Assembly (NCBI GenBank): GCA_947483075.1
Contig: CANKLE010000004.1
Coordinates: 124,001 to 188,000 of the forward strand
Direction of reading: 5' to 3'
DNA length: 64,000 nt
DNA from: Flavobacteriaceae bacterium
GTDB lineage: Bacteria; Bacteroidota; Bacteroidia; Flavobacteriales; Flavobacteriaceae
The notes under the pieces: model-generated
What the model saw: only the letters and a program-made list of their open reading frames with translations
Told to the model about the DNA's origin: nothing
The model's database searches: none
Translations under genes and position numbers: made by a program
Part shown: positions 1 to 64,000 of the stretch, one piece after another
How the letters are laid out: every line of letters starts with the position of its first letter
How positions within the stretch are numbered: the first letter of the stretch is position 1

Positions 1-630
1 CCTTCAAACATAACCCGAAAAATAATTGAAGACATCATGGAGTTTGGGAATGTACAACGGGGAATTCTAGGTGTAGAAGGCGGAGAACTCAACGGCAATG
101 CTTCTAAAGATTTGGGCATCAGCGAGACCGAAGGATTTTACATCAAAAAAGTAAATAAAAATTCGGGAGCAGAAAAAGCCGGATTGACCAAAGGCGACAT
201 CATCAAAAAAATTGATAACCAAACCGTATCAACCTATGCCGAACTTTCGGGCTACATCAACACCAAACGACCCAATGATAAAGTTGTCGTTACTTTTGTT
301 CGAGACGGAAAAACAATAACTGCCAGCGTAGTTTTAACCAAAAACGAGCTGTTTAATACCGAATTTAAGGGCATTGAAATGGAAAACATAGATGCTTCAG
401 ACAAGAAAAAGTTCCGCATTGATTCGGGTGTAAAAATCAAAGAAATCACCAATGAAAATTTGAAACCCTACTACGAAGAATTAAAAGGAAACATTATTAT
501 CAGCATTGACAACGTGCCGGTAAATGACGTAGAATCGGCTTCTAGAATTTTGAACAAGAAAGACGAAAACCAAAGCATCAGCATCGAAATGCTCAACAAA
601 ATTGGGCAACGCATTCGCATTATTATTTAA
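1..630 (+). CDS. C-terminal part of a DegP/HtrA-type periplasmic serine protease (PDZ domains), truncated by the window edge
   Basis: Reading frame is open from the window start (SNITRKIIEDIMEFGNVQRGILGVEGGELN...); two PDZ-like segments (GFYIKKVNKNSGAEKAGLTKGDIIKKIDNQTV...; GNIIISIDNVPVNDVESASRIL). The ORF track starts at 37, but upstream codons are open. Confidence 0.85.
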   Translation, partial: PSNITRKIIEDIMEFGNVQRGILGVEGGELNGNASKDLGISETEGFYIKKVNKNSGAEKAGLTKGDIIKKIDNQTVSTYAELSGYINTKRPNDKVVVTFVRDGKTITASVVLTKNELFNTEFKGIEMENIDASDKKKFRIDSGVKIKEITNENLKPYYEELKGNIIISIDNVPVNDVESASRILNKKDENQSISIEMLNKIGQRIRIII

Positions 631-651
631 GGTTATTTTTTATTGTTTCGG

Positions 652-684
652 AAAAGCCTGTTGCCTGTCAACAGGCTTTTTTTT
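652..684 (+). terminator. Rho-independent terminator after the HtrA-like gene
   Basis: AAAAGCCTGTTG-CCTGT-CAACAGGCTTTTTTTT: GC-rich stem plus T-tract. Confidence 0.9.
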
Positions 685-743
685 GTAGAAAAGTAAGCCT
701 AAAAAAAAACACCAAAATCCTTTACGAAATCGATTGAAATGGG

Positions 744-751
744 TACTTTTG
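744..751 (+). promoter_or_regulatory. Bacteroidota-type -7 box (TACTTTTG) upstream of GAPDH
   Basis: TAnnTTTG motif 41 nt upstream of the ATG at 793; no clear -33 TTG at ideal spacing. Confidence 0.5.
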
Positions 752-792
752 CCGCATTCTAACACAAAACAAACCAACAATTTTTATCCTTT

Positions 793-2241
793 ATGAGTAC
801 ACTTAGTGCCTACGAAAAAGAAATTGCCTTTCAGTCTAGTCGACGACGAGCTGGCGTAGAATTAATTAAAATCATCAGCGATTTGTGGTACGACAAATCG
901 ATCGAAATGGTGTTGTTTCGCAATCAATTACTCAACCTCAACGTGAGTGAAATTTTGAACTTACATGATTATGCGGGGGAATTTGTGGGAAAACCCATTT
1001 CAATTTTTGATTCGGTCGAAATTGGCAATGCCATTTATTCTATGAATTTACCGCCAGCCAAATTGGATATTGGAAAATTAACCTATGAATTTCACAAAGG
1101 AGATAACAAGCACAATAACGCAACCGCCTTTGTGTTGAACAAATTAAAAAAGGCACAGGATTTTAAAAATAACGAACCCAAAGATGTGGTCTTGTATGGG
1201 TTTGGGCGTATTGGCCGATTGTTGGCCCGTGAATTGCTTTCTAAAACAGGCAAAGGCACACAATTGCGACTTCGGGCTATTGTGACCCGAGATAAAAACG
1301 ATGCGGTTACCCTAGAAAAAAGAGCTTCTTTGTTGCGTTATGATTCGATTCATGGAGATTTTCAAGGATCTGTTGTGGCAGATGCAGAAAACAACACCTT
1401 ATTGATTAATGGCACAACGGTACATATGATTGCCGCAGCGGCTCCCGAAGAAATTGATTATACCATTTATGGTTTTGACAATGCGTTAGTCATTGATAAT
1501 ACAGGAGCATTTACAAATGACGAAGCACTTTCGCGTCATCTTAAATCGAAAGGAGTTTCTAAAGTATTGCTTACGGCTCCGGGTAAAGGCATGCCCAACA
1601 TTGTACACGGCGTAAACCACTTGGACTACAATCCAGATGAGCTCGATTTATTCTCGGCTGCATCCTGTACGACCAATGCGATTACCCCTATTTTGAAAGC
1701 AATCGAAGATACATTAGTGGTGGTAAAAGGTCATTTAGAAACGATACACGCCTACACCAATGACCAAAATTTGGTCGACAACATGCACAAAAAATACCGA
1801 CGCGGAAGAGCAGCGGGATTAAACATGGTAATCACCGAAACGGGCGCTGGTGCTGCGGTGGCCAAAGCTTTGCCTTCCTTGGCCGGAAAACTCACTTCGA
1901 ATGCCATACGCGTGCCGGTTCCAAACGGCTCTTTGGTGGTGCTAAATTTGGAAGTTTCACGAGCTACTTCTGTAAAAGAGATCAATTCGATCATGAAAAA
2001 ATATGCGCTCGAAGGCGATTTGGTGGAGCAAATAAAATACTCCCTCAACAACGAATTGGTTTCTTCTGATATTATTGGCACCTCGGCCCCGTCAATTTAT
2101 GACAGCAACGCCACCATTGTTTCTGCCGATGGTAAAAATATCGTGTTGTACATCTGGTACGACAACGAATACGGCTACAGCCACCAAGTAATTCGACTGG
2201 CCAAATACTTAGCCAAAGTGCAACGGTACACTTATTATTAA
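793..2241 (+). CDS. gap: Glyceraldehyde-3-phosphate dehydrogenase, long form with ~130-aa N-terminal extension
   Basis: Rossmann motif YGFGRIGR, catalytic SAASCTTNAITP, and C-terminal WYDNEYGYSHQV. Confidence 0.93.
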   Translation: MSTLSAYEKEIAFQSSRRRAGVELIKIISDLWYDKSIEMVLFRNQLLNLNVSEILNLHDYAGEFVGKPISIFDSVEIGNAIYSMNLPPAKLDIGKLTYEFHKGDNKHNNATAFVLNKLKKAQDFKNNEPKDVVLYGFGRIGRLLARELLSKTGKGTQLRLRAIVTRDKNDAVTLEKRASLLRYDSIHGDFQGSVVADAENNTLLINGTTVHMIAAAAPEEIDYTIYGFDNALVIDNTGAFTNDEALSRHLKSKGVSKVLLTAPGKGMPNIVHGVNHLDYNPDELDLFSAASCTTNAITPILKAIEDTLVVVKGHLETIHAYTNDQNLVDNMHKKYRRGRAAGLNMVITETGAGAAVAKALPSLAGKLTSNAIRVPVPNGSLVVLNLEVSRATSVKEINSIMKKYALEGDLVEQIKYSLNNELVSSDIIGTSAPSIYDSNATIVSADGKNIVLYIWYDNEYGYSHQVIRLAKYLAKVQRYTYY

Positions 2242-2260
2242 TTCCTATTCACTGCCACTT

Positions 2261-2287
2261 AAATCCGTTCTAGTAACGGATTTTTTT
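2261..2287 (+). terminator. Rho-independent terminator after GAPDH
   Basis: AAATCCGTT-CTAGT-AACGGATTTTTTT. Confidence 0.85.
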
Positions 2288-2321
2288 ATGTAATTTTAGA
2301 GGCAAATTAAAAATTTTATCA

Positions 2322-2906
2322 ATGAGAAAATGGCTGGTATTTGTTGCTTTTTTTAGTATTTCTGCTTTTTCTCAACCAAAATTTGGCGTCTTCGCCGGCA
2401 TGAATTACTCCTATTTGACCGATGGATTTGCAGGACAAATTGGCGGCGAAAACTCCAAAGGGATTCAACTGGGTGCTCTTTGTGAACTGGCACTGACGCC
2501 CAAAATTAGCTTTAGACCCAAATTAGTGTATTCGCAGCAAGGAGACCGAAGCAAAACAAGTAAACTTGAAGGGAGCTCTACTGAGCTTACCGATTTAGAT
2601 TACCAATTGGATTACCTGAACGTACCTCTTGATTTTAAATTCGGAAAAAAAATCTATTTGATTACCGGTCCACAACTCGGTTTTTTGATTCAACAAAAAT
2701 GCAGCGGTGTATATGTTGGAAAGGTTCCTTCTGGAGTAGAATTGGGACTCAATATTGGAACTGGATTTACCGTATACCACGTTTTTGTAGAATTTGGCAT
2801 TTTTCAAGGTCTAAGCACCTTGCTCAATTACCCCTATGAGCCTACCGGAGCCATTGTAGATGTGCGCAATGGCTTGGCTAAATTTACTATTGGTTACCAA
2901 CTCTAA
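2322..2906 (+). CDS. Outer-membrane beta-barrel protein (PorT-like family)
   Basis: Signal peptide (MRKWLVFVAFFSISAFSQ) followed by alternating beta-barrel-like sequence (GVFAGMNYSYL...). Confidence 0.7.
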   Translation: MRKWLVFVAFFSISAFSQPKFGVFAGMNYSYLTDGFAGQIGGENSKGIQLGALCELALTPKISFRPKLVYSQQGDRSKTSKLEGSSTELTDLDYQLDYLNVPLDFKFGKKIYLITGPQLGFLIQQKCSGVYVGKVPSGVELGLNIGTGFTVYHVFVEFGIFQGLSTLLNYPYEPTGAIVDVRNGLAKFTIGYQL

Positions 2907-2916
2907 AAAAAAGACT

Positions 2917-4170
2917 ATGAAGTCAAACCAACTCCTTCGGTTTTGGAAAAAAATCGGGCCCGGTTTAATTACCGGATCTAGTGATGACGATCCGTCTGGG
3001 ATTGCTACTTATTCTCAAGCTGGAGCGGCCTTTGGTCTAACTACACTTTGGGCAACCTTGTTGTCATTTCCGTTGATGGCCGTGATGCAAGAAATGTGTG
3101 CCCGAATCGGATTGGTGACTTCGCAAGGATTAACAGGCACCTTAAAAAAATACTATTCCAAGCCCATATTATACCTGATGCTCCTGTTTAGCTTTCCGGC
3201 TATTGTGTTGAATATTGGTGCTGACATTGCCGGAATGGGTGCCGTAGGAAATTTACTCTTTCCTGCTATTGAGGCTTCTTATTTTAGTGTCATTTTCACG
3301 GTTTTATTAGTCGTTTCTATTGTATACCTGCCCTACAAAAAAATCACCGCCCTGCTCAAATACCTGTGTATCGTATTGCTCGTTTACTTTGTTGTACCCT
3401 TTTTATATACCCAAGATTGGCTGCAAATTTTTAAAGCCACTTTTGTTCCCACTTTGCACTTCAACAAAGAATTCATTGGGATTATTGTGGGAATTTTAGG
3501 CACCACCATATCCCCCTATTTATTTTTTTGGCAAGCCACGATGGAAGTCGAAGAAATGAAACACCAAAAAAAACACCTAATTGTAAATAAACAAATCATC
3601 AGCGACATGAAACAGGATGTCGATTTTGGCATGGGTTTTTCTGGTTTGGTAGCTTGGTTTATCATTCTCACCACCGGAACGGTATTGTTTAATTCGGGCA
3701 TACACCAAATAGACACCGTAGAACAAGCCGCCAAAGCCCTTCAGCCTATAGCTGGCGACTTTGCTTATTTGCTTTTTGCAATCGGAATTATTGGCACTGG
3801 GTTTATAGCCATTCCGGTGTTGAGCGGATCCTTGTCGTATATCTTTTGCGAAACCTTTGGTTGGAAAGAGGGCCTCGACAACAAATTTAGTGATGCGAAG
3901 CCGTTTTATATGATCATCATTGTTTCCCTCATTATTGGCTTGTCGCTCAATTACATAGGAATTTCTCCCATACAAGCGCTCATCTATTCTGCCATTTTGT
4001 ACGGACTGACTGCGCCGGTATTAATTGGCATTATCCTGCACATCTGTAACAACAAAACGGTCATGGGCCAATTTACCAATTCTAAATCAACCAATTTTTT
4101 TGGATTGATTACCTTGGTTGTGATGGCTTCTGCCTCGATTGCCTTACTGTATTTACAGTTTATCGGTTAA
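2917..4170 (+). CDS. NRAMP-family (SLC11-like) divalent metal transporter, divergent
   Basis: MKSNQLLRFWKKIGPGLITGSSDDDPSGIATYSQAGAAFG... and multiple TM segments. ATG at 2917 is preferred over the track start at 2860, which overlaps the upstream gene. Confidence 0.85.
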   Translation: MKSNQLLRFWKKIGPGLITGSSDDDPSGIATYSQAGAAFGLTTLWATLLSFPLMAVMQEMCARIGLVTSQGLTGTLKKYYSKPILYLMLLFSFPAIVLNIGADIAGMGAVGNLLFPAIEASYFSVIFTVLLVVSIVYLPYKKITALLKYLCIVLLVYFVVPFLYTQDWLQIFKATFVPTLHFNKEFIGIIVGILGTTISPYLFFWQATMEVEEMKHQKKHLIVNKQIISDMKQDVDFGMGFSGLVAWFIILTTGTVLFNSGIHQIDTVEQAAKALQPIAGDFAYLLFAIGIIGTGFIAIPVLSGSLSYIFCETFGWKEGLDNKFSDAKPFYMIIIVSLIIGLSLNYIGISPIQALIYSAILYGLTAPVLIGIILHICNNKTVMGQFTNSKSTNFFGLITLVVMASASIALLYLQFIG

Positions 4171-4184
4171 AAAACTTCAAAAAA

Positions 4185-4209
4185 AATCCGGCGATATTCA
4201 CCGGATTTT
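4185..4209. terminator. Bidirectional terminator between convergent genes
   Basis: AATCCGG-CGATATTCA-CCGGATTTT with flanking A/T tracts, between convergent ORFs ending at 4170 and 4217. Confidence 0.75.
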
Positions 4210-4216
4210 AATTTCT

Positions 4217-5623
4217 TTATTCTTTTGGTTTAGTGAGGTAATAGACGGGTACGCCTATCAGCATAATTAATACGCCCCACCCACAGGTGTCTGTTTTGGT
4301 AAACAATAAAGCAATAGAAATGGCACTGGCCAACAAAATGTATAACATAGGAACAAAAGGATATCCGAAGGCTTTATACGGACGCTCGGCATCGGGCATT
4401 TTTTTGCGTAAAATAAAAATTCCGTAGATGGTGAGGATGTAAAAAATCAATACAATAATCACCACAAAATCTAATAAATCGCCGTATTTTCCGGTAAGAC
4501 ACAAAACAGCAGCCCAAAAACATTGTGCCCATAAGGCCCAGGAAGGTACTTGTGAAGCGTTTAATTGTGCGGCTTGTTTAAAGAATAATTTGTCTTGTGC
4601 CATGGTGTAATAAACCCGGGCGCCTGCCATAATTAAGCCGTTGTTGCAGGCAAAGGTAGATACCATAATCATTAATGCAATCACATAGGTACCTAGATGA
4701 CCAAATATGGCTTGCGAAGCGACTACTGCAACTCGATCGGATGGAGCAGTAGCAATTCCGTCTAAGGGTATTACAGCCAAGTACATCAAATTGGCCAACA
4801 CATAAATTACACTCACAATCAACGTGCCTAAAAATAAACTCAAGCCCACGTTGCGTTTGGGGTTTTTCATTTCGCCTGCAATAAAGGTTACGCCTACCCA
4901 GGCATCACTCGAAAACAACGAACCCACCATAGCTGCAGCGACACCCGTAATTAAGGCGACACCACTTATAGGCAACCAGCTCGCGCTGTCTTTTACATAC
5001 GTTTGGGTTTCCCATGCATGAGCCCAATTGGCATTCCAAATCTCGGCGTTGCCCGCCCACAATAAGCCACAAATAATTAAACCGGCTAGGGATAAAATTT
5101 TGATCACGGTGAGTACGGTTTGCAGTACCTTACTGTTTTTTACTCCTTTACTGTTTAAATAGGTCAATAAAATAATAGTAAATATTGATACGAGTTGTGC
5201 GGCATTCAATTTGAATAACCCCAATGTAAATAAGACATTTTCATCGCTAAAGGGCGCGTATAAATAGGCTGCAAATTTAGAAAAGGCTACACCCACAGCG
5301 GCTATGGTTCCGGTTTGGATTACGGTAAAGAAACTCCAACCGTACAAAAAAGCAATGAGTTTGCCGTAGGCTTCTTTTAAATACACATACTGCCCACCGG
5401 CCTTAGGAAACAAAGCGCTCAATTCGCCATAACTCACGGCTGCCATCACGGTAATTAAACCCGAAAACACCCATACTGCTAGTAGCCAACCCGCAGAGCC
5501 TACTTGACGAACAATATCGGAACTGACGATAAAAATCCCTGAACCAATCATAGATCCGACCACCAACATGGTGCCGTCTAAGAGCCCTAATTCTTTTTTA
5601 AATTCTTCTTGTTTGTGTTCCAT
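4217..5623 (-). CDS. APC-superfamily amino acid permease
   Basis: LGLLDGTMLVVGSMIGSGIFIVSSDIVRQVGSAGWLLAVWVFSGL..., typical of APC/LAT-type permeases, ~12 TM. Confidence 0.88.
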   Translation of the reverse strand: MEHKQEEFKKELGLLDGTMLVVGSMIGSGIFIVSSDIVRQVGSAGWLLAVWVFSGLITVMAAVSYGELSALFPKAGGQYVYLKEAYGKLIAFLYGWSFFTVIQTGTIAAVGVAFSKFAAYLYAPFSDENVLFTLGLFKLNAAQLVSIFTIILLTYLNSKGVKNSKVLQTVLTVIKILSLAGLIICGLLWAGNAEIWNANWAHAWETQTYVKDSASWLPISGVALITGVAAAMVGSLFSSDAWVGVTFIAGEMKNPKRNVGLSLFLGTLIVSVIYVLANLMYLAVIPLDGIATAPSDRVAVVASQAIFGHLGTYVIALMIMVSTFACNNGLIMAGARVYYTMAQDKLFFKQAAQLNASQVPSWALWAQCFWAAVLCLTGKYGDLLDFVVIIVLIFYILTIYGIFILRKKMPDAERPYKAFGYPFVPMLYILLASAISIALLFTKTDTCGWGVLIMLIGVPVYYLTKPKE

Positions 5624-5726
5624 TGATTCAATTTTTGGTTAGTTAATTTTGGTTTGATCGGTCAGGTCGATAGGTTAAAGATATAAAAAAGTCAATTGGT
5701 TTTACACGAACAAAAAGTCCATAAAA

Positions 5727-5751
5727 AAGCCCCTAACAACTTAGGGGCTTT
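5727..5751 (-). terminator. Terminator of the aconitase gene
   Basis: Reverse strand AAAGCCCCTAA-GTTG-TTAGGGGCTTTTTTAT just past the stop codon. Confidence 0.85.
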
Positions 5752-5776
5752 GGAATTTATACTATAAAGAGTTGAA

Positions 5777-8038
5777 TTAACTGGCTGCTGCAATTAAGTT
5801 TAACGCAGAACCCGCTACAAACCAACCAATTTGGCTGTCGTTATACGAATGATTGGCCAAGATCGTGTCTTTTGTACCGTCGGCGTGTGTAAAAACTAGA
5901 CTTAAAGGTTTTCCTGGTGCAAAATCAACTAAATCAATAAAATCAATGCTGTCGTTTTCTTGGATTTTATCGTAATCGGCTTCGTTTGCAAACGTCAAAG
6001 CCAACATGCCTTGTTTTTTCAAATTGGTTTCGTGAATACGCGCAAATGATTTAACCAAAACGGCTTTCACACCCAAGAAACGAGGCTCCATGGCTGCGTG
6101 TTCTCTAGAGGATCCTTCGCCATAATTGTGATCGCCCACTACAATAGAAGAAACTCCGGCCGCTTTGTAGGCCCGTTGTACGGCAGGCACCGTATCGTAA
6201 TTTCCAGTCAATTGATTTTTAACCGAATTGGCTTTGTCGTTGAATGCATTGACTGCACCTATGAGCATATTGTTGGATATGTTATCTAAATGTCCACGGA
6301 AACGCAACCAAGGTCCCGCCATTGAAATGTGGTCGGTAGTGCATTTGCCAAAGGCTTTGATGAGTAATTTGGCACCCAAAATATTTTTGCCATCCCAAGC
6401 ATCAAAAGGCGCTAGCAATTGCAAACGATCCGAGGTTTCAGAAACCGCAACTTGCACTCGACTGCCATCTTCGGCAGGTGCCTGGAATCCGGCATCTTCT
6501 ACTGCAAATCCTTTTGAAGGCAATTCATCTCCGGTTGGCGGAAGTAATTTTACGGCTTCGCCTTTATTATTCAACAAGGTATCGGTTAAGGGATTAAACG
6601 ACAAATCTCCAGAAATAGCCAAGGCAGCAACCATCTCGGGTGAGGTTACAAACGCATGCGTATTGGGGTTTCCATCGGCACGTTTAGAAAAATTTCTGTT
6701 GAACGAATGCACAATGGTATTTTTTTCGCCTTTATCGGCTCCATCGCGATCCCATTGCCCGATACACGGTCCGCAAGCATTGGTAAATACTTTGGTTCCC
6801 ATTTTTTCGAAGGTGGCAATGATGCCGTCGCGTTCGATGGTATAACGCACTTGTTCTGAACCCGGATTAATTCCAAACTCGGCTTTAGGTGTAATGCCGT
6901 GGGCAACCGCTTGTTCTACAATAGAGGCTGCACGCGCCATGTCTTCATAGGATGAATTGGTACAAGAACCAATCAATCCCCACTCAACTTTTAGAGGCCA
7001 ATCGTTTTTTGCCGCTTCTTCTTTCATTTTAGAAACTGGCGTACCGCGATCGGGTGTAAATGGTCCGTTGATATAAGGCTCTAATTCGGTTAAGTTAATT
7101 TCAATCACTTGGTCAAAATAGGTTTCTGGATTAGCATATACCTCTGGATCTCCCGTTAAATAAGGTGCTACCGCATCGGCTGCATCCACCACATCTTGAC
7201 GTCCGGTAGAAGCCAAGTAGCGTCGCATCGAATCATCATAGCCAAAAGTTGAAGTAGTCGCGCCAATTTCGGCTCCCATATTGCAAATGGTGCCTTTGCC
7301 CGTACACGACATGTTGATGGCGCCTTCGCCAAAATATTCTACTACGGCTCCAGTTCCTCCTTTTACGGTTAAAATATCAGCCACACGAAGAATCACATCT
7401 TTTGGTGCCGTCCAACCGTTTAATTTTCCGGTCAATTTTACACCAATCAATTTCGGGAATTTCAATTCCCAAGCCATACCCGACATGACATCTACCGCAT
7501 CAGCTCCACCTACTCCAATGGCCAACATACCCAATCCACCTGCATTTACGGTATGCGAATCGGTTCCAATCATCATTCCTCCTGGGAAAGCGTAATTTTC
7601 TAAAACTACTTGGTGAATAATACCCGCTCCTGGTTTCCAAAATCCGATGCCATATTTGTTTGATACCGAAGACAAAAAATCAAATACTTCTTTGGATTGT
7701 GAATTGGCTACAGCCAAATCGGTTTTGGCGCCAACTTTTGCTTGAATTAAGTGATCGCAATGTACAGTGGTGGGTACAGCAACTTTAGGTTTTCCGGCGT
7801 GCATAAATTGCAACAAGGCCATTTGCGCCGTAGCATCTTGACAGGCTACACGATCGGGAGCAAAATCTACATAATCGGCACCACGACTAAAGGATTGAGA
7901 AGGCATTCCTTCCCACAAATGGGTGTATAATATTTTTTCTGTAAGGGTTAAAGGTCTTCCGACTATACTGCGTGCTTGGTCTACACGAGCGGTCATATTT
8001 GCATAGACCTTTTTAATCATGTCAATATCAAAAGCCAT
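5777..8038 (-). CDS. acn: Aconitate hydratase (mitochondrial-type)
   Basis: Conserved motifs [81 protein letters not shown]. Confidence 0.95.
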
Positions 8039-8064
8039 AATGAATTGGTTTTATTTGTTTGACG

Positions 8065-8072
8065 CAAATTTA
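8065..8072 (-). promoter_or_regulatory. -7 box (TAAATTTG) upstream of aconitase
   Basis: TAnnTTTG on the minus strand 27 nt upstream of the ATG. Confidence 0.45.
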
Positions 8073-8248
8073 GACAATTCCACCCATAAGATTGAAAGAT
8101 TTTTATAAAAAGTCGGGTTTCAAAAGATAATTATATCCAAATTGAACATATCAATACATTCTATTCATTAAAATATTGATAATTAGCATTTTTAATGCGA
8201 AATCAATAATTTAAATAGATAAAATTGACAATTTCGAAAAAACAGGGT

Positions 8249-9202
8249 TTAAAACAAAGACGTAATTAGGGTTTCAATCGCAATACCTTCGGCATCAGCT
8301 TTGTAATTTTTAACCACACGATGACGCAAAATTCCAATAGCCACCGCTTTTACATCTTCGATATCGGGTGAATATTTTCCGGCAAAGGCAGCATTAGCTT
8401 TGGCAGCCAAAATTAAGTTTTGAGAGGCACGCGGGCCGGCTCCCCAATCGATGTAGTTTTTCACATACTCGTTTGCCAACGGGTTATCGGGTCTGGTTTT
8501 GCTTACTAAAGTTACCGCATATTCAATTACATTATCGGCCACCGGAACACGGCGTATGAGGTGTTGGTAATCTATAATTTCCTGCGCTTCAAACAAAGGA
8601 TTAATCGTGGCTTTGTGATCGGAAGTGGTGCTTTTTACCACATCAACTTCCTCGGCAAATGAGGGGTAATCCAATTTGATGGAGAACATGAAACGATCCA
8701 ATTGCGCTTCGGGCAACGGATAGGTTCCTTCTTGTTCGATGGGGTTTTGCGTGGCCAATACAAAATAAGGCAAATCCAATTTGTAGTTATGTCCAGCAAT
8801 GGTTACTGCCCGTTCTTGCATGGCTTCTAATAATGCGGCTTGGGTTTTGGGTGGTGTACGGTTGATCTCATCGGCCAAAATAATGTTGGAAAAAATAGGC
8901 CCTTTGATGAATTTAAATTGGCGATTCTCGTCCAAGATTTCACTTCCTAAAATATCTGATGGCATTAAATCGGGCGTAAACTGTATGCGTTTAAACTGCA
9001 GTCCCAAAGCCTGTGCAATGGTGTTTACCATCAAGGTTTTGGCCAAGCCCGGCACACCCACCAACAAAGCATGTCCGCCAGAAAAAACACTCAATAAAAT
9101 TTGATCCACCACTTCGTCTTGCCCTATAATAACTTTGGCAATTTCGGCTTTAAGGGTAAGTCGTTTTTCTACTAACTTTTGAATAGCGGCTACGTCAGAC
9201 AT
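8249..9202 (-). CDS. MoxR-family AAA+ ATPase
   Basis: Walker A-like GVPGLAKT, LADEINRTPPKTQAALLEAMQE, ATQNPIEQEGTYPLPEAQLDRFMF. Confidence 0.95.
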   Translation of the reverse strand: MSDVAAIQKLVEKRLTLKAEIAKVIIGQDEVVDQILLSVFSGGHALLVGVPGLAKTLMVNTIAQALGLQFKRIQFTPDLMPSDILGSEILDENRQFKFIKGPIFSNIILADEINRTPPKTQAALLEAMQERAVTIAGHNYKLDLPYFVLATQNPIEQEGTYPLPEAQLDRFMFSIKLDYPSFAEEVDVVKSTTSDHKATINPLFEAQEIIDYQHLIRRVPVADNVIEYAVTLVSKTRPDNPLANEYVKNYIDWGAGPRASQNLILAAKANAAFAGKYSPDIEDVKAVAIGILRHRVVKNYKADAEGIAIETLITSLF

Positions 9203-9221
9203 AGAAGTGTATATTAATGTA

Positions 9222-10625
9222 TTATTTTTTTAACCAATTGTTGGTGAATTCACAATCGCGGTATTCGCCATTGATCTTAATGTAGGTTTCTTTGATTTTT
9301 TCTTCAGACCATTTGGCAATGGCATCAATTTGTTTTTCTTTTAAGGCAAGGTCTTTAATTTTCAAGTAGTCCTTGGCATAATCAGCGGTATGCTCGTTGA
9401 TGCGATTGGTTACCATCACAATTTTATACTTTTTCTTGCCCGACTGATCGGCATCGATCAAAGGAACAGATATTTCGCCTTCTTTCAAATTGGACACTTG
9501 AGAGTAAAAAGCCGGATCCATTTTGGTCAATTCAAAATGAGTATCTTGTGTTTTGGGATTAATCAGTACTCCGCCATTGGCTTTGGTTTCTTTTTCGTCA
9601 GATTCCGTTCTAGCCGCATCGGCAAAAGTGAGCGATTTGTCTTCGATTTTCTTTTTGATTTGCAACACACGCTCTTTGGCGTCTTTGAGCGATTGGTCGG
9701 TTACCGAAGGCACTAATAAAATATGACGCAATTCTATTTCTTGCCCTCTAATTTTCTCCACGTAAATGATGTGAAATCCAAAATCGGTTTCGAAAGGTTC
9801 GGAAATTTCGCCTTCGCCCAAACTAAATGCCACATCTTTAAATTCTTTGACAAAGGGCGTTTTCTTGTTCATTTTGTAATAGCCCCCGTTTGAACTCGAG
9901 CCCGGATCTTGCGAATACAAAACGGCTTTGGTTGAAAAGCTAGAACCCTCTTGTACTTCTTTTTTGAACTCCTTGAGTCGATCAATTACTTTTTGCTTGT
10001 CGGCTTCTGATACTTTGGGCTGCACAACAATTTGTGAAACTTCGAGTTCAGCGCCAAATACTGGCCGATCTGCTTCTGGGATTTTTTTAAAGAAATTGCG
10101 CACTTCCTCGGGTGTAATCTCAACGGCATCGACAATTTTCTTTTGCATGGACGAAGTCAATTTATTGGTCTTGATGATTTCGAACAAATCGGTTCTAAAA
10201 TCTTCCTCGGTAGTTTTCTTGAAATATTTTACCACTTTATCCATCGTGCCCAATTGCTCAACCATGTAGGCAACTTGCTCTTCCATTTTGGATTTCACTT
10301 CTTCATCGGTTACCACAATACTGTCCTGAATCGCTTGGTGTGCGTATAATTTTTCTTCCATCAATTTGCCCATCATTTGGCAACGACTTAAATCTTTGAT
10401 CGAATTTCCTTGACTCGTCAATTCCAAAAAAGCTTTATCAATGTCCGAATCCAAAATATTGTAATCCCCAATGGTGGCAATTACACCGTCCACTTTTTTA
10501 TGCATCACAGCAGGAGCTACAACCGTTTTTACAGTATCCTTGATTACTTCTTGAGCAAGAACCGAAACCGAACAAATGAGCACCAACACCAAGGCAAGTA
10601 ATCCTTTATTTTTTGTATAATTCAT
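9222..10625 (-). CDS. SurA-like peptidylprolyl isomerase (parvulin) with signal peptide
   Basis: VIATIGDYNILDSDIDKAF (SurA N-domain), parvulin motifs LEVSQIVVQPK...SSNGGYYKMNKKTPFVKEFKDVAFSLGEGEISEPFETDFGFHIIYVE. Likely start MNYTKNKGLLAL (10625); the track start is 10667. Confidence 0.88.
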   Translation of the reverse strand: MNYTKNKGLLALVLVLICSVSVLAQEVIKDTVKTVVAPAVMHKKVDGVIATIGDYNILDSDIDKAFLELTSQGNSIKDLSRCQMMGKLMEEKLYAHQAIQDSIVVTDEEVKSKMEEQVAYMVEQLGTMDKVVKYFKKTTEEDFRTDLFEIIKTNKLTSSMQKKIVDAVEITPEEVRNFFKKIPEADRPVFGAELEVSQIVVQPKVSEADKQKVIDRLKEFKKEVQEGSSFSTKAVLYSQDPGSSSNGGYYKMNKKTPFVKEFKDVAFSLGEGEISEPFETDFGFHIIYVEKIRGQEIELRHILLVPSVTDQSLKDAKERVLQIKKKIEDKSLTFADAARTESDEKETKANGGVLINPKTQDTHFELTKMDPAFYSQVSNLKEGEISVPLIDADQSGKKKYKIVMVTNRINEHTADYAKDYLKIKDLALKEKQIDAIAKWSEEKIKETYIKINGEYRDCEFTNNWLKK

Positions 10626-11460
10626 ATTTTTCATCTTTAAGCGCATCGTCAGTGATGTCTTTTTCAAATTTTTTAATCAGTTCCAACTTTCTGTTATTCA
10701 AAATCACGTCCCTCAAGGTCGGTATCAGGTAATCAAAGGGGCCTATTTGGTTTTTGGCAATTACGTTGGTGATTTTCACCAAATAAATGTCATTTCCGTC
10801 AGGGTATAGAATTTTCTTCCCGGCTGCTATGTATTGGTCTTTATTGTCGGTAGTGATAAAAGGCAATTTGTTGTATACCTGATCCATCGAAACCCAAACC
10901 GTATCATTCAAGGCATAACTTTTGCATTGCATTGCATAGGTATCCCAAAACTTCTTGTCCTTTTTCTTGAAGTCAAAGAACTTGCTTTGCATACTTCCAA
11001 ATCGAGGATTGTCTTTATTTACATGAACGTAACGCAAACGGACCAAAGTAGCTGTTGTTCTAAAATTCTCTTTGTTGGCCGCGTAATACTCTTTTAATTC
11101 GGTTGTTGATATTACCGTGTCAACCGACTGTTTTACTATTTCTTCTAAATATGCTTTGGTATACAGATCAATTTTATATTGGTTGATCAGCGCATCAAAA
11201 TTCGCTTTTTTTGCTTTATTCAAATTGACTTCAGCAGCATTATACAACAACTCTTGCGACGCCCATCGCGCAATAAAATCATGTACAATAGTGAGGCTGT
11301 CTTTTTTTGTAGCACCTGTTGGTACTAAGCCTTTGATATCACTGGGATACAAATAATGTTCGTTTACCCGAGCTATTGCTTCTGTTTTGGCTTCTGGTTT
11401 AAAAAAACTACAGGCTGTGCCTACCAGCAACAGGAGAACTATACCCGGCAGCTTGTACAT
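10606..11460 (-). CDS. SurA-like lipoprotein with degenerate PPIase region
   Basis: Lipobox LLLLVGTACSF, AIARVNEHYLYPSDIKGLVP; starts in a TAATG overlap with the upstream PPIase gene. Confidence 0.75.
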   Translation of the reverse strand: MYKLPGIVLLLLVGTACSFFKPEAKTEAIARVNEHYLYPSDIKGLVPTGATKKDSLTIVHDFIARWASQELLYNAAEVNLNKAKKANFDALINQYKIDLYTKAYLEEIVKQSVDTVISTTELKEYYAANKENFRTTATLVRLRYVHVNKDNPRFGSMQSKFFDFKKKDKKFWDTYAMQCKSYALNDTVWVSMDQVYNKLPFITTDNKDQYIAAGKKILYPDGNDIYLVKITNVIAKNQIGPFDYLIPTLRDVILNNRKLELIKKFEKDITDDALKDEKYELYKK

Positions 11461-13427
11461 TATTTTTTCAACTGGGTTTTTACTTTTTCGAAAACGTCTT
11501 GGTTTACTTTTACTGAAAACTCAGTCTTTAAATCGTCTACCCATTTTTGTTCTAAAAATTGTTGGTAATCATTGATGACTTTGCCTTTGCATTCGTCTAA
11601 AGTTTTTACCGCCGCAGGAATCACTTTTACTACTTGTGTAATAAAATAGTATTCGCCTTCTTTTGTAACCGCGGTTAATCCTGTTTGGAAAGGCACATTT
11701 TTTGGCAACGCATCCGAGCCTTCTTCAAATGTTCCAGAGTTGGTCATTACTACCACCTTGTCTTTCGTATTCAAGGCTTCTTTAATCTTTTCTGCACCCA
11801 CTACTTTTTTCAATAATTTTTGGGCTTTTTTGATTACATCTTCTTGGGTCGAAGAAACGATCAAGGCTTCCAATCTATTTTTCCATTGGTAATTAAATTT
11901 ACGGGTTTCATAAAACGATTTCAAACCAAGTGTATCTGATTTTGATTTTTCCCAAATTTCTTTTTCCATCAAATCAAACAACAACAAGCCATCGCGGTAT
12001 TCTTCCATCACTGTTTCAAACTCAGGAAACTCGTGTTCTAAATTATCCGTATAGTATTTGGTAAGTTGTTCCTCTTGGTATTGTTGGTACAAATGATCTA
12101 CCAAAGCAGGAACTGGTTTAATTTTTAAATTTGATTTTTGTTGGTCTTTTACGTAATTCAAAAAGTCATTTCCACTCAGTACTTTGGTGTCAACACTCAG
12201 CAATTTGCTTTCAAAAGCCTTGTTGGTTGGCACTTCCCATTTGCTTTCGTAAAAATCATCCGTTACGGCTTTGGCCAACAAAGCATACAATTTCGGATCG
12301 CGTTTGGGGGCATATTTTTTTTGCAATTTCTCGTTTAATGAATTGGTTATCAAGCGAGAACGATCATCCTTCCCAACTTTGTTCTCCAATTCGGTTTTCA
12401 TTTCTTCAAATGATTTTAACGGATATTTCTCGATCAATTTTACAATGTGCCAGCCAAAACGGGTTTGAAATGGCGTAGAGATCGGGTTTTGAGCGGTGAG
12501 CGTAAAGGCCACATTTTCGAATTCCTCGGCGCTCAATTGTCCAGATCCAAAGCGAGTCAAAACTCCACCTCTAGAAGAAGAAGATTTGTCTTCAGAAAAT
12601 TGCTTGGCCAATTCTTCAAATTTCTCGCCTTGTTGTAATTTTTGGTAGATGTCGTCAATTTTGGTTTTGGCAGCCGCTTTGTCTTCGGGTTTGTCTTCTT
12701 TCGGAGTTAAAATCATGATATGAGCAACCGAAACTTCGCCGCGGTTGTCTCGCACATCCTCTACTTTTATGAGGTGATACCCAAATCGGGTGCGGATAGG
12801 ATTTGAGATCGTTCCTATTGGCGTTCTAAAGGCCGCGCTTTCAAAAGCGTACACCATTCGGAAAGAGGAAAAATAACCCAAATCTCCTTTGTTTTCTTTT
12901 GCAGAAGGATCTTGTGAAAACTCAACAGCCAATTGACCAAAATCTTCTCCTTTTAGCGCTCGGCCTCTAATTTCTTTCGCCTTATTGTAGGCAACTAGGG
13001 TGTCTGCGGGTGCGGCATTTTCGTCAACTAAAATTAAAATATGAGCGGCTTTGATTTCTTTTTTAGAACGTTCGTAGCCTTCAACAACCAATTCGTTGGT
13101 AACTTTAGAATCGGTCAAATAATTTTTGGACAACTGGGTGCGGTAGGAAGCCAATTCATTTTTGTAAGCCTCGCCATTTTGCAAACCTAATTTATTGGCT
13201 TTGGTGATTTTTAATTTATACCCCACAAACAACTCCAAATATTGGGTGAGATCTTTTTGGGATTCGTCTTTTACTAAGTCTAAATTTTTATTGTAAACAC
13301 GCAAAAATTCATCGGTGTAATAGGGCTTGTCGTCGATGGTAAAAAGCGCTTCTTTGTTTGCGGTTTGAGCAAAAGAGGCCAGTTGTAAACTGATAAAAAA
13401 ACTAAAAAATAACGGTTTCATTTTCAT
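11460..13427 (-). CDS. Peptidylprolyl isomerase with two parvulin domains
   Basis: Two parvulin units: KAAHILILVDENAAP...FGYHLIKVEDVR and VAHIMILTPKEDK...FGWHIVKLIEKY; signal peptide at the N terminus. Confidence 0.9.
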   Translation of the reverse strand: MKMKPLFFSFFISLQLASFAQTANKEALFTIDDKPYYTDEFLRVYNKNLDLVKDESQKDLTQYLELFVGYKLKITKANKLGLQNGEAYKNELASYRTQLSKNYLTDSKVTNELVVEGYERSKKEIKAAHILILVDENAAPADTLVAYNKAKEIRGRALKGEDFGQLAVEFSQDPSAKENKGDLGYFSSFRMVYAFESAAFRTPIGTISNPIRTRFGYHLIKVEDVRDNRGEVSVAHIMILTPKEDKPEDKAAAKTKIDDIYQKLQQGEKFEELAKQFSEDKSSSSRGGVLTRFGSGQLSAEEFENVAFTLTAQNPISTPFQTRFGWHIVKLIEKYPLKSFEEMKTELENKVGKDDRSRLITNSLNEKLQKKYAPKRDPKLYALLAKAVTDDFYESKWEVPTNKAFESKLLSVDTKVLSGNDFLNYVKDQQKSNLKIKPVPALVDHLYQQYQEEQLTKYYTDNLEHEFPEFETVMEEYRDGLLLFDLMEKEIWEKSKSDTLGLKSFYETRKFNYQWKNRLEALIVSSTQEDVIKKAQKLLKKVVGAEKIKEALNTKDKVVVMTNSGTFEEGSDALPKNVPFQTGLTAVTKEGEYYFITQVVKVIPAAVKTLDECKGKVINDYQQFLEQKWVDDLKTEFSVKVNQDVFEKVKTQLKK

Positions 13428-13608
13428 GGGAAAGGGTAATTTTTAACGGTTTTAAGATTTGCAATAAAACGGAAATTATTTGTTCCGTTTCGGGTCAACA
13501 AAAATAACAATTCAATTAGATTATACAACTAATGCCGGGACTATTAACAAAAAATTAATTGGGTAAAATTAGCCATCCAAACGGCCCTGAATTCGCATAA
13601 AAAAATAG

Positions 13609-13616
13609 TATTTTTG
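13609..13616 (+). promoter_or_regulatory. -7 box (TATTTTTG) upstream of prfC
   Basis: TAnnTTTG ending 19 nt before the ATG at 13635. Confidence 0.5.
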
Positions 13617-13634
13617 CCAACTAGTTTTCAAATT

Positions 13635-15224
13635 ATGAGCTTTACAGACGAAATATTACGCCGACGTACCTTTGGCATCATTTCCCACCCGGATGCAGGA
13701 AAAACCACCTTGACCGAAAAATTACTGTTGTTTGGGGGAGCCATTCAAGAAGCAGGTGCCGTCAAAAACAATAAAATCAAAAAGGGTGCCACCTCCGATT
13801 TTATGGAAATTGAACGCCAACGCGGAATTTCGGTTTCTACCTCGGTTTTGGCTTTCAATTACAAAGACATCAAAATAAATATTTTAGACACGCCCGGCCA
13901 CAAGGATTTTGCCGAAGACACTTTTCGCACCCTAACTGCAGTTGACAGTGTAATTGTGGTGATTGACGTGGCCAAAGGAGTCGAAGAACAAACCGAAAAA
14001 TTGGTAGCCGTGTGCCGCATGCGCAACATTCCGATTATTGTATTCATCAACAAACTTGACCGGGAAGGAAAAGACGCCTTTGATTTGATGGACGAAGTAG
14101 AGCAAAAATTAGGACTCACGGTGAGCCCCTTGAGTTTCCCAATTGGCATGGGATATGACTTTCAAGGCATCTACAACATGTGGGAGCAAAACATCAATTT
14201 GTTTAGTGGCGACAGCCGAAAAAATATCGAAGAAACCATTGCATTTTCTGATGTGAACAGTCCCGAATTAGAAAAAATTATCGGCGTAAAACCAGCTGAG
14301 AAGTTGAGGGAAGAACTGGAGTTGATCGATGAAGTGTACCCCAAATTTGATCGAGAAGCCTATTTGAGTGGCAAATTACAACCGGTATTTTTTGGTTCGG
14401 CTTTGAATAATTTTGGGGTACGTGAATTATTGGATTGCTTTATAGCCATTGCGCCATCTCCTCGTCCCAAAGAATCCGAAAGCCGCTTGATAGACCCCAA
14501 TGAAACCAAAATGAGTGGGTTTGTGTTTAAAATCCATGCCAATATGGATCCCAAACACCGGGATCGTTTGGCTTTTGTGAAAATTGTTTCGGGCACCTTT
14601 GAGCGCAATAAGCCGTATTTACATGTCCGCCAAAATAAAAACCTGAAATTTTCGAGCCCCAATGCCTTTTTTGCCGAGAAGAAAGAAATTGTAGATATTT
14701 CCTATCCGGGAGACATTGTGGGCCTACACGATACGGGTAACTTTAAAATTGGCGATACGCTTACCGAAGGCGAAATGCTTAATTTTAAGGGCATTCCGAG
14801 TTTTTCTCCCGAACATTTTCGCTACATCAACAACGCCGATCCATTAAAAGCAAAGCAATTGGATAAAGGGGTTGACCAATTGATGGACGAAGGTGTGGCA
14901 CAGCTATTTACCTTAGAATTAAACAACCGAAAAGTAATTGGCACAGTCGGAGCCTTGCAATACGAAGTAATTCAATACCGTTTGGAACACGAATACGGCG
15001 CCAAATGCACCTACGAGAACTTCCCAGTACACAAAGCCTGTTGGGTAAAACCAAAGGATCCCAAAAGTGAAGAATTTAAAGAGTTTAAACGCATCAAGCA
15101 AAAATTCTTGGCCAAAGACAAGTACAACCAACTCGTTTTCCTTGCTGATTCTGATTTTACGATACAAATGACCCAAAGCAAATTCCCTTCGGTGCAGCTT
15201 TTTTTCACTTCAGAACTGGAGTAG
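13635..15224 (+). CDS. prfC: Peptide chain release factor 3
   Basis: RRTFGIISHPDAGKTTLTEKLLLFGGAIQEAGAVK, ERQRGISVSTSV, DTPGHKDFAEDTFRTL. ATG 13635 (MSFTDEIL) is preferred over the track start at 13614. Confidence 0.96.
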   Translation: MSFTDEILRRRTFGIISHPDAGKTTLTEKLLLFGGAIQEAGAVKNNKIKKGATSDFMEIERQRGISVSTSVLAFNYKDIKINILDTPGHKDFAEDTFRTLTAVDSVIVVIDVAKGVEEQTEKLVAVCRMRNIPIIVFINKLDREGKDAFDLMDEVEQKLGLTVSPLSFPIGMGYDFQGIYNMWEQNINLFSGDSRKNIEETIAFSDVNSPELEKIIGVKPAEKLREELELIDEVYPKFDREAYLSGKLQPVFFGSALNNFGVRELLDCFIAIAPSPRPKESESRLIDPNETKMSGFVFKIHANMDPKHRDRLAFVKIVSGTFERNKPYLHVRQNKNLKFSSPNAFFAEKKEIVDISYPGDIVGLHDTGNFKIGDTLTEGEMLNFKGIPSFSPEHFRYINNADPLKAKQLDKGVDQLMDEGVAQLFTLELNNRKVIGTVGALQYEVIQYRLEHEYGAKCTYENFPVHKACWVKPKDPKSEEFKEFKRIKQKFLAKDKYNQLVFLADSDFTIQMTQSKFPSVQLFFTSELE

Positions 15225-15307
15225 GACGTTAAAAAGCTATTTTTTATCGATTTTATTTGTTTTAAATAAATATAGACTCTACCTTTGAGCACCAAAATAC
15301 AAGCAAC

Positions 15308-15505
15308 ATGCAAGCAAAAATTACCAAAATAGGAATCTTCACTTATTTACTTTTAGCTAACAATATACTTCAGGCACAAATAGACCCAGATGCACCTGCC
15401 GAACCCCCAACGATTGCCCCTATTAATGAGCAACTTATATGGTTAATTGTTTTAGGCCTCGTGTTCGCTTATTATCTATACAAAACCAAAAAAGTAAAAG
15501 CATAA
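15308..15505 (+). CDS. Small secreted/membrane protein (65 aa), signal peptide plus C-terminal TM and basic tail
   Basis: MQAKITKIGIFTYLLLANNILQAQ-IDPDAPAEPPTIAPINEQ-LIWLIVLGLVFAYYLY-KTKKVKA; followed by a terminator. Confidence 0.65.
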   Translation: MQAKITKIGIFTYLLLANNILQAQIDPDAPAEPPTIAPINEQLIWLIVLGLVFAYYLYKTKKVKA

Positions 15506-15521
15506 TACTACACACCATATT

Positions 15522-15548
15522 AAAACCTGTAATTAGCAGGTTTTTTTT
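15522..15548 (+). terminator. Terminator of the small ORF
   Basis: AAAACCTG-TAATTAG-CAGGTTTTTTT. Confidence 0.75.
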
Positions 15549-15560
15549 ATAGTTACTACT

Positions 15561-15591
15561 AAAAAAAGCCCTCCAATTGGAGGGCTTTTTT
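15561..15591 (-). terminator. Terminator at the end of the rpoC-DUF3467 transcript
   Basis: AAAAAAAGCCCTCC-AATT-GGAGGGCTTTTTT. Confidence 0.9.
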
Positions 15592-15593
15592 AT

Positions 15594-15905
15594 TTATGCT
15601 TGTCCCGCAGGACCAAAATTTAACGGTATGGGCGGCTGTTCGGAATCTTTAATTTCTCCGTGAGCCGACTCAAAGCGGTGCACATTTTCGGCCAGGGCCT
15701 TTACCAATCGCTTGGCGTGTTGTGGCGTGAGCACGATGCGTGACTTCACTTTGGCTTTGGGCGTACCGGGCATGATGCACACAAAATCTAACACAAACTC
15801 AGAGGCCGAATGGTTGATGATGGCTAGGTTGGAATAAATTCCTTCTGCTATCGCTTCCTCGAGCTCAATGTTGATTTGTCCGGGTTGTATATTAGAATCA
15901 CTCAT
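15594..15905 (-). CDS. DUF3467 domain protein
   Basis: INIELEEAIAEGIYSNLAIINHSASEFVLDFVCIMPGTPKAKVKSRIVLTPQHAKRL; starts one nt past the rpoC stop codon. Confidence 0.88.
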   Translation of the reverse strand: MSDSNIQPGQINIELEEAIAEGIYSNLAIINHSASEFVLDFVCIMPGTPKAKVKSRIVLTPQHAKRLVKALAENVHRFESAHGEIKDSEQPPIPLNFGPAGQA

Positions 15906-15906
15906 C

Positions 15907-18900
15907 TTAGTAAATGTATTCTTCTCTACTGGCCATCATCTCGTTGAAATCGTCTTTTGATCCTACAATCGTGTGATCGTATTCTCTCATACCGGTTCCG
16001 GCTGGGATTCTATGACCTACAATTACATTTTCTTTCAAGCCTTCTAAGTAATCTACTTTACCGGCAACTGCCGCTTCGTTTAATACTTTGGTTGTTTCTT
16101 GGAAGGAAGCTGCCGAGATAAATGATTTCGTTTGTAACGAAGCTCTAGTAATACCTTGCAATACTGGTGTAGCTGTAGCGGTAACTACATCACGGGCCGA
16201 TATGAGGTTTTTATCCGAACGTTTCAACAACGAATTCTCGTCGCGCAATTCTCTGGGAGAAATGATTTGACCTGGTTTGATGTTCTCCGAATCGCCGGCA
16301 TCATCAACCACTTTCATTCCGTACAACTTGTCGTTTTCTAGGATGAAATCTTTGGTGTGAATCAATTGCTCTTCTAAGAACAAGGTATCTCCTGGGTCTT
16401 CTACACGTACTTTTCGCATCATCTGACGAATCACTACTTCAAAGTGTTTGTCGTTGATTTTTACTCCTTGCAAACGGTATACTTCTTGAATTTCATTTAC
16501 CAAATACTGTTGAACAGCCGCTGGTCCTTGAATGCGTAAGATATCGTCTGGCGTAACGGCACCGTCTGATAACGGAGCACCGGCACGTACAAAGTCGTTT
16601 TCTTGAACTAAGATTTGACTGGATAATTTTACCAAGTATTTTTTAACTTCTCCAAACTTAGACTCGATGATGATTTCGCGGTTACCTCGTTTGATTTTTC
16701 CAAACGAAACAACTCCATCAATCTCAGACACTACTGCTGGATTCGAAGGATTACGAGCCTCTAACAACTCTGTAATTCTAGGAAGACCTCCCGTAATATC
16801 ACCCGCTTTTGAAGAACGACGAGGAATTTTAACCAAGACTTTACCCGCCTTAATTTTTTCTCCGTTTTCTACCATCAAGTGAGCCCCAACTGGCAGGTTG
16901 TACGAACGAATTAACTCGTTGTCTTTCCCGTATACCAATAAGGTTGGAATTAATTTTTTGCTTCTTGATTCAGAAATTACTTTTTCTTGGAATCCCGTTT
17001 GCTCATCGATTTCTACTTGGAACGATTGTCCTTGCTCTAAATCTTCGTAAGCAATTTTTCCGGTAAATTCAGAAACAATTACCCCATTATACGGATCCCA
17101 TTTACAGATCGTAGTTCCTTTTTTGACTACATCGGCATCTTTTACATAGATACTAGAACCGTAAGGAATATTGTGTGTGTTTAAGACAATTCCGGTTTTT
17201 ACGTCAACCAATTTCAATTCGGTAGAACGTGAAACGACAATGTCTACTGCGTTTCCTTCACTGTCTTCGCCTTTTACGGTTTTCAAGTCTTCGATTTCCA
17301 AACGACCGTCAAAACGAGTCACAATGTTAGATTCTTCCGAAATATTTCCTGCTGTACCTCCCACGTGGAATGTACGTAATGTTAACTGTGTACCTGGCTC
17401 TCCAATAGATTGTGCGGCAATTACCCCTACTGCTTCTCCACGTTGGGTCATACGACCGGTGGCTAAGTTTCGTCCGTAACATTTGGCACAAATTCCTTTT
17501 AAAGCTTCACAAGTAAGCGGTGAACGCACCTCTACTTTTTCTATTGGCGAAGCTTCAATATCTTTCACAATGGCTTCAGTGATTTGTTGTCCGGTGTGAA
17601 CTACAATTTCTGAAGTTAATGGATTGATTACATCTTGTAATGCTACACGTCCTAAAATGCGTTCGCCCAAGGTTTCTACAATCTCTTCGTTTTTCTTCAA
17701 GGCCGAAACTTCAATTCCACGCAACGTACCACAATCGTCAATGTTTACAATAACATCTTGCGATACATCATGCAATCTACGAGTCAAGTAACCCGCATCC
17801 GCCGTTTTCAAAGCGGTATCGGCAAGTCCTTTACGCGCTCCGTGTGTAGAAATAAAGTATTCTAAGATCGATAACCCTTCTTTAAAGTTCGAAAGAATTG
17901 GGTTTTCGATGATCTCTCCCCCGCCTGCTGTCGATTTTTTAGGTTTTGCCATCAATCCACGCATTCCGGTTAACTGACGGATTTGCTCTTTCGATCCACG
18001 TGCTCCAGAATCAAGCATCATGTATACCGAGTTGAACCCTTGTTGGTCTTCGCGAATATTTTTCATGGCCAATTCGGTAAGCATGGCATTCGTAGAAGTC
18101 CACACATCAATAACTTGGTTGTAGCGTTCGTTGTTGGTAATTAAACCCATGTTGTAGTTGGCAGAAATTCCTTCTACTTGTTCGCGAGCATCGGCAATTA
18201 ATTCTTCTTTGCGTTCCGGAATAATAATATCCCCTAAGCTGAAAGACAATCCACCTTTGAAGGCAAATTTATACCCCATGTCTTTCATGTTATCCAAGAA
18301 AGCAGCAGTAGTTGGCACATTGGTCACGCTCAAAATACGTCCAATGATGTCGCGTAAATTCTTTTTCGTCAATACGTCATTGATGTATCCGGCAACTTCT
18401 GGAACTACTTCATTAAACAATACACGACCTGCAGTAGTTTGGATGATTTGGTATACCAATTCGCCTTTGTCGTTGTAATCTTTTGCTCTAATTTTCACTC
18501 GCGCATTCAATTCCAACTTGCCTTCGTTTAAAGCAATATTTACTTCTTCGGCTGAATAGAAAGTTAATCCTTCTCCCAAAATTTTATGTTCTGGAGTCGA
18601 GATGCGCTCTTTGGTCATGTAATACAGACCCAAAACCATGTCTTGAGAAGGTACCGTGATTGGTGCACCATTGGCTGGATTCAAGATATTGTGCGAAGCC
18701 AATAATAACAATTGTGCTTCCAAAATAGCCTCTGGTCCTAACGGCAAGTGAACCGCCATCTGATCACCATCAAAATCCGCATTAAACGCCGTACAAACTA
18801 AGGGGTGCAATTGGATTGCTTTTCCTTCGATTAATTTGGGTTGAAAAGCTTGTATCCCTAAACGGTGCAAAGTAGGCGCACGATTTAGTAATACCGGGTG

Positions 18901-20226
18901 TCCTTTAATTACATTTTCAAGGATGTCCCACACTACAGGCTCTTTTTTATCAATAATTTTCTTAGCCGATTTTACGGTTTTTACAATTCCTCTTTCGATC
19001 AATTTACGAATCACAAAAGGTTTGTACAATTCGGCTGCCATATCTTTTGGGATACCGCATTCGAATAATTTTAATTCTGGTCCAACCACAATTACCGAAC
19101 GAGCCGAATAATCGACACGTTTTCCTAGTAAGTTTTGACGGAAACGACCTTGTTTTCCTTTTAAGGAATCCGATAAAGATTTTAAAGGACGATTGGATTC
19201 AGTTTTTACAGCGGATGCTTTACGGGTGTTGTCAAACAAGGAATCAACCGATTCTTGCAACATACGTTTTTCGTTACGCAAAATTACTTCTGGCGCTTTG
19301 ATTTCCATCAAACGTTTCAAACGGTTGTTACGGATAATTACACGTCGGTACAAATCGTTCAAATCGGAAGTAGCAAAACGACCCCCATCTAGCGGCACTA
19401 ATGGACGCAATTCTGGTGGGATAACCGGAACCACTTTCATGATCATCCACTCCGGACGGTTCTCTCTGTTTACGTTTGATTCACGGAAAGACTCAACAAC
19501 TTGCAAACGTTTTAACGCTTCGGTTTTACGTTGTTTCGAGGTTTCGGTATTGGCCGAGTGACGCAATTCATACGAAAGGGCATCTAAGTCAATGCGAGCC
19601 AACAAATCCATGATGCATTCGGCACCCATTTTGGCGATGAATTTATTTGGATCGTTGTCGTCCAAGTATTGATTACCAGGATTGGTTTCATCCAATTTGT
19701 CCAGGATAGTCAAATATTCTTCTTCGGTCAAGAAATCCAAACGATTTAAAGGTTCCCCTTCGGCGTTTGTTCCTGCACCCGCTTGAATTACTACGTATCG
19801 CTCGTAGTAAATAATCATGTCTAATTTTTTGGAAGGTAATCCCAAAATGTAGCCGATTTTATTTGGCAACGAACGGAAATACCAAATGTGCGCAATAGGC
19901 ACCACCAAATTGATGTGTCCTACGCGATCACGACGTACTTTTTTCTCGGTCACTTCAACCCCACAACGGTCACAAATGATTCCTTTGTATCGGATTCTTT
20001 TGTATTTGCCGCAAGCACATTCGAAATCCTTTACAGGTCCGAAAATACGCTCACAGAACAAGCCATCACGTTCCGGTTTATGGGTACGGTAATTGATTGT
20101 TTCTGGTTTTAAAACTTCCCCTCTTGATTCGGCCAAAATTGACTCAGGCGAAGCAAGACCTATCGAAATTTTATCAAATCTCTTGATAGGGTTTTTATCT
20201 TTATTGTTATTTCGATTATTCATCAT
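15907..20226 (-). CDS. rpoC: DNA-directed RNA polymerase subunit beta'
   Basis: [51 protein letters not shown], and downstream conserved regions. Confidence 0.99.
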
Positions 20227-20330
20227 AGTCGTTACTATTGAATTATTTTGAAATTGATTTTTGGTTGTTGGTTGCTGGTTTTCTGAAATCAGTGATAAAA
20301 CCGAAAAAAGAAAACCAACAGCAAACTGAT

Positions 20331-23300
20331 TTATTCCTCTAAACGAATGTCAAGTCCTAGACCTTTCAATTCGTGCATTAACACGTTGAATGATTCTGGC
20401 AAGCCTGGTTCTGGCATCGTTTCACCTTTCACAATCGCTTCGTAAGTTTTGGCTCTACCAATTACGTCATCCGATTTAACAGTCAAGATTTCTCTTAAGG
20501 TACTTGATGCACCATACGCCTCAAGTGCCCAAACCTCCATCTCTCCAAAACGCTGACCTCCAAATTGTGCTTTACCACCTAAAGGCTGTTGTGTAATCAA
20601 CGAGTACGGTCCGATAGAACGCGCGTGCATTTTATCGTCAACCATATGTCCTAATTTCAACATATAAATTACCCCTACAGTTGCAGCTTGGTGGAAACGT
20701 TCTCCAGTTCCTCCGTCATACAAATACGTATGTCCGAATCTTGGAATACCGGCTTCGTCGGTCAATTCATTGATTTGGTCTAAGCTAGCCCCGTCAAAAA
20801 TTGGTGTAGCAAATTTTCTGCCCAAATTCATTCCAGCCCATCCTAAAACGGTCTCATAAATCTGTCCAATGTTCATACGAGAAGGTACACCCAACGGATT
20901 CAATACGATGTCTACAGGTGTTCCATCTTCTAAGAATGGCATGTCTTCATGACGAACGATACGAGCCACAATACCTTTGTTTCCGTGACGTCCCGCCATT
21001 TTATCACCCACTTTCAATTTACGTTTTTTGGCAATGTATACTTTGGCCAATTTCAAGATTCCTGCTGGCAATTCATCTCCTACAGTAATCGTGAATTTCT
21101 CTCTACGTAGCGCACCTTGTAAATCGTTTAATTTGATTTTGTAATTGTGAATCAAATCGTTAACCAATTTATTGGTGGCATCGTCAGCTACCCATTGTCC
21201 TTTGCTTAAGTGAGCAAAATCCTCTACGGCAAACAACATTTTTTGGGTGTATTTTTTGCCTTTTGGCAATACTTCTTCACCCAAATCATTCATTACACCT
21301 TGTGAGGTTTTTCCGTTGACAATTACAAATAGTTTTTCGATCAATTTGTCTTTTAATTCGACAAATTTGGTCTCAAATTCCATTTCTAAAGTACCCAAAT
21401 CGTCCTTGTCTTTTGAACGTTTGCGTTTGTCTTTTACAGCTCTAGCAAATAATTTTTTATCCAACACTACTCCATGTAACGAAGGAGAAGCCTTCAACGA
21501 AGCATCTTTTACGTCACCGGCTTTGTCTCCAAAGATGGCACGCAATAATTTCTCTTCTGGTGTAGGATCAGATTCGCCTTTTGGCGTGATTTTTCCGATA
21601 AGAATATCACCTGGTTTTACCTCAGCGCCAATGCGGATCATTCCGTTTTCGTCCAAGTCTTTGGTAGCCTCTTCGGATACGTTAGGAATATCATTGGTTA
21701 ATTCTTCGTTTCCTAATTTGGTGTCACGTACTTCTAACGAATAATCATCAATGTGAATAGACGTAAAGATGTCGTCGCGCACTACTTTTTCAGAAATTAC
21801 AATCGCATCCTCGAAGTTGTATCCTTTCCAAGGCATGAAGGCCACTTTTAGGTTTCTACCTAAAGCCAACTCACCATTTTGGGTCGCATATCCTTCTGAC
21901 AATACTTGTCCTGGCACTACTCGATCGCCTTTGCGAACAATCGGTTTCAAGTTGATGCTGGTGCTTTGATTGGTTTTTCTAAATTTAATTAGGTTGTATG
22001 TTTTTTCGTCTGGCTCAAAACTCACCATACGCTCTTCTTCTGAACGATCGTATTTGATGGTGATGATATTGGCATCCACGTATTCTACAGTTCCATGACC
22101 TTCAGCATTGATCAATACACGTGAATCTGAAGCCACTTGACGCTCTAATCCAGTACCTACAATAGGTGCTTCTGGACGCAACAACGGCACGGCTTGACGC
22201 ATCATGTTTGATCCCATTAACGCACGATTCGCATCATCATGCTCCAAGAAAGGAATTAATGAGGCCGAAATCGAAGCGATTTGGTTGGGCGCTACGTCTG
22301 TAAAATGAACAGCAGATGGATCAACTACCGGGAAATCACCCTCTTCACGAGCAATAACTTTATCGGCAGTGATTTTACCAGAATCCTCCATTTTGATGTT
22401 GGCCTGTGCAATCAATTTGCCTTCTTCTTCCTCTGCACTCAAGTACACTGGAGTAGAAACCAAATCCACTTTACCATTAGTAACTTTACGGTAAGGAGTT
22501 TCGATAAAGCCCATTCCATTTACTTTGGCATAAACACCTAAAGACGAAATCAAACCAATGTTTGGTCCCTCTGGTGTTTCAATTGGACATAAACGTCCGT
22601 AGTGTGTATAGTGAACGTCACGCACCTCAAATCCGGCTCTTTCTCTAGAAAGTCCACCTGGTCCAAGGGCTGATAATCTTCGTTTGTGGGTAATCTCGGC
22701 CAAAGGATTGGTTTGGTCCATGAACTGAGACAACTGATTCGTTCCGAAGAATGAATTAATTACCGACGACAAGGTTTTGGCGTTGATCAAATCAATTGGC
22801 GTAAACACCTCGTTATCTCGCACGTTCATACGCTCACGAATGGTTCTTGCCATACGCGCTAAACCTACACCAAATTGTTGAGACAATTGCTCGCCCACCG
22901 TACGTACACGACGGTTAGACAAGTGATCGATGTCATCAATCTCGGCTTTAGAATTGATCAATTCGATCAAGTATTTAACAATGGTAATGATATCTTCTTT
23001 GGTCAAGACTTGCTTTTCCATCGGGATATCTAAGCCCAATTTTTTATTCATTCTGTAACGACCTACTTCACCTAAGTTGTAACGTTGGTCAGAGAAGAAT
23101 AATTTATCGATGATGCCACGAGCCGTTTCCTCATCAGGCGGTTCTGCGTTACGCAACTGACGGTAAATGTGCTCTACAGCTTCTTTTTCAGAGTTAGTAG
23201 GGTCTTTTTGAAGCGTGTTGTGAATAATCGCATAGTCTGCTTGGTTGTTATTCTCTTTGTGCAACAAAATAGACTTCACATTAGAATCGATGATTTGCTC

Positions 23301-24146
23301 CACATTGTCTTTGTCCAATATGGTATCACGGTCTAAAATGATTTCATTACGCTCGATCGAAATTACCTCTCCTGAATCTTCGTCCACGAAATCTTCGTGC
23401 CACGTATTCAACACACGAGCGGCTAATTTTCTTCCGATGTATTTTTTAAGTCCTGTTTTAGATACTTTAATTTCTTCGGCAAGGTCAAAGATCTCCAAGA
23501 TGTCCTTGTCTCTTTCGAACCCGATTGCACGGAATAAAGTAGTTACAGGTAATTTTTTCTTTCTATCGATGTAGGCGTACATTACGCTGTTGATATCGGT
23601 AGCAAATTCAATCCAAGATCCTTTGAAAGGAATAACTCGAGCTGAATATAATTTGGTTCCATTGGCATGGAAGGATTGTCCAAAGAACACACCAGGTGAA
23701 CGGTGCAATTGAGAAACTACAACACGCTCAGCACCATTAATTACAAAGGTACCGCTTGGTGTCATGTAAGGAATTGTACCCAAATACACATCTTGAACGA
23801 TGGTTTCAAAATCTTCGTGTTCTGGATCGGTACAGTATAATTTTAAACGCGCTTTTAAAGGCACACTATACGTAAGTCCTCTTTCTATACACTCTTGAAT
23901 AGTATAACGGGGTGGATCTACAAAATAATCGAGGAACTCTAATACAAAGTTATTTCTTGTATCAGTGATTGGAAAGTTTTCCATGAAGGTGTTGTACAAG
24001 CCTTCGTTGCCTCTTTCGTCAGATTTAGTTTCTAATTGGAAGAAATCTTTAAACGATTTAACCTGAACATCTAGAAAATCTGGATAGTCAGGAATGTTTT
24101 TGGTAGAGGCAAAATTCAATCTTTCGGTCTGATTTGTTATCATCAA
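20331..24146 (-). CDS. rpoB: DNA-directed RNA polymerase subunit beta
   Basis: [68 protein letters not shown]. Confidence 0.99.
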
Positions 24147-24301
24147 TGGACAAAATTTTGATTAAAAAAAAGTGATTTTTGTGCAATAACACGGTTTAAT
24201 CTATACTTTCTTTTTGTAATCGATACATCTTTGAAATCAGAGATAAACAGGGATTTCTTTCTTCGTATTGATCAAAAACTTTTTCGTATTTTAAACTACT
24301 T

Positions 24302-24331
24302 TATAATAAAACTTCTTATAATTTTATTATA
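24302..24331 (-). other. AT-only hairpin in the rplL-rpoB intergenic region
   Basis: TATAATAAAA ... TTTTATTATA, 10-bp stem. Confidence 0.5.
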
Positions 24332-24340
24332 CGAAAAATG

Positions 24341-24376
24341 GTTTAGGTCATTGAGCATGATACTCAAGACCTAAAC
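24341..24376 (-). other. Strong hairpin 3' of rplL (possible attenuator or processing site)
   Basis: GTTTAGGTC(A)TTGAG-CATGATA-CTCAAGACCTAAAC: 14-bp stem with one bulge, followed on the transcript strand by CATTTTTCG. Confidence 0.65.
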
Positions 24377-24398
24377 CTAGTTCCAAAACTGAGTGGGC

Positions 24399-24779
24399 TT
24401 ATTTAAGCTCTACTACAGCTCCAGCTTCTTCTAAAGATTTTTTAAGCCCTTCAGCCTCATCTTTAGTTACACCTTCTTTCACGTTTGCAGGTGCTCCGTC
24501 CACTAAATCTTTAGCTTCTTTAAGACCTAAACCAGTTAATTCTTTAACTGCTTTTACTACTGCTAATTTAGAAGCACCAGAGTCTTTCAATACTACTGTG
24601 AATTCAGTTTGCTCAGCAGCAGCAGGAGCATCTCCTGAACCACTAGCAGCAGGACCAGCAACTACAGCAGCAGCTGCAGGCTCGATTCCGTACTCGTCTT
24701 TTAAAATTGTTGCTAATTCATTAACTTCTTTAACTGTCAAGTTAACTAATTGTTCTGCGAATTGTTTCAAATCTGCCAT
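24399..24779 (-). CDS. rplL: 50S ribosomal protein L7/L12
   Basis: [42 protein letters not shown] type sequence. Confidence 0.98.
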
Positions 24780-24847
24780 TTTTTCTATCGTTTTTAAATA
24801 GTTTGTAAAATATAATTTATTAAGTGCGCGCTTTGTAATAGTTATCT

Positions 24848-25363
24848 TTATTTTTCAGATAACGTTTTAAGAATTCCGGCCAATTTACCGCCGCTTGATT
24901 TAAGAGCAGAAACCACATTCTTAGCAGGTGATTGAAGCAATCCAATGATTTCTCCGATAACCTCGTCTTTCGATTTCAATGCGATTAACGCATCCAATTG
25001 GTGGTCGCCAATAAATACTGCTTGGTGGATAAAAGCTCCTTTTAATACAGGCTTATCCGATTTTTTACGGAATTCTTTGATAATCTTAGCAGGTACGTTT
25101 CCGTTCTCTGCAATTAAGATGGAAGTATTTCCTTTCAATACGGTTGTTAAATCACCGTAATCATTATCGGAAGCCTCCATTGCTTTCTCAAGCAAGGTGT
25201 TTTTCACAACCGCTAATTCAATACCCGCTTTAAAACAAGCTCGGCGTAAATTAGAAGTTGATTCTGCATTTAAACCAGAAATATCTGCTATATAAACAAC
25301 ATTGGTTCCAGCTAATTGTGCAGTTAATTCTTCAATAACTCTTGATTTTTCTTCTCTAGTCAT
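24848..25363 (-). CDS. rplJ: 50S ribosomal protein L10
   Basis: [41 protein letters not shown]; syntenic with rplL and rplA. Confidence 0.97.
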
Positions 25364-25385
25364 AATAAAATAGTTTAACTACCAA

Positions 25386-26075
25386 TTATACTGCTTTAGG
25401 GTCCAAAGGAATAGCAGGACTCATTGTGCTAGACAAGTGAATACTTTTGATGTATGTACCTTTAGCCGCAGTTGGTTTAAGTTTAATTAATGTTTGAATG
25501 ATTTCGTGTGCATTGTCTACGATCTTGTCGGCCTCAAAAGAAATTCTTCCGATTCCTGCGTGTACAATTCCTGTTTTATCTACTTTAAAGTCGATTTTAC
25601 CTGCTTTTACTTCTTGAACTGCTTTCGCAACGTCCATAGTAACTGTACCTGTTTTAGGGTTTGGCATTAAACCTCTAGGTCCTAAAATACGACCTAATGG
25701 ACCTAATTTACCCATTACAGCAGGCATAGTGATGATTACATCAATATCAGTCCAACCGTCTTTAATTTTTTGTAAATAATCATCTAAACCTACGTGGTCT
25801 GCACCAGCAGCTTTAGCTTCAGCTTCTTTATCAGGAGTAACTAAGGCCAAAACGCGGACGTCTTTTCCTGTACCGTGAGGCAATGTTACTACTCCTCTTA
25901 CCATTTGATTTGCTTTTCTAGGATCAACTCCCAAACGAACTGCAATATCTACTGATTCGTCAAATTTCGCAGAAGCAATAACTTTTAAAAGGGCCGAAGC
26001 ATCTTTTAAGGAGTACTGTTTGTTCTTTTCAATTTTTGAAGCAGCTTCTTTTTGCTTTTTTGTCAATTTTGCCAT
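25386..26075 (-). CDS. rplA: 50S ribosomal protein L1
   Basis: [59 protein letters not shown]. Confidence 0.99.
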
Positions 26076-26088
26076 GTCTTTTTTCTAA

Positions 26089-26526
26089 TTAAAAAGGAGC
26101 GTCTCCCGTTACAGTTATACCCATAGATCTAGCTGTTCCTGCGATCATGCTCATAGCAGATTCGATAGTGAATGCATTTAAATCGACCATTTTGTCATCA
26201 GCAATTGTTCTGATTACGTCCCAAGTAACGCTAGCTACTTTTTTACGATTTGGCTCACCAGAACCAGACTTTAGCTTCGCTGCATCCATTAACTGAACCG
26301 CAGCTGGCGGAGTTTTTACAACGAAATCGAAAGATTTATCCTTGTAAACTGTAATTTGCACAGGGCAAACTTTGCCGGCTTTATCTTGGGTTCTCGCATT
26401 AAATTGCTTGCAGAACTCCATGATATTAACCCCAGCAGCTCCCAAAGCAGGTCCAACCGGTGGCGACGGGTTCGCAGCACCTCCCTTAACTTGTAGTTTA
26501 ACTACTTTACTAATTTCTTTAGCCAT
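26089..26526 (-). CDS. rplK: 50S ribosomal protein L11
   Basis: [39 protein letters not shown]. Confidence 0.99.
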
Positions 26527-26596
26527 TTTTTTAAAAAAAATTTAGCACATCTATCAATTGGAAGCGATTGATGTGGTTTATATTAAGTGTAACAAA

Positions 26597-27151
26597 TTAT
26601 ACTTTTTCAACTTGCATAAAACTCAATTCTAATGGTGTTTTTCTTCCGAAAATTTTCACCATCACTTCAAGTTTACGCTTCTCTTCATTTATTTTTTCAA
26701 CGGTACCGTTGAAGCCATTGAATGGTCCATCAATTACTTTAATGGTTTCACCCATGGTAAAAGGAATTGCATGCATATCCGTTTTTACGGCTAATTCATC
26801 TACTTTTCCTAGCATACGGTTTACTTCTGAAGGTCTCAACGGAACAGGATCTCCGTTCTTTTCTGCACCCAAGAAACCAATAACACTAGTAACTGATTTA
26901 ATAATGTGGGGAATTTCTCCAACAAGATGCGCTTCAATCATCACATAACCCGGAAAATAAACCTTGTCTTTGGTGATTTTTTTTCCATCACGTACTTGCA
27001 CCACCTTTTCGGTTGGAACCAGTACCTGAGAAATATAATCTCCCATACCCAATCGGTTGATTTCCGTTTCGATATAAGCTTTAACCTTATTTTCTTGGCC
27101 GCTTACTGCACGGACAACATACCATTTTTTCACATTATTCTCTGTCATCAC
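26597..27151 (-). CDS. nusG: Transcription termination/antitermination protein NusG
   Basis: KWYVVRAVSGQENKVKAYIETEI..., KOW segment FTMGETIKVIDGPFNGFNGTVEKI. Confidence 0.98.
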   Translation of the reverse strand: MMTENNVKKWYVVRAVSGQENKVKAYIETEINRLGMGDYISQVLVPTEKVVQVRDGKKITKDKVYFPGYVMIEAHLVGEIPHIIKSVTSVIGFLGAEKNGDPVPLRPSEVNRMLGKVDELAVKTDMHAIPFTMGETIKVIDGPFNGFNGTVEKINEEKRKLEVMVKIFGRKTPLELSFMQVEKV

Positions 27152-27159
27152 AAAATTAA

Positions 27160-27354
27160 TTAAGCTTTAATCCAACTAAAAAATCCCGCAATTGACTTCG
27201 CGCATAATTCATCAACTCCCCAAGTAGCCATAGCAAATAGGACCGAAAAAACTGCAACTACAATAGTTAGTCGTTGCACTTCTGCCCACTCTGGCCAAGT
27301 AGTGTTTGTTTTTAATTCTTCAAACGCTTCTGAGATATAATTTAAAACTTTCAT
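27160..27354 (-). CDS. secE: Preprotein translocase subunit SecE
   Basis: 64 aa; FEELKTNTTWPEWAEVQRLTIVVAVFSVLFAMATWGVD; located between nusG and tRNA-Trp. Confidence 0.95.
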   Translation of the reverse strand: MKVLNYISEAFEELKTNTTWPEWAEVQRLTIVVAVFSVLFAMATWGVDELCAKSIAGFFSWIKA

Positions 27355-27370
27355 GTTATTTCTGTTTTAG

Positions 27371-27441
27371 CACGGGCGGAGAGATTCGAACTCCCATCAA
27401 CGGTTTTGGAGACCGCTATTCTACCCTTGAACTACGCCCGT
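27371..27441 (-). tRNA. tRNA-Trp (CCA anticodon)
   Basis: Minus strand ACGGGCGTAGTTCAAGGGTAGAATAGCGGTCTCCAAAACCG...GTTCGAATCTCTCCGCCCGTG; 7-bp acceptor stem, anticodon CCA. Confidence 0.96.
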
Positions 27442-27448
27442 TTAGTAA

Positions 27449-27480
27449 AAACCAGTGCCGTCAAAAAAACGACACTGGCT
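27449..27480 (-). terminator. Terminator-like hairpin between tuf and tRNA-Trp
   Basis: Minus strand GCCAGTGTCG-TTTTTTT-GACGGCACTGGTTTTT. Confidence 0.75.
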
Positions 27481-27500
27481 TTCTTATTTAATTTTTGAAA

Positions 27501-28688
27501 TTATTCAACAATTTCTGTAACCTGACCAGCACCAACTGTTCTACCACCTTCACGGATAGCGAAACGTAATCCTACGTTCATTGCAATTGTGCTTAATAAA
27601 GATACATCAATCGTTAAGTTATCACCAGGCATAACCATCTCTACCCCTGTAGGTAAAGTAATAACTCCTGTTACGTCAGTTGTACGTACGTAAAACTGTG
27701 GACGGTAGTTATTGTGGAATGGTGTGTGACGACCACCTTCTTCTTTTTTCAAGATATAAACTTCCGCTTTAAATTTAGAGTGAGGTTTAACTGAACCTGG
27801 TTTGATAATAACCATACCACGTTTGATATCCTCTTTTGCAATACCTCTTAATAAGATACCTGCATTATCTCCAGCCTCACCTCTATCCAAGATTTGACGG
27901 AACATTTCAATACCAGTTACTGTAGAAGTTAATTTCTCAGCACCCATACCAATGATTTCTACTGGATCACCTGTATTACAAATACCAGTTTCAATACGAC
28001 CTGTAGCAACAGTTCCACGACCAGTGATAGTAAATACATCTTCTACTGGCATTAAGAATGGTTTTGCAACGTCTCTGATTGGCTCTTCAATCCAAGCATC
28101 AACAGCAGCCATTAATTCAAGAATTTTTGGAGTCCAAACTGGATCGTTATTCAATCCACCCAAAGCAGAACCTTGAATAACAGGACTGTTGTCGCCATCA
28201 TAATCATAAAATGACAACAAATCTCTGATTTCCATTTCTACTAATTCTAACAATTCCGCGTCATCAACCATATCCACTTTGTTCATGAATACAACGATTC
28301 TTGGAATTCCAACTTGACGTCCTAAAAGGATGTGCTCACGTGTTTGTGGCATTGGTCCGTCAGTTGCAGCTACTACTAAAATAGCACCGTCCATTTGAGC
28401 AGCACCTGTAACCATGTTTTTTACGTAATCCGCGTGACCAGGACAGTCAACGTGTGCGTAATGACGGTTAGCAGTTTCGTACTCTACGTGAGAAGTGTTG
28501 ATAGTAATACCTCTTTCTTTTTCTTCTGGAGCATTATCAATTTGATCAAATGATTTTGCTTGACAGTAACCTGCATCAGACAATACTTTAGTAATTGCTG
28601 CGGTTAAAGTGGTTTTTCCGTGATCTACGTGTCCAATCGTACCTATATTTAAGTGTGGTTTGGAACGATTAAAGGTTTCTTTTGCCAT
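27501..28688 (-). CDS. tuf: Elongation factor Tu
   Basis: [59 protein letters not shown]. Confidence 0.99.
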
Positions 28689-28747
28689 TTTTACTTAATT
28701 TAATCTTAGTTATTATTTATTAGTGTTCAAAAATTCTTTCAAATTTG

Positions 28748-28819
28748 AGCCAATGACGGGAATTGAACCCGTGACCTCTTCCTTACCAAGGAAGCACTCT
28801 ACCCCTGAGCTACACCGGC
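28748..28819 (-). tRNA. tRNA-Thr (GGT anticodon)
   Basis: Minus strand GCCGGTGTAGCTCAGGGGTAGAGTGCTTCCTTGGTAAGGAAGAGGTCACGGGTTCAATTCCCGTCATTGGCT. Confidence 0.96.
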
Positions 28820-28870
28820 AGTTTTCCTTGGAAAAAACAATACAATACTCCTACTGCTTGTAACTCCTTG

Positions 28871-29163
28871 TATTCTTGCATTACCTCCCTGCGGTCGCAA
28901 TCCTTTGCTGTTTCAGGATTACCTCCCTGCGGTCGCAATCCTTTGCTGTTTCAGGATTACCTCCCTGCGGTCGCAATCCTTTGCTGTCTCAGGATTACCT
29001 TCCTGCGGCGGCAAACCTTTCTATTCTTGGATTACCTCCCTGCGGTCGCAATCCTTTCTATTCTTGGATTACCTCCCTGCGGTCGCAATCCTTTACTGTC
29101 TCAGGATTACCTCCCTGCGGTCGCAATCCTTTACTGTCTCAGGATTACCTCCCTTCGGTCGGT
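28871..29163. repeat. Tandem array, eight units of ~37-38 bp with core TTACCTCCCTGCGGTCGCAATCC
   Basis: Core starts at 28881, 28919, 28957, 28995, 29032, 29069, 29107, 29145 (spacing 38,38,38,37,37,38,38). Linkers come in variants (TTTGCTGTTTCAGGA, TTTGCTGTCTCAGGA, TTTCTATTCTTGGA, TTTACTGTCTCAGGA). The core is imperfectly palindromic (GGATTACC...GGT-CGC-AATCC). Confidence 0.97.
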
Positions 29164-29168
29164 CATCC

Positions 29169-29187
29169 CGTAAGGGGGACCCTTACG
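29169..29187. repeat. Perfect 8-bp hairpin (CGTAAGGG-GGA-CCCTTACG)
   Basis: Directly read; sits between the tandem array and the long palindrome. Confidence 0.85.
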
Positions 29188-29251
29188 ACGTTTTTGTCTT
29201 CAAATTTTTATTAAAGCGAGCTTTATAAAAATTTGGCGACAAAAACGTTGT
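29185..29251. repeat. Long imperfect palindrome abutting the tRNA-Tyr 3' end
   Basis: Left ACGACGTTTTTGTCTTCAAATTTTTATTAAAGC vs reverse complement of right ACAACGTTTTTGTCGCCAAATTTTTATAAAGC: three mismatches and one indel over ~32 bp, near-zero loop. Confidence 0.93.
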
Positions 29252-29331
29252 GGGGAGAGCAGGATTCGAACCTGCGAAGTTCACACAGCAGATTTACAGT
29301 CTGCCCTCGTTGGCCGCTTGAGTATCTCCCC
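29251..29331 (-). tRNA. tRNA-Tyr (GTA anticodon)
   Basis: Minus strand GGGGAGATACTCAAGCGGCCAACGAGGGCAGACTGTAAATCTGCTGTGTGAACTTCGCAGGTTCGAATCCTGCTCTCCCCA; long variable arm. Confidence 0.97.
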
Positions 29332-29362
29332 AACTTTTATTATTGTTTACTATGCTTTTTAG

Positions 29363-29436
29363 AGCCGGCGGAGGGACTCGAACCCACGACCTGCTGATTA
29401 CAAATCAGCTGCTCTAGCCAACTGAGCTACGCTGGC
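29363..29436 (-). tRNA. tRNA-Thr (TGT anticodon)
   Basis: Minus strand GCCAGCGTAGCTCAGTTGGCTAGAGCAGCTGATTTGTAATCAGCAGGTCGTGGGTTCGAGTCCCTCCGCCGGCT. Confidence 0.97.
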
Positions 29437-29446
29437 ATATACAATA

Positions 29447-29473
29447 AAAAAAGTCCGCTATTTCTAACGGACT
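29447..29473 (-). terminator. Terminator downstream of hpf
   Basis: Minus strand GTCCG-TTAGAAATAG-CGGACTTTTTTATT. Confidence 0.7.
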
Positions 29474-29474
29474 G

Positions 29475-29504
29475 CAAATGTATATCATTTTGTTTTTTAA
29501 TCAA
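29475..29504 (-). promoter_or_regulatory. Promoter of the tRNA(-tuf) transcript
   Basis: Minus strand TTG-N20-TACATTTG (CAA at 29502-29504 and CAAATGTA at 29475-29482 on the plus strand). Confidence 0.7.
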
Positions 29505-29528
29505 AACATTTTTATTGAAAATTTTACG

Positions 29529-29831
29529 CTAAATATGCTCTCTTGTTTTTTCTTTTCTTTTCATTACCAAACGTTCCAAAGATTCGGTTGCCAACTCCAC
29601 TGCTTCTTCAAAAGTTTTGCACTGTTTTTTAACTATGAAATCATCTCCAGGTACATGAATTTTTATTTCTACTGTTTTATTTTCTTTATCACTGGTGTTT
29701 TCAACCTTTAAAAAAACATCTGAAGCAACAATTTTATCGTAGTACTTTTCTAATTTACTCATGCGTTCTTGAACAAATTCTACCAATTTTCGGTCAGCTG
29801 TAAAATTAACCGCGTGCACATTAACTTTCAT
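29529..29831 (-). CDS. hpf: Ribosome hibernation promoting factor (HPF/RaiA, short form)
   Basis: MKVNVHAVNFTADRKLVEFVQERMSKLEKYYDKIVASDVFLKVENTSDKENKTVEIKIHVPGDDFIVKKQCKTFEEAVELATESLERLV. Confidence 0.92.
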   Translation of the reverse strand: MKVNVHAVNFTADRKLVEFVQERMSKLEKYYDKIVASDVFLKVENTSDKENKTVEIKIHVPGDDFIVKKQCKTFEEAVELATESLERLVMKRKEKTREHI

Positions 29832-29862
29832 AATACTTTAATTTAAATTAAACAATACCAAA

Positions 29863-30759
29863 CTAGTTCTGGCTTCTGGGATGAGCGTTGCCGTAAATCT
29901 TTTTTAGTTCTGCTAAACTACTGTGCGTATAAACTTGCGTCGAGGCCAAACTAGAATGTCCTAATAATTCTTTTACCGAATTGATGTCGGCTCCGTTATT
30001 TAATAAGTGCGTGGCAAAAGTATGTCTCAATATATGTGGACTTCTTTTTACCTTCTCGGAGACATTACTAAAGTAATGATTTATTAGCCTGTACACAAAG
30101 GAATCATTCAATTTAACTCCTTTTTTTGTCAAAAAAAAGTGTTCTAAATCTTTAATCTGCTCTAGCTTAGATCGTTCAGTTAGATAACGTTTTATTTGAT
30201 CTACTAAAATTGAATGTATCGGAACTATTCTTTCTTTGTTGCGTTTTCCCAACACCTTAAGACTTGTGATTGCCGCATCAATACTACCCAATTTAAGTTG
30301 AATCAATTCGGCTCTACGAATACCGGTCGTGTAAAACAAATCTATGATTAATTTGTCGCGAGTGCCTTCAAACCCATCGGGAAAACTTAGAAAATTCAAC
30401 ACTTGATTTACTTCGGTTTCAGAAAAAGGAATTTGTATTTTTTTGGGAGTTTTAAGCGCTTTGTGTTTTAATAAAGGACTGACCTCTATTTGCTTTGACT
30501 TCAATAAAAATTTGTAGTACGATTTTAGTGAGGCCACTTTTCTATTTACTGACGAGTTTGACAGCTCTTGATCTACCATCCAAACTATCCAACTTCTGAT
30601 CTGACTGTAGTTTGCTTCAAGCAAGCTGCGTTGGTCAAATTCTTGTTTCAAGAAATCAGCAAAAAAGGACAAATCCCGACCATAGCCATTTACGGTATGC
30701 ATAGAGTATTTTTTCTCTAGTGCTAAATAATCTTGAAAGGCTTGTTGCGTTTGATCCAT
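29863..30759 (-). CDS. xerC: Tyrosine recombinase XerC/XerD-like
   Basis: Catalytic residues in TTGIRRAELIQLKL, HILRHTFATHLLNNGADINSVKELLGHSSLASTQVYTH. Confidence 0.92.
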   Translation of the reverse strand: MDQTQQAFQDYLALEKKYSMHTVNGYGRDLSFFADFLKQEFDQRSLLEANYSQIRSWIVWMVDQELSNSSVNRKVASLKSYYKFLLKSKQIEVSPLLKHKALKTPKKIQIPFSETEVNQVLNFLSFPDGFEGTRDKLIIDLFYTTGIRRAELIQLKLGSIDAAITSLKVLGKRNKERIVPIHSILVDQIKRYLTERSKLEQIKDLEHFFLTKKGVKLNDSFVYRLINHYFSNVSEKVKRSPHILRHTFATHLLNNGADINSVKELLGHSSLASTQVYTHSSLAELKKIYGNAHPRSQN

Positions 30760-30760
30760 A

Positions 30761-30810
30761 AAAAAACCGTTAGTATCAAAGGTATTAAACTTTGTGTACT
30801 AACGGTTTTA
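30761..30810 (-). terminator. Terminator of rpsU
   Basis: AAAAACCGTTAGTA ... TACTAACGGTTTTA, ~12-bp stem with U-tract on the minus strand. Confidence 0.8.
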
Positions 30811-30828
30811 TGTATTCGAAAATTACTA

Positions 30829-31023
30829 CTAACTTTCTAAATTGTCTCGCATGTTCTGAATGTAAGCCGCTTTCTGGATTTTCATTCTATTGGTCACAGA
30901 AGGTTTAATAAAAGCCTGACGTGCACGCAACTGACGAACAGTTCCAGTTTTGTCAAATTTTCTTTTATAGCGCTTTAATGCTCTATCGATATTTTCTCCG
31001 TCTTTAATTGGTATAATTAACAT
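30829..31023 (-). CDS. rpsU: 30S ribosomal protein S21
   Basis: MLIIPIKDGENIDRALKRYKRKFDKTGTVRQLRARQAFIKPSVTNRMKIQKAAYIQ. Confidence 0.97.
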   Translation of the reverse strand: MLIIPIKDGENIDRALKRYKRKFDKTGTVRQLRARQAFIKPSVTNRMKIQKAAYIQNMRDNLES

Positions 31024-31052
31024 AATATAGACACCTCCTCTCGTTAAGGCCG

Positions 31053-31082
31053 CAAATGTAATTAATAATTAATAAGTAACAA
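31053..31082 (-). promoter_or_regulatory. rpsU promoter (TTG-N19-TACATTTG)
   Basis: Plus strand CAAATGTA 31053-31060 and CAA 31080-31082; 30 nt upstream of rpsU. Confidence 0.75.
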
Positions 31083-31160
31083 TTAATAATTTAAAAAACT
31101 TTCCTGTAGCAGTACTATTTGGGCTTTGGTCCCGAAGCCTCGGGATTCAATATTGCCAAA

Positions 31161-32333
31161 TTAGTGCTTCACTGCTGGTTGGTAATTTTGTTTGTCAATA
31201 ATCATCTTCGATAAAATTTCTCTGAGAATTTCTGAGGTACCGCCACCAATTGGACCCAAACGACTGTCGCGCAACAAGCGAGCCATCGGATAGTCTTCCA
31301 TATATCCGTAGCCTCCCAGCATTTGCAAACAGCTGTATATTACTTCGTCGGCTACCTTGGTTGATTTTAATTTGGACATTGTGGCTTCCTTCACTACATA
31401 TTCCCCTTTGTTCAACCGGTCAATGGCTGCGTAATTAAACAATTTGCAATGCGCTACTTCTGTAGCATGATCCACCATTGTGTGTCTCAAGGCTTGAAAA
31501 CTATTGATTTTTACACCAAATGCTTCCCGTTGTGCCATATAATCAATGGTATAATCAATCGCGTATTCTGCGCGAGCATGCGCGTTTACTCCCATAATTA
31601 ATCGCTCTAAAGCGAAATGCTGCATGATATAAGGAAAGCCTTTACCCGCTTCGCCCATCAGGTTGCTAGCCGGAATGACCACGTTGTCGAATGCAATTTC
31701 AGCCGTATCAGATGCACGCCATCCCAATTTATCTAGTTTGGTTGCTGTAATCCCTTTCAGATTTGTGTCAACCAAGAACATACTGATTCCTTTATTGCCC
31801 AGTGCTGCATTGGTTTTGGCCGCCACTACATAATAATCTGCATACACGCCATTGGTGATGAATGTTTTTGAACCATTGAGCACATAAGAATCGCCTTGTA
31901 GCTCTGCCGTTGTTTTCATACCAGCTACATCGCTTCCTCCAAATGGCTCGGTAATGCACAAGGCTCCTATTTTATCACCCAAAATACTGGGAACCAAATA
32001 ATCCTGTTTCATTTGTTCATTCCCTTCGGCATGCAGGTGCGTCATGGCCAAATAAGCATGTGCCCACATGGCTGCTGCAAATCCTGATGATTTAATTTTT
32101 TGAAGTTCTTCTAAAAAGATTACGGTATAAAACAAATCCAAATTTAGGCCTCCATAGGCCTCGGGATAGTTAAGTCCGAAAAAACCCATTTCTCCCATTT
32201 TTTTCCAGATGAAACGCTCTATAGTTCCTGTTTTTTCCCATTTTTCGATATGGGGAACCACTTCTTTTTGCAAAAAATCTTGGAAACTGGCTCGGAATAA
32301 TTCGTGTTCTTCGGTGAAGTAATTTGAGTTCAT
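31161..32333 (-). CDS. Acyl-CoA dehydrogenase
   Basis: CITEPFGGSDVAGMKTTAELQGDSYVLNGSKTFITNG, QMLGGYGYMEDYPMARLLRDSRLGPIGGGTSEI. Start MNSNYFTEEHELF at 32333 is preferred. Confidence 0.95.
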   Translation of the reverse strand: MNSNYFTEEHELFRASFQDFLQKEVVPHIEKWEKTGTIERFIWKKMGEMGFFGLNYPEAYGGLNLDLFYTVIFLEELQKIKSSGFAAAMWAHAYLAMTHLHAEGNEQMKQDYLVPSILGDKIGALCITEPFGGSDVAGMKTTAELQGDSYVLNGSKTFITNGVYADYYVVAAKTNAALGNKGISMFLVDTNLKGITATKLDKLGWRASDTAEIAFDNVVIPASNLMGEAGKGFPYIMQHFALERLIMGVNAHARAEYAIDYTIDYMAQREAFGVKINSFQALRHTMVDHATEVAHCKLFNYAAIDRLNKGEYVVKEATMSKLKSTKVADEVIYSCLQMLGGYGYMEDYPMARLLRDSRLGPIGGGTSEILREILSKMIIDKQNYQPAVKH

Positions 32334-32358
32334 TGACAAAGTAAATTGTATTATTTTT

Positions 32359-33225
32359 TTAGAATTCCAAATATAAGGCAATAATATTGACTTTATCAAC
32401 AGGAAATTGATCGATTTTTGGCAAATCTTCAATTGTTAATGGCTGATCATTTTTGCTTCTGTAGATCAAAATTGATTTTGCAACAGTATAATTTACATAG
32501 GGGACTTGGAGCAATTCCTTCAGACTGCAACTGTTAATTTTGATTTTCTGAACCACAGGCAACTCACTCACTTCGAAGTAACTATTGAGTCGTTCGATTA
32601 CTTCCGGCTGCAATCCCCATATGAAATTCAATTGCTCCATACTTACGAAAGCACCTAATTTTTGTCGAGCCTGTAAAATACGGTCGGACAAGCCATCGCC
32701 AATTCCATAAATTTGTTTCAAGTCATCGGCAGAAGCGGTATTGATGTCTTTTTTTACAACAGGCGCTAAAGACTTAGATTTGGTAGCATATTGGTTTTTT
32801 TGGCGCGATTGAGTGACCCAATCTGGAAACTTAAAATACACGCGCATTAGTTGAAGCGTAGAATCTGAAACACCGGTAATTTGCTGAAATTCTTGGGCTG
32901 AATTTACATACAAGTTTTGCTTGCGATAGGCACGCAACCGATTAATTTCAACTAAACTCATGCCAAATTTATAGGCCTTGTAATCGCTTATAAAATTTGG
33001 ATTGAACGGATAAATCGGGTATGATTTCCGGGCTGTTGTGGCAGCGGATTCATCTGGCAAATTGAGTGATACCCATTTTGTTGGCTGATGAGCAGCTGGC
33101 GGCAAAGAACTGATGTAAAAATAAATCCCTTGCAAACAACTAATTGTTGTAAGCAGAACCCATAGGGCAGTTTGTTGGGTTTTGGTAAATTCGAAAAAGG
33201 AAGTAAAGGCGTGTAATTTTTTCAT
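32359..33225 (-). CDS. Helix-hairpin-helix (ComEA-like) protein
   Basis: KKDINTASADDLKQIYGIGDGLSDRILQARQKLGAFVSMEQL and a second HhH KINSCSLKELLQVPYVNYTVAKSILIYR. Confidence 0.82.
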   Translation of the reverse strand: MKKLHAFTSFFEFTKTQQTALWVLLTTISCLQGIYFYISSLPPAAHQPTKWVSLNLPDESAATTARKSYPIYPFNPNFISDYKAYKFGMSLVEINRLRAYRKQNLYVNSAQEFQQITGVSDSTLQLMRVYFKFPDWVTQSRQKNQYATKSKSLAPVVKKDINTASADDLKQIYGIGDGLSDRILQARQKLGAFVSMEQLNFIWGLQPEVIERLNSYFEVSELPVVQKIKINSCSLKELLQVPYVNYTVAKSILIYRSKNDQPLTIEDLPKIDQFPVDKVNIIALYLEF

Positions 33226-33251
33226 GGCGTATATAGAATTTATAAAGGTTG

Positions 33252-33479
33252 TCAGAGATCAAAAACCGAAGTGCGTTTAGACCGAATTAAGTCTTTTAGT
33301 CTAAGCCAAAAGGCAAGGGTAAGGTATACCCCAAACCAAAGTCCTGCTGTAGCAAAAGAAATGTAAATAAAAAACAAACGAACACTGTTGGCGCGCATGC
33401 CCAAGCGATCAGCCAAGCGAGACGACACATGAAACCCGTGTTTTTCAAAAAAATACTTTAACTGAATTACTATTGACAT
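33252..33479 (-). CDS. PspC-like small membrane protein
   Basis: FEKHGFHVSSRLADRLGMRANSVRLFFIYISFATAGLWFGVYLTLAFWLRLKDL. Confidence 0.65.
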   Translation of the reverse strand: MSIVIQLKYFFEKHGFHVSSRLADRLGMRANSVRLFFIYISFATAGLWFGVYLTLAFWLRLKDLIRSKRTSVFDL

Positions 33480-33546
33480 AAAATCGGGCTAAGGAATACG
33501 TAGTGTAAAACTAAAAAAAATCGACTTAGTACCTGCGCAAGTGGTA

Positions 33547-34035
33547 TTATTTTAACAAATAGAGTTTGGCACATGCTCGCGCATCTGATAGGGCTTCGTG
33601 GTGTTGCAAAGCAATGTTATTTTGTGCACTGCAATAACTAAGATTTGCTGGCTTATATCCTTTGGCCCTGTATATTTTGCAGGTGCATTCCCATCGATCA
33701 GCGAGCTGTAATTCTGCATACTGCAACCCATAATAATCCATAGTTTTGGCGAGCACATTTCGATCAAATTGTTCGTTGTGAGCCACCACTACTTCGCCTT
33801 CCAATCTGCTTTTTATTTCAGAATACAATTGGGCGAAATTAGGTTTCTGATGAGTATGATGAGGCTGGATGCCGTGCACGCGTATATTATGATAAGAATA
33901 CTCATTATTTGGCGGCTGAATCAAGGCGTAATATTCCTCAACAATTTGACTGTCACGAACGGTTACAATACCCACAGCACAAGCACTGTAAAACTGAGCG
34001 GTAGCCGTTTCAAAATCAATAGCGGTGAAGTTCAT
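33547..34035 (-). CDS. 3'-5' exonuclease (DnaQ-like)
   Basis: MNFTAIDFETATAQFYSACAVGIVTV, VVAHNEQFDRNVL, HEALSDARACAKLYL: DEDD-type exonuclease motifs. Confidence 0.9.
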   Translation of the reverse strand: MNFTAIDFETATAQFYSACAVGIVTVRDSQIVEEYYALIQPPNNEYSYHNIRVHGIQPHHTHQKPNFAQLYSEIKSRLEGEVVVAHNEQFDRNVLAKTMDYYGLQYAELQLADRWECTCKIYRAKGYKPANLSYCSAQNNIALQHHEALSDARACAKLYLLK

Positions 34036-34037
34036 GC

Positions 34038-35399
34038 TTATTTGATAGTTCCTATTATATCATATTTGGTTACAATGTGGTGCTTCCCGTTTTCTAATTG
34101 AATCAATACCGCTTGATTTTCTTTAGTAAACAAAGGCGTGATTTCCTGAATTGGCGTATTTGCCTGTACAACCGGATAAGGCTTGCCCATAACTGATCTT
34201 ATGGGTTTATCGGCCGCATTTTTATCAGAAACATACAACTCAAACAACTTAGATTCATCAACCGAACCCACAAAGCCTGTAATATCTATAACTGGAATTT
34301 GCGATATTTTGTATTTACGCATCCGTTCAATGGCGTGAGACACCAATTCTTCGGTGCGCACCACCACCAATGGCTGATTCACATGATCCTGAATCACGTC
34401 GATCGCTTTGGTGATTTCCTCATCCAAAAAGCCTCGCTCGCGCATCCAATCGTCATTAAACATCTTGCCCACATAACGGCTGCCGGAATCATGAAACAAC
34501 ACAACCACAACATCTTCTGGTTTGAAATGTTCTTTTAACTGCAACAATCCTTTTATGGCTGATCCTGCCGAATTCCCTACAAAAATACCTTCTTCGAGCG
34601 CAATTCTTCGGGTATAGACGGCGGCATCTTTATCGGTTACTTTGGTAAATCCATCAATCAAAGAAAAATCAACGTTTTTGGGAAGAATGTCTTCACCGAT
34701 ACCTTCGGTGATGTAGGAATAGATTTCATTCTCGTCAAAGATGCCCGTTTCGTGGTATTTTTTGAATACCGAACCATAGGTGTCAATGCCCCAGATTTTG
34801 ATGTTTGGGTTTTGTTCTTTTAAGTATTTAGCTGTGCCCGAAATGGTTCCGCCAGTTCCTACTCCCACCACAAAATGGGTAATCTTCCCATCGGTTTGTT
34901 CCCAAATTTCAGGTCCGGTTTGTTCGTAATGGGCAATGGCATTAGAAGGGTTATCGTATTGATTTACGTACCAAGAATTGGGCGTTTCTTCGCCCAAGCG
35001 TTTAGAAACAGAGTAATAAGAACGCGGATCGGTTGGCTCTACATCGGTAGGACAAACCACAACTTTGGCACCCACTGCGCGTAAAATATCCATTTTTTCT
35101 TTGGATTGCTTGTCGGTAATTACACAGATGAGCTTGTATCCTTTTACAATGGCAGCCAAAGCCAATCCCATACCGGTATTCCCAGACGTACCTTCTATAA
35201 TGGTTCCACCCGGCTGCAATCGGCCATCGGCTTCGGCATCTTCGACCATTTTTACAGCCATTCGGTCTTTTACTGAATTTCCTGGATTAAAGGTCTCGAC
35301 CTTAGCCAAAACCAAGGCATCCACTTCGGCAGTTATTTTGTTTAATCGAACCAAGGGAGTATTTCCAATGGTGCCTAAAATATTTTCTGAATACTTCAT
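34038..35399 (-). CDS. PLP-dependent cystathionine beta-synthase/cysteine synthase with C-terminal CBS domains
   Basis: NTPLVRLNKI...NPGNSVKDRMAVKM, EGTSGNTGMGLA, GVGTGGTISGTAKYLKE; CBS-like C-terminus. Confidence 0.93.
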   Translation of the reverse strand: MKYSENILGTIGNTPLVRLNKITAEVDALVLAKVETFNPGNSVKDRMAVKMVEDAEADGRLQPGGTIIEGTSGNTGMGLALAAIVKGYKLICVITDKQSKEKMDILRAVGAKVVVCPTDVEPTDPRSYYSVSKRLGEETPNSWYVNQYDNPSNAIAHYEQTGPEIWEQTDGKITHFVVGVGTGGTISGTAKYLKEQNPNIKIWGIDTYGSVFKKYHETGIFDENEIYSYITEGIGEDILPKNVDFSLIDGFTKVTDKDAAVYTRRIALEEGIFVGNSAGSAIKGLLQLKEHFKPEDVVVVLFHDSGSRYVGKMFNDDWMRERGFLDEEITKAIDVIQDHVNQPLVVVRTEELVSHAIERMRKYKISQIPVIDITGFVGSVDESKLFELYVSDKNAADKPIRSVMGKPYPVVQANTPIQEITPLFTKENQAVLIQLENGKHHIVTKYDIIGTIK

Positions 35400-35429
35400 A
35401 ATACTAAATTGTTTATACAGTTACTTCTG

Positions 35430-37370
35430 TTATTTAAAAAAATTCCAAACCAAACCAAAACGAATAATAAAATCACGATACGGATAATCTGGCGCCGAAT
35501 AAAATGTATTGGTGGCCGACCAAGCCGAATTAATATGCTCCGCTTTTAAAAATATGCGGGTTTGACGCACGCGGGCATTGATAAAGACATCATAGGTTGC
35601 AAAATCACCGATTTGTTTCTTTTGTTGGACAAAAAAATCAGCCAAAACCGGATTATATCCATCTGCATAAAAGTTTGTAAAATAATTGAAGGTAACACCC
35701 GACTGCAAATACAAGGCTTTTTCGAAGAAATAATCTGAAAAATACAAGGTATTACGGGTAAGCCATTTGGGAACATTTAGAATCGGATCGTCTTGTGAAA
35801 CAGATTGAAATAGGACTGTATTATCTAAACCAAGCTTCCAAAATTTAAATTCTTTATTGGCTTGAATAGACGCATACGTAATCGCCTTACTGTATTGATT
35901 TGGCGCTATAAGCTGAATAGTATCGTTTGTACTTGTATTGGCAAAATATACGTGGTCTTTATAGCTAGAAAACTGTGCGTGTAAATTAAGGTATTTCGTG
36001 TCTGCTGACAACTTGATGGTGTTTGATTTTTCTGTAGTATACGTACGATACCAATTGTAATTTACGTAACTACTCTGAAATAAAGAATAGGATAAATCGG
36101 GTAATTTGGCTGTGTTTTCGAAAGCTAGGGCGCCTTTTGTTTTGTCAGAAAATTTGTATTGCAGTTGGGCTTTAACTTCCCTAACTGCCCGATCGGTTAC
36201 TGCATTTTTATATCCGGCAGTAAAATTCCATTTTTGGTTTTTTAGCTCATAATCTGCCCCAATTGTAGTAATTGCATCATTTAGACTGCTTGGAATTGTT
36301 GCCGAATTGAGTACTAAGATTGTATTATAAAAATAATTATAGCGGTAATTATCTATATAAAAAAGCAAACTGCCTTTGCTTAGATTCGAAAATTGTAGCC
36401 CAAATTTATTGTATAATTTATTGTAATGCAGTTGATCATTTATCCCTGCTGTTTTATAACTGTCGCCAAATCGATTGATCGTTTTATTGCCAATTGTCGA
36501 CGCAACGGTTGCCTGATTGAATTCAAAATATTTTGATTCGGCGTTGAATTGATGATACAAAGCCAAAAAGGTTGTTTTGCCATTGCTAAAGCGGTAAGAA
36601 TGATCGACAAATAGACGCTTTCCTTTTAGAAAGGTTTTGGCATCTATTAAATAGACTTCCAGACGTTGGCGTTCTTTGTATGCCGAATTTTGAGACTCAA
36701 AGTCTTCTGGAGTAGTAATTCCTCCATTCTCGCCATTTAAAAGGTCTTGGCCAGTGTAATGCGCTTTTACAAAATAGGTTTTGGATTTATTATGGTAATT
36801 GGTTGTAAACCGAAAATTTCCCGCGCTGGTTAATTGATTGATGTATTTCCCCAAAGAACGAACCCCTTTATAGGCAATTGAGAAATTAAATCGTTCACTG
36901 GTATTGAGCGTAATAAATGCATCCGAACTTTGTCCTTGCTCCATTACCGTTTTAAAGTACAAATCAGTTAATGGTGTTGCAACAGAATAATAATTGAGGT
37001 CATCTACTTGCAAATAATTGAAATGCTTCCCCGACAAACCAATTTCAGGATAAGCGGAGCTCTTATGCAATCCGTAATTTAAGGTTGTATAAGTTTGTCC
37101 TTCATTAAGAAAGGGAAGTAATCCAAAGATATCTTTGCGTAAATAATTGTAATTGTATTCTTTGGCAATGGTTAAGGAAGTATCTACATAGGTAGTGTCA
37201 TTGGCTAAAGAAATAATGCGATAGGAAGTAATGGGTGCTTTCTCGGATAGCTCTTTGGCTTTTTGCTCTTGAGATTTGAGTAGACTTTTCTTTATTTTTT
37301 GGGTGGTCGTCTCCTGAGAAACACCAACTAATGTAAAAAGCAACAAACAAGAAATAAATAAAAATCTCAT
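35430..37370 (-). CDS. Putative porin-like outer-membrane beta-barrel protein
   Basis: Signal peptide MRFLFISCLLLFTLVGVSQ, long beta-rich sequence ending with aromatic-rich strand (DFIIRFGLVWNFFK). Start at 37370 is preferred over 37454. Confidence 0.75.
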   Translation of the reverse strand: MRFLFISCLLLFTLVGVSQETTTQKIKKSLLKSQEQKAKELSEKAPITSYRIISLANDTTYVDTSLTIAKEYNYNYLRKDIFGLLPFLNEGQTYTTLNYGLHKSSAYPEIGLSGKHFNYLQVDDLNYYSVATPLTDLYFKTVMEQGQSSDAFITLNTSERFNFSIAYKGVRSLGKYINQLTSAGNFRFTTNYHNKSKTYFVKAHYTGQDLLNGENGGITTPEDFESQNSAYKERQRLEVYLIDAKTFLKGKRLFVDHSYRFSNGKTTFLALYHQFNAESKYFEFNQATVASTIGNKTINRFGDSYKTAGINDQLHYNKLYNKFGLQFSNLSKGSLLFYIDNYRYNYFYNTILVLNSATIPSSLNDAITTIGADYELKNQKWNFTAGYKNAVTDRAVREVKAQLQYKFSDKTKGALAFENTAKLPDLSYSLFQSSYVNYNWYRTYTTEKSNTIKLSADTKYLNLHAQFSSYKDHVYFANTSTNDTIQLIAPNQYSKAITYASIQANKEFKFWKLGLDNTVLFQSVSQDDPILNVPKWLTRNTLYFSDYFFEKALYLQSGVTFNYFTNFYADGYNPVLADFFVQQKKQIGDFATYDVFINARVRQTRIFLKAEHINSAWSATNTFYSAPDYPYRDFIIRFGLVWNFFK

Positions 37371-37444
37371 AGAATAATAAATATGCCGCAAAAATAACCA
37401 ATTGTTTGAAATTAAATTACAATTCACAGAAAGATGTATAAACA

Positions 37445-37470
37445 AAAAAACCACCCAAAAGGGTGGTTTT
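37445..37470 (-). terminator. Terminator of the T9SS BNR-type gene
   Basis: Minus strand AACCACCC-TTTT-GGGTGGTTTTTTT. Confidence 0.85.
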
Positions 37471-37493
37471 AAAAATCGTATATTTTAAACTAA

Positions 37494-38855
37494 TTATTGT
37501 TTTACAACTTTAATTGTAGAAGAATTACCAGTAGCATTACTTACTTTAACCATGTAAACACCATTGTTTAATGAAGCTAAATTAAGAGTAACATTGTTTA
37601 ATGAAGAATAGTTGTTTGAAGAAATTTGTTTTCCTAAAACATCGTATACTTCAACTTGGCTAATGTTTGTTCCTTTTAATTCAATTACACCAGAAGTTGG
37701 GTTTGGAGAAGCTGTAGCAATTTGTTGAGCAGTGAACGTATCATTTGCTAACGGATTACCATTCCATTTGAAAATTCCTCCAACAGCTGCAGAAGTACTG
37801 AATCCGCTTGCAAAACCAGTAGTAGCATTCAAGAAAGAAATTACACCACCATCAACATAATTTGTGTCTGGGTTATCATTGATATTTGTCCAAGTAACAC
37901 CACCATCTGTTGTGAAAGAAGAACCACGTACTGCGTTCAAATCTTCACCTACAGATATATAAGTATTTGGCAATCCAGGAATTTCAGAAATTCCAAAGTT
38001 TCTTAAGTTATCAACCCAAGTAACAGAGTTCCAAGTATCTCCACCATCTGTAGTGTTGTACAACAAATAGTCAGAAGTTTGCAATACACCATTTGATTCG
38101 TCAGAGAAAGCTAAATCTCCAGATTCAGCACCGTTGATGCCTCCACCAAAATCAGGGATTGGAGAAATTGCAACAGTCCAAGTTAAACCATGATCCACTG
38201 ACATTAAGATTCTACCAAAAGTAGTTCCAACCCAAATTTTGTTTCCAGTTGCAGCATATTGATTGGTTAAACCATATTCAGCAGCATCAATTGCGGCTGG
38301 AATGTTTCCTGCAGGAACACGTACCCAGTTTGTACCGCCATTTGAAGTTGTATAAATTTCGAATGAACCATCAGATGGATCACCAAAAACAACACCATTA
38401 TTTGCGTCCCAGAAATATACTAAATCTGTAAATGAAGCCCCATCAGCTCCATTGAAAGATGCAGTATTTTGTCTTGTCCAAGTAGTTCCTCCATTGGTTG
38501 TTTGCCAAACTCCACCAACTGCACCAGCAGCTTTTGGAAAAACTGAGGCATAAGCAACTTGGTCTGAAACACCCCAAATGTTAGCAATTTCTAGATTCGC
38601 AGCTGATGCTCCTAAATCAATAGCAGCTGTTGTCCATGTTAAACCTCCATCAACTGTTTTAGAATAACGACGGATAGCTGTACAACCTGTAGTACCACAA
38701 GAGTTACTTAACCAAGTTACGTTATCGTTTACAACAGAAATACTTCTCATACCTGTGCTAGCAGCCGGTTGTGAAGTTGCGTACTCTGTCCAATAATCTT
38801 GGGCTTGAGCGGATAAAGCCAATATAAAAGAGGCAAAAAGTAATAATTTTTTCAT
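37494..38855 (-). CDS. Secreted BNR/YCF48-like repeat protein with T9SS type A C-terminal sorting domain
   Basis: Repeated TTDGGxTW / TSNGGTNW motifs; C-term ASPNPTSGVIELKGTNISQVEVYDVLGKQISSNN...GVYMVKVSNATGNSSTIKVVKQ. Confidence 0.88.
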   Translation of the reverse strand: MKKLLLFASFILALSAQAQDYWTEYATSQPAASTGMRSISVVNDNVTWLSNSCGTTGCTAIRRYSKTVDGGLTWTTAAIDLGASAANLEIANIWGVSDQVAYASVFPKAAGAVGGVWQTTNGGTTWTRQNTASFNGADGASFTDLVYFWDANNGVVFGDPSDGSFEIYTTSNGGTNWVRVPAGNIPAAIDAAEYGLTNQYAATGNKIWVGTTFGRILMSVDHGLTWTVAISPIPDFGGGINGAESGDLAFSDESNGVLQTSDYLLYNTTDGGDTWNSVTWVDNLRNFGISEIPGLPNTYISVGEDLNAVRGSSFTTDGGVTWTNINDNPDTNYVDGGVISFLNATTGFASGFSTSAAVGGIFKWNGNPLANDTFTAQQIATASPNPTSGVIELKGTNISQVEVYDVLGKQISSNNYSSLNNVTLNLASLNNGVYMVKVSNATGNSSTIKVVKQ

Positions 38856-38883
38856 AGTTTTATGTGTTTAAATAATTGAAAAA

Positions 38884-38891
38884 CAAATATA
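38884..38891 (-). promoter_or_regulatory. -7 box (TATATTTG) for the T9SS BNR-type gene
   Basis: CAAATATA on the plus strand, 29 nt upstream of the ATG. Confidence 0.45.
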
Positions 38892-38939
38892 AAAAAATTA
38901 ATTAGATTAAAAAGAAACTTTAATCTAATTAATTTTTTT
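38891..38939 (-). terminator. Perfect 21-bp AT-rich hairpin at the end of the SusC/SusD operon
   Basis: AAAAAAATTAATTAGATTAAA-AAGAAAC-TTTAATCTAATTAATTTTTTT. Confidence 0.8.
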
Positions 38940-38951
38940 GTGATTTTTAGG

Positions 38952-40202
38952 TTATTCTATATGAGTTACTACATAGGATGAAACACCGGCTACTGTAGTT
39001 TTAACGATCTGCAACTTTGGAATAGCTGTTGCAGCTGACCCAATAGTTAAGCCCGGTAAAATTCTAGAATAAACTCTACTTGTTTCGTCAGGGAAACGAA
39101 TTGAAAATTTATAAGGCATATCAACAGCAGGTGCAGAAGTTGAAACCCCGCCAATCGTTTTGGCAAAAACTTCAATAGTATACGTGTCTACACTCGAGTA
39201 GCTTGACATATCAACAACAAATGTAGATGTCCAACTGGCAAATAATGGCGCGGCTGTGTAGCTAAATTTATAGGTATAAGCATCCGGAACTGCAGTAATT
39301 TCTACGATAATAGGCATAGTAACAGTCGTTCCTGCAATTGAATTAATACTGACCACATCCCCAACTTTGAATCCATGAGGCTTATCGTTTGCAGTTTGAG
39401 CACTAGAAGCAGTTTTTACGGTATATATTCCCGCCAAATAATCTGCATTGGTTGCACAAGATAATGATCCTGCTTGGTTGGCATCTAAGAAATAAACTAC
39501 TTCGTAGCGACCTGCATTCGTAAGCGTTCCAAATAATGGTCTTGTTGAACTTGCTATAGGAGAAACTCCTTGCATGGCTGATTGAGAAGGGATTACACTA
39601 CCATTTTTCTTCAAGTTAATATTTAGATTATTGAAGTTAGATCCTGCTCCACTATAGGGTCCTTGAAAATCAAATCGAACTCCTAAACGTTTTGAATTCG
39701 TTCCAGGCATACTCGTGTCTCCAAAACCCAAAAAGAGCGTATCAGATACAATTGAATATTGTTTTCCTTCAAAGCCTTTTGGCGTTACATTTGGCGCAGT
39801 TGTAATTGCTGTTAGATACAATTTCATATCCAAATTAAAAGGCAATGTACATACCGCATCTCCCGATGGCGCTATCATGGTAGAAGTTACTGAACTTTCA
39901 CCTGCCGGAATAATAAAGGCTTTTCTTGATCTCTTGTTTGAATTAGGCAAGAATGCAATTGCTTCTACGCTCACATCCATAGGAAAAGTCATGGCGCCGA
40001 TAGAAATAGTTACCGGGAAAGCTTGATTGGCTACTACATCTGTTTCGGTGGTGGTTATAGAACCTACTAGGGTTGCAAATTCTACATTTGAATCTGCAGG
40101 ACTACCTGTAAACACTTCCCCTTTGCTGCAGGAAACAAGGAGAAAAATACTAAGTACAACCCCTAAGAATTTTACTGAACTGGTAAATGAATTATTTTTC
40201 AT
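38952..40202 (-). CDS. Secreted lipoprotein of unknown function in the SusCD operon
   Basis: Lipobox LVSCSKGE; downstream of susD-like gene on the same strand. Confidence 0.6.
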   Translation of the reverse strand: MKNNSFTSSVKFLGVVLSIFLLVSCSKGEVFTGSPADSNVEFATLVGSITTTETDVVANQAFPVTISIGAMTFPMDVSVEAIAFLPNSNKRSRKAFIIPAGESSVTSTMIAPSGDAVCTLPFNLDMKLYLTAITTAPNVTPKGFEGKQYSIVSDTLFLGFGDTSMPGTNSKRLGVRFDFQGPYSGAGSNFNNLNINLKKNGSVIPSQSAMQGVSPIASSTRPLFGTLTNAGRYEVVYFLDANQAGSLSCATNADYLAGIYTVKTASSAQTANDKPHGFKVGDVVSINSIAGTTVTMPIIVEITAVPDAYTYKFSYTAAPLFASWTSTFVVDMSSYSSVDTYTIEVFAKTIGGVSTSAPAVDMPYKFSIRFPDETSRVYSRILPGLTIGSAATAIPKLQIVKTTVAGVSSYVVTHIE

Positions 40203-40213
40203 GAATTTTTAAT

Positions 40214-40762
40214 TTAAGGGTTTACATAATTATCATACTCTGCCAACCCTGTTGGGTCATTAGAATAATCATAAATAGTTGTTCTAAAACGGAAAGCTTG
40301 TTTCATTCCAGGAGCTCCTTGCACCGTTGAGGACAAACTGTAATAATCTGTTCGGTGTCCATCGGCATCAAAGGCTTCGGCCCAAAAATAATACTCATCA
40401 CCAAAAACTAATGTAGCAACGGGAACATTTAAAGCAGTCGCTATGTCTGTAACATAAATCTTTAAGTCGAAAGGAAATGAGGTAACTGTTTTTACTAAAG
40501 CAAATTCTGAAGCTATACCAAATCCGTCTCTGCGTTTTACATACAAATTGTATTTTACGATTTTCCCGGATGGATTTGTAAGCAATCCTCCAAAGTAAGA
40601 GTTTTGCAAATCTAATGGTGAAATTGTTTTATGTGTAATATCTAATCGTGCAAACACACCTGTTACGATGGGTGCTCTAGGATCTAAACTGTCGTCTTTT
40701 TCACAAGACAAAAATAAAGAAGTTGACAGCGCCAAAATCAGTATATAAATTAATTTTTTCAT
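40214..40762 (-). CDS. Small lipoprotein of unknown function in the SusCD operon
   Basis: Lipobox LFLSCEKDD; close spacing to its neighbours. Confidence 0.6.
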   Translation of the reverse strand: MKKLIYILILALSTSLFLSCEKDDSLDPRAPIVTGVFARLDITHKTISPLDLQNSYFGGLLTNPSGKIVKYNLYVKRRDGFGIASEFALVKTVTSFPFDLKIYVTDIATALNVPVATLVFGDEYYFWAEAFDADGHRTDYYSLSSTVQGAPGMKQAFRFRTTIYDYSNDPTGLAEYDNYVNP

Positions 40763-40779
40763 GCTATTTTCTTATTTAA

Positions 40780-42516
40780 TTAGTATAATACGTTAGTATT
40801 TGGCACAGCCCAAAATACTTTTCTAAATCGGTCGTTTACAGGCGCATTTGGATTATTGTTTACACAATTACCCGCGTAGTAAGCACAGTTATAAAAAGCA
40901 CCTGCATTAAGCTCTAAAGTAGGCTGAAAATTACTTGGGTAGCCCGTTCTTCTATAATTGTTGTAGGGCTCAATTCCGTTACCCCAAGTGGCAATGTAGT
41001 ACTCTTTGATTAATAATTCCAATCGTTTGGTATTATTTAACCCGTCATAGGTTGACGAAATATAATCCAAGTACTTTTGTTTGTTAACTGCAATTTCAGT
41101 GATGTCATCGGCACTAAGTCCTGGTGCCGCTACTGGAATGCAAGTAGTCGTTTTGTCGATAGATTGTGTAATTCCGGTAAGCATCTCAGCTTTGGCATCT
41201 CCTGTTAAAACTCCTTTCATGATGGCTTCAGCTTTCATGAAATGTACCCAAGATGACAACAAAATAGGCATAATACCCGCACCTTTGGCTCCTTTGGTTC
41301 CACCTGTTTGTACGCTTCCAGCGTTTCCATAGGCTCCACCAATTGGATATACCCCAGCTACGGTACGTTTGTCAGAGTCTTGCGGAATACCCGAATTATT
41401 TCCGTGGTCTCTACCCCAAAACCCTTTAGCTGGCATTTCAGCTTGACCGGTCCAGTTTGAAACGGTATAAGGCGTACCAATTGAAGTGCTGTAAAAAGAA
41501 CTGTATTGTGGGTAACTGTAATGTTCCGGACGTGTACGGCCAGGCAATGTAAATTGATCGGCTTTATAAGCACTTGGATCAGCATTTTGTCTGTAGAAGT
41601 AGAAATTTGCACGCGGATCACCTGGGTTGTCAATTGTGTTAGGAAAAGCAGTGGTTGCCAATTTCTCAGTAGTCATTGTCCACATCATGTAATTTCCGAT
41701 GTATGCACCACCACCTAATTCGTATTGGTCATTATACATGGGGTGTCTCGTATTTGGGCTCTGTTGAGAAGAGCCGTATTTGAATACGAAATCTTCTGCA
41801 GACGTGTCAATATAATTTCCGGCTGCAATAATTGCATTCATTTCAGTAGACACATTGTGTGAACCAACAGTTGATACTAAATTACAATTGCTGTACATTT
41901 TAAGCTTCAAGGTATTGGCCAAGGTTATCCATTGTGCTTGAGAACTGTAATACAAATCTGTAACAACACCTGAATTTGTTAGCTGCAAAGTAGCAATCGC
42001 CTCGTCTAATTCGGTTAATATTCCAGCGTATACGTCTGCTCCATTGTCAAAATGAGGCGTTATGTTTGCACTTCCTTGTAAGGCTTCAGTATAAGGAATG
42101 TCACCATATACATCAACCAACGTCATCAACACATAGCAACGAATTACTTTGGATGCACCCAAAATATAATTTTGGTTTCCTTCTACCGCTTTAGGTTCCA
42201 TTACTTTAATGGCGTTTAGTAAGGTATATGCTGTACTCCAATGCCCGTTGAAATTAACTGGTGCAAATGCATTATCATACGTACTTCCTCCTGTCATGGC
42301 CATTTGTCTGGTAACTCGTTGCGTAAAATCATTCGTAGAGTTAACAAAGCCTGGCAATTGCAATTGAATATAATTGAAAGCATATTCAGGCACTAACAAA
42401 TTTGCATTAACCGAACTTGGATTTTCAGTTTGATCCAAATCTACTGTCTCACAACTGCTGGCAAAAAACACCGCAGCTACTAGAAACACTTTGAAAATTG
42501 ATTTATATAATTTCAT
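40780..42516 (-). CDS. SusD/RagB-like outer-membrane nutrient-binding lipoprotein
   Basis: FFASSCETVDLDQTENPSSVNANLLVPEYAFNYIQ..., C-term PYNNYRRTGYPSNFQPTLE...FRKVFWAVPNTNVLY; immediately downstream of SusC. Confidence 0.9.
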   Translation of the reverse strand: MKLYKSIFKVFLVAAVFFASSCETVDLDQTENPSSVNANLLVPEYAFNYIQLQLPGFVNSTNDFTQRVTRQMAMTGGSTYDNAFAPVNFNGHWSTAYTLLNAIKVMEPKAVEGNQNYILGASKVIRCYVLMTLVDVYGDIPYTEALQGSANITPHFDNGADVYAGILTELDEAIATLQLTNSGVVTDLYYSSQAQWITLANTLKLKMYSNCNLVSTVGSHNVSTEMNAIIAAGNYIDTSAEDFVFKYGSSQQSPNTRHPMYNDQYELGGGAYIGNYMMWTMTTEKLATTAFPNTIDNPGDPRANFYFYRQNADPSAYKADQFTLPGRTRPEHYSYPQYSSFYSTSIGTPYTVSNWTGQAEMPAKGFWGRDHGNNSGIPQDSDKRTVAGVYPIGGAYGNAGSVQTGGTKGAKGAGIMPILLSSWVHFMKAEAIMKGVLTGDAKAEMLTGITQSIDKTTTCIPVAAPGLSADDITEIAVNKQKYLDYISSTYDGLNNTKRLELLIKEYYIATWGNGIEPYNNYRRTGYPSNFQPTLELNAGAFYNCAYYAGNCVNNNPNAPVNDRFRKVFWAVPNTNVLY

Positions 42517-42522
42517 AATAAA

Positions 42523-45500
42523 TTAGAATGTTAAGTTAAAGTTGAACCCAAAACGTTTGGCAGTTGGACCTGTTAAATAATCAAATCCTTGCCCATTACC
42601 TACACCTAAACTCATTACCTCTGGGTCAAAGTTCAAGTGAGTTGGGAAGTTGAAAGCATTGAACCACAAGTTTTGACCTACTACAGACATGGATATACTT
42701 CCGAATGGTGTTTTGTCCAAGTACTTTTTAGGCACTGAATACGACAACGAAATTTCACGCAATCTCAAGTTGGTTGCATCATAAATGGCTTGCTCTGGAA
42801 TAAAGAAACCAGAATTGTTGAATCCGTATTGAGTAACACCTATTTGCGTGGTGTTTACGTTTCCGTTTACATTAACTCCTGGTAAAATAAATGTTCCAGT
42901 TCTGTCGAAATCTGTGTCTTGCGTTAATCCTCTAGACAATAAGGCTGCAGCAGTAGTAGAGTATATATCTCCTCCTTTTTGGTATTCAAATTGGAAGCCG
43001 AAAGTGATGTTTTTGTAAGACACCTCATTGATCACGGTAGATCTCCAATCGGCATTTGGATTACCAATTACTTTTAAGTTGGTGTCTTCTACATAATTCC
43101 CATCTGATCCCACTACATAGTTGCCATTTGCATCACGTAGGATAGAACCTCCCATAATTACCCCAAAAGGTTGACCTTCTACGGCAAAGTTTCCTAAATT
43201 AGTAAATCCTGCAAAAGCTAAAGATTTTACATTTCCTAAACCTAATTTATCTACGTAGTTGCGGTTTTTGGTGAAATTTGTTGTTAAATCCCAAGTAAGA
43301 CCATTGTCTTTAGATCTAAGAATTGAAATATTTAAACCCATCTCAATCCCTTTGTTGCTCACTTGCGCCACATTATCAGTAGTGTAATCGTATCCTGATG
43401 AAGGATCTAAATCACGTTCTACAATCAGGTTGGTAGAAATTTTGTTGTACATCGACAAATCAAGTCCAATACGGTTGTCAAAAAATTTAGCATCTACACC
43501 AAATTCAATTTCTTTGACTAACTCTGGTTTTAGATTCAGGTTACCCAATTCATTACCTGGAGACATCGTATTAATTGGAGTTGCACCATCACTTTGTAAG
43601 AAAACCTTAGTACGGGTATCTAAACCAATTTTAGTTTTGTACGGATCAGGAAATCCAGCAGAGGATCCATACCCTACACGCATTTTCAAGTAATTCACAT
43701 ATTTGTTTCCTTTCAAGAAATCAAGTGCATCTGTTGGCACAAAAGACAGCGAAGCAGAAGGATAAAACAACGAACGATTGGCGGGTTGTAAGGAGGAATA
43801 TACGTCATTACGACCTTGCAAATTCAAATACAAGTATTTTTTGAATCCAACTGTTGTACTGGCATATAGTCCCACAATATTGAAATTTTCTTTTTGGGAA
43901 TATCCATCGTGGTATTCAAAATTTTGGTGCTCATTCAACCCATAGACAAATTGTGAATTACTCGACAAATAATCGAGCTTTTTACTTTCTTGTCTTGGAT
44001 TGAAACCAACTGTACCGTCAATGTTCCAGTTTTTATCGGCGTCAATTTTGGTGTCGAAGTTATAACTTACGGTATGGTCAAAAATAGTACTCTCACGTAC
44101 CGTAGTTCTCAAGAAACCATACGTATCAAACGGCTGACCGTTTCCTTTGTTGATGTAATATCTTTTATTTTGCGTGTAGTTATCTAAAGCCAAGCGATAA
44201 GACATGTTTGACCAAGAATTAATCTCATAGGTTGCAGTATAGTTTCCAAAGAAACGTCGTACGGACTCATTATCACTTGAATTTTTCAAAGTCCAACGTG
44301 GATTTGGAATATCGGTTCTGTAATTTACAGAAGCATGTGTGTTTGGGTTCTCATAAGGCAAACCAAATAAATCAAAACTTCTTGGTGTATACAAAATGTT
44401 TGCAAAAACCGAAGGAGCAGCTGCATTAGATCCAAAACCTGCCGCAGTTGGTGGTGAGGTTTTGTCTGTGCGCACGTAGTTCATGGTGGTGCTCAGGGTA
44501 AACCCGTTGGCCAATTTAGTTCTACCACCTGTACTTAAATTTAAACGTTGGTAAGTATTGTTTTCGATAAACCCTTCGTCTCTGGTGTGACCCACGCTTA
44601 AGTTGTAGGAAGTATTTTCTGCACGTCCGCCAATGCTCACCGAAGTAGTTTTTACAGTTCCTGTAGTAAAGAATGGTTTAACGTTGTTTTGCGGAGCATA
44701 AGGCACCGTTTTGGGAGTTTCATTTGCCGCTCCTGGGTTGTTAAAATACTCAGGAAAAACAGACGAACCATAATAAGCATAAGGATGTGTAACCGTTCCA
44801 TCAGCTAAGATTCCTTGTGTTCCTGCAGTTCCAAAAGCAGGACCCCAGTTTGAGAATGCAGTGGTAAAATTGTTGTCAAATCCGTTCCCATAATGATCTT
44901 GGTAATCTGGCAACGAAGCAATTTCTGTCATGTACATGGATTGTGAAAAATTCACAGCCATTTTTTTGTTGATGTCTTTTGTATTTCCAGACTTGGTAGT
45001 AATCAAGATTACCCCATTTCTACCTGATGAACCATATAAAGTAGTTGCAGATAATCCTTTCAAGATACTGATGCTCTCAATGCTGTTTGGATCTAAATCC
45101 AAGAAACGGCTCGAAGCATTGGTTGATCCTTCTAAGAAATTACCATCGCTGTTGGTGTCAGAATTAAATGGCACACCATCAACCACAAACAAAGGCTGGT
45201 TACTTCCGGTAATCGAAGAATACCCACGAATGATGATATTCGTTCCTGATCCCGACAATCCACTAGTTTGTTGAATGTTTACCCCTGTTGCTTTTCCGGT
45301 TAAGGCGCGAGCGACATCGGTTGACGGTTTCGATGCGAAATCTTCAGATTTGATGGTTGTTACAGCATATCCTAAGGCTTTCTTCTCTTTCTTAATACCT
45401 TGAGAGGTTACTACTACTTCACCCAATTCAACACCTGAACCAGATTTCATTTTAATATTTAGTACAGCAGAAGCACCAACTGTCATTGTCATGTCGTTTA

Positions 45501-45729
45501 ATCCGATGAATGAAATAACCAGTACTTCTCCTTGCTTGGCTTTGATGGCGTATTTACCATCAACATCTGTTTGAGTACCTCTTTTTGTGCCTTTTACAAT
45601 AATGTTTGCACCTGGCAATGGTCCTGTCTCATCTGAAACAACACCGGTAACAGTTTTCTCTTGTGCAAACGAAAACTGCATTGTTAATGCTAATAATAGC
45701 ATAAAAATCCATTTGAACTTCGATCTCAT
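42523..45729 (-). CDS. SusC/RagA-family TonB-dependent outer-membrane transporter
   Basis: Carboxypeptidase D-like regulatory domain (VTGVVSDETGPLPGANIIVKGTKRGTQTDVDGKYAI), plug LTGKATGVNIQQTSGLSGSGTNIIIRGYSSITGSNQPLFVVDGVP. Confidence 0.97.
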   Translation of the reverse strand: MRSKFKWIFMLLLALTMQFSFAQEKTVTGVVSDETGPLPGANIIVKGTKRGTQTDVDGKYAIKAKQGEVLVISFIGLNDMTMTVGASAVLNIKMKSGSGVELGEVVVTSQGIKKEKKALGYAVTTIKSEDFASKPSTDVARALTGKATGVNIQQTSGLSGSGTNIIIRGYSSITGSNQPLFVVDGVPFNSDTNSDGNFLEGSTNASSRFLDLDPNSIESISILKGLSATTLYGSSGRNGVILITTKSGNTKDINKKMAVNFSQSMYMTEIASLPDYQDHYGNGFDNNFTTAFSNWGPAFGTAGTQGILADGTVTHPYAYYGSSVFPEYFNNPGAANETPKTVPYAPQNNVKPFFTTGTVKTTSVSIGGRAENTSYNLSVGHTRDEGFIENNTYQRLNLSTGGRTKLANGFTLSTTMNYVRTDKTSPPTAAGFGSNAAAPSVFANILYTPRSFDLFGLPYENPNTHASVNYRTDIPNPRWTLKNSSDNESVRRFFGNYTATYEINSWSNMSYRLALDNYTQNKRYYINKGNGQPFDTYGFLRTTVRESTIFDHTVSYNFDTKIDADKNWNIDGTVGFNPRQESKKLDYLSSNSQFVYGLNEHQNFEYHDGYSQKENFNIVGLYASTTVGFKKYLYLNLQGRNDVYSSLQPANRSLFYPSASLSFVPTDALDFLKGNKYVNYLKMRVGYGSSAGFPDPYKTKIGLDTRTKVFLQSDGATPINTMSPGNELGNLNLKPELVKEIEFGVDAKFFDNRIGLDLSMYNKISTNLIVERDLDPSSGYDYTTDNVAQVSNKGIEMGLNISILRSKDNGLTWDLTTNFTKNRNYVDKLGLGNVKSLAFAGFTNLGNFAVEGQPFGVIMGGSILRDANGNYVVGSDGNYVEDTNLKVIGNPNADWRSTVINEVSYKNITFGFQFEYQKGGDIYSTTAAALLSRGLTQDTDFDRTGTFILPGVNVNGNVNTTQIGVTQYGFNNSGFFIPEQAIYDATNLRLREISLSYSVPKKYLDKTPFGSISMSVVGQNLWFNAFNFPTHLNFDPEVMSLGVGNGQGFDYLTGPTAKRFGFNFNLTF

Positions 45730-45884
45730 ATAAAATTAGTTTGAGTTAGTTATTTGGCAAACTTCTTAATTATTTCTTAAATAAACAAATATTAATCTCG
45801 AATAAGCCCTACTTTAAAAGTTAAAAAAATATAGAAAAATTCATCATTACCGATCAATGACTAAAAATACCATTAAAAAAGAAG

Positions 45885-45892
45885 TAAATTTG
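45885..45892 (+). promoter_or_regulatory. -7 box (TAAATTTG) upstream of rnhB
   Basis: TAnnTTTG ending 28 nt before the ATG at 45921. Confidence 0.45.
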
Positions 45893-45920
45893 ATTTCTAA
45901 ACCGTCAAATTCACAAATAA

Positions 45921-46520
45921 ATGCTGCTGTCAAGCTACTCCAATACCGCATTTGAAGCCGGAACCGATGAAGCAGGCAGAGGCTGTTTGGCAGGACCCGT
46001 TACCGCAGCGGCAATTTTACTTCCTGCAGATTTTCATCACCCTTTATTGAATGACTCCAAACAACTGTCTGAAAAAAACAGAGCCATTTTACGTCCTATA
46101 CTAGAAGCTGCAGCGATTGATTTTAAAGTAACCCATTTAGATCATCAACTAATAGATGAAATCAACATCCTGAATGCCTCGATCCAAGCGATGCAACTGT
46201 GCCTAACCAAATTGACACCCACCCCAACCTATATACTAGTAGACGGCAACCGATTTAAGCCAGTAGGAACTATTCCGTACAGCACGATTATAAAGGGCGA
46301 CTCCAAATATGTGAGCATTGCTGCCGCATCGGTGTTGGCTAAAACGTATCGAGACGAATACATGGAAAAATTGCACGAAGAATTCCCCATGTACCAGTGG
46401 AATAAAAACAAAGGATATCCCACACTCGAACACCGAGAAGCGATTCGCAAATATGGCAGTTGCCATTATCACCGCCAAAGTTTTAGATTATTGCCCGAAC
46501 AATTAAAATTGGAACTTTAA
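45921..46520 (+). CDS. rnhB: Ribonuclease HII
   Basis: [53 protein letters not shown]. Confidence 0.97.
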
Positions 46521-47218
46521 TTTAGGAATTCACAAGCGAAGAGTGCTTTAAAATGCTTGGCTATTTTTTGTTTTACTTCGTTTTCGTCCACCTGATTTAC
46601 ACCCAATTCAACCTGCAAAGAAGTCACTGCTTTTCCTTTGATGCCGCAGGGGATAATGTGGTCAAAATAGCCCAAATCAACATTCACATTCAAGGCAAAT
46701 CCGTGCATAGTCACCCAACGCGAAGCACGCACGCCCAGGGCACAAATTTTTCGGGCAAAAGGAGTTCCAACGCCCAACCAAACCCCTGTTTCTCCTTCGC
46801 TTCGACTGGCTTCTAGCCCGTATTCTTTTAGGGTTAAAATGACAGCTTCTTCCAGGTATCGCAAGTATTGATGAATGTCGGTAAAGAAATTTTCCAAATC
46901 CAAAATGGGATAGCCTACTAGTTGGCCTGGTCCGTGGTAGGTGATGTCACCTCCTCGATTTATTTTGTAGAACGTAGCGCCTTTTTGTGCCAACTGGGTT
47001 TCAGACAACAGCAAATTATCCATTGATCCGCTTTTGCCTAAGGTATACACATGCGGATGCGTAACCCACAACAAATAATTTGGAGTAATAATCGGCATTT
47101 CGGCATTGCGATTGGCCAATTTAATCGCTACTATTTTTTGGAATAACTGCTCTTGGTATTCCCAAGCAACCGGATACTCTTGCCAACCCAATTCTCGAAT
47201 TTCTACTACTTTGTTCAT
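46517..47218 (-). CDS. lipB: Octanoyltransferase LipB
   Basis: [42 protein letters not shown]...[23 protein letters not shown]. Start MNKVVEIRE at 47218. Confidence 0.95.
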
Positions 47219-47234
47219 ACGAAGGAATGAGCCA

Positions 47235-47242
47235 CAAAAGTA
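47235..47242 (-). promoter_or_regulatory. -7 box (TACTTTTG) upstream of lipB
   Basis: CAAAAGTA on the plus strand, 17 nt upstream of the ATG. Confidence 0.5.
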
Positions 47243-47322
47243 CAAAGATTAGTTACGCAGAATACACACAAACGGGCAGAATTGGGAAATATGGAAAACT
47301 GTTTATGTGCCCTATTTTGCCA

Positions 47323-47353
47323 TTGGGTCATTTTTAAATTATCCCTATCTTTG
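47323..47353 (+). promoter_or_regulatory. lysS promoter (TTG-N20-TATCTTTG)
   Basis: TTG at 47323-47325, TATCTTTG at 47346-47353; ATG at 47373. Confidence 0.7.
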
Positions 47354-47372
47354 CTCGCTCAAACACAAGACT

Positions 47373-49064
47373 ATGCAACTTTCCGAACAAGAAATCATCC
47401 GAAGAGACAAACTCAATGCCTTGCGCGATTTGGGCATCAACCCCTATCCTGCTCAATTATTTCCTGTAAATCATTCCTCGAAGCAAATCAAGGAGCAGTT
47501 TGAAGAAGGCAAAAAAGTGATTGTCGCCGGCCGATTGATGAGCGTGAGAGACCAAGGAAAAGCTTGTTTTGCCGAGTTGCAAGACAGCGAAGGCCGCATT
47601 CAATTGTATTTGAACCGCGACATGATGTGCCCAGACGAAGACAAAACTACCTATAACCAAGTATTCAAAAAATTGACCGACTTGGGCGATTTTATAGGCA
47701 TTAGCGGAGAATTGTTTACCACCCAAGTGGGCGCCAAATGCATCCGTGTAAATGAATATACCTTTTTGAGCAAAACCTTGCGTCCGCTTCCCTTGCCCAA
47801 AACCGACGAAGATGGAAACGTATTTGATGCCTTTACCGATGCCGAATTGCGTTACCGCATGCGCTATGTAGATTTGGTGGTGAATCCGCAAGTGAAAGCA
47901 GTTTTCCAAAAACGAAACAAACTGTTTACAGCCATGCGTAATTTCTTTAATGACGCGGGCTATATGGAAGTAGAAACTCCCGTATTGCAATCGATTCCCG
48001 GGGGAGCTGCGGCTCGTCCGTTTATAACACACCACAATAGTTTAGACATTCCTTTGTATATGCGTATCGCCAACGAGCTCTACCTGAAACGATTGATCGT
48101 GGGTGGATTTGACGGCGTGTACGAATTTTCCAAAAACTTCCGCAACGAAGGCATGGACCGAACCCATAATCCGGAGTTTACCGCCATGGAAATTTATGTG
48201 GCTTATAAAGACTACAACTGGATGATGGAGTTTACAGAAAATTTACTCGAACACTGCGCCATGCAAGTAAACGGCACTACCAAAACTACTTTTGGCGATC
48301 ACCAAGTAGATTTCAAAGCGCCCTATGCTCGCGTAACCATGACCGCTGCCATCAAACAATTTACCGGATTTGACATCACAGGCAAATCAGAAGAAGAATT
48401 GTTTGCCGCCGCCAAATCGATGGGCATCGACGTAAACGAAACCATGGGCAAAGGCAAATTGATTGACGAGATTTTTGGCGAAAAATGCGAAGGCCAATTC
48501 ATTCAACCCACTTTCATTACCGATTACCCCAAAGAAATGTCGCCCTTGTGCAAAGCGCACCGCGATAATCCCGAATTGACTGAACGCTTTGAGTTGATGG
48601 TTTGTGGCAAAGAAATTGCCAATGCCTATTCTGAACTAAACGACCCGATAGACCAACGGGAGCGATTTGAAGCCCAAATGGCTCTTGCCGCCAAAGGCGA
48701 TGACGAAGCCAACGGCATCATCGACGAAGATTTTTTACGGGCACTCGAATTTGGCATGCCGCCCACCTCTGGCTTGGGAATTGGCATGGACCGATTGATC
48801 ATGTTCTTGACCAACAACCCTTCGATTCAAGAAGTGTTGTTCTTTCCGCAAATGCGTCCGGAGAAAAAACAACTGGAGCTCACCGAAGACGAAAAATTAA
48901 TCATCAGCTTGCTTAAAACTGAAAACAACCAAGCACTAGCTGGCCTTAAAGAAAAGTCAGCGTTGAGCGGCAAAAAATGGGATGCCGCCATGAAAGGATT
49001 GGCCAAGCATGGACTCACCAAAGTAGTGGTAGACGGCGAAAACAAAACCGTCGTGCTCAATTAA
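47373..49064 (+). CDS. lysS: Lysyl-tRNA synthetase (class II)
   Basis: MQLSEQEIIRRDKLNALRDLGINPYPAQL, RFMETPVLQ-type motif 1 (YMEVETPVLQSIPGGAAARPF), GLGIGMDRLIMFLTN motif 3. Confidence 0.97.
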   Translation: MQLSEQEIIRRDKLNALRDLGINPYPAQLFPVNHSSKQIKEQFEEGKKVIVAGRLMSVRDQGKACFAELQDSEGRIQLYLNRDMMCPDEDKTTYNQVFKKLTDLGDFIGISGELFTTQVGAKCIRVNEYTFLSKTLRPLPLPKTDEDGNVFDAFTDAELRYRMRYVDLVVNPQVKAVFQKRNKLFTAMRNFFNDAGYMEVETPVLQSIPGGAAARPFITHHNSLDIPLYMRIANELYLKRLIVGGFDGVYEFSKNFRNEGMDRTHNPEFTAMEIYVAYKDYNWMMEFTENLLEHCAMQVNGTTKTTFGDHQVDFKAPYARVTMTAAIKQFTGFDITGKSEEELFAAAKSMGIDVNETMGKGKLIDEIFGEKCEGQFIQPTFITDYPKEMSPLCKAHRDNPELTERFELMVCGKEIANAYSELNDPIDQRERFEAQMALAAKGDDEANGIIDEDFLRALEFGMPPTSGLGIGMDRLIMFLTNNPSIQEVLFFPQMRPEKKQLELTEDEKLIISLLKTENNQALAGLKEKSALSGKKWDAAMKGLAKHGLTKVVVDGENKTVVLN

Positions 49065-49071
49065 TACAAAC

Positions 49072-49100
49072 AAAAAAGGAACTCAATGAGTTCCTTTTTT
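49072..49100. terminator. Bidirectional terminator between lysS and the convergent membrane-protein gene
   Basis: AAAAAAGGAACTCA-A-TGAGTTCCTTTTTT perfect palindrome. Confidence 0.9.
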
Positions 49101-49117
49101 TAATTTATACAACGAGA

Positions 49118-50041
49118 TTAGTTAAAAACTCGGCTCACACCAACTTTTAACCGATAGCCAAAACTGTTTTGCAAGCCGTTCATTTGGCAAATAATAGGCA
49201 AGGAAAACACGATGGGAAAGGCCCATTTTTTATACGATAGATTTACTCCTACATTGGCTAATCCCAAATAATGGCCAGAATTATCGTCAACCATTCCGCC
49301 TTCTTTGAGTTTATCTAACCATTCTCCGCTGTAGCCAGCAAATGCCATCAAACCAAAATTGGATTGTGTTGAATCTATTTCGGTAGTAGCCCTACAAATT
49401 GCACTTTCTCCTTTAATTTTATAAGACAAACTAAGGCTTTGCATAAACAAACTGCCGTAATAGTTTTTTTGAAATCCTGGAGTGGTGTGTTTGTACAACA
49501 GATTGGCGTTTAGATTGTATTTTCCCCATTGTGAAGACAAAACTGCCCCCAACAAAGGATCATAAGATCCCGAGCCTACAATTACTGTTGATGAGTCAAA
49601 ATTGGAACTTTTTTGAATTCCGGTAGGCAATTCTATTCCGCCTTGCAAAGCGGCCGAAGTACTTGCGTGTTCATACACTTTATAGGTACCCAAAAGGATC
49701 ATATCGCCCAGTCCTGCGTCGGCTCCGTTGCGCGTATATAAACTCACATAGGGCAAGACCGTTGAGAGGGTGAAATTCTTCGTTAGCCCGTATCGAAATG
49801 CAACCGAATTGATCCACATTTTAGTCAGCAATTTCTCGTCGTCTTCTGGCGCAGATCCTTTTTTTATGGATCTAAAATCCGAAAAAGCTTCAGCAGTAAT
49901 CACCCCTTTTGGCAGGGTTACAATTCCGTTATTGAAATCGCCGTTTGACGATCCTATTCCGGCTCCAGCGCAGCATGCACATTGGCTATAGGCAATAAAA
50001 GTAGTGAGCAGCAAAAAAGCTGCACTAAGTATTTTTTTCAT
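49118..50041 (-). CDS. Outer-membrane beta-barrel/transporter-like protein with N-terminal Cys cluster
   Basis: Signal peptide then QCACCAGAGIGSSNGDFNNG, followed by beta-barrel-like sequence. Confidence 0.65.
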   Translation of the reverse strand: MKKILSAAFLLLTTFIAYSQCACCAGAGIGSSNGDFNNGIVTLPKGVITAEAFSDFRSIKKGSAPEDDEKLLTKMWINSVAFRYGLTKNFTLSTVLPYVSLYTRNGADAGLGDMILLGTYKVYEHASTSAALQGGIELPTGIQKSSNFDSSTVIVGSGSYDPLLGAVLSSQWGKYNLNANLLYKHTTPGFQKNYYGSLFMQSLSLSYKIKGESAICRATTEIDSTQSNFGLMAFAGYSGEWLDKLKEGGMVDDNSGHYLGLANVGVNLSYKKWAFPIVFSLPIICQMNGLQNSFGYRLKVGVSRVFN

Positions 50042-50132
50042 GGTAAAATTTTTAATGATTTTAAATAAACATACAAGCCAACACCCCTAGCGCTAATTTT
50101 TGCTAAAGGTGAAGTCTTATTTAAGCCCGCTA

Positions 50133-50519
50133 TTAAATGAAGGTGGGCGGATGAAAACCTGGCGAAGTGCCTATACTGGTATAAAAATCGAAGTAGGAAT
50201 CGCAAACGGCTAATGAAACCGGAGCGAGTATTGGGTTTGCTTGATCGGCATTAACTTCGAGAAAATAGAGCGTTTCCACTTCTTGTTTGGGCGAGCTTTT
50301 TTTGTTTGAAGATGCAGACTTGTCACCCGCACTTTCGGCTTCAGCCGCTTTGGCCAATTCTTTCATCAAGTGGCATTTTCCGTTACATTTTAGCTTGGGC
50401 TTGGCTTTATTGACGCACAACACCTTAGCAATATGATCGTAATTGACCGCATACTCAACCAGCGGAAAAACCGGTTTGAGAAGGAGAGAAAAAACAACGA
50501 TGAGTACTAATTTATTCAC
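50133..50519 (-). CDS. Small exported Cys-rich protein (CX10CX3CHLM)
   Basis: MNKLVLIVVFSLLLKPVFPLVEYAVNYDHIAKVLCVNKAKPKLKCNGKCHLMKELAKAAEAE; same strand, 91 nt upstream of the beta-barrel gene. Confidence 0.65.
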   Translation of the reverse strand: MNKLVLIVVFSLLLKPVFPLVEYAVNYDHIAKVLCVNKAKPKLKCNGKCHLMKELAKAAEAESAGDKSASSNKKSSPKQEVETLYFLEVNADQANPILAPVSLAVCDSYFDFYTSIGTSPGFHPPTFI

Positions 50520-50563
50520 TGATTTTGAAATCTATCCCTGCAAGAAAAACCTTAGAAACTGGG

Positions 50564-50571
50564 CAAATGTA
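50564..50571 (-). promoter_or_regulatory. -7 box (TACATTTG) upstream of the Cys-rich gene pair
   Basis: CAAATGTA on the plus strand 45 nt upstream of the ATG; -33 spacing not ideal. Confidence 0.4.
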
Positions 50572-50707
50572 GCAAAGAATCAAGTAAATAATAGGGCAAA
50601 AAGAGGATATTTTCGGGAAGAGATGATTTTCAAAAAAGCATGATAATTATCACATTATTAGTGCGTTGATTTTACAACTTTCGTAGCTTTAAATATGCGA
50701 CACTAAA

Positions 50708-52522
50708 ATGACAAACACAACACCCATTCACAGCTTTCACATCCCGGTTATGGGCTTGGCTTACACCATTGACAGCCCCATACGCGTAGCCCATTTTGGT
50801 ATTTCTTCGGTGATTTCGATCACGGACGATGAACTGACCGAAAAAATGCGCGCCTATTATTGTGCCAAATACAATTTGCCTTATACAGAAATCAGCAAAA
50901 AAAACCTCAACCATCGCGCCGAACGCATCACCCAATACCTGAATCTAGTAAATGAGTTGGTGCAACATAATTTTGCGGCATTAAAAGCAGACTTGATCAA
51001 CAGCAAAACGGCTTTGGCAAATTACATCGCCTTACTCCCCTCTTCCTCTGCGATCAAAAAAGCGCTCGAACAATTCAATGCCGAAAATAATCCGAATACG
51101 GATTCAATTGAACGCTATTTGGAGGAGCATCTCATGGCCGGAGACATTGACGTGAACATTATGACCAAAGTAGATAAAGATAATTTTCACGAAAACGAAC
51201 CATTGCCGGTAGCGTTTAATGATGCCCATGCAGCTTTGCGTGGCTTTGCCGAAAGTGAATTGCACTCTTCGGTTGTTTTATCGGCCGGAATGAATCCGAG
51301 GTTATACAGTTATTTCGAAAACTTTCCCGATTTTTTTCCAGACGAAAATGGTAATTTAAAAAAGAAAATTATCCTGAAAGTAAGTGATTTCAGATCGGCA
51401 ATGATACAAGGAAATTTCTTGGCTAAAAAAGGACTTTGGGTGTCCGAATACCGAATTGAATCAGGGTTGAATTGCGGCGGACATGCCTTTGCAACCGAAG
51501 GTTTTTTATTAGGGCCCATCTTGGAAGAATTTAAAACCAAAAAAACACAACTCATAAATTCAGCTTATGAACTAATGAGTAAAGCATTGGCACAAAAAAA
51601 TATTCCTTTACCGGCTGGACCATTGGCGTTAAAAATTACGGCACAAGGTGGCGTGGGAACGGCAGAAGAACACCATTTTTTATTAGAGGAATACCAATTG
51701 GATTCGATTGGTTGGGGTTCGCCTTTTTTATTGGTCCCCGAAGCAACTCTGGTAGACAAAGACACCCGAGAATTATTAATTCGAGCCAAAAAAGACGATT
51801 TCTTTTTGAGCAACATTTCGCCTTTGGGTATCCCGTTTAATACCATAAAAGGAAGCAGCAACGAATTTTGGAAGCAAAAACGCATTGCCGATCATAAAGC
51901 AGGCAGCTCATGTCCCAAAAAATTATTGGCGTTGAGCAAAGAATTTGACCCCAAAGGCACCTGCACCGCATCGAAAAAATACCAAGACATGCAATTGGAA
52001 CTGTTGGAAAAGCAAAAAGACACGCTTTCAGACCAAAACTATTTTTTACAACAAAATAAAATCACAGAGAAATCATGTTTGTGTGTTGGATTAGTCAATT
52101 CGGCCTACATAGATTGTGCTATTCCGTTAAAAGGACAGCAGCAAGGCGTGGTAATTTGCCCAGGACCAAACTTGGCTTATTTTGACAAAGAAGTGTCATT
52201 GCAAACCATGGTGCAATTTATTTATGGTAAATTGAATATTTTAAGTAAAACAGAACGGCCGCATGTTTTTATAAACGAACTAAGTCTATATGTAGATTAC
52301 CTTAAAAAAGAACTGACTACGTATACCGCTGAAGTATCGACAGCGCAGTTCAAAAAATGGACGAATTTTAAAGCAAATTTGCAAGAAGGGATTTCCTATT
52401 ATGAGCAATTATTTGCAGCCGGCCACTATTTTAAAGAAAGTAAAGCGCAATTAATAGCCCAATTAAACCAATTTGAATCGGAAATACAAAATTTAGCCAT
52501 CCCAACAGCTGTGCTAACTTAA
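50708..52522 (+). CDS. Conserved-looking protein of unknown function (604 aa); possibly TIM-barrel/flavoenzyme-like
   Basis: Long single ORF with motifs GLNCGGHAFATEGFLLGPILEEF, ALKITAQGGVGTAEEHHFLLEEYQLDSIGWGSPFLLVPEATLVD, and several Cys; family not recognised with confidence. Confidence 0.6.
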   Translation: MTNTTPIHSFHIPVMGLAYTIDSPIRVAHFGISSVISITDDELTEKMRAYYCAKYNLPYTEISKKNLNHRAERITQYLNLVNELVQHNFAALKADLINSKTALANYIALLPSSSAIKKALEQFNAENNPNTDSIERYLEEHLMAGDIDVNIMTKVDKDNFHENEPLPVAFNDAHAALRGFAESELHSSVVLSAGMNPRLYSYFENFPDFFPDENGNLKKKIILKVSDFRSAMIQGNFLAKKGLWVSEYRIESGLNCGGHAFATEGFLLGPILEEFKTKKTQLINSAYELMSKALAQKNIPLPAGPLALKITAQGGVGTAEEHHFLLEEYQLDSIGWGSPFLLVPEATLVDKDTRELLIRAKKDDFFLSNISPLGIPFNTIKGSSNEFWKQKRIADHKAGSSCPKKLLALSKEFDPKGTCTASKKYQDMQLELLEKQKDTLSDQNYFLQQNKITEKSCLCVGLVNSAYIDCAIPLKGQQQGVVICPGPNLAYFDKEVSLQTMVQFIYGKLNILSKTERPHVFINELSLYVDYLKKELTTYTAEVSTAQFKKWTNFKANLQEGISYYEQLFAAGHYFKESKAQLIAQLNQFESEIQNLAIPTAVLT

Positions 52523-52592
52523 AATAAAGTTAAAGACAGATTAAACCTATTTGACATTTATCGTTCCTAGAAAAAATCTATATATTTACCAG

Positions 52593-53018
52593 ATGAAAAA
52601 GACACTTTTAATCGCACTTTTATTGTTCTCCTTGGGAACATTTGCACAAGAAAAAAGAAAAAAAGGCAACAGCCTTCCGCCAGAAAAAAAAGTAGAATTG
52701 CAGGTTGCTCGCATGAAAATCGAATTGGATTTGAACGAGCAGCAGACCAATGAAATTCAGAAAATCTTGGCCGACCGTCAGCAAAAAAGAGCAAAAATTC
52801 GTGCAGAATTTGAAGACCGCAAGGACAGTTTGCAAAAACCAAGCTCAGAACAGCGCGAGCAAATGAAAAAAAATAGGGATCAGGAAGTAAAAGCATTCGA
52901 AGAGCAACTCCATAAAATACTGAGCGCTTCGCAATATGAAACCTGGCAAAAACGCAAACAAGAACGGGAGAATAAAAGAAAAGAGCGCAAAGAAAAAAAA
53001 GCTGATCGCGAAAATTAA
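52593..53018 (+). CDS. Small exported highly charged protein (Spy/CpxP-like helical)
   Basis: Signal peptide MKKTLLIALLLFSLGTFAQ, then helical KIELDLNEQQTNEIQKILADRQQKRAKIRAEF. Start at 52593 is preferred. Confidence 0.6.
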   Translation: MKKTLLIALLLFSLGTFAQEKRKKGNSLPPEKKVELQVARMKIELDLNEQQTNEIQKILADRQQKRAKIRAEFEDRKDSLQKPSSEQREQMKKNRDQEVKAFEEQLHKILSASQYETWQKRKQERENKRKERKEKKADREN

Positions 53019-53096
53019 TTGAATTCGAAAAATTTATTTTGTCACTTCAAAAAAAATCTAGTAGATTTGGGCTTCAAACAAACTAATTTAGATCTT

Positions 53097-53450
53097 ATGA
53101 AAAAATTAATTCTTGCTTTTGTTGTTTTGTTTTCAATATCAGTAAATGCACAAAATAAAGAAGCTGCCAAAACTGCTGTAGCTGCAGAACAAAGTCTTTC
53201 AAATGAGCAAAAAGCCATCAATGATGTAACTGCATTTATTTCTGTTATTAATGTAGACGCTACTTTAAAAACAGATTTGTATACCTTGATGATGATGAAA
53301 TACGAAGCAATAGCAAACACAAAATCTACCAAAACAGAACGTGAAGCTTCTTTAAAAGGAATTGAGCACAAATTACTTTCTGGTTTGAACGAAGCACAAA
53401 GAAAACAATTGACTAGCAACAGCGAATTGTTTCAACGCATGACACACTAG
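53097..53450 (+). CDS. Small exported helical protein of unknown function
   Basis: MKKLILAFVVLFSISVNAQNKEAAKTAVAAEQSLSNEQKAINDVTAFI. Start at 53097 is preferred over TTG 53019. Confidence 0.6.
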   Translation: MKKLILAFVVLFSISVNAQNKEAAKTAVAAEQSLSNEQKAINDVTAFISVINVDATLKTDLYTLMMMKYEAIANTKSTKTEREASLKGIEHKLLSGLNEAQRKQLTSNSELFQRMTH

Positions 53451-53465
53451 AAATAAATTGACATA

Positions 53466-53497
53466 AAAAAAGGAGCTCCTCATAGGGCTCCTTTTTT
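53466..53497. terminator. Bidirectional terminator before hemL
   Basis: AAAAAAGGAGC ... GCTCCTTTTTT. Confidence 0.85.
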
Positions 53498-53501
53498 ATT
53501 T

Positions 53502-54788
53502 TTATAAGGTTTGGGCTACTTTATTTACTATGGCAATTGTTCGATCTAAATCTTCATACGTGAGTGCATCGGTGATAAACCAAGTTTCATAGGCCGAAGG
53601 AGCGATATAAATTCCTGCTTGTAAAAGCCCGTGAAAAAATTGTTTGAAACGCGGTGTATCTCCTTTTGCGGCAGAAGCAAAATCTACTACTGGTGCCGAA
53701 TCAAAGTGCACTGAAATCATAGACCCTACTCTGTTGATTGTGAATTCAATGTGATTCGCCTGAAGCGCTTGGGTAATCCCCTGTTCTAAATAGGCCGTTT
53801 TTTGATCGAGTCGGGTGAACAACTCAGGATCCGAATTGATGGCTTGCAACATAGCCAAGCCTGCCGCCATGGCCAATGGATTTCCGGACAAGGTTCCGGC
53901 TTGGTAAACCGGGCCCAAAGGCGCCAAATGATTCATGATTTCAGCACGAGCGGCAAAAGCGCCTACCGGTAATCCGCCTCCTATTACTTTTCCGAACGTA
54001 ACAATATCGGCTTTCACCCCATACAATTCCTGCACACCGCCTTTGGCCAATCGGAAGCCCGTCATGACCTCATCAAAAATAAGCAAGGCCTTGTGCTGAT
54101 CACAAAGTGCTCTGAGTCCTTGTAAAAATCCTGCAGCAGGGAGTACACATCCCATATTTCCGGCTACGGGTTCTACTATAATAGCGGCAATTTCATTGGG
54201 ATTGGCTGCAAACAATTGGGCAACTTGTTCTAAGTTGTTGTATTGCGCCAACAAAGTGTCTTGCGCAGTTCCTGGGGTAACTCCCGGGCTGTTTGGCGAA
54301 CCAAAAGTAACTGCTCCACTGCCGGCTTGTATTAAAAACGAATCGGAATGTCCGTGGTAACAACCGGCAAATTTGATGATTTTATTTCGGGAAGTAAATC
54401 CTCTGGCCAATCGAATGGCACTCATGCAAGCTTCGGTCCCCGAATTGACAAAACGAATTTTATCAATATTGGGCACCATGGCCACCGCCAATTTTGCAAT
54501 CTCGGTTTCTAGGGCGGTAGGCGTTCCAAATGAAGTTCCCAAAGCAGCACGCTGTGTTACGGCATCTACAACTGGTTGATAAGCATGTCCTAAAATCATT
54601 GGGCCCCACGAATTGATGTAATCAATATAGCGGTTTCCGTCTTCATCATACAAATAAGCTCCTTGGGCTTTGGCTATAAATATAGGCGTTCCACCCACAG
54701 ATTTAAAGGCGCGTACAGGTGAATTTACTCCTCCGGGAATAACTTGTTCGGCTTCGGCGAATAATTGACTGCTTCGTTGGTATAACAT
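53502..54788 (-). CDS. hemL: Glutamate-1-semialdehyde 2,1-aminomutase
   Basis: [85 protein letters not shown]. Confidence 0.97.
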
Positions 54789-54792
54789 AATT

Positions 54793-55788
54793 TTATTGAA
54801 TTATTAAGTTTTGTCCGATAGAAAGGGTGTTGTCTGGAAGACCATTTTTGGCGCGCAACTCATCTACACTCAAATTAAATTTTTTAGAAATAGAATACAA
54901 GGTATCTCCCGGCATCACCGTATAGTTTGAAGCTATTTCGGCAGAAGTGGCAGGAGCAGTAGAAGAAGCAGAAGTTGTACTGGCAACAGCAGCTGCAGGC
55001 ACAAATTCGTATCCCAAAACCTCGGCATCGTATTTTTGCAATTGGTAGCGTTCGATAATGCCAATTAATTTTTCAGGATACTTGGGATCAGTGGCATAGC
55101 CTGCGGCTTTTAATCCACTGGCCCACTGTTTGTAATCGTTTTTATCTAATGAAAACAAACCGCTGTAACGCGATCGCGAAGTTAAAAACAGAGCGTGATC
55201 TTGGTAGGATTCGCTAGCTTGTTCGTACTTGCGAAAGCACTCTTGGGCTGCATCATCGTCATATTTTACGCTAGGTCCTGTCCATTCTTTGTGGCATTTA
55301 ATCCCAAAATGATTATTCGCCAAAACACTAAGAGGTCCGGTTCCTGCGCCTGATTCTAAGATGCCTTGACCTAAAATAATACTGGCTGGAATCCCGTATT
55401 GCTTCATGTTGTTTTTGGCAATTTCATCGTATAGATCAATATAGGCCAACACCATTTCGGTAGTTACTTTTACTTGAGTGGTAGCGGCTAGGATTTCGGT
55501 TCGAGAAACAACTGTAGAATTATCGTTAGATTTTTCGGGTTCGATAGCCGCTTCGTATTTTTTTTCGATTTGTTCCGGACTAGTCGATGGAATTTTGGCG
55601 GTGTTGTTTTTTTTGACCACCGGATTTAGAGTGCCAGACTTGCCTGTTGGTTTCTTAGAGGGCATTGGTTTTTTGGGATGAATCACTACTCGTTTGGCAA
55701 CTGGTAGGGTAACCTGAACAATCGATCTACTTGAGCCACAACTATAGCACACAAACCCAATAAAAATTAACGCTAAAAATTTATTCAT
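54793..55788 (-). CDS. Lipoprotein glucosaminidase with C-terminal LysM domain
   Basis: Lipobox [44 protein letters not shown]; Lys[43 protein letters not shown]. Confidence 0.9.
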
Positions 55789-56677
55789 AGTAATCAAGTT
55801 GAGGTTGATTTTTTTGTTTTAATATCGCATTAATACCGCGTATTCCTTGCAATCCACCCGTGTGTATCAGCAAAATTCTGGAGCCTTTTGGAAAGTACTT
55901 TTTTTGAATTAAATCGAGTACACCAAACACCATTTTACCAGTGTAAATAGGGTCTAAAGGAATTTGATGTTGGGCATTAAAATCGTTCATAAATCGAATC
56001 AATTCAGGGGTGATTTTGCCGTAACCACCAAAATGATAGTCAGTGTTTAACTCCCAGTTTTTATTGTGCGTAAAATTACGAATATCTTCTTGTAAAAAAT
56101 CACCCTTTAAAGCGGGAAATCCAATTATTTTTTGGTGCGGTTGTGCACTATTTATCAAACCCGAAATAGTACCTCCTGTTCCTACTGCGCAGCAGATGAA
56201 GTCATATTGATCTGTCGCTGACAAAATTTCTTCACAGCCTTTTATGGCCAAATCATTGGTTCCGCCTTCGGGCAACAAATAAAAATCACCGTATTTTTTT
56301 TGCCAATGCAAAAGTAGAGCCGAATCGTTTTTTTGGCGGTAGTTTTCCCGGCTGATGAACTCCAATTCCATGCCGCAGTCTCGAGCAAATTTTAAACTGG
56401 GATTCACTTCAATTTGAGTTGCCAATTCTTCGCCTCGAATAAGGCCAACCGTCTCAAAACCAAACTCCTTGCCTGCTGCTGCCACGGCCACAATATGGTT
56501 AGAAAAGGCTCCGCCGAAGGTGAGTAATTTGGTTTTATTTTGGGCTTTGGCTGCAACCAAATTGTATTTTAATTTGCGGAATTTATTGCCCGAAATATGG
56601 GGGTGCAACAAATCATCTCTTTTTATAAAAAGAGAAACCGAGGGAGAGGGTTTGGGCAAGTGTAATTCTTGAATCAA
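55781..56677 (-). CDS. PLP-dependent ACC deaminase/D-cysteine desulfhydrase family protein
   Basis: LFIKRDDLLHPHISGNKFRKLKYNL, LTFGGAFSNHIVAVAAAGKEFG, YDFICCAVGTGGTISGLI. Confidence 0.9.
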   Translation of the reverse strand: MIQELHLPKPSPSVSLFIKRDDLLHPHISGNKFRKLKYNLVAAKAQNKTKLLTFGGAFSNHIVAVAAAGKEFGFETVGLIRGEELATQIEVNPSLKFARDCGMELEFISRENYRQKNDSALLLHWQKKYGDFYLLPEGGTNDLAIKGCEEILSATDQYDFICCAVGTGGTISGLINSAQPHQKIIGFPALKGDFLQEDIRNFTHNKNWELNTDYHFGGYGKITPELIRFMNDFNAQHQIPLDPIYTGKMVFGVLDLIQKKYFPKGSRILLIHTGGLQGIRGINAILKQKNQPQLDYYE

Positions 56678-56829
56678 ATTAAGAAATTGTAATCATTCGT
56701 GGCAATCGTTTAAATAAAAAGCATAAAAAGTTAACTTTGGACGTTTTTTTATGTCGATAATCGATAAAATGCATAAAATTTAAGATCAGTATTTATATTT
56801 ATTCCAAATTAAAAACACCATACGGAGAA

Positions 56830-59800
56830 ATGTTAACTTATTATACCTGCATGCTGAAGCACTCAACCAAAAAATTTAAATTCTTTTTTATATTTTTTTG
56901 TTTGACAAAACTAACACTTCAGGCGCAAACTACCATCATATCTCCTACCGGAAATGGTGGATTTGAATTGGGCAATACCTTTGCCGCTAATGGTTGGAGT
57001 GCAACCACAAGTACCACCACCACCCTGAACCAATGGGTATGTAGTACGGGTGCCTTAGCAGGTTATTCAGGTACTAATGCTGCTTATATCACAAACAATA
57101 CAGTTGGAACACCCCCTCTACATGCTTATACCCTTAATTCAGCTCAAACATCACACATTTACCGCAATATTATCTTTCCTGCTGGAGAAACGATAATTAA
57201 TTTATCCTTCAGTTGGTTATCAAATGGAGACACAAATAAAGACAGGCTTCGAGTTTATATTATCCCAACTACAACTACCCCCGTTTTTGGAACTGTAGTT
57301 GCAACTGGTGGAGCAACTGGTGCAATCCAAGTAGGTTTAACCAATTACAGTGGTCAAAACACCTGGACAAATGCCGCGATAACCCTTCCAACCACCTATG
57401 CGGGGACTACAGCCCGCTTAGTTTTTGAGTGGAGAAATGACGCCAACGGCGGAAATCAACGTCCTGCTGCTATCGACAATATATCGCTAACGTCTATGCC
57501 TGTTTTGGGAGATGATTGTGCCAATGCAATTCCACTTACCGTTAATTCGTTATGCAACTATACTACCTACAACAACACTGGCATGTCTTCAAGTACCACT
57601 ACACCATTGCCAACATGTGCGTTTTATGCCGGAAACGATATGTGGTTCAGCGCCGTGGTTCCTTTTACAGGAATAGTAACTGTTGACACTCAATCGGGTG
57701 GAATTACAGATGGCGGGATGGCCCTGTATAGCGGAACTTGCGGAGCACTCACACTATTGGAATGTAATGACGATGATACCACCAATGCCTTTAGTACTAT
57801 GCCTTACATCACTGCCTCGGGCTTAACTCCGGGTTCTACTGTGTATATTCGATTTTGGGATTACGGTAGTGATAATTTCGGCACCTTTGGCATTTGCGTG
57901 AACTCTCCCACCTGCTTGGTGCCAAACATTGCTTCAACTACCAATATTACAACAAGCTCAGCCACCTTAAATTGGTCGGCATTGGCTGTTGCACCAACTT
58001 TGGGCTATGAATATTATTACAGTACAAGCAGCAGTACCCCAACTGTTTCTGGCACCCTAACTTCATCAACTTCTGTGAATGTAAGTGGTTTAACTGCCGA
58101 CACCACCTATTACGTTTTTGTGCGCAGCAATTGTGGCGGAGGAAATTACAGCGGCTGGTCTGCCTACGATGTCTTTTCAACAGGCTATTGTCCTGCATTA
58201 TCTTCGGCAACTGGCTTTTACATTTCTAATTTTTCAACCACAGGCGGAACTGCCAATATTACAAATAATGGCACTGTTTTATCGGCCGGAGGATTCGGTA
58301 ATTATACCGGATTGGTGGTCAGTCAGCAAAATTTAGGCGCCGTAAATTTCTCGAGCGTCTTTGTGGGGGGGACATTTGGCTTTAACATTTGGGTAGATTG
58401 GAACAATGACATGGATTTTAATGATATTGGCGAATTGGTCTATGCGAGTAATGCCTATGTAACATCCGCAACGGGAACAATCACCGTGCCCGGATCTGCA
58501 GCCACAGGAAACCACCGCATGCGCATACGAGCTAATTATTTAAGCACAAATCCAACCGCTTGTGGAACCATAACCGACGGGGAAACCGAAGATTACACCT
58601 TTACCGTTTTGCCTCCACCCCCTTGTTCGGGCAACCCAAGTTTCATTACAATTAACCTTGTATCACAAACCGCAACAACCATTACTTGGACAGCACCTTC
58701 GCCAGCACCAGCAAATGGATACCAATATTACTTAAGCACTTCGGCTACTTTACCCTCCTCTTCTACTGCACCAACAGGCAGTTTGGCCGCAGGTGTTACC
58801 ACTTTAAATTTAACCGGCTTAATCTCTGCAACGACCTACTACATTTGGATTCGTTCGAATTGTGGTGGTGCATTGGGAGTGGGCGTTTGGGTAGGCGTAA
58901 ATTATTGGACACAACCCAATTGTGCGATAGGACCAGGTACTGGAACCACAAGCTTAAGCTGCCCATCTGTAGTTTCTGGCGGACTGAGTTTGAGTGGAGC
59001 CGATCCAGCTCCTATAGGCTGTACCGCTTCCTCCTGCACCGACTTAGAAGCCACTTTCTTAGACATCAAACAATCTACCACCTATAGTGTTGCCTCTATT
59101 CCTTATGCCCCTCCCTATCAATTTAATTGTTTGCGAAATCCCGTGAGTGTAAATGTGGATGATGTGTGGTCTCCGGTAATTAATTTGCCTTTTAATTTTT
59201 GTTTTTACGGCAACAATTACAACCAATGTATTATTGGTTCAAATGGGGTTGTATCATTTGATGTTATTAATAACGACCCAGAGGGGTACAACACCTGGTC
59301 TTTTGCCAATAACATACCGAATAACACTATGTTTTTGAATACCATTTTTGGCGTATATCAAGACATAGACCCCAGTTTAGGTGGAGAAATAGGTTGGGAA
59401 TTAATTACGCTCAACACAGGTTGTAGAGCATTAGTAGCTTCATGGAATAACATCCCAATGTTCTTTTCAACCTGTAACAGTTCATTATATACCGGCATGA
59501 TAGTACTATACGAAAACACCAACGTGATTGATGTATATGTAAAAACAAAAACGTCCTGCGACACATGGAATGGTGGTAACGCAATTGTGGGACTTCAAAA
59601 CAGTGCGGGCACACAAGCAGTAGTGGCTCCGGGGCGCAATGCTTTAGACACCAACTGGAATGTAACCAACGAAGCCTGGCGATTTACCCCTTCGGGGACT
59701 TCTTTGACTACCTTGGCTTGGTACGAAGGAACCACCGCAACAGGCCCCGTAATAGGAACTTCTAGTGTATTAAATGTATGTCCAACTGCCACCACCAATT

Positions 59801-61614
59801 ATACGGCCAAAGTGGTGTATTCGTTTTGCGACGGGACTACCATGACCAAAACCGATTATACCACTGTGACGGTAAACAACGGAAAAAACTGGAATGGATC
59901 GGTAAGCACCAATTGGAATACCGCCGCCAACTGGTCTCCGGCAGGTGTGCCCAACAGTTCGGATTGTGTAGTTATTCCGGTTACTCCCAACAACCCAATT
60001 ATTTCGGGTAACAGCTTCAATGGCTTAGCCGGAAACATAACTGTAAAAAATGGCGCTACCCTCACTATTCAAACCGCCAATTCTTTAACCGTAACCGACT
60101 GGGTCAAGGTTGAACCAACCGGCAACTTTACCATCGAAAACAATTCGAGTTTATTGCAGGTAAACAATGCCAGCAATACCGGAAATATTACCTATAAACG
60201 TACCGCTCAAAATATCCGAAACCTCGATTATGTGTACTGGTCTTCGCCTGTGAGTGGATTCAACATCAACTCCCTCGTTTCTCCGCTTGTTTCTGGTCCA
60301 ATTTATACCTGGAATCCCACCGTGGCCAACACCAATGGCGGTCAAGGAAATTGGCAAGGCGCAGCAGGAAGTATCATGAGTGCAGCCAAAGGCTATATTG
60401 CCCGAGGACCAAGTACCTTTACTTCGGTAGGAGCAAACTTAAATGCAAGTTTTATAGGTGTTCCAAACAATGGGATAATTACCAGCCCCATATCTAGAGG
60501 ATCTGATACCAATACGGCCTATCATCTGGGATTGAATGGAACCGAAATCAACAACTTTAGTGACAACGCCAATTTAATAGGCAACCCCTATCCTTCTTCG
60601 ATTCGGGCAAGTCAATTTTTGTTTAGCAACAATTCAAAAATCGAAGGAAACATTCGCTTGTGGACGCACGGAACCTTACCCTCGCAAATTGCTAGTCCGT
60701 TCTACGATACCTTTGTATACAACTATACGGCAAACGACTATTTTACGTATAATTTTACGGGAGCCAGTTGTTGTCCGGCTGCGGGAGCCGATTTATTTAT
60801 AGGTGCAGGACAAGGATTTTTTGTACAAATGAAAGACGGACCAGCCGCTTCAGACCAAGTTACCTTTACGAACTCGATGCGTAATTACGCCTATTCGAAC
60901 AGCAATTTTTATCGTCCTGGCGAAAACGCTATAGACGTAGAGACTATTCAAAGAAATCGCATTTGGGTCGATTTGCTCGATGCCACTGCCCATTCCGATC
61001 GCACCTTAGTGGGTTATATAGAAGGTGCATCGCAGGAAGCAGACAGTTTCTTTGATTGCAAAACCATAACTACAAACGCCTTATCGGTGTATTCGATGAT
61101 TGGGGATGAACCTTATATCATTCAAGGTCGTGCGTTGCCTTTTGAGGTGACCGATGAAATCCCTTTGGGTATGCACCTGCCTGCAACTGGCAATTATTCA
61201 CTTGCCATAGCCGGTGTAGATAATTTGTTTAACACCCAAAACATTTACGTAAAAGACACTGCATTACAATTGATTCACGACCTTAAAACTACCCCTTACC
61301 AATTTACAGCAGAAGCAGGGAATTGCAACAACCGGTTTAAGTTGGTATTCACCAATGGTGCATTGGGCAGTTCGCCATTTGAATTGGGCAATACAATAAG
61401 TGTATCCACTGCCGAGGCGATCCAAATAAATTCTAGTACTGAATTTATCGATTCTGTAGTTGTATACGATGTGTTGGGAAGAAAATTAGCCTACAACAAG
61501 CAAGTAAATGCAAGGCAGTTAATAATTAGCAATATCCAAAAAAGCAACACCGCATTATTGGTAGCCATAACCACCCAATCGGGCGCAAGAATTACCAAAA
61601 AAATTATCTATTAA
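56830..61614 (+). CDS. Large secreted multidomain protein (fibronectin III-like repeats, GEVED-like domain, C-terminal T9SS sorting domain)
   Basis: FN3-like repeats (ATLNWSALAVAPTLGYEYYYSTSSS...; TTITWTAPSPAPANGYQYYLSTSAT...), FGFNIWVDWNNDMDFNDIGELVYAS...ITDGETEDYTFTV, C-term VVVYDVLGRKLAYNKQVNARQLIISNIQKSNTALLVAITTQSGARITKKIIY. ATG 56851 is an alternative start. Confidence 0.9.
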   Translation: MLTYYTCMLKHSTKKFKFFFIFFCLTKLTLQAQTTIISPTGNGGFELGNTFAANGWSATTSTTTTLNQWVCSTGALAGYSGTNAAYITNNTVGTPPLHAYTLNSAQTSHIYRNIIFPAGETIINLSFSWLSNGDTNKDRLRVYIIPTTTTPVFGTVVATGGATGAIQVGLTNYSGQNTWTNAAITLPTTYAGTTARLVFEWRNDANGGNQRPAAIDNISLTSMPVLGDDCANAIPLTVNSLCNYTTYNNTGMSSSTTTPLPTCAFYAGNDMWFSAVVPFTGIVTVDTQSGGITDGGMALYSGTCGALTLLECNDDDTTNAFSTMPYITASGLTPGSTVYIRFWDYGSDNFGTFGICVNSPTCLVPNIASTTNITTSSATLNWSALAVAPTLGYEYYYSTSSSTPTVSGTLTSSTSVNVSGLTADTTYYVFVRSNCGGGNYSGWSAYDVFSTGYCPALSSATGFYISNFSTTGGTANITNNGTVLSAGGFGNYTGLVVSQQNLGAVNFSSVFVGGTFGFNIWVDWNNDMDFNDIGELVYASNAYVTSATGTITVPGSAATGNHRMRIRANYLSTNPTACGTITDGETEDYTFTVLPPPPCSGNPSFITINLVSQTATTITWTAPSPAPANGYQYYLSTSATLPSSSTAPTGSLAAGVTTLNLTGLISATTYYIWIRSNCGGALGVGVWVGVNYWTQPNCAIGPGTGTTSLSCPSVVSGGLSLSGADPAPIGCTASSCTDLEATFLDIKQSTTYSVASIPYAPPYQFNCLRNPVSVNVDDVWSPVINLPFNFCFYGNNYNQCIIGSNGVVSFDVINNDPEGYNTWSFANNIPNNTMFLNTIFGVYQDIDPSLGGEIGWELITLNTGCRALVASWNNIPMFFSTCNSSLYTGMIVLYENTNVIDVYVKTKTSCDTWNGGNAIVGLQNSAGTQAVVAPGRNALDTNWNVTNEAWRFTPSGTSLTTLAWYEGTTATGPVIGTSSVLNVCPTATTNYTAKVVYSFCDGTTMTKTDYTTVTVNNGKNWNGSVSTNWNTAANWSPAGVPNSSDCVVIPVTPNNPIISGNSFNGLAGNITVKNGATLTIQTANSLTVTDWVKVEPTGNFTIENNSSLLQVNNASNTGNITYKRTAQNIRNLDYVYWSSPVSGFNINSLVSPLVSGPIYTWNPTVANTNGGQGNWQGAAGSIMSAAKGYIARGPSTFTSVGANLNASFIGVPNNGIITSPISRGSDTNTAYHLGLNGTEINNFSDNANLIGNPYPSSIRASQFLFSNNSKIEGNIRLWTHGTLPSQIASPFYDTFVYNYTANDYFTYNFTGASCCPAAGADLFIGAGQGFFVQMKDGPAASDQVTFTNSMRNYAYSNSNFYRPGENAIDVETIQRNRIWVDLLDATAHSDRTLVGYIEGASQEADSFFDCKTITTNALSVYSMIGDEPYIIQGRALPFEVTDEIPLGMHLPATGNYSLAIAGVDNLFNTQNIYVKDTALQLIHDLKTTPYQFTAEAGNCNNRFKLVFTNGALGSSPFELGNTISVSTAEAIQINSSTEFIDSVVVYDVLGRKLAYNKQVNARQLIISNIQKSNTALLVAITTQSGARITKKIIY

Positions 61615-61634
61615 CAAGCGCTTAGTTAATTCAT

Positions 61635-61666
61635 AAGACCTCGGGAAACTGAGGTCTTTTTTTTTC
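61635..61666 (+). terminator. Terminator after the large T9SS gene
   Basis: AAGACCTC-GGGAAACT-GAGGTCTTTTTTTTT. Confidence 0.85.
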
Positions 61667-61695
61667 AAACTCTGTTTAGTTCCTCGCTAAATTTG

Positions 61696-61703
61696 TACTT
61701 TTG
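61696..61703 (+). promoter_or_regulatory. -7 box (TACTTTTG) only 3 nt upstream of the DUF5522 ATG
   Basis: TAnnTTTG at 61696-61703; ATG at 61707. Confidence 0.5.
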
Positions 61704-61706
61704 AGC

Positions 61707-61892
61707 ATGGCAAAACAAAACGAAGCAACCCCACCAATTGAAGGCGAAGATTTTTATTTCACGCCCGAAGGCTTCAAATGCTTTACCGAAAAGCACCATC
61801 TGAAACGGGGTTATTGTTGCAAAAGTGGTTGCCGCCATTGTCCTTATGGCTATGACAAAAAAACCGATAGTTTTAAAACTACAACTAAATAA
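61707..61892 (+). CDS. DUF5522-like small Cys-rich protein
   Basis: MAKQNEATPPIEGEDFYFTPEGFKCFTEKHHLKRGYCCKSGCRHCPYGYDKK. Confidence 0.82.
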   Translation: MAKQNEATPPIEGEDFYFTPEGFKCFTEKHHLKRGYCCKSGCRHCPYGYDKKTDSFKTTTK

Positions 61893-61904
61893 GACGCGAC
61901 GCAC

Positions 61905-63887
61905 ATGACTTTTCAAGAACAAATTCAACAAGGCATTCCTGCCCAGCTTCCTGAGCCCAAACCATTTGACGTTTCAATTAATCACGCGCCCAAACGCAAA
62001 GAAATTTTGAGTGCCGACGAAACCAAATTGGCGCTGCAAAATGCATTACGCTATTTTGATGCCAAACACCACGCGACGCTTTTACCAGAATTCAAAGCAG
62101 AGTTAGCCGAATACGGCCGCATTTATATGTACCGCTTTCGTCCCGATTACAAAATGTACGCCCGACCTATTTCTGAATATCCAGGTCAATCAGAACAAGC
62201 CAAAGCGATCATGCTCATGATCCAAAACAACTTAGATTACGCCGTAGCCCAACATCCGCACGAATTAATTACCTATGGCGGAAACGGGGCAGTTTTTCAG
62301 AACTGGGCCCAATATTTACTTACTTTAAAATACTTGTCAGAAATGACCGACGAACAAACCTTGGTCATGTATTCGGGCCACCCCATGGGCTTATTTCCTT
62401 CGCATGCCGATGCACCTCGAGTTGTAGTTACCAACGGCATGGTCATTCCCAACTATTCCAAACCCGACGATTGGGAGCGCATGAATGCCTTGGGTGTTTC
62501 CCAATACGGACAAATGACAGCCGGAAGCTATATGTATATTGGCCCACAAGGAATCGTGCACGGTACAACCATTACCGTATTAAACGGATTCAGAAAAATT
62601 AAGAAAAATCCCCAAGGCGGAATGTTTGTCACCTCAGGCTTAGGGGGTATGAGTGGTGCACAACCCAAGGCCGGAAATATTGCGGGCTGCGTTACGGTTT
62701 GTGCCGAAGTCAATCCTAAAATTACCCACATTCGTCATTCACAAGGTTGGATCAATGAAGTAATTGAAAACATTGACCAATTAGTTCCAAGAGTTAAAAC
62801 AGCTCTAGAAAATAATGAAGTAGTTTCTATTGCTTATCTGGGAAATGTAGTCGATGTTTGGGAACGCTTTGACCAAGAAAATTTACATATCGATTTGGGT
62901 TCCGATCAAACTTCCTTACACAATCCTTGGGCGGGCGGCTACTACCCAATGGGTTATTCGTTTGAAGAGTCTAATGATTTAATGGCAACTAATCCTGATA
63001 AATTCAAGGAAGAGGTTCAAAAAACCTTGCGTCGACATGCCGCAGCCATCAATAAACATACCGAAAAAGGAACGTATTTCTTTGATTATGGCAATGCCTT
63101 TTTGCTCGAAGCTTCGCGTGCAGGAGCCGATGTTTTTGCAGAAAACCACATTGATTTCAAATACAACAGTTACGTTCAGGATATTATGGGGCCCATGTGT
63201 TTTGATTACGGTTTTGGACCATTTCGTTGGGTATGTGCCTCTGGCGATCCTGCCGATTTAGAAAAAACAGACCAACTAGCTTGTGCTGTTTTGGAGGAGT
63301 TAATGCAAACGGCTCCCACCGAAATTCAACAACAAATGGCCGATAACATCCAATGGATCAAAGGCGCGCAAGCCAATAAATTGGTGGTAGGTTCGCAAGC
63401 ACGCATTTTGTATGCCGATGCCGAAGGCCGCATGAAAATTGCATCGGCCTTCAACAAAGCGATTGCAGAAGGAAACATTGGCACTATTATTTTAGGCCGC
63501 GACCACCACGACGTTTCAGGCACCGATTCGCCCTACCGCGAAACCTCTAATATTTATGACGGCTCCCGTTTTACTGCCGACATGGCCATACAAAATGTCA
63601 TTGGTGACAGCTTTCGAGGCGCCACCTGGGTTTCTATCCACAACGGCGGCGGTGTAGGCTGGGGCGAAGTAATCAACGGCGGATTTGGGTTGGTCTTAGA
63701 CGGATCAGCAAACGCACAACGCCGCTTGGAATCGATGTTGTTTTGGGATGTGAATAATGGCATCTCACGACGCAGTTGGGCCCGTAATGAAGGTGCTATT
63801 TTTGCCATCAAACGCGCCATGGAAAGTCAGCCTTTACTAAAGGTAACCCTCCCAAACCTGGTAAATGAATCGTTATTTGATAATTAA
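61905..63887 (+). CDS. hutU: Urocanate hydratase
   Basis: YGGNGAVFQNWAQYLLTLKYLSEMTDEQTLVMYSGHPMGLFPSH, YIGPQGIVHGTTITVLN, FVTSGLGGMSGAQPKA. Confidence 0.96.
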   Translation: MTFQEQIQQGIPAQLPEPKPFDVSINHAPKRKEILSADETKLALQNALRYFDAKHHATLLPEFKAELAEYGRIYMYRFRPDYKMYARPISEYPGQSEQAKAIMLMIQNNLDYAVAQHPHELITYGGNGAVFQNWAQYLLTLKYLSEMTDEQTLVMYSGHPMGLFPSHADAPRVVVTNGMVIPNYSKPDDWERMNALGVSQYGQMTAGSYMYIGPQGIVHGTTITVLNGFRKIKKNPQGGMFVTSGLGGMSGAQPKAGNIAGCVTVCAEVNPKITHIRHSQGWINEVIENIDQLVPRVKTALENNEVVSIAYLGNVVDVWERFDQENLHIDLGSDQTSLHNPWAGGYYPMGYSFEESNDLMATNPDKFKEEVQKTLRRHAAAINKHTEKGTYFFDYGNAFLLEASRAGADVFAENHIDFKYNSYVQDIMGPMCFDYGFGPFRWVCASGDPADLEKTDQLACAVLEELMQTAPTEIQQQMADNIQWIKGAQANKLVVGSQARILYADAEGRMKIASAFNKAIAEGNIGTIILGRDHHDVSGTDSPYRETSNIYDGSRFTADMAIQNVIGDSFRGATWVSIHNGGGVGWGEVINGGFGLVLDGSANAQRRLESMLFWDVNNGISRRSWARNEGAIFAIKRAMESQPLLKVTLPNLVNESLFDN

Positions 63888-63903
63888 TGTAACACCTAAG
63901 CCC

Positions 63904-64000
63904 ATGAAAATTTTACAACTTTTTCCTGTTTTAGCGCTGTTCGTGGTTTCGTGTAGCTCCATTACTGTGGCTACCGATTTCGATAATACCACTGATTTTA
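63904..64000 (+). CDS. N-terminus of a lipoprotein (possibly DUF4136 family), truncated by the window edge
   Basis: MKILQLFPVLALFVVSCSSITVATDFDNTTDF with lipobox VVSCSS. Confidence 0.6.
   Translation, partial: MKILQLFPVLALFVVSCSSITVATDFDNTTDF

Follow-up and report, generated by a model that had tools for sequence, protein, structure and literature searches.

A tandem hairpin array behind tRNA-Tyr in a Flavobacterium tRNA-tuf operon is an amplified part of a candidate three-hairpin RNA element

In Escherichia coli the tyrT operon contains 178-bp repeats, the rtT RNA (RF00391), transcribed directly behind tRNA-Tyr; the units are copies of a structured RNA and can carry the tRNA 3' end. Other repeats and RNAs have related features. 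REP, BIME and REPIN sequences are short imperfect palindromes, sometimes in arrays; E. coli 3'ETS-leuZ is an RNA derived from a tRNA spacer/trailer; and integrative elements are associated with att duplications at tRNA 3' ends. Here we analyse a hairpin array in a 64,000-nt stretch of DNA from a Flavobacteriaceae bacterium (the window), where it forms part of an element of three hairpins, P1, H2 and H3. The tyrT repeat (rtT RNA) is its nearest known analogue, and both show tandem units behind tRNA-Tyr. Unlike tyrT units, those in the window begin without a tRNA 3' end, which is seen at some other loci (second tRNA-Tyr, Pro), and the Flavobacteriaceae element further differs in its three-hairpin covarying fold, its copies at many tRNAs and its units consisting of H3 alone. 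The rtT model (RF00391) gave no match at gathering score in the window or in nine related loci, nor any up to E = 1 in the nine loci. An earlier note on this DNA had allowed that the array might belong to a known named repeat family; Rfam 15 at gathering score returned only tRNAs in the window and the element loci, with no family match to the element. One own-genome locus (L192, 2628-2696) has a strong match to the DUF805 RNA motif (RF03081), about 1 kb away and unrelated to the element. Weak matches to sroB, plastid and group I intron families were below gathering score, mostly overlapped tRNAs or leaders, and were rejected. We found no description of the element in the open-access literature.

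The spacer and its hairpins

The minus-strand order of the operon is tRNA-Thr(TGT), tRNA-Tyr, array, tRNA-Thr(GGT), tuf, tRNA-Trp, secE, nusG, rplK, rplA, with tuf and the other protein genes named from their sequences. The array sits in the spacer 28820-29249, between tRNA-Tyr and tRNA-Thr(GGT) and upstream of tuf, rightly called an unusual place within a tRNA/tuf operon by the earlier note. When 28820-29249 was scanned for intrinsic terminators (a G+C-rich hairpin with a U-run after it), the minus strand gave no terminator-like site, in keeping with read-through to tuf. The features are as follows.

29250-29331, minus strand: tRNA-Tyr(GTA), directly 5' of the P1-H2-H3 element (ARAGORN, Rfam RF00005)
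29188-29249, minus strand: P1, a long A/U-rich hairpin with apex AAAG-CUCG-CUUU (MFE fold, covariance model R2, covariation, arm complementarity)
29169-29187, minus strand: H2, hairpin CGUAAGGGUCCCCCUUACG (fold; covariation, 98% of cells paired)
29142-29168, minus strand: ancestral copy of H3, GGAUGACCGACCGAAGGGAGGUAAUCC, the eighth unit of the array, its sequence unlike the other cores (CTCCCTTCGGTCGGTCATCC) (covariance-model match, fold, homologues in 60 aligned sequences)
28878-29132, minus strand: seven further H3-like hairpins with short linkers, GGAUUGCGACCGCAGGGAGGUAAUCC and variants (TRF, exact cores, fold)
28881-28903, 28919-28941, 28957-28979, 29032-29054, 29069-29091 and 29107-29129: six identical array cores
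28995-29017: diverged array core with four mismatches
28820-28877, minus strand: remainder of the spacer up to tRNA-Thr(GGT) (sequence)
28747-28819, minus strand: tRNA-Thr(GGT) (ARAGORN)
27501-28688, minus strand: tuf (EF-Tu) ORF, 395 aa, the gene downstream in the same transcript

TRF reported a 38-bp tandem array of 7.5 copies at 28880-29161, and the array, noted at 28868-29163, comprises eight hairpin units with a period of 37-38. Together, TRF and the exact cores confirm the eight-unit array that had been described between tRNA-Tyr and tRNA-Thr(GGT); its linker families and the segmental duplication read from them also hold. A sub-pattern of the core occurs seven times against 0.03 expected, so that a chance origin of the array is excluded. 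The main unit folds at -11.4 kcal/mol on the transcribed strand (z -3.75) versus only -5.4 kcal/mol on the opposite strand (z -0.76), in keeping with the claim that the units form hairpins on the transcribed minus strand. Folded whole, the spacer between the two tRNAs has a z of -8.2.

The array is the amplified third hairpin of an element, P1-H2-H3, that is about 107 nt long and begins right at the 3' end of tRNA-Tyr. Covariance model R2 matches this element at 29142-29248 with 97.6 bits, and the seven units besides 29142-29168 are slightly altered copies of H3. The earlier note saw the array itself and missed the larger three-hairpin element running from the tRNA 3' end, its presence at other tRNA genes and its occurrence in many genera. 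Across congeners H2 is of the type GUAAGG...CCUUAC. The general form of H3 is GGAU-N-stem-GA-stem-loop-stem-GA-stem-A-AUCC, in which the base, GGAU/AAUCC, is almost invariant and the upper part covaries; in the ancestral copy, which folds at -10 kcal/mol, G.A mismatches occur in tandem and one more, which is conserved, lies above GGAU/AUCC.

A purine tract, AGGGAGGT, had been noted on the transcribed strand. It is indeed in each unit, as an array binding a protein or ribosomes through AGGGAGGU tracts, for example a Shine-Dalgarno mimic, would have it. The tract fails as a conserved feature, however, since most relatives have GAGCGAAGCGAGGT or another paired sequence; it lies in the paired 3' arm, where relatives have GAGCGAAGCGAGGU and similar sequences, and we consider such a binding array very improbable.

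A search for the core, which the earlier note had proposed, found it (up to 3 mismatches) nowhere in the 2.4-Mb own genome outside the array, and among 149 congeners only in G094 and G129, in the same spacer in both. This bears on the suggestion that the array is REP-like, that is, a palindromic repeat of REP/REPIN type moved by a RAYT (Y1) transposase. The units do resemble REP, BIME and REPIN sequences in being short imperfect palindromes arranged head to tail, but the core is not dispersed, copies across the family are located at tRNA 3' ends, and a search for the RAYT domain Y1_Tnp (PF01797) gave no match in the own genome, the E. coli control being positive. A REP/RAYT origin is refuted for the own genome unless a diverged RAYT exists, and we regard it as hardly credible.

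Covariation and strand selection

RNAalifold, applied to a sequence-only alignment of nine loci, gave the same three hairpins; double changes were seen in 14 of the 35 pairs. Covariance-model alignments showed double changes in 31 of 35 pairs with 24 loci and compensatory double changes in 30 of 35 base pairs with 60 loci. In the 60-locus alignment 93.4% of cells were paired, whereas shuffled alignments reached 70.6% and slid ones did not exceed about 60%; the covariation score was 0.559 versus 0.154. Because these alignments were fitted to structure, an alignment-free test was added, in which the first 14 nt behind tRNA-Tyr were scored against the downstream region. The mean score was 22.3 with the own locus and 14.2 with foreign species, and the own-locus complementarity of the P1 arms was reached in 0 of 5000 permutations. 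Compensatory covariation across the alignment, the generic mark of a structured RNA, is thus present.

Read on the tRNA-sense strand, the 60 loci hold 80 G.U pairs against 12 A.C mismatches, with an excess of G.U in every helix, an excess partly favoured by the covariance-model alignment and standing at just 4:0 in P1 in a Watson-Crick-only count. Such a predominance of G.U over A.C points to selection on the transcribed RNA. Tandem GA/GA mismatches, which would read TC/TC on the opposite strand, are kept in 41 of the 60 H3s, and the apex loops CUCG/CUUG and UUUA/UUCA covary. The G.U excess, the stability of H3 on the transcribed strand and the retention of GA/GA together argue that pairing is maintained in RNA of the tRNA-tuf strand. 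P1-H2-H3 is a well-supported structured RNA candidate, unlisted until now, that is linked to tRNA genes, mostly tRNA-Tyr.

Distribution across genomes and tRNA genes

The genome scans scored only some of the candidates, 9-25 per genome in the first round, so that all distribution counts are lower bounds. Covariance model R1 matched at least 27 of 149 congeners, most strongly at tRNA-Tyr, and R2 at least 105 of 400 Flavobacteriaceae genomes and at least 84 of 238 genera; the same spacer, read in about 90 congeners, had the block of about 107 nt at the tRNA-Tyr 3' end in roughly a fifth. In each of the 28 best related loci the element is situated behind the tRNA-Tyr gene of the tuf operon. Outside the family, matches came from at least 3 of 196 genomes sampled in the class; they follow tRNA-Ser(GCT), Ser(TGA) and Gly(GCC). 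In the own genome, significant or near-significant matches follow tRNA-Tyr, Arg(ACG), Arg(TCG), Ser(TGA) and Val(TAC), with two copies at Val(TAC), and further copies elsewhere lie 3' of second tRNA-Tyr genes and of tRNA-Pro. A search with a 21-nt apex motif, made without the model, led to the same tRNA-linked sites and to some unrelated one-mismatch matches. The pattern GGATSAN{6,26}KTAATCCTG was discarded as a means of finding dispersed H3 copies, its matches being mostly unlike the element and a few of them genuine.

Many species are without the element, which is accordingly dispensable. On a tuf tree its presence is clustered (6 changes versus 13 when shuffled, in a non-random sample whose loci were chosen partly by element matches), as expected for inheritance with repeated loss. 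We take the element's place behind tRNA-Tyr in the tuf operon to be ancestral for Flavobacteriaceae, with loss in many lineages. A structured RNA candidate absent from Rfam is found in about a third of the sampled Flavobacteriaceae genera, and its location is one of the most conserved bacterial operons. In most other genera of the family the operon order is Thr-Tyr-Gly-Thr-tuf, with tRNA-Gly(TCC) between tRNA-Tyr and tRNA-Thr(GGT) (L161, L164-L188); this tRNA-Gly is missing at that position (28747-29436 in the window) in every Flavobacterium locus read.

Where the element follows a monocistronic tRNA gene (Ser, Val, second Tyr), a hairpin resembling an intrinsic terminator precedes or forms P1, and H2 and H3 would therefore be transcribed there only upon read-through. 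Behind tRNA-Ser at L192, L200, L206 and L226 the U-tract of the tRNA terminator is complementary to an A-tract preceding a second hairpin, an arrangement as if two convergent terminators faced each other around the P1 apex.

Amplification, origin and possible role

Tandem arrays occur in 17 of 49 tRNA-Tyr spacers. What is repeated is H3 with a linker (units of 36-62 nt), H2 and H3 together (41-53 nt), or P1-H2-H3 in full or for the most part (105-131 nt). The own genome has a second H3-type array, of 3.5 copies of an 84-nt unit, at tRNA-Arg(ACG) (L190 1578-1867, C8), and at tRNA-Val(TAC) (L195 1500-1930, C12) it has two tandem copies of tRNA 3' end, terminator and element. In the tuf tree the array-bearing genomes G000 (the own genome), G129 and G094 form a supported clade beside G038, whose element has a single H3, and the array arose within this clade of three Flavobacterium genomes. 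Being nearly identical and strongly palindromic, H3 copies could easily be gained or lost, either on their own or along with H2 or with both P1 and H2; slippage or unequal recombination would have produced the 8 copies here and those of the two closest array-bearing relatives, with 5 (G129) and 3 (G094).

We consider it fairly probable that the array arose when H3, belonging to a conserved RNA element that is linked to tRNA genes and selected as RNA, was amplified locally in tandem. The copy number of H3 could still be a matter of selectively neutral slippage, with the single-copy element perhaps functional. The different copy numbers of close relatives, the linkers arranged in blocks and unit boundaries that vary by lineage are in line with such a satellite, to which we give somewhat less than an even chance; against it, H3 is complete in nearly all amplified units examined, and independent arrays are seen in many genera as well as at tRNA-Arg of the own genome. 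As regards the element itself, neutral copy number is compatible with amplification of a selected RNA. An isolated neutral satellite unrelated to any conserved element is unsupported.

The possibility was also considered that the units arose at the DNA level, as recombination products at tRNA 3' ends, with the hairpins being by-products or recombinase sites. The units would stem from att-like duplications or from unequal exchange in which the T-arm and H3 took part, and would be comparable to the tyrT repeats of E. coli. H3 resembles a T-arm, its invariant GG...AAUCC being the T-arm pattern, and at L130, L121, L124, L229, L122, L195 and L169 a copy of the tRNA 3' end lies after or before the unit. 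The copy (AATCCTGCTCTCCCCAC, AATCCTGCCACCCCGAC) comes after the unit at loci of second tRNA-Tyr genes, Pro and Val, and L169 has a modified T-arm copy ahead of the element; unequal exchange between T-arm and H3 would explain such units. L122 and L126 hold orphan arrays, tandem element copies with tRNA-Pro or tRNA-Ser 3' ends but without a whole tRNA gene in the surrounding 1.5 kb; insertion of an island into the tRNA gene may have displaced them. These tRNA 3'-end copies recall att duplications, but the tuf-operon element is inherited at one site across genera with covariation of RNA type. Moreover, hardly any tuf-operon locus has a tRNA 3'-end copy behind H3, P1 arms change fast and compensatorily, and the strand-asymmetric pairing points to RNA selection, so that we think a DNA-level origin unlikely. 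A match between H3 and its host tRNA at T-stem pair 51/63 holds at several loci (Ser, Pro, Gly, second Tyr) but fails at Arg(TCG) L189, Ser L206 and many tuf-operon tRNA-Tyr loci, and is no more than a hint.

Under the preferred reading of an amplified, RNA-selected H3, the most likely role is that of an RNA-level trailer/spacer element in the processing or stability of the tRNA-tuf transcript. Once RNase Z has cut behind tRNA-Tyr and RNase P before tRNA-Thr, the spacer would be released or retained in the form of a row of stable hairpins, and would serve in processing, stability or insulation of that transcript. An RNA released from a tRNA precursor could act by itself, a likeness by description only to 3'ETS-leuZ, from which the element differs in a structure conserved throughout a family. 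Much more speculatively, and with low probability, there may be a family-wide RNA system in which tRNA precursors with a three-hairpin tail carry H3 as an imitation of the T-arm base (GGAU/AAUCC with conserved mismatches), multiplied so as either to bind and titrate or to recruit a protein that handles tRNA (RNase Z, an enzyme modifying the T-arm, or EF-Tu) and coupling tRNA-Tyr maturation to tuf expression. With 1 to about 9 hairpins, the loci form a natural series in which the function of tRNA trailers could be studied, and they may place the old, puzzling tRNA 3' repeats of E. coli tyrT within a wider phenomenon.

At the head of the operon, a terminator-like hairpin with U7 (29452-29473, minus strand) probably belongs to an HPF/RaiA-like gene at 29529-29831. 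It directly follows a motif, TACATTTG (about 29474-29483, minus strand), that resembles the Bacteroidetes -7 box, and the tRNA-tuf promoter and this terminator seem, from their sequences, to overlap. This sequence is also found in congeners and near a second tRNA-Tyr in L120.
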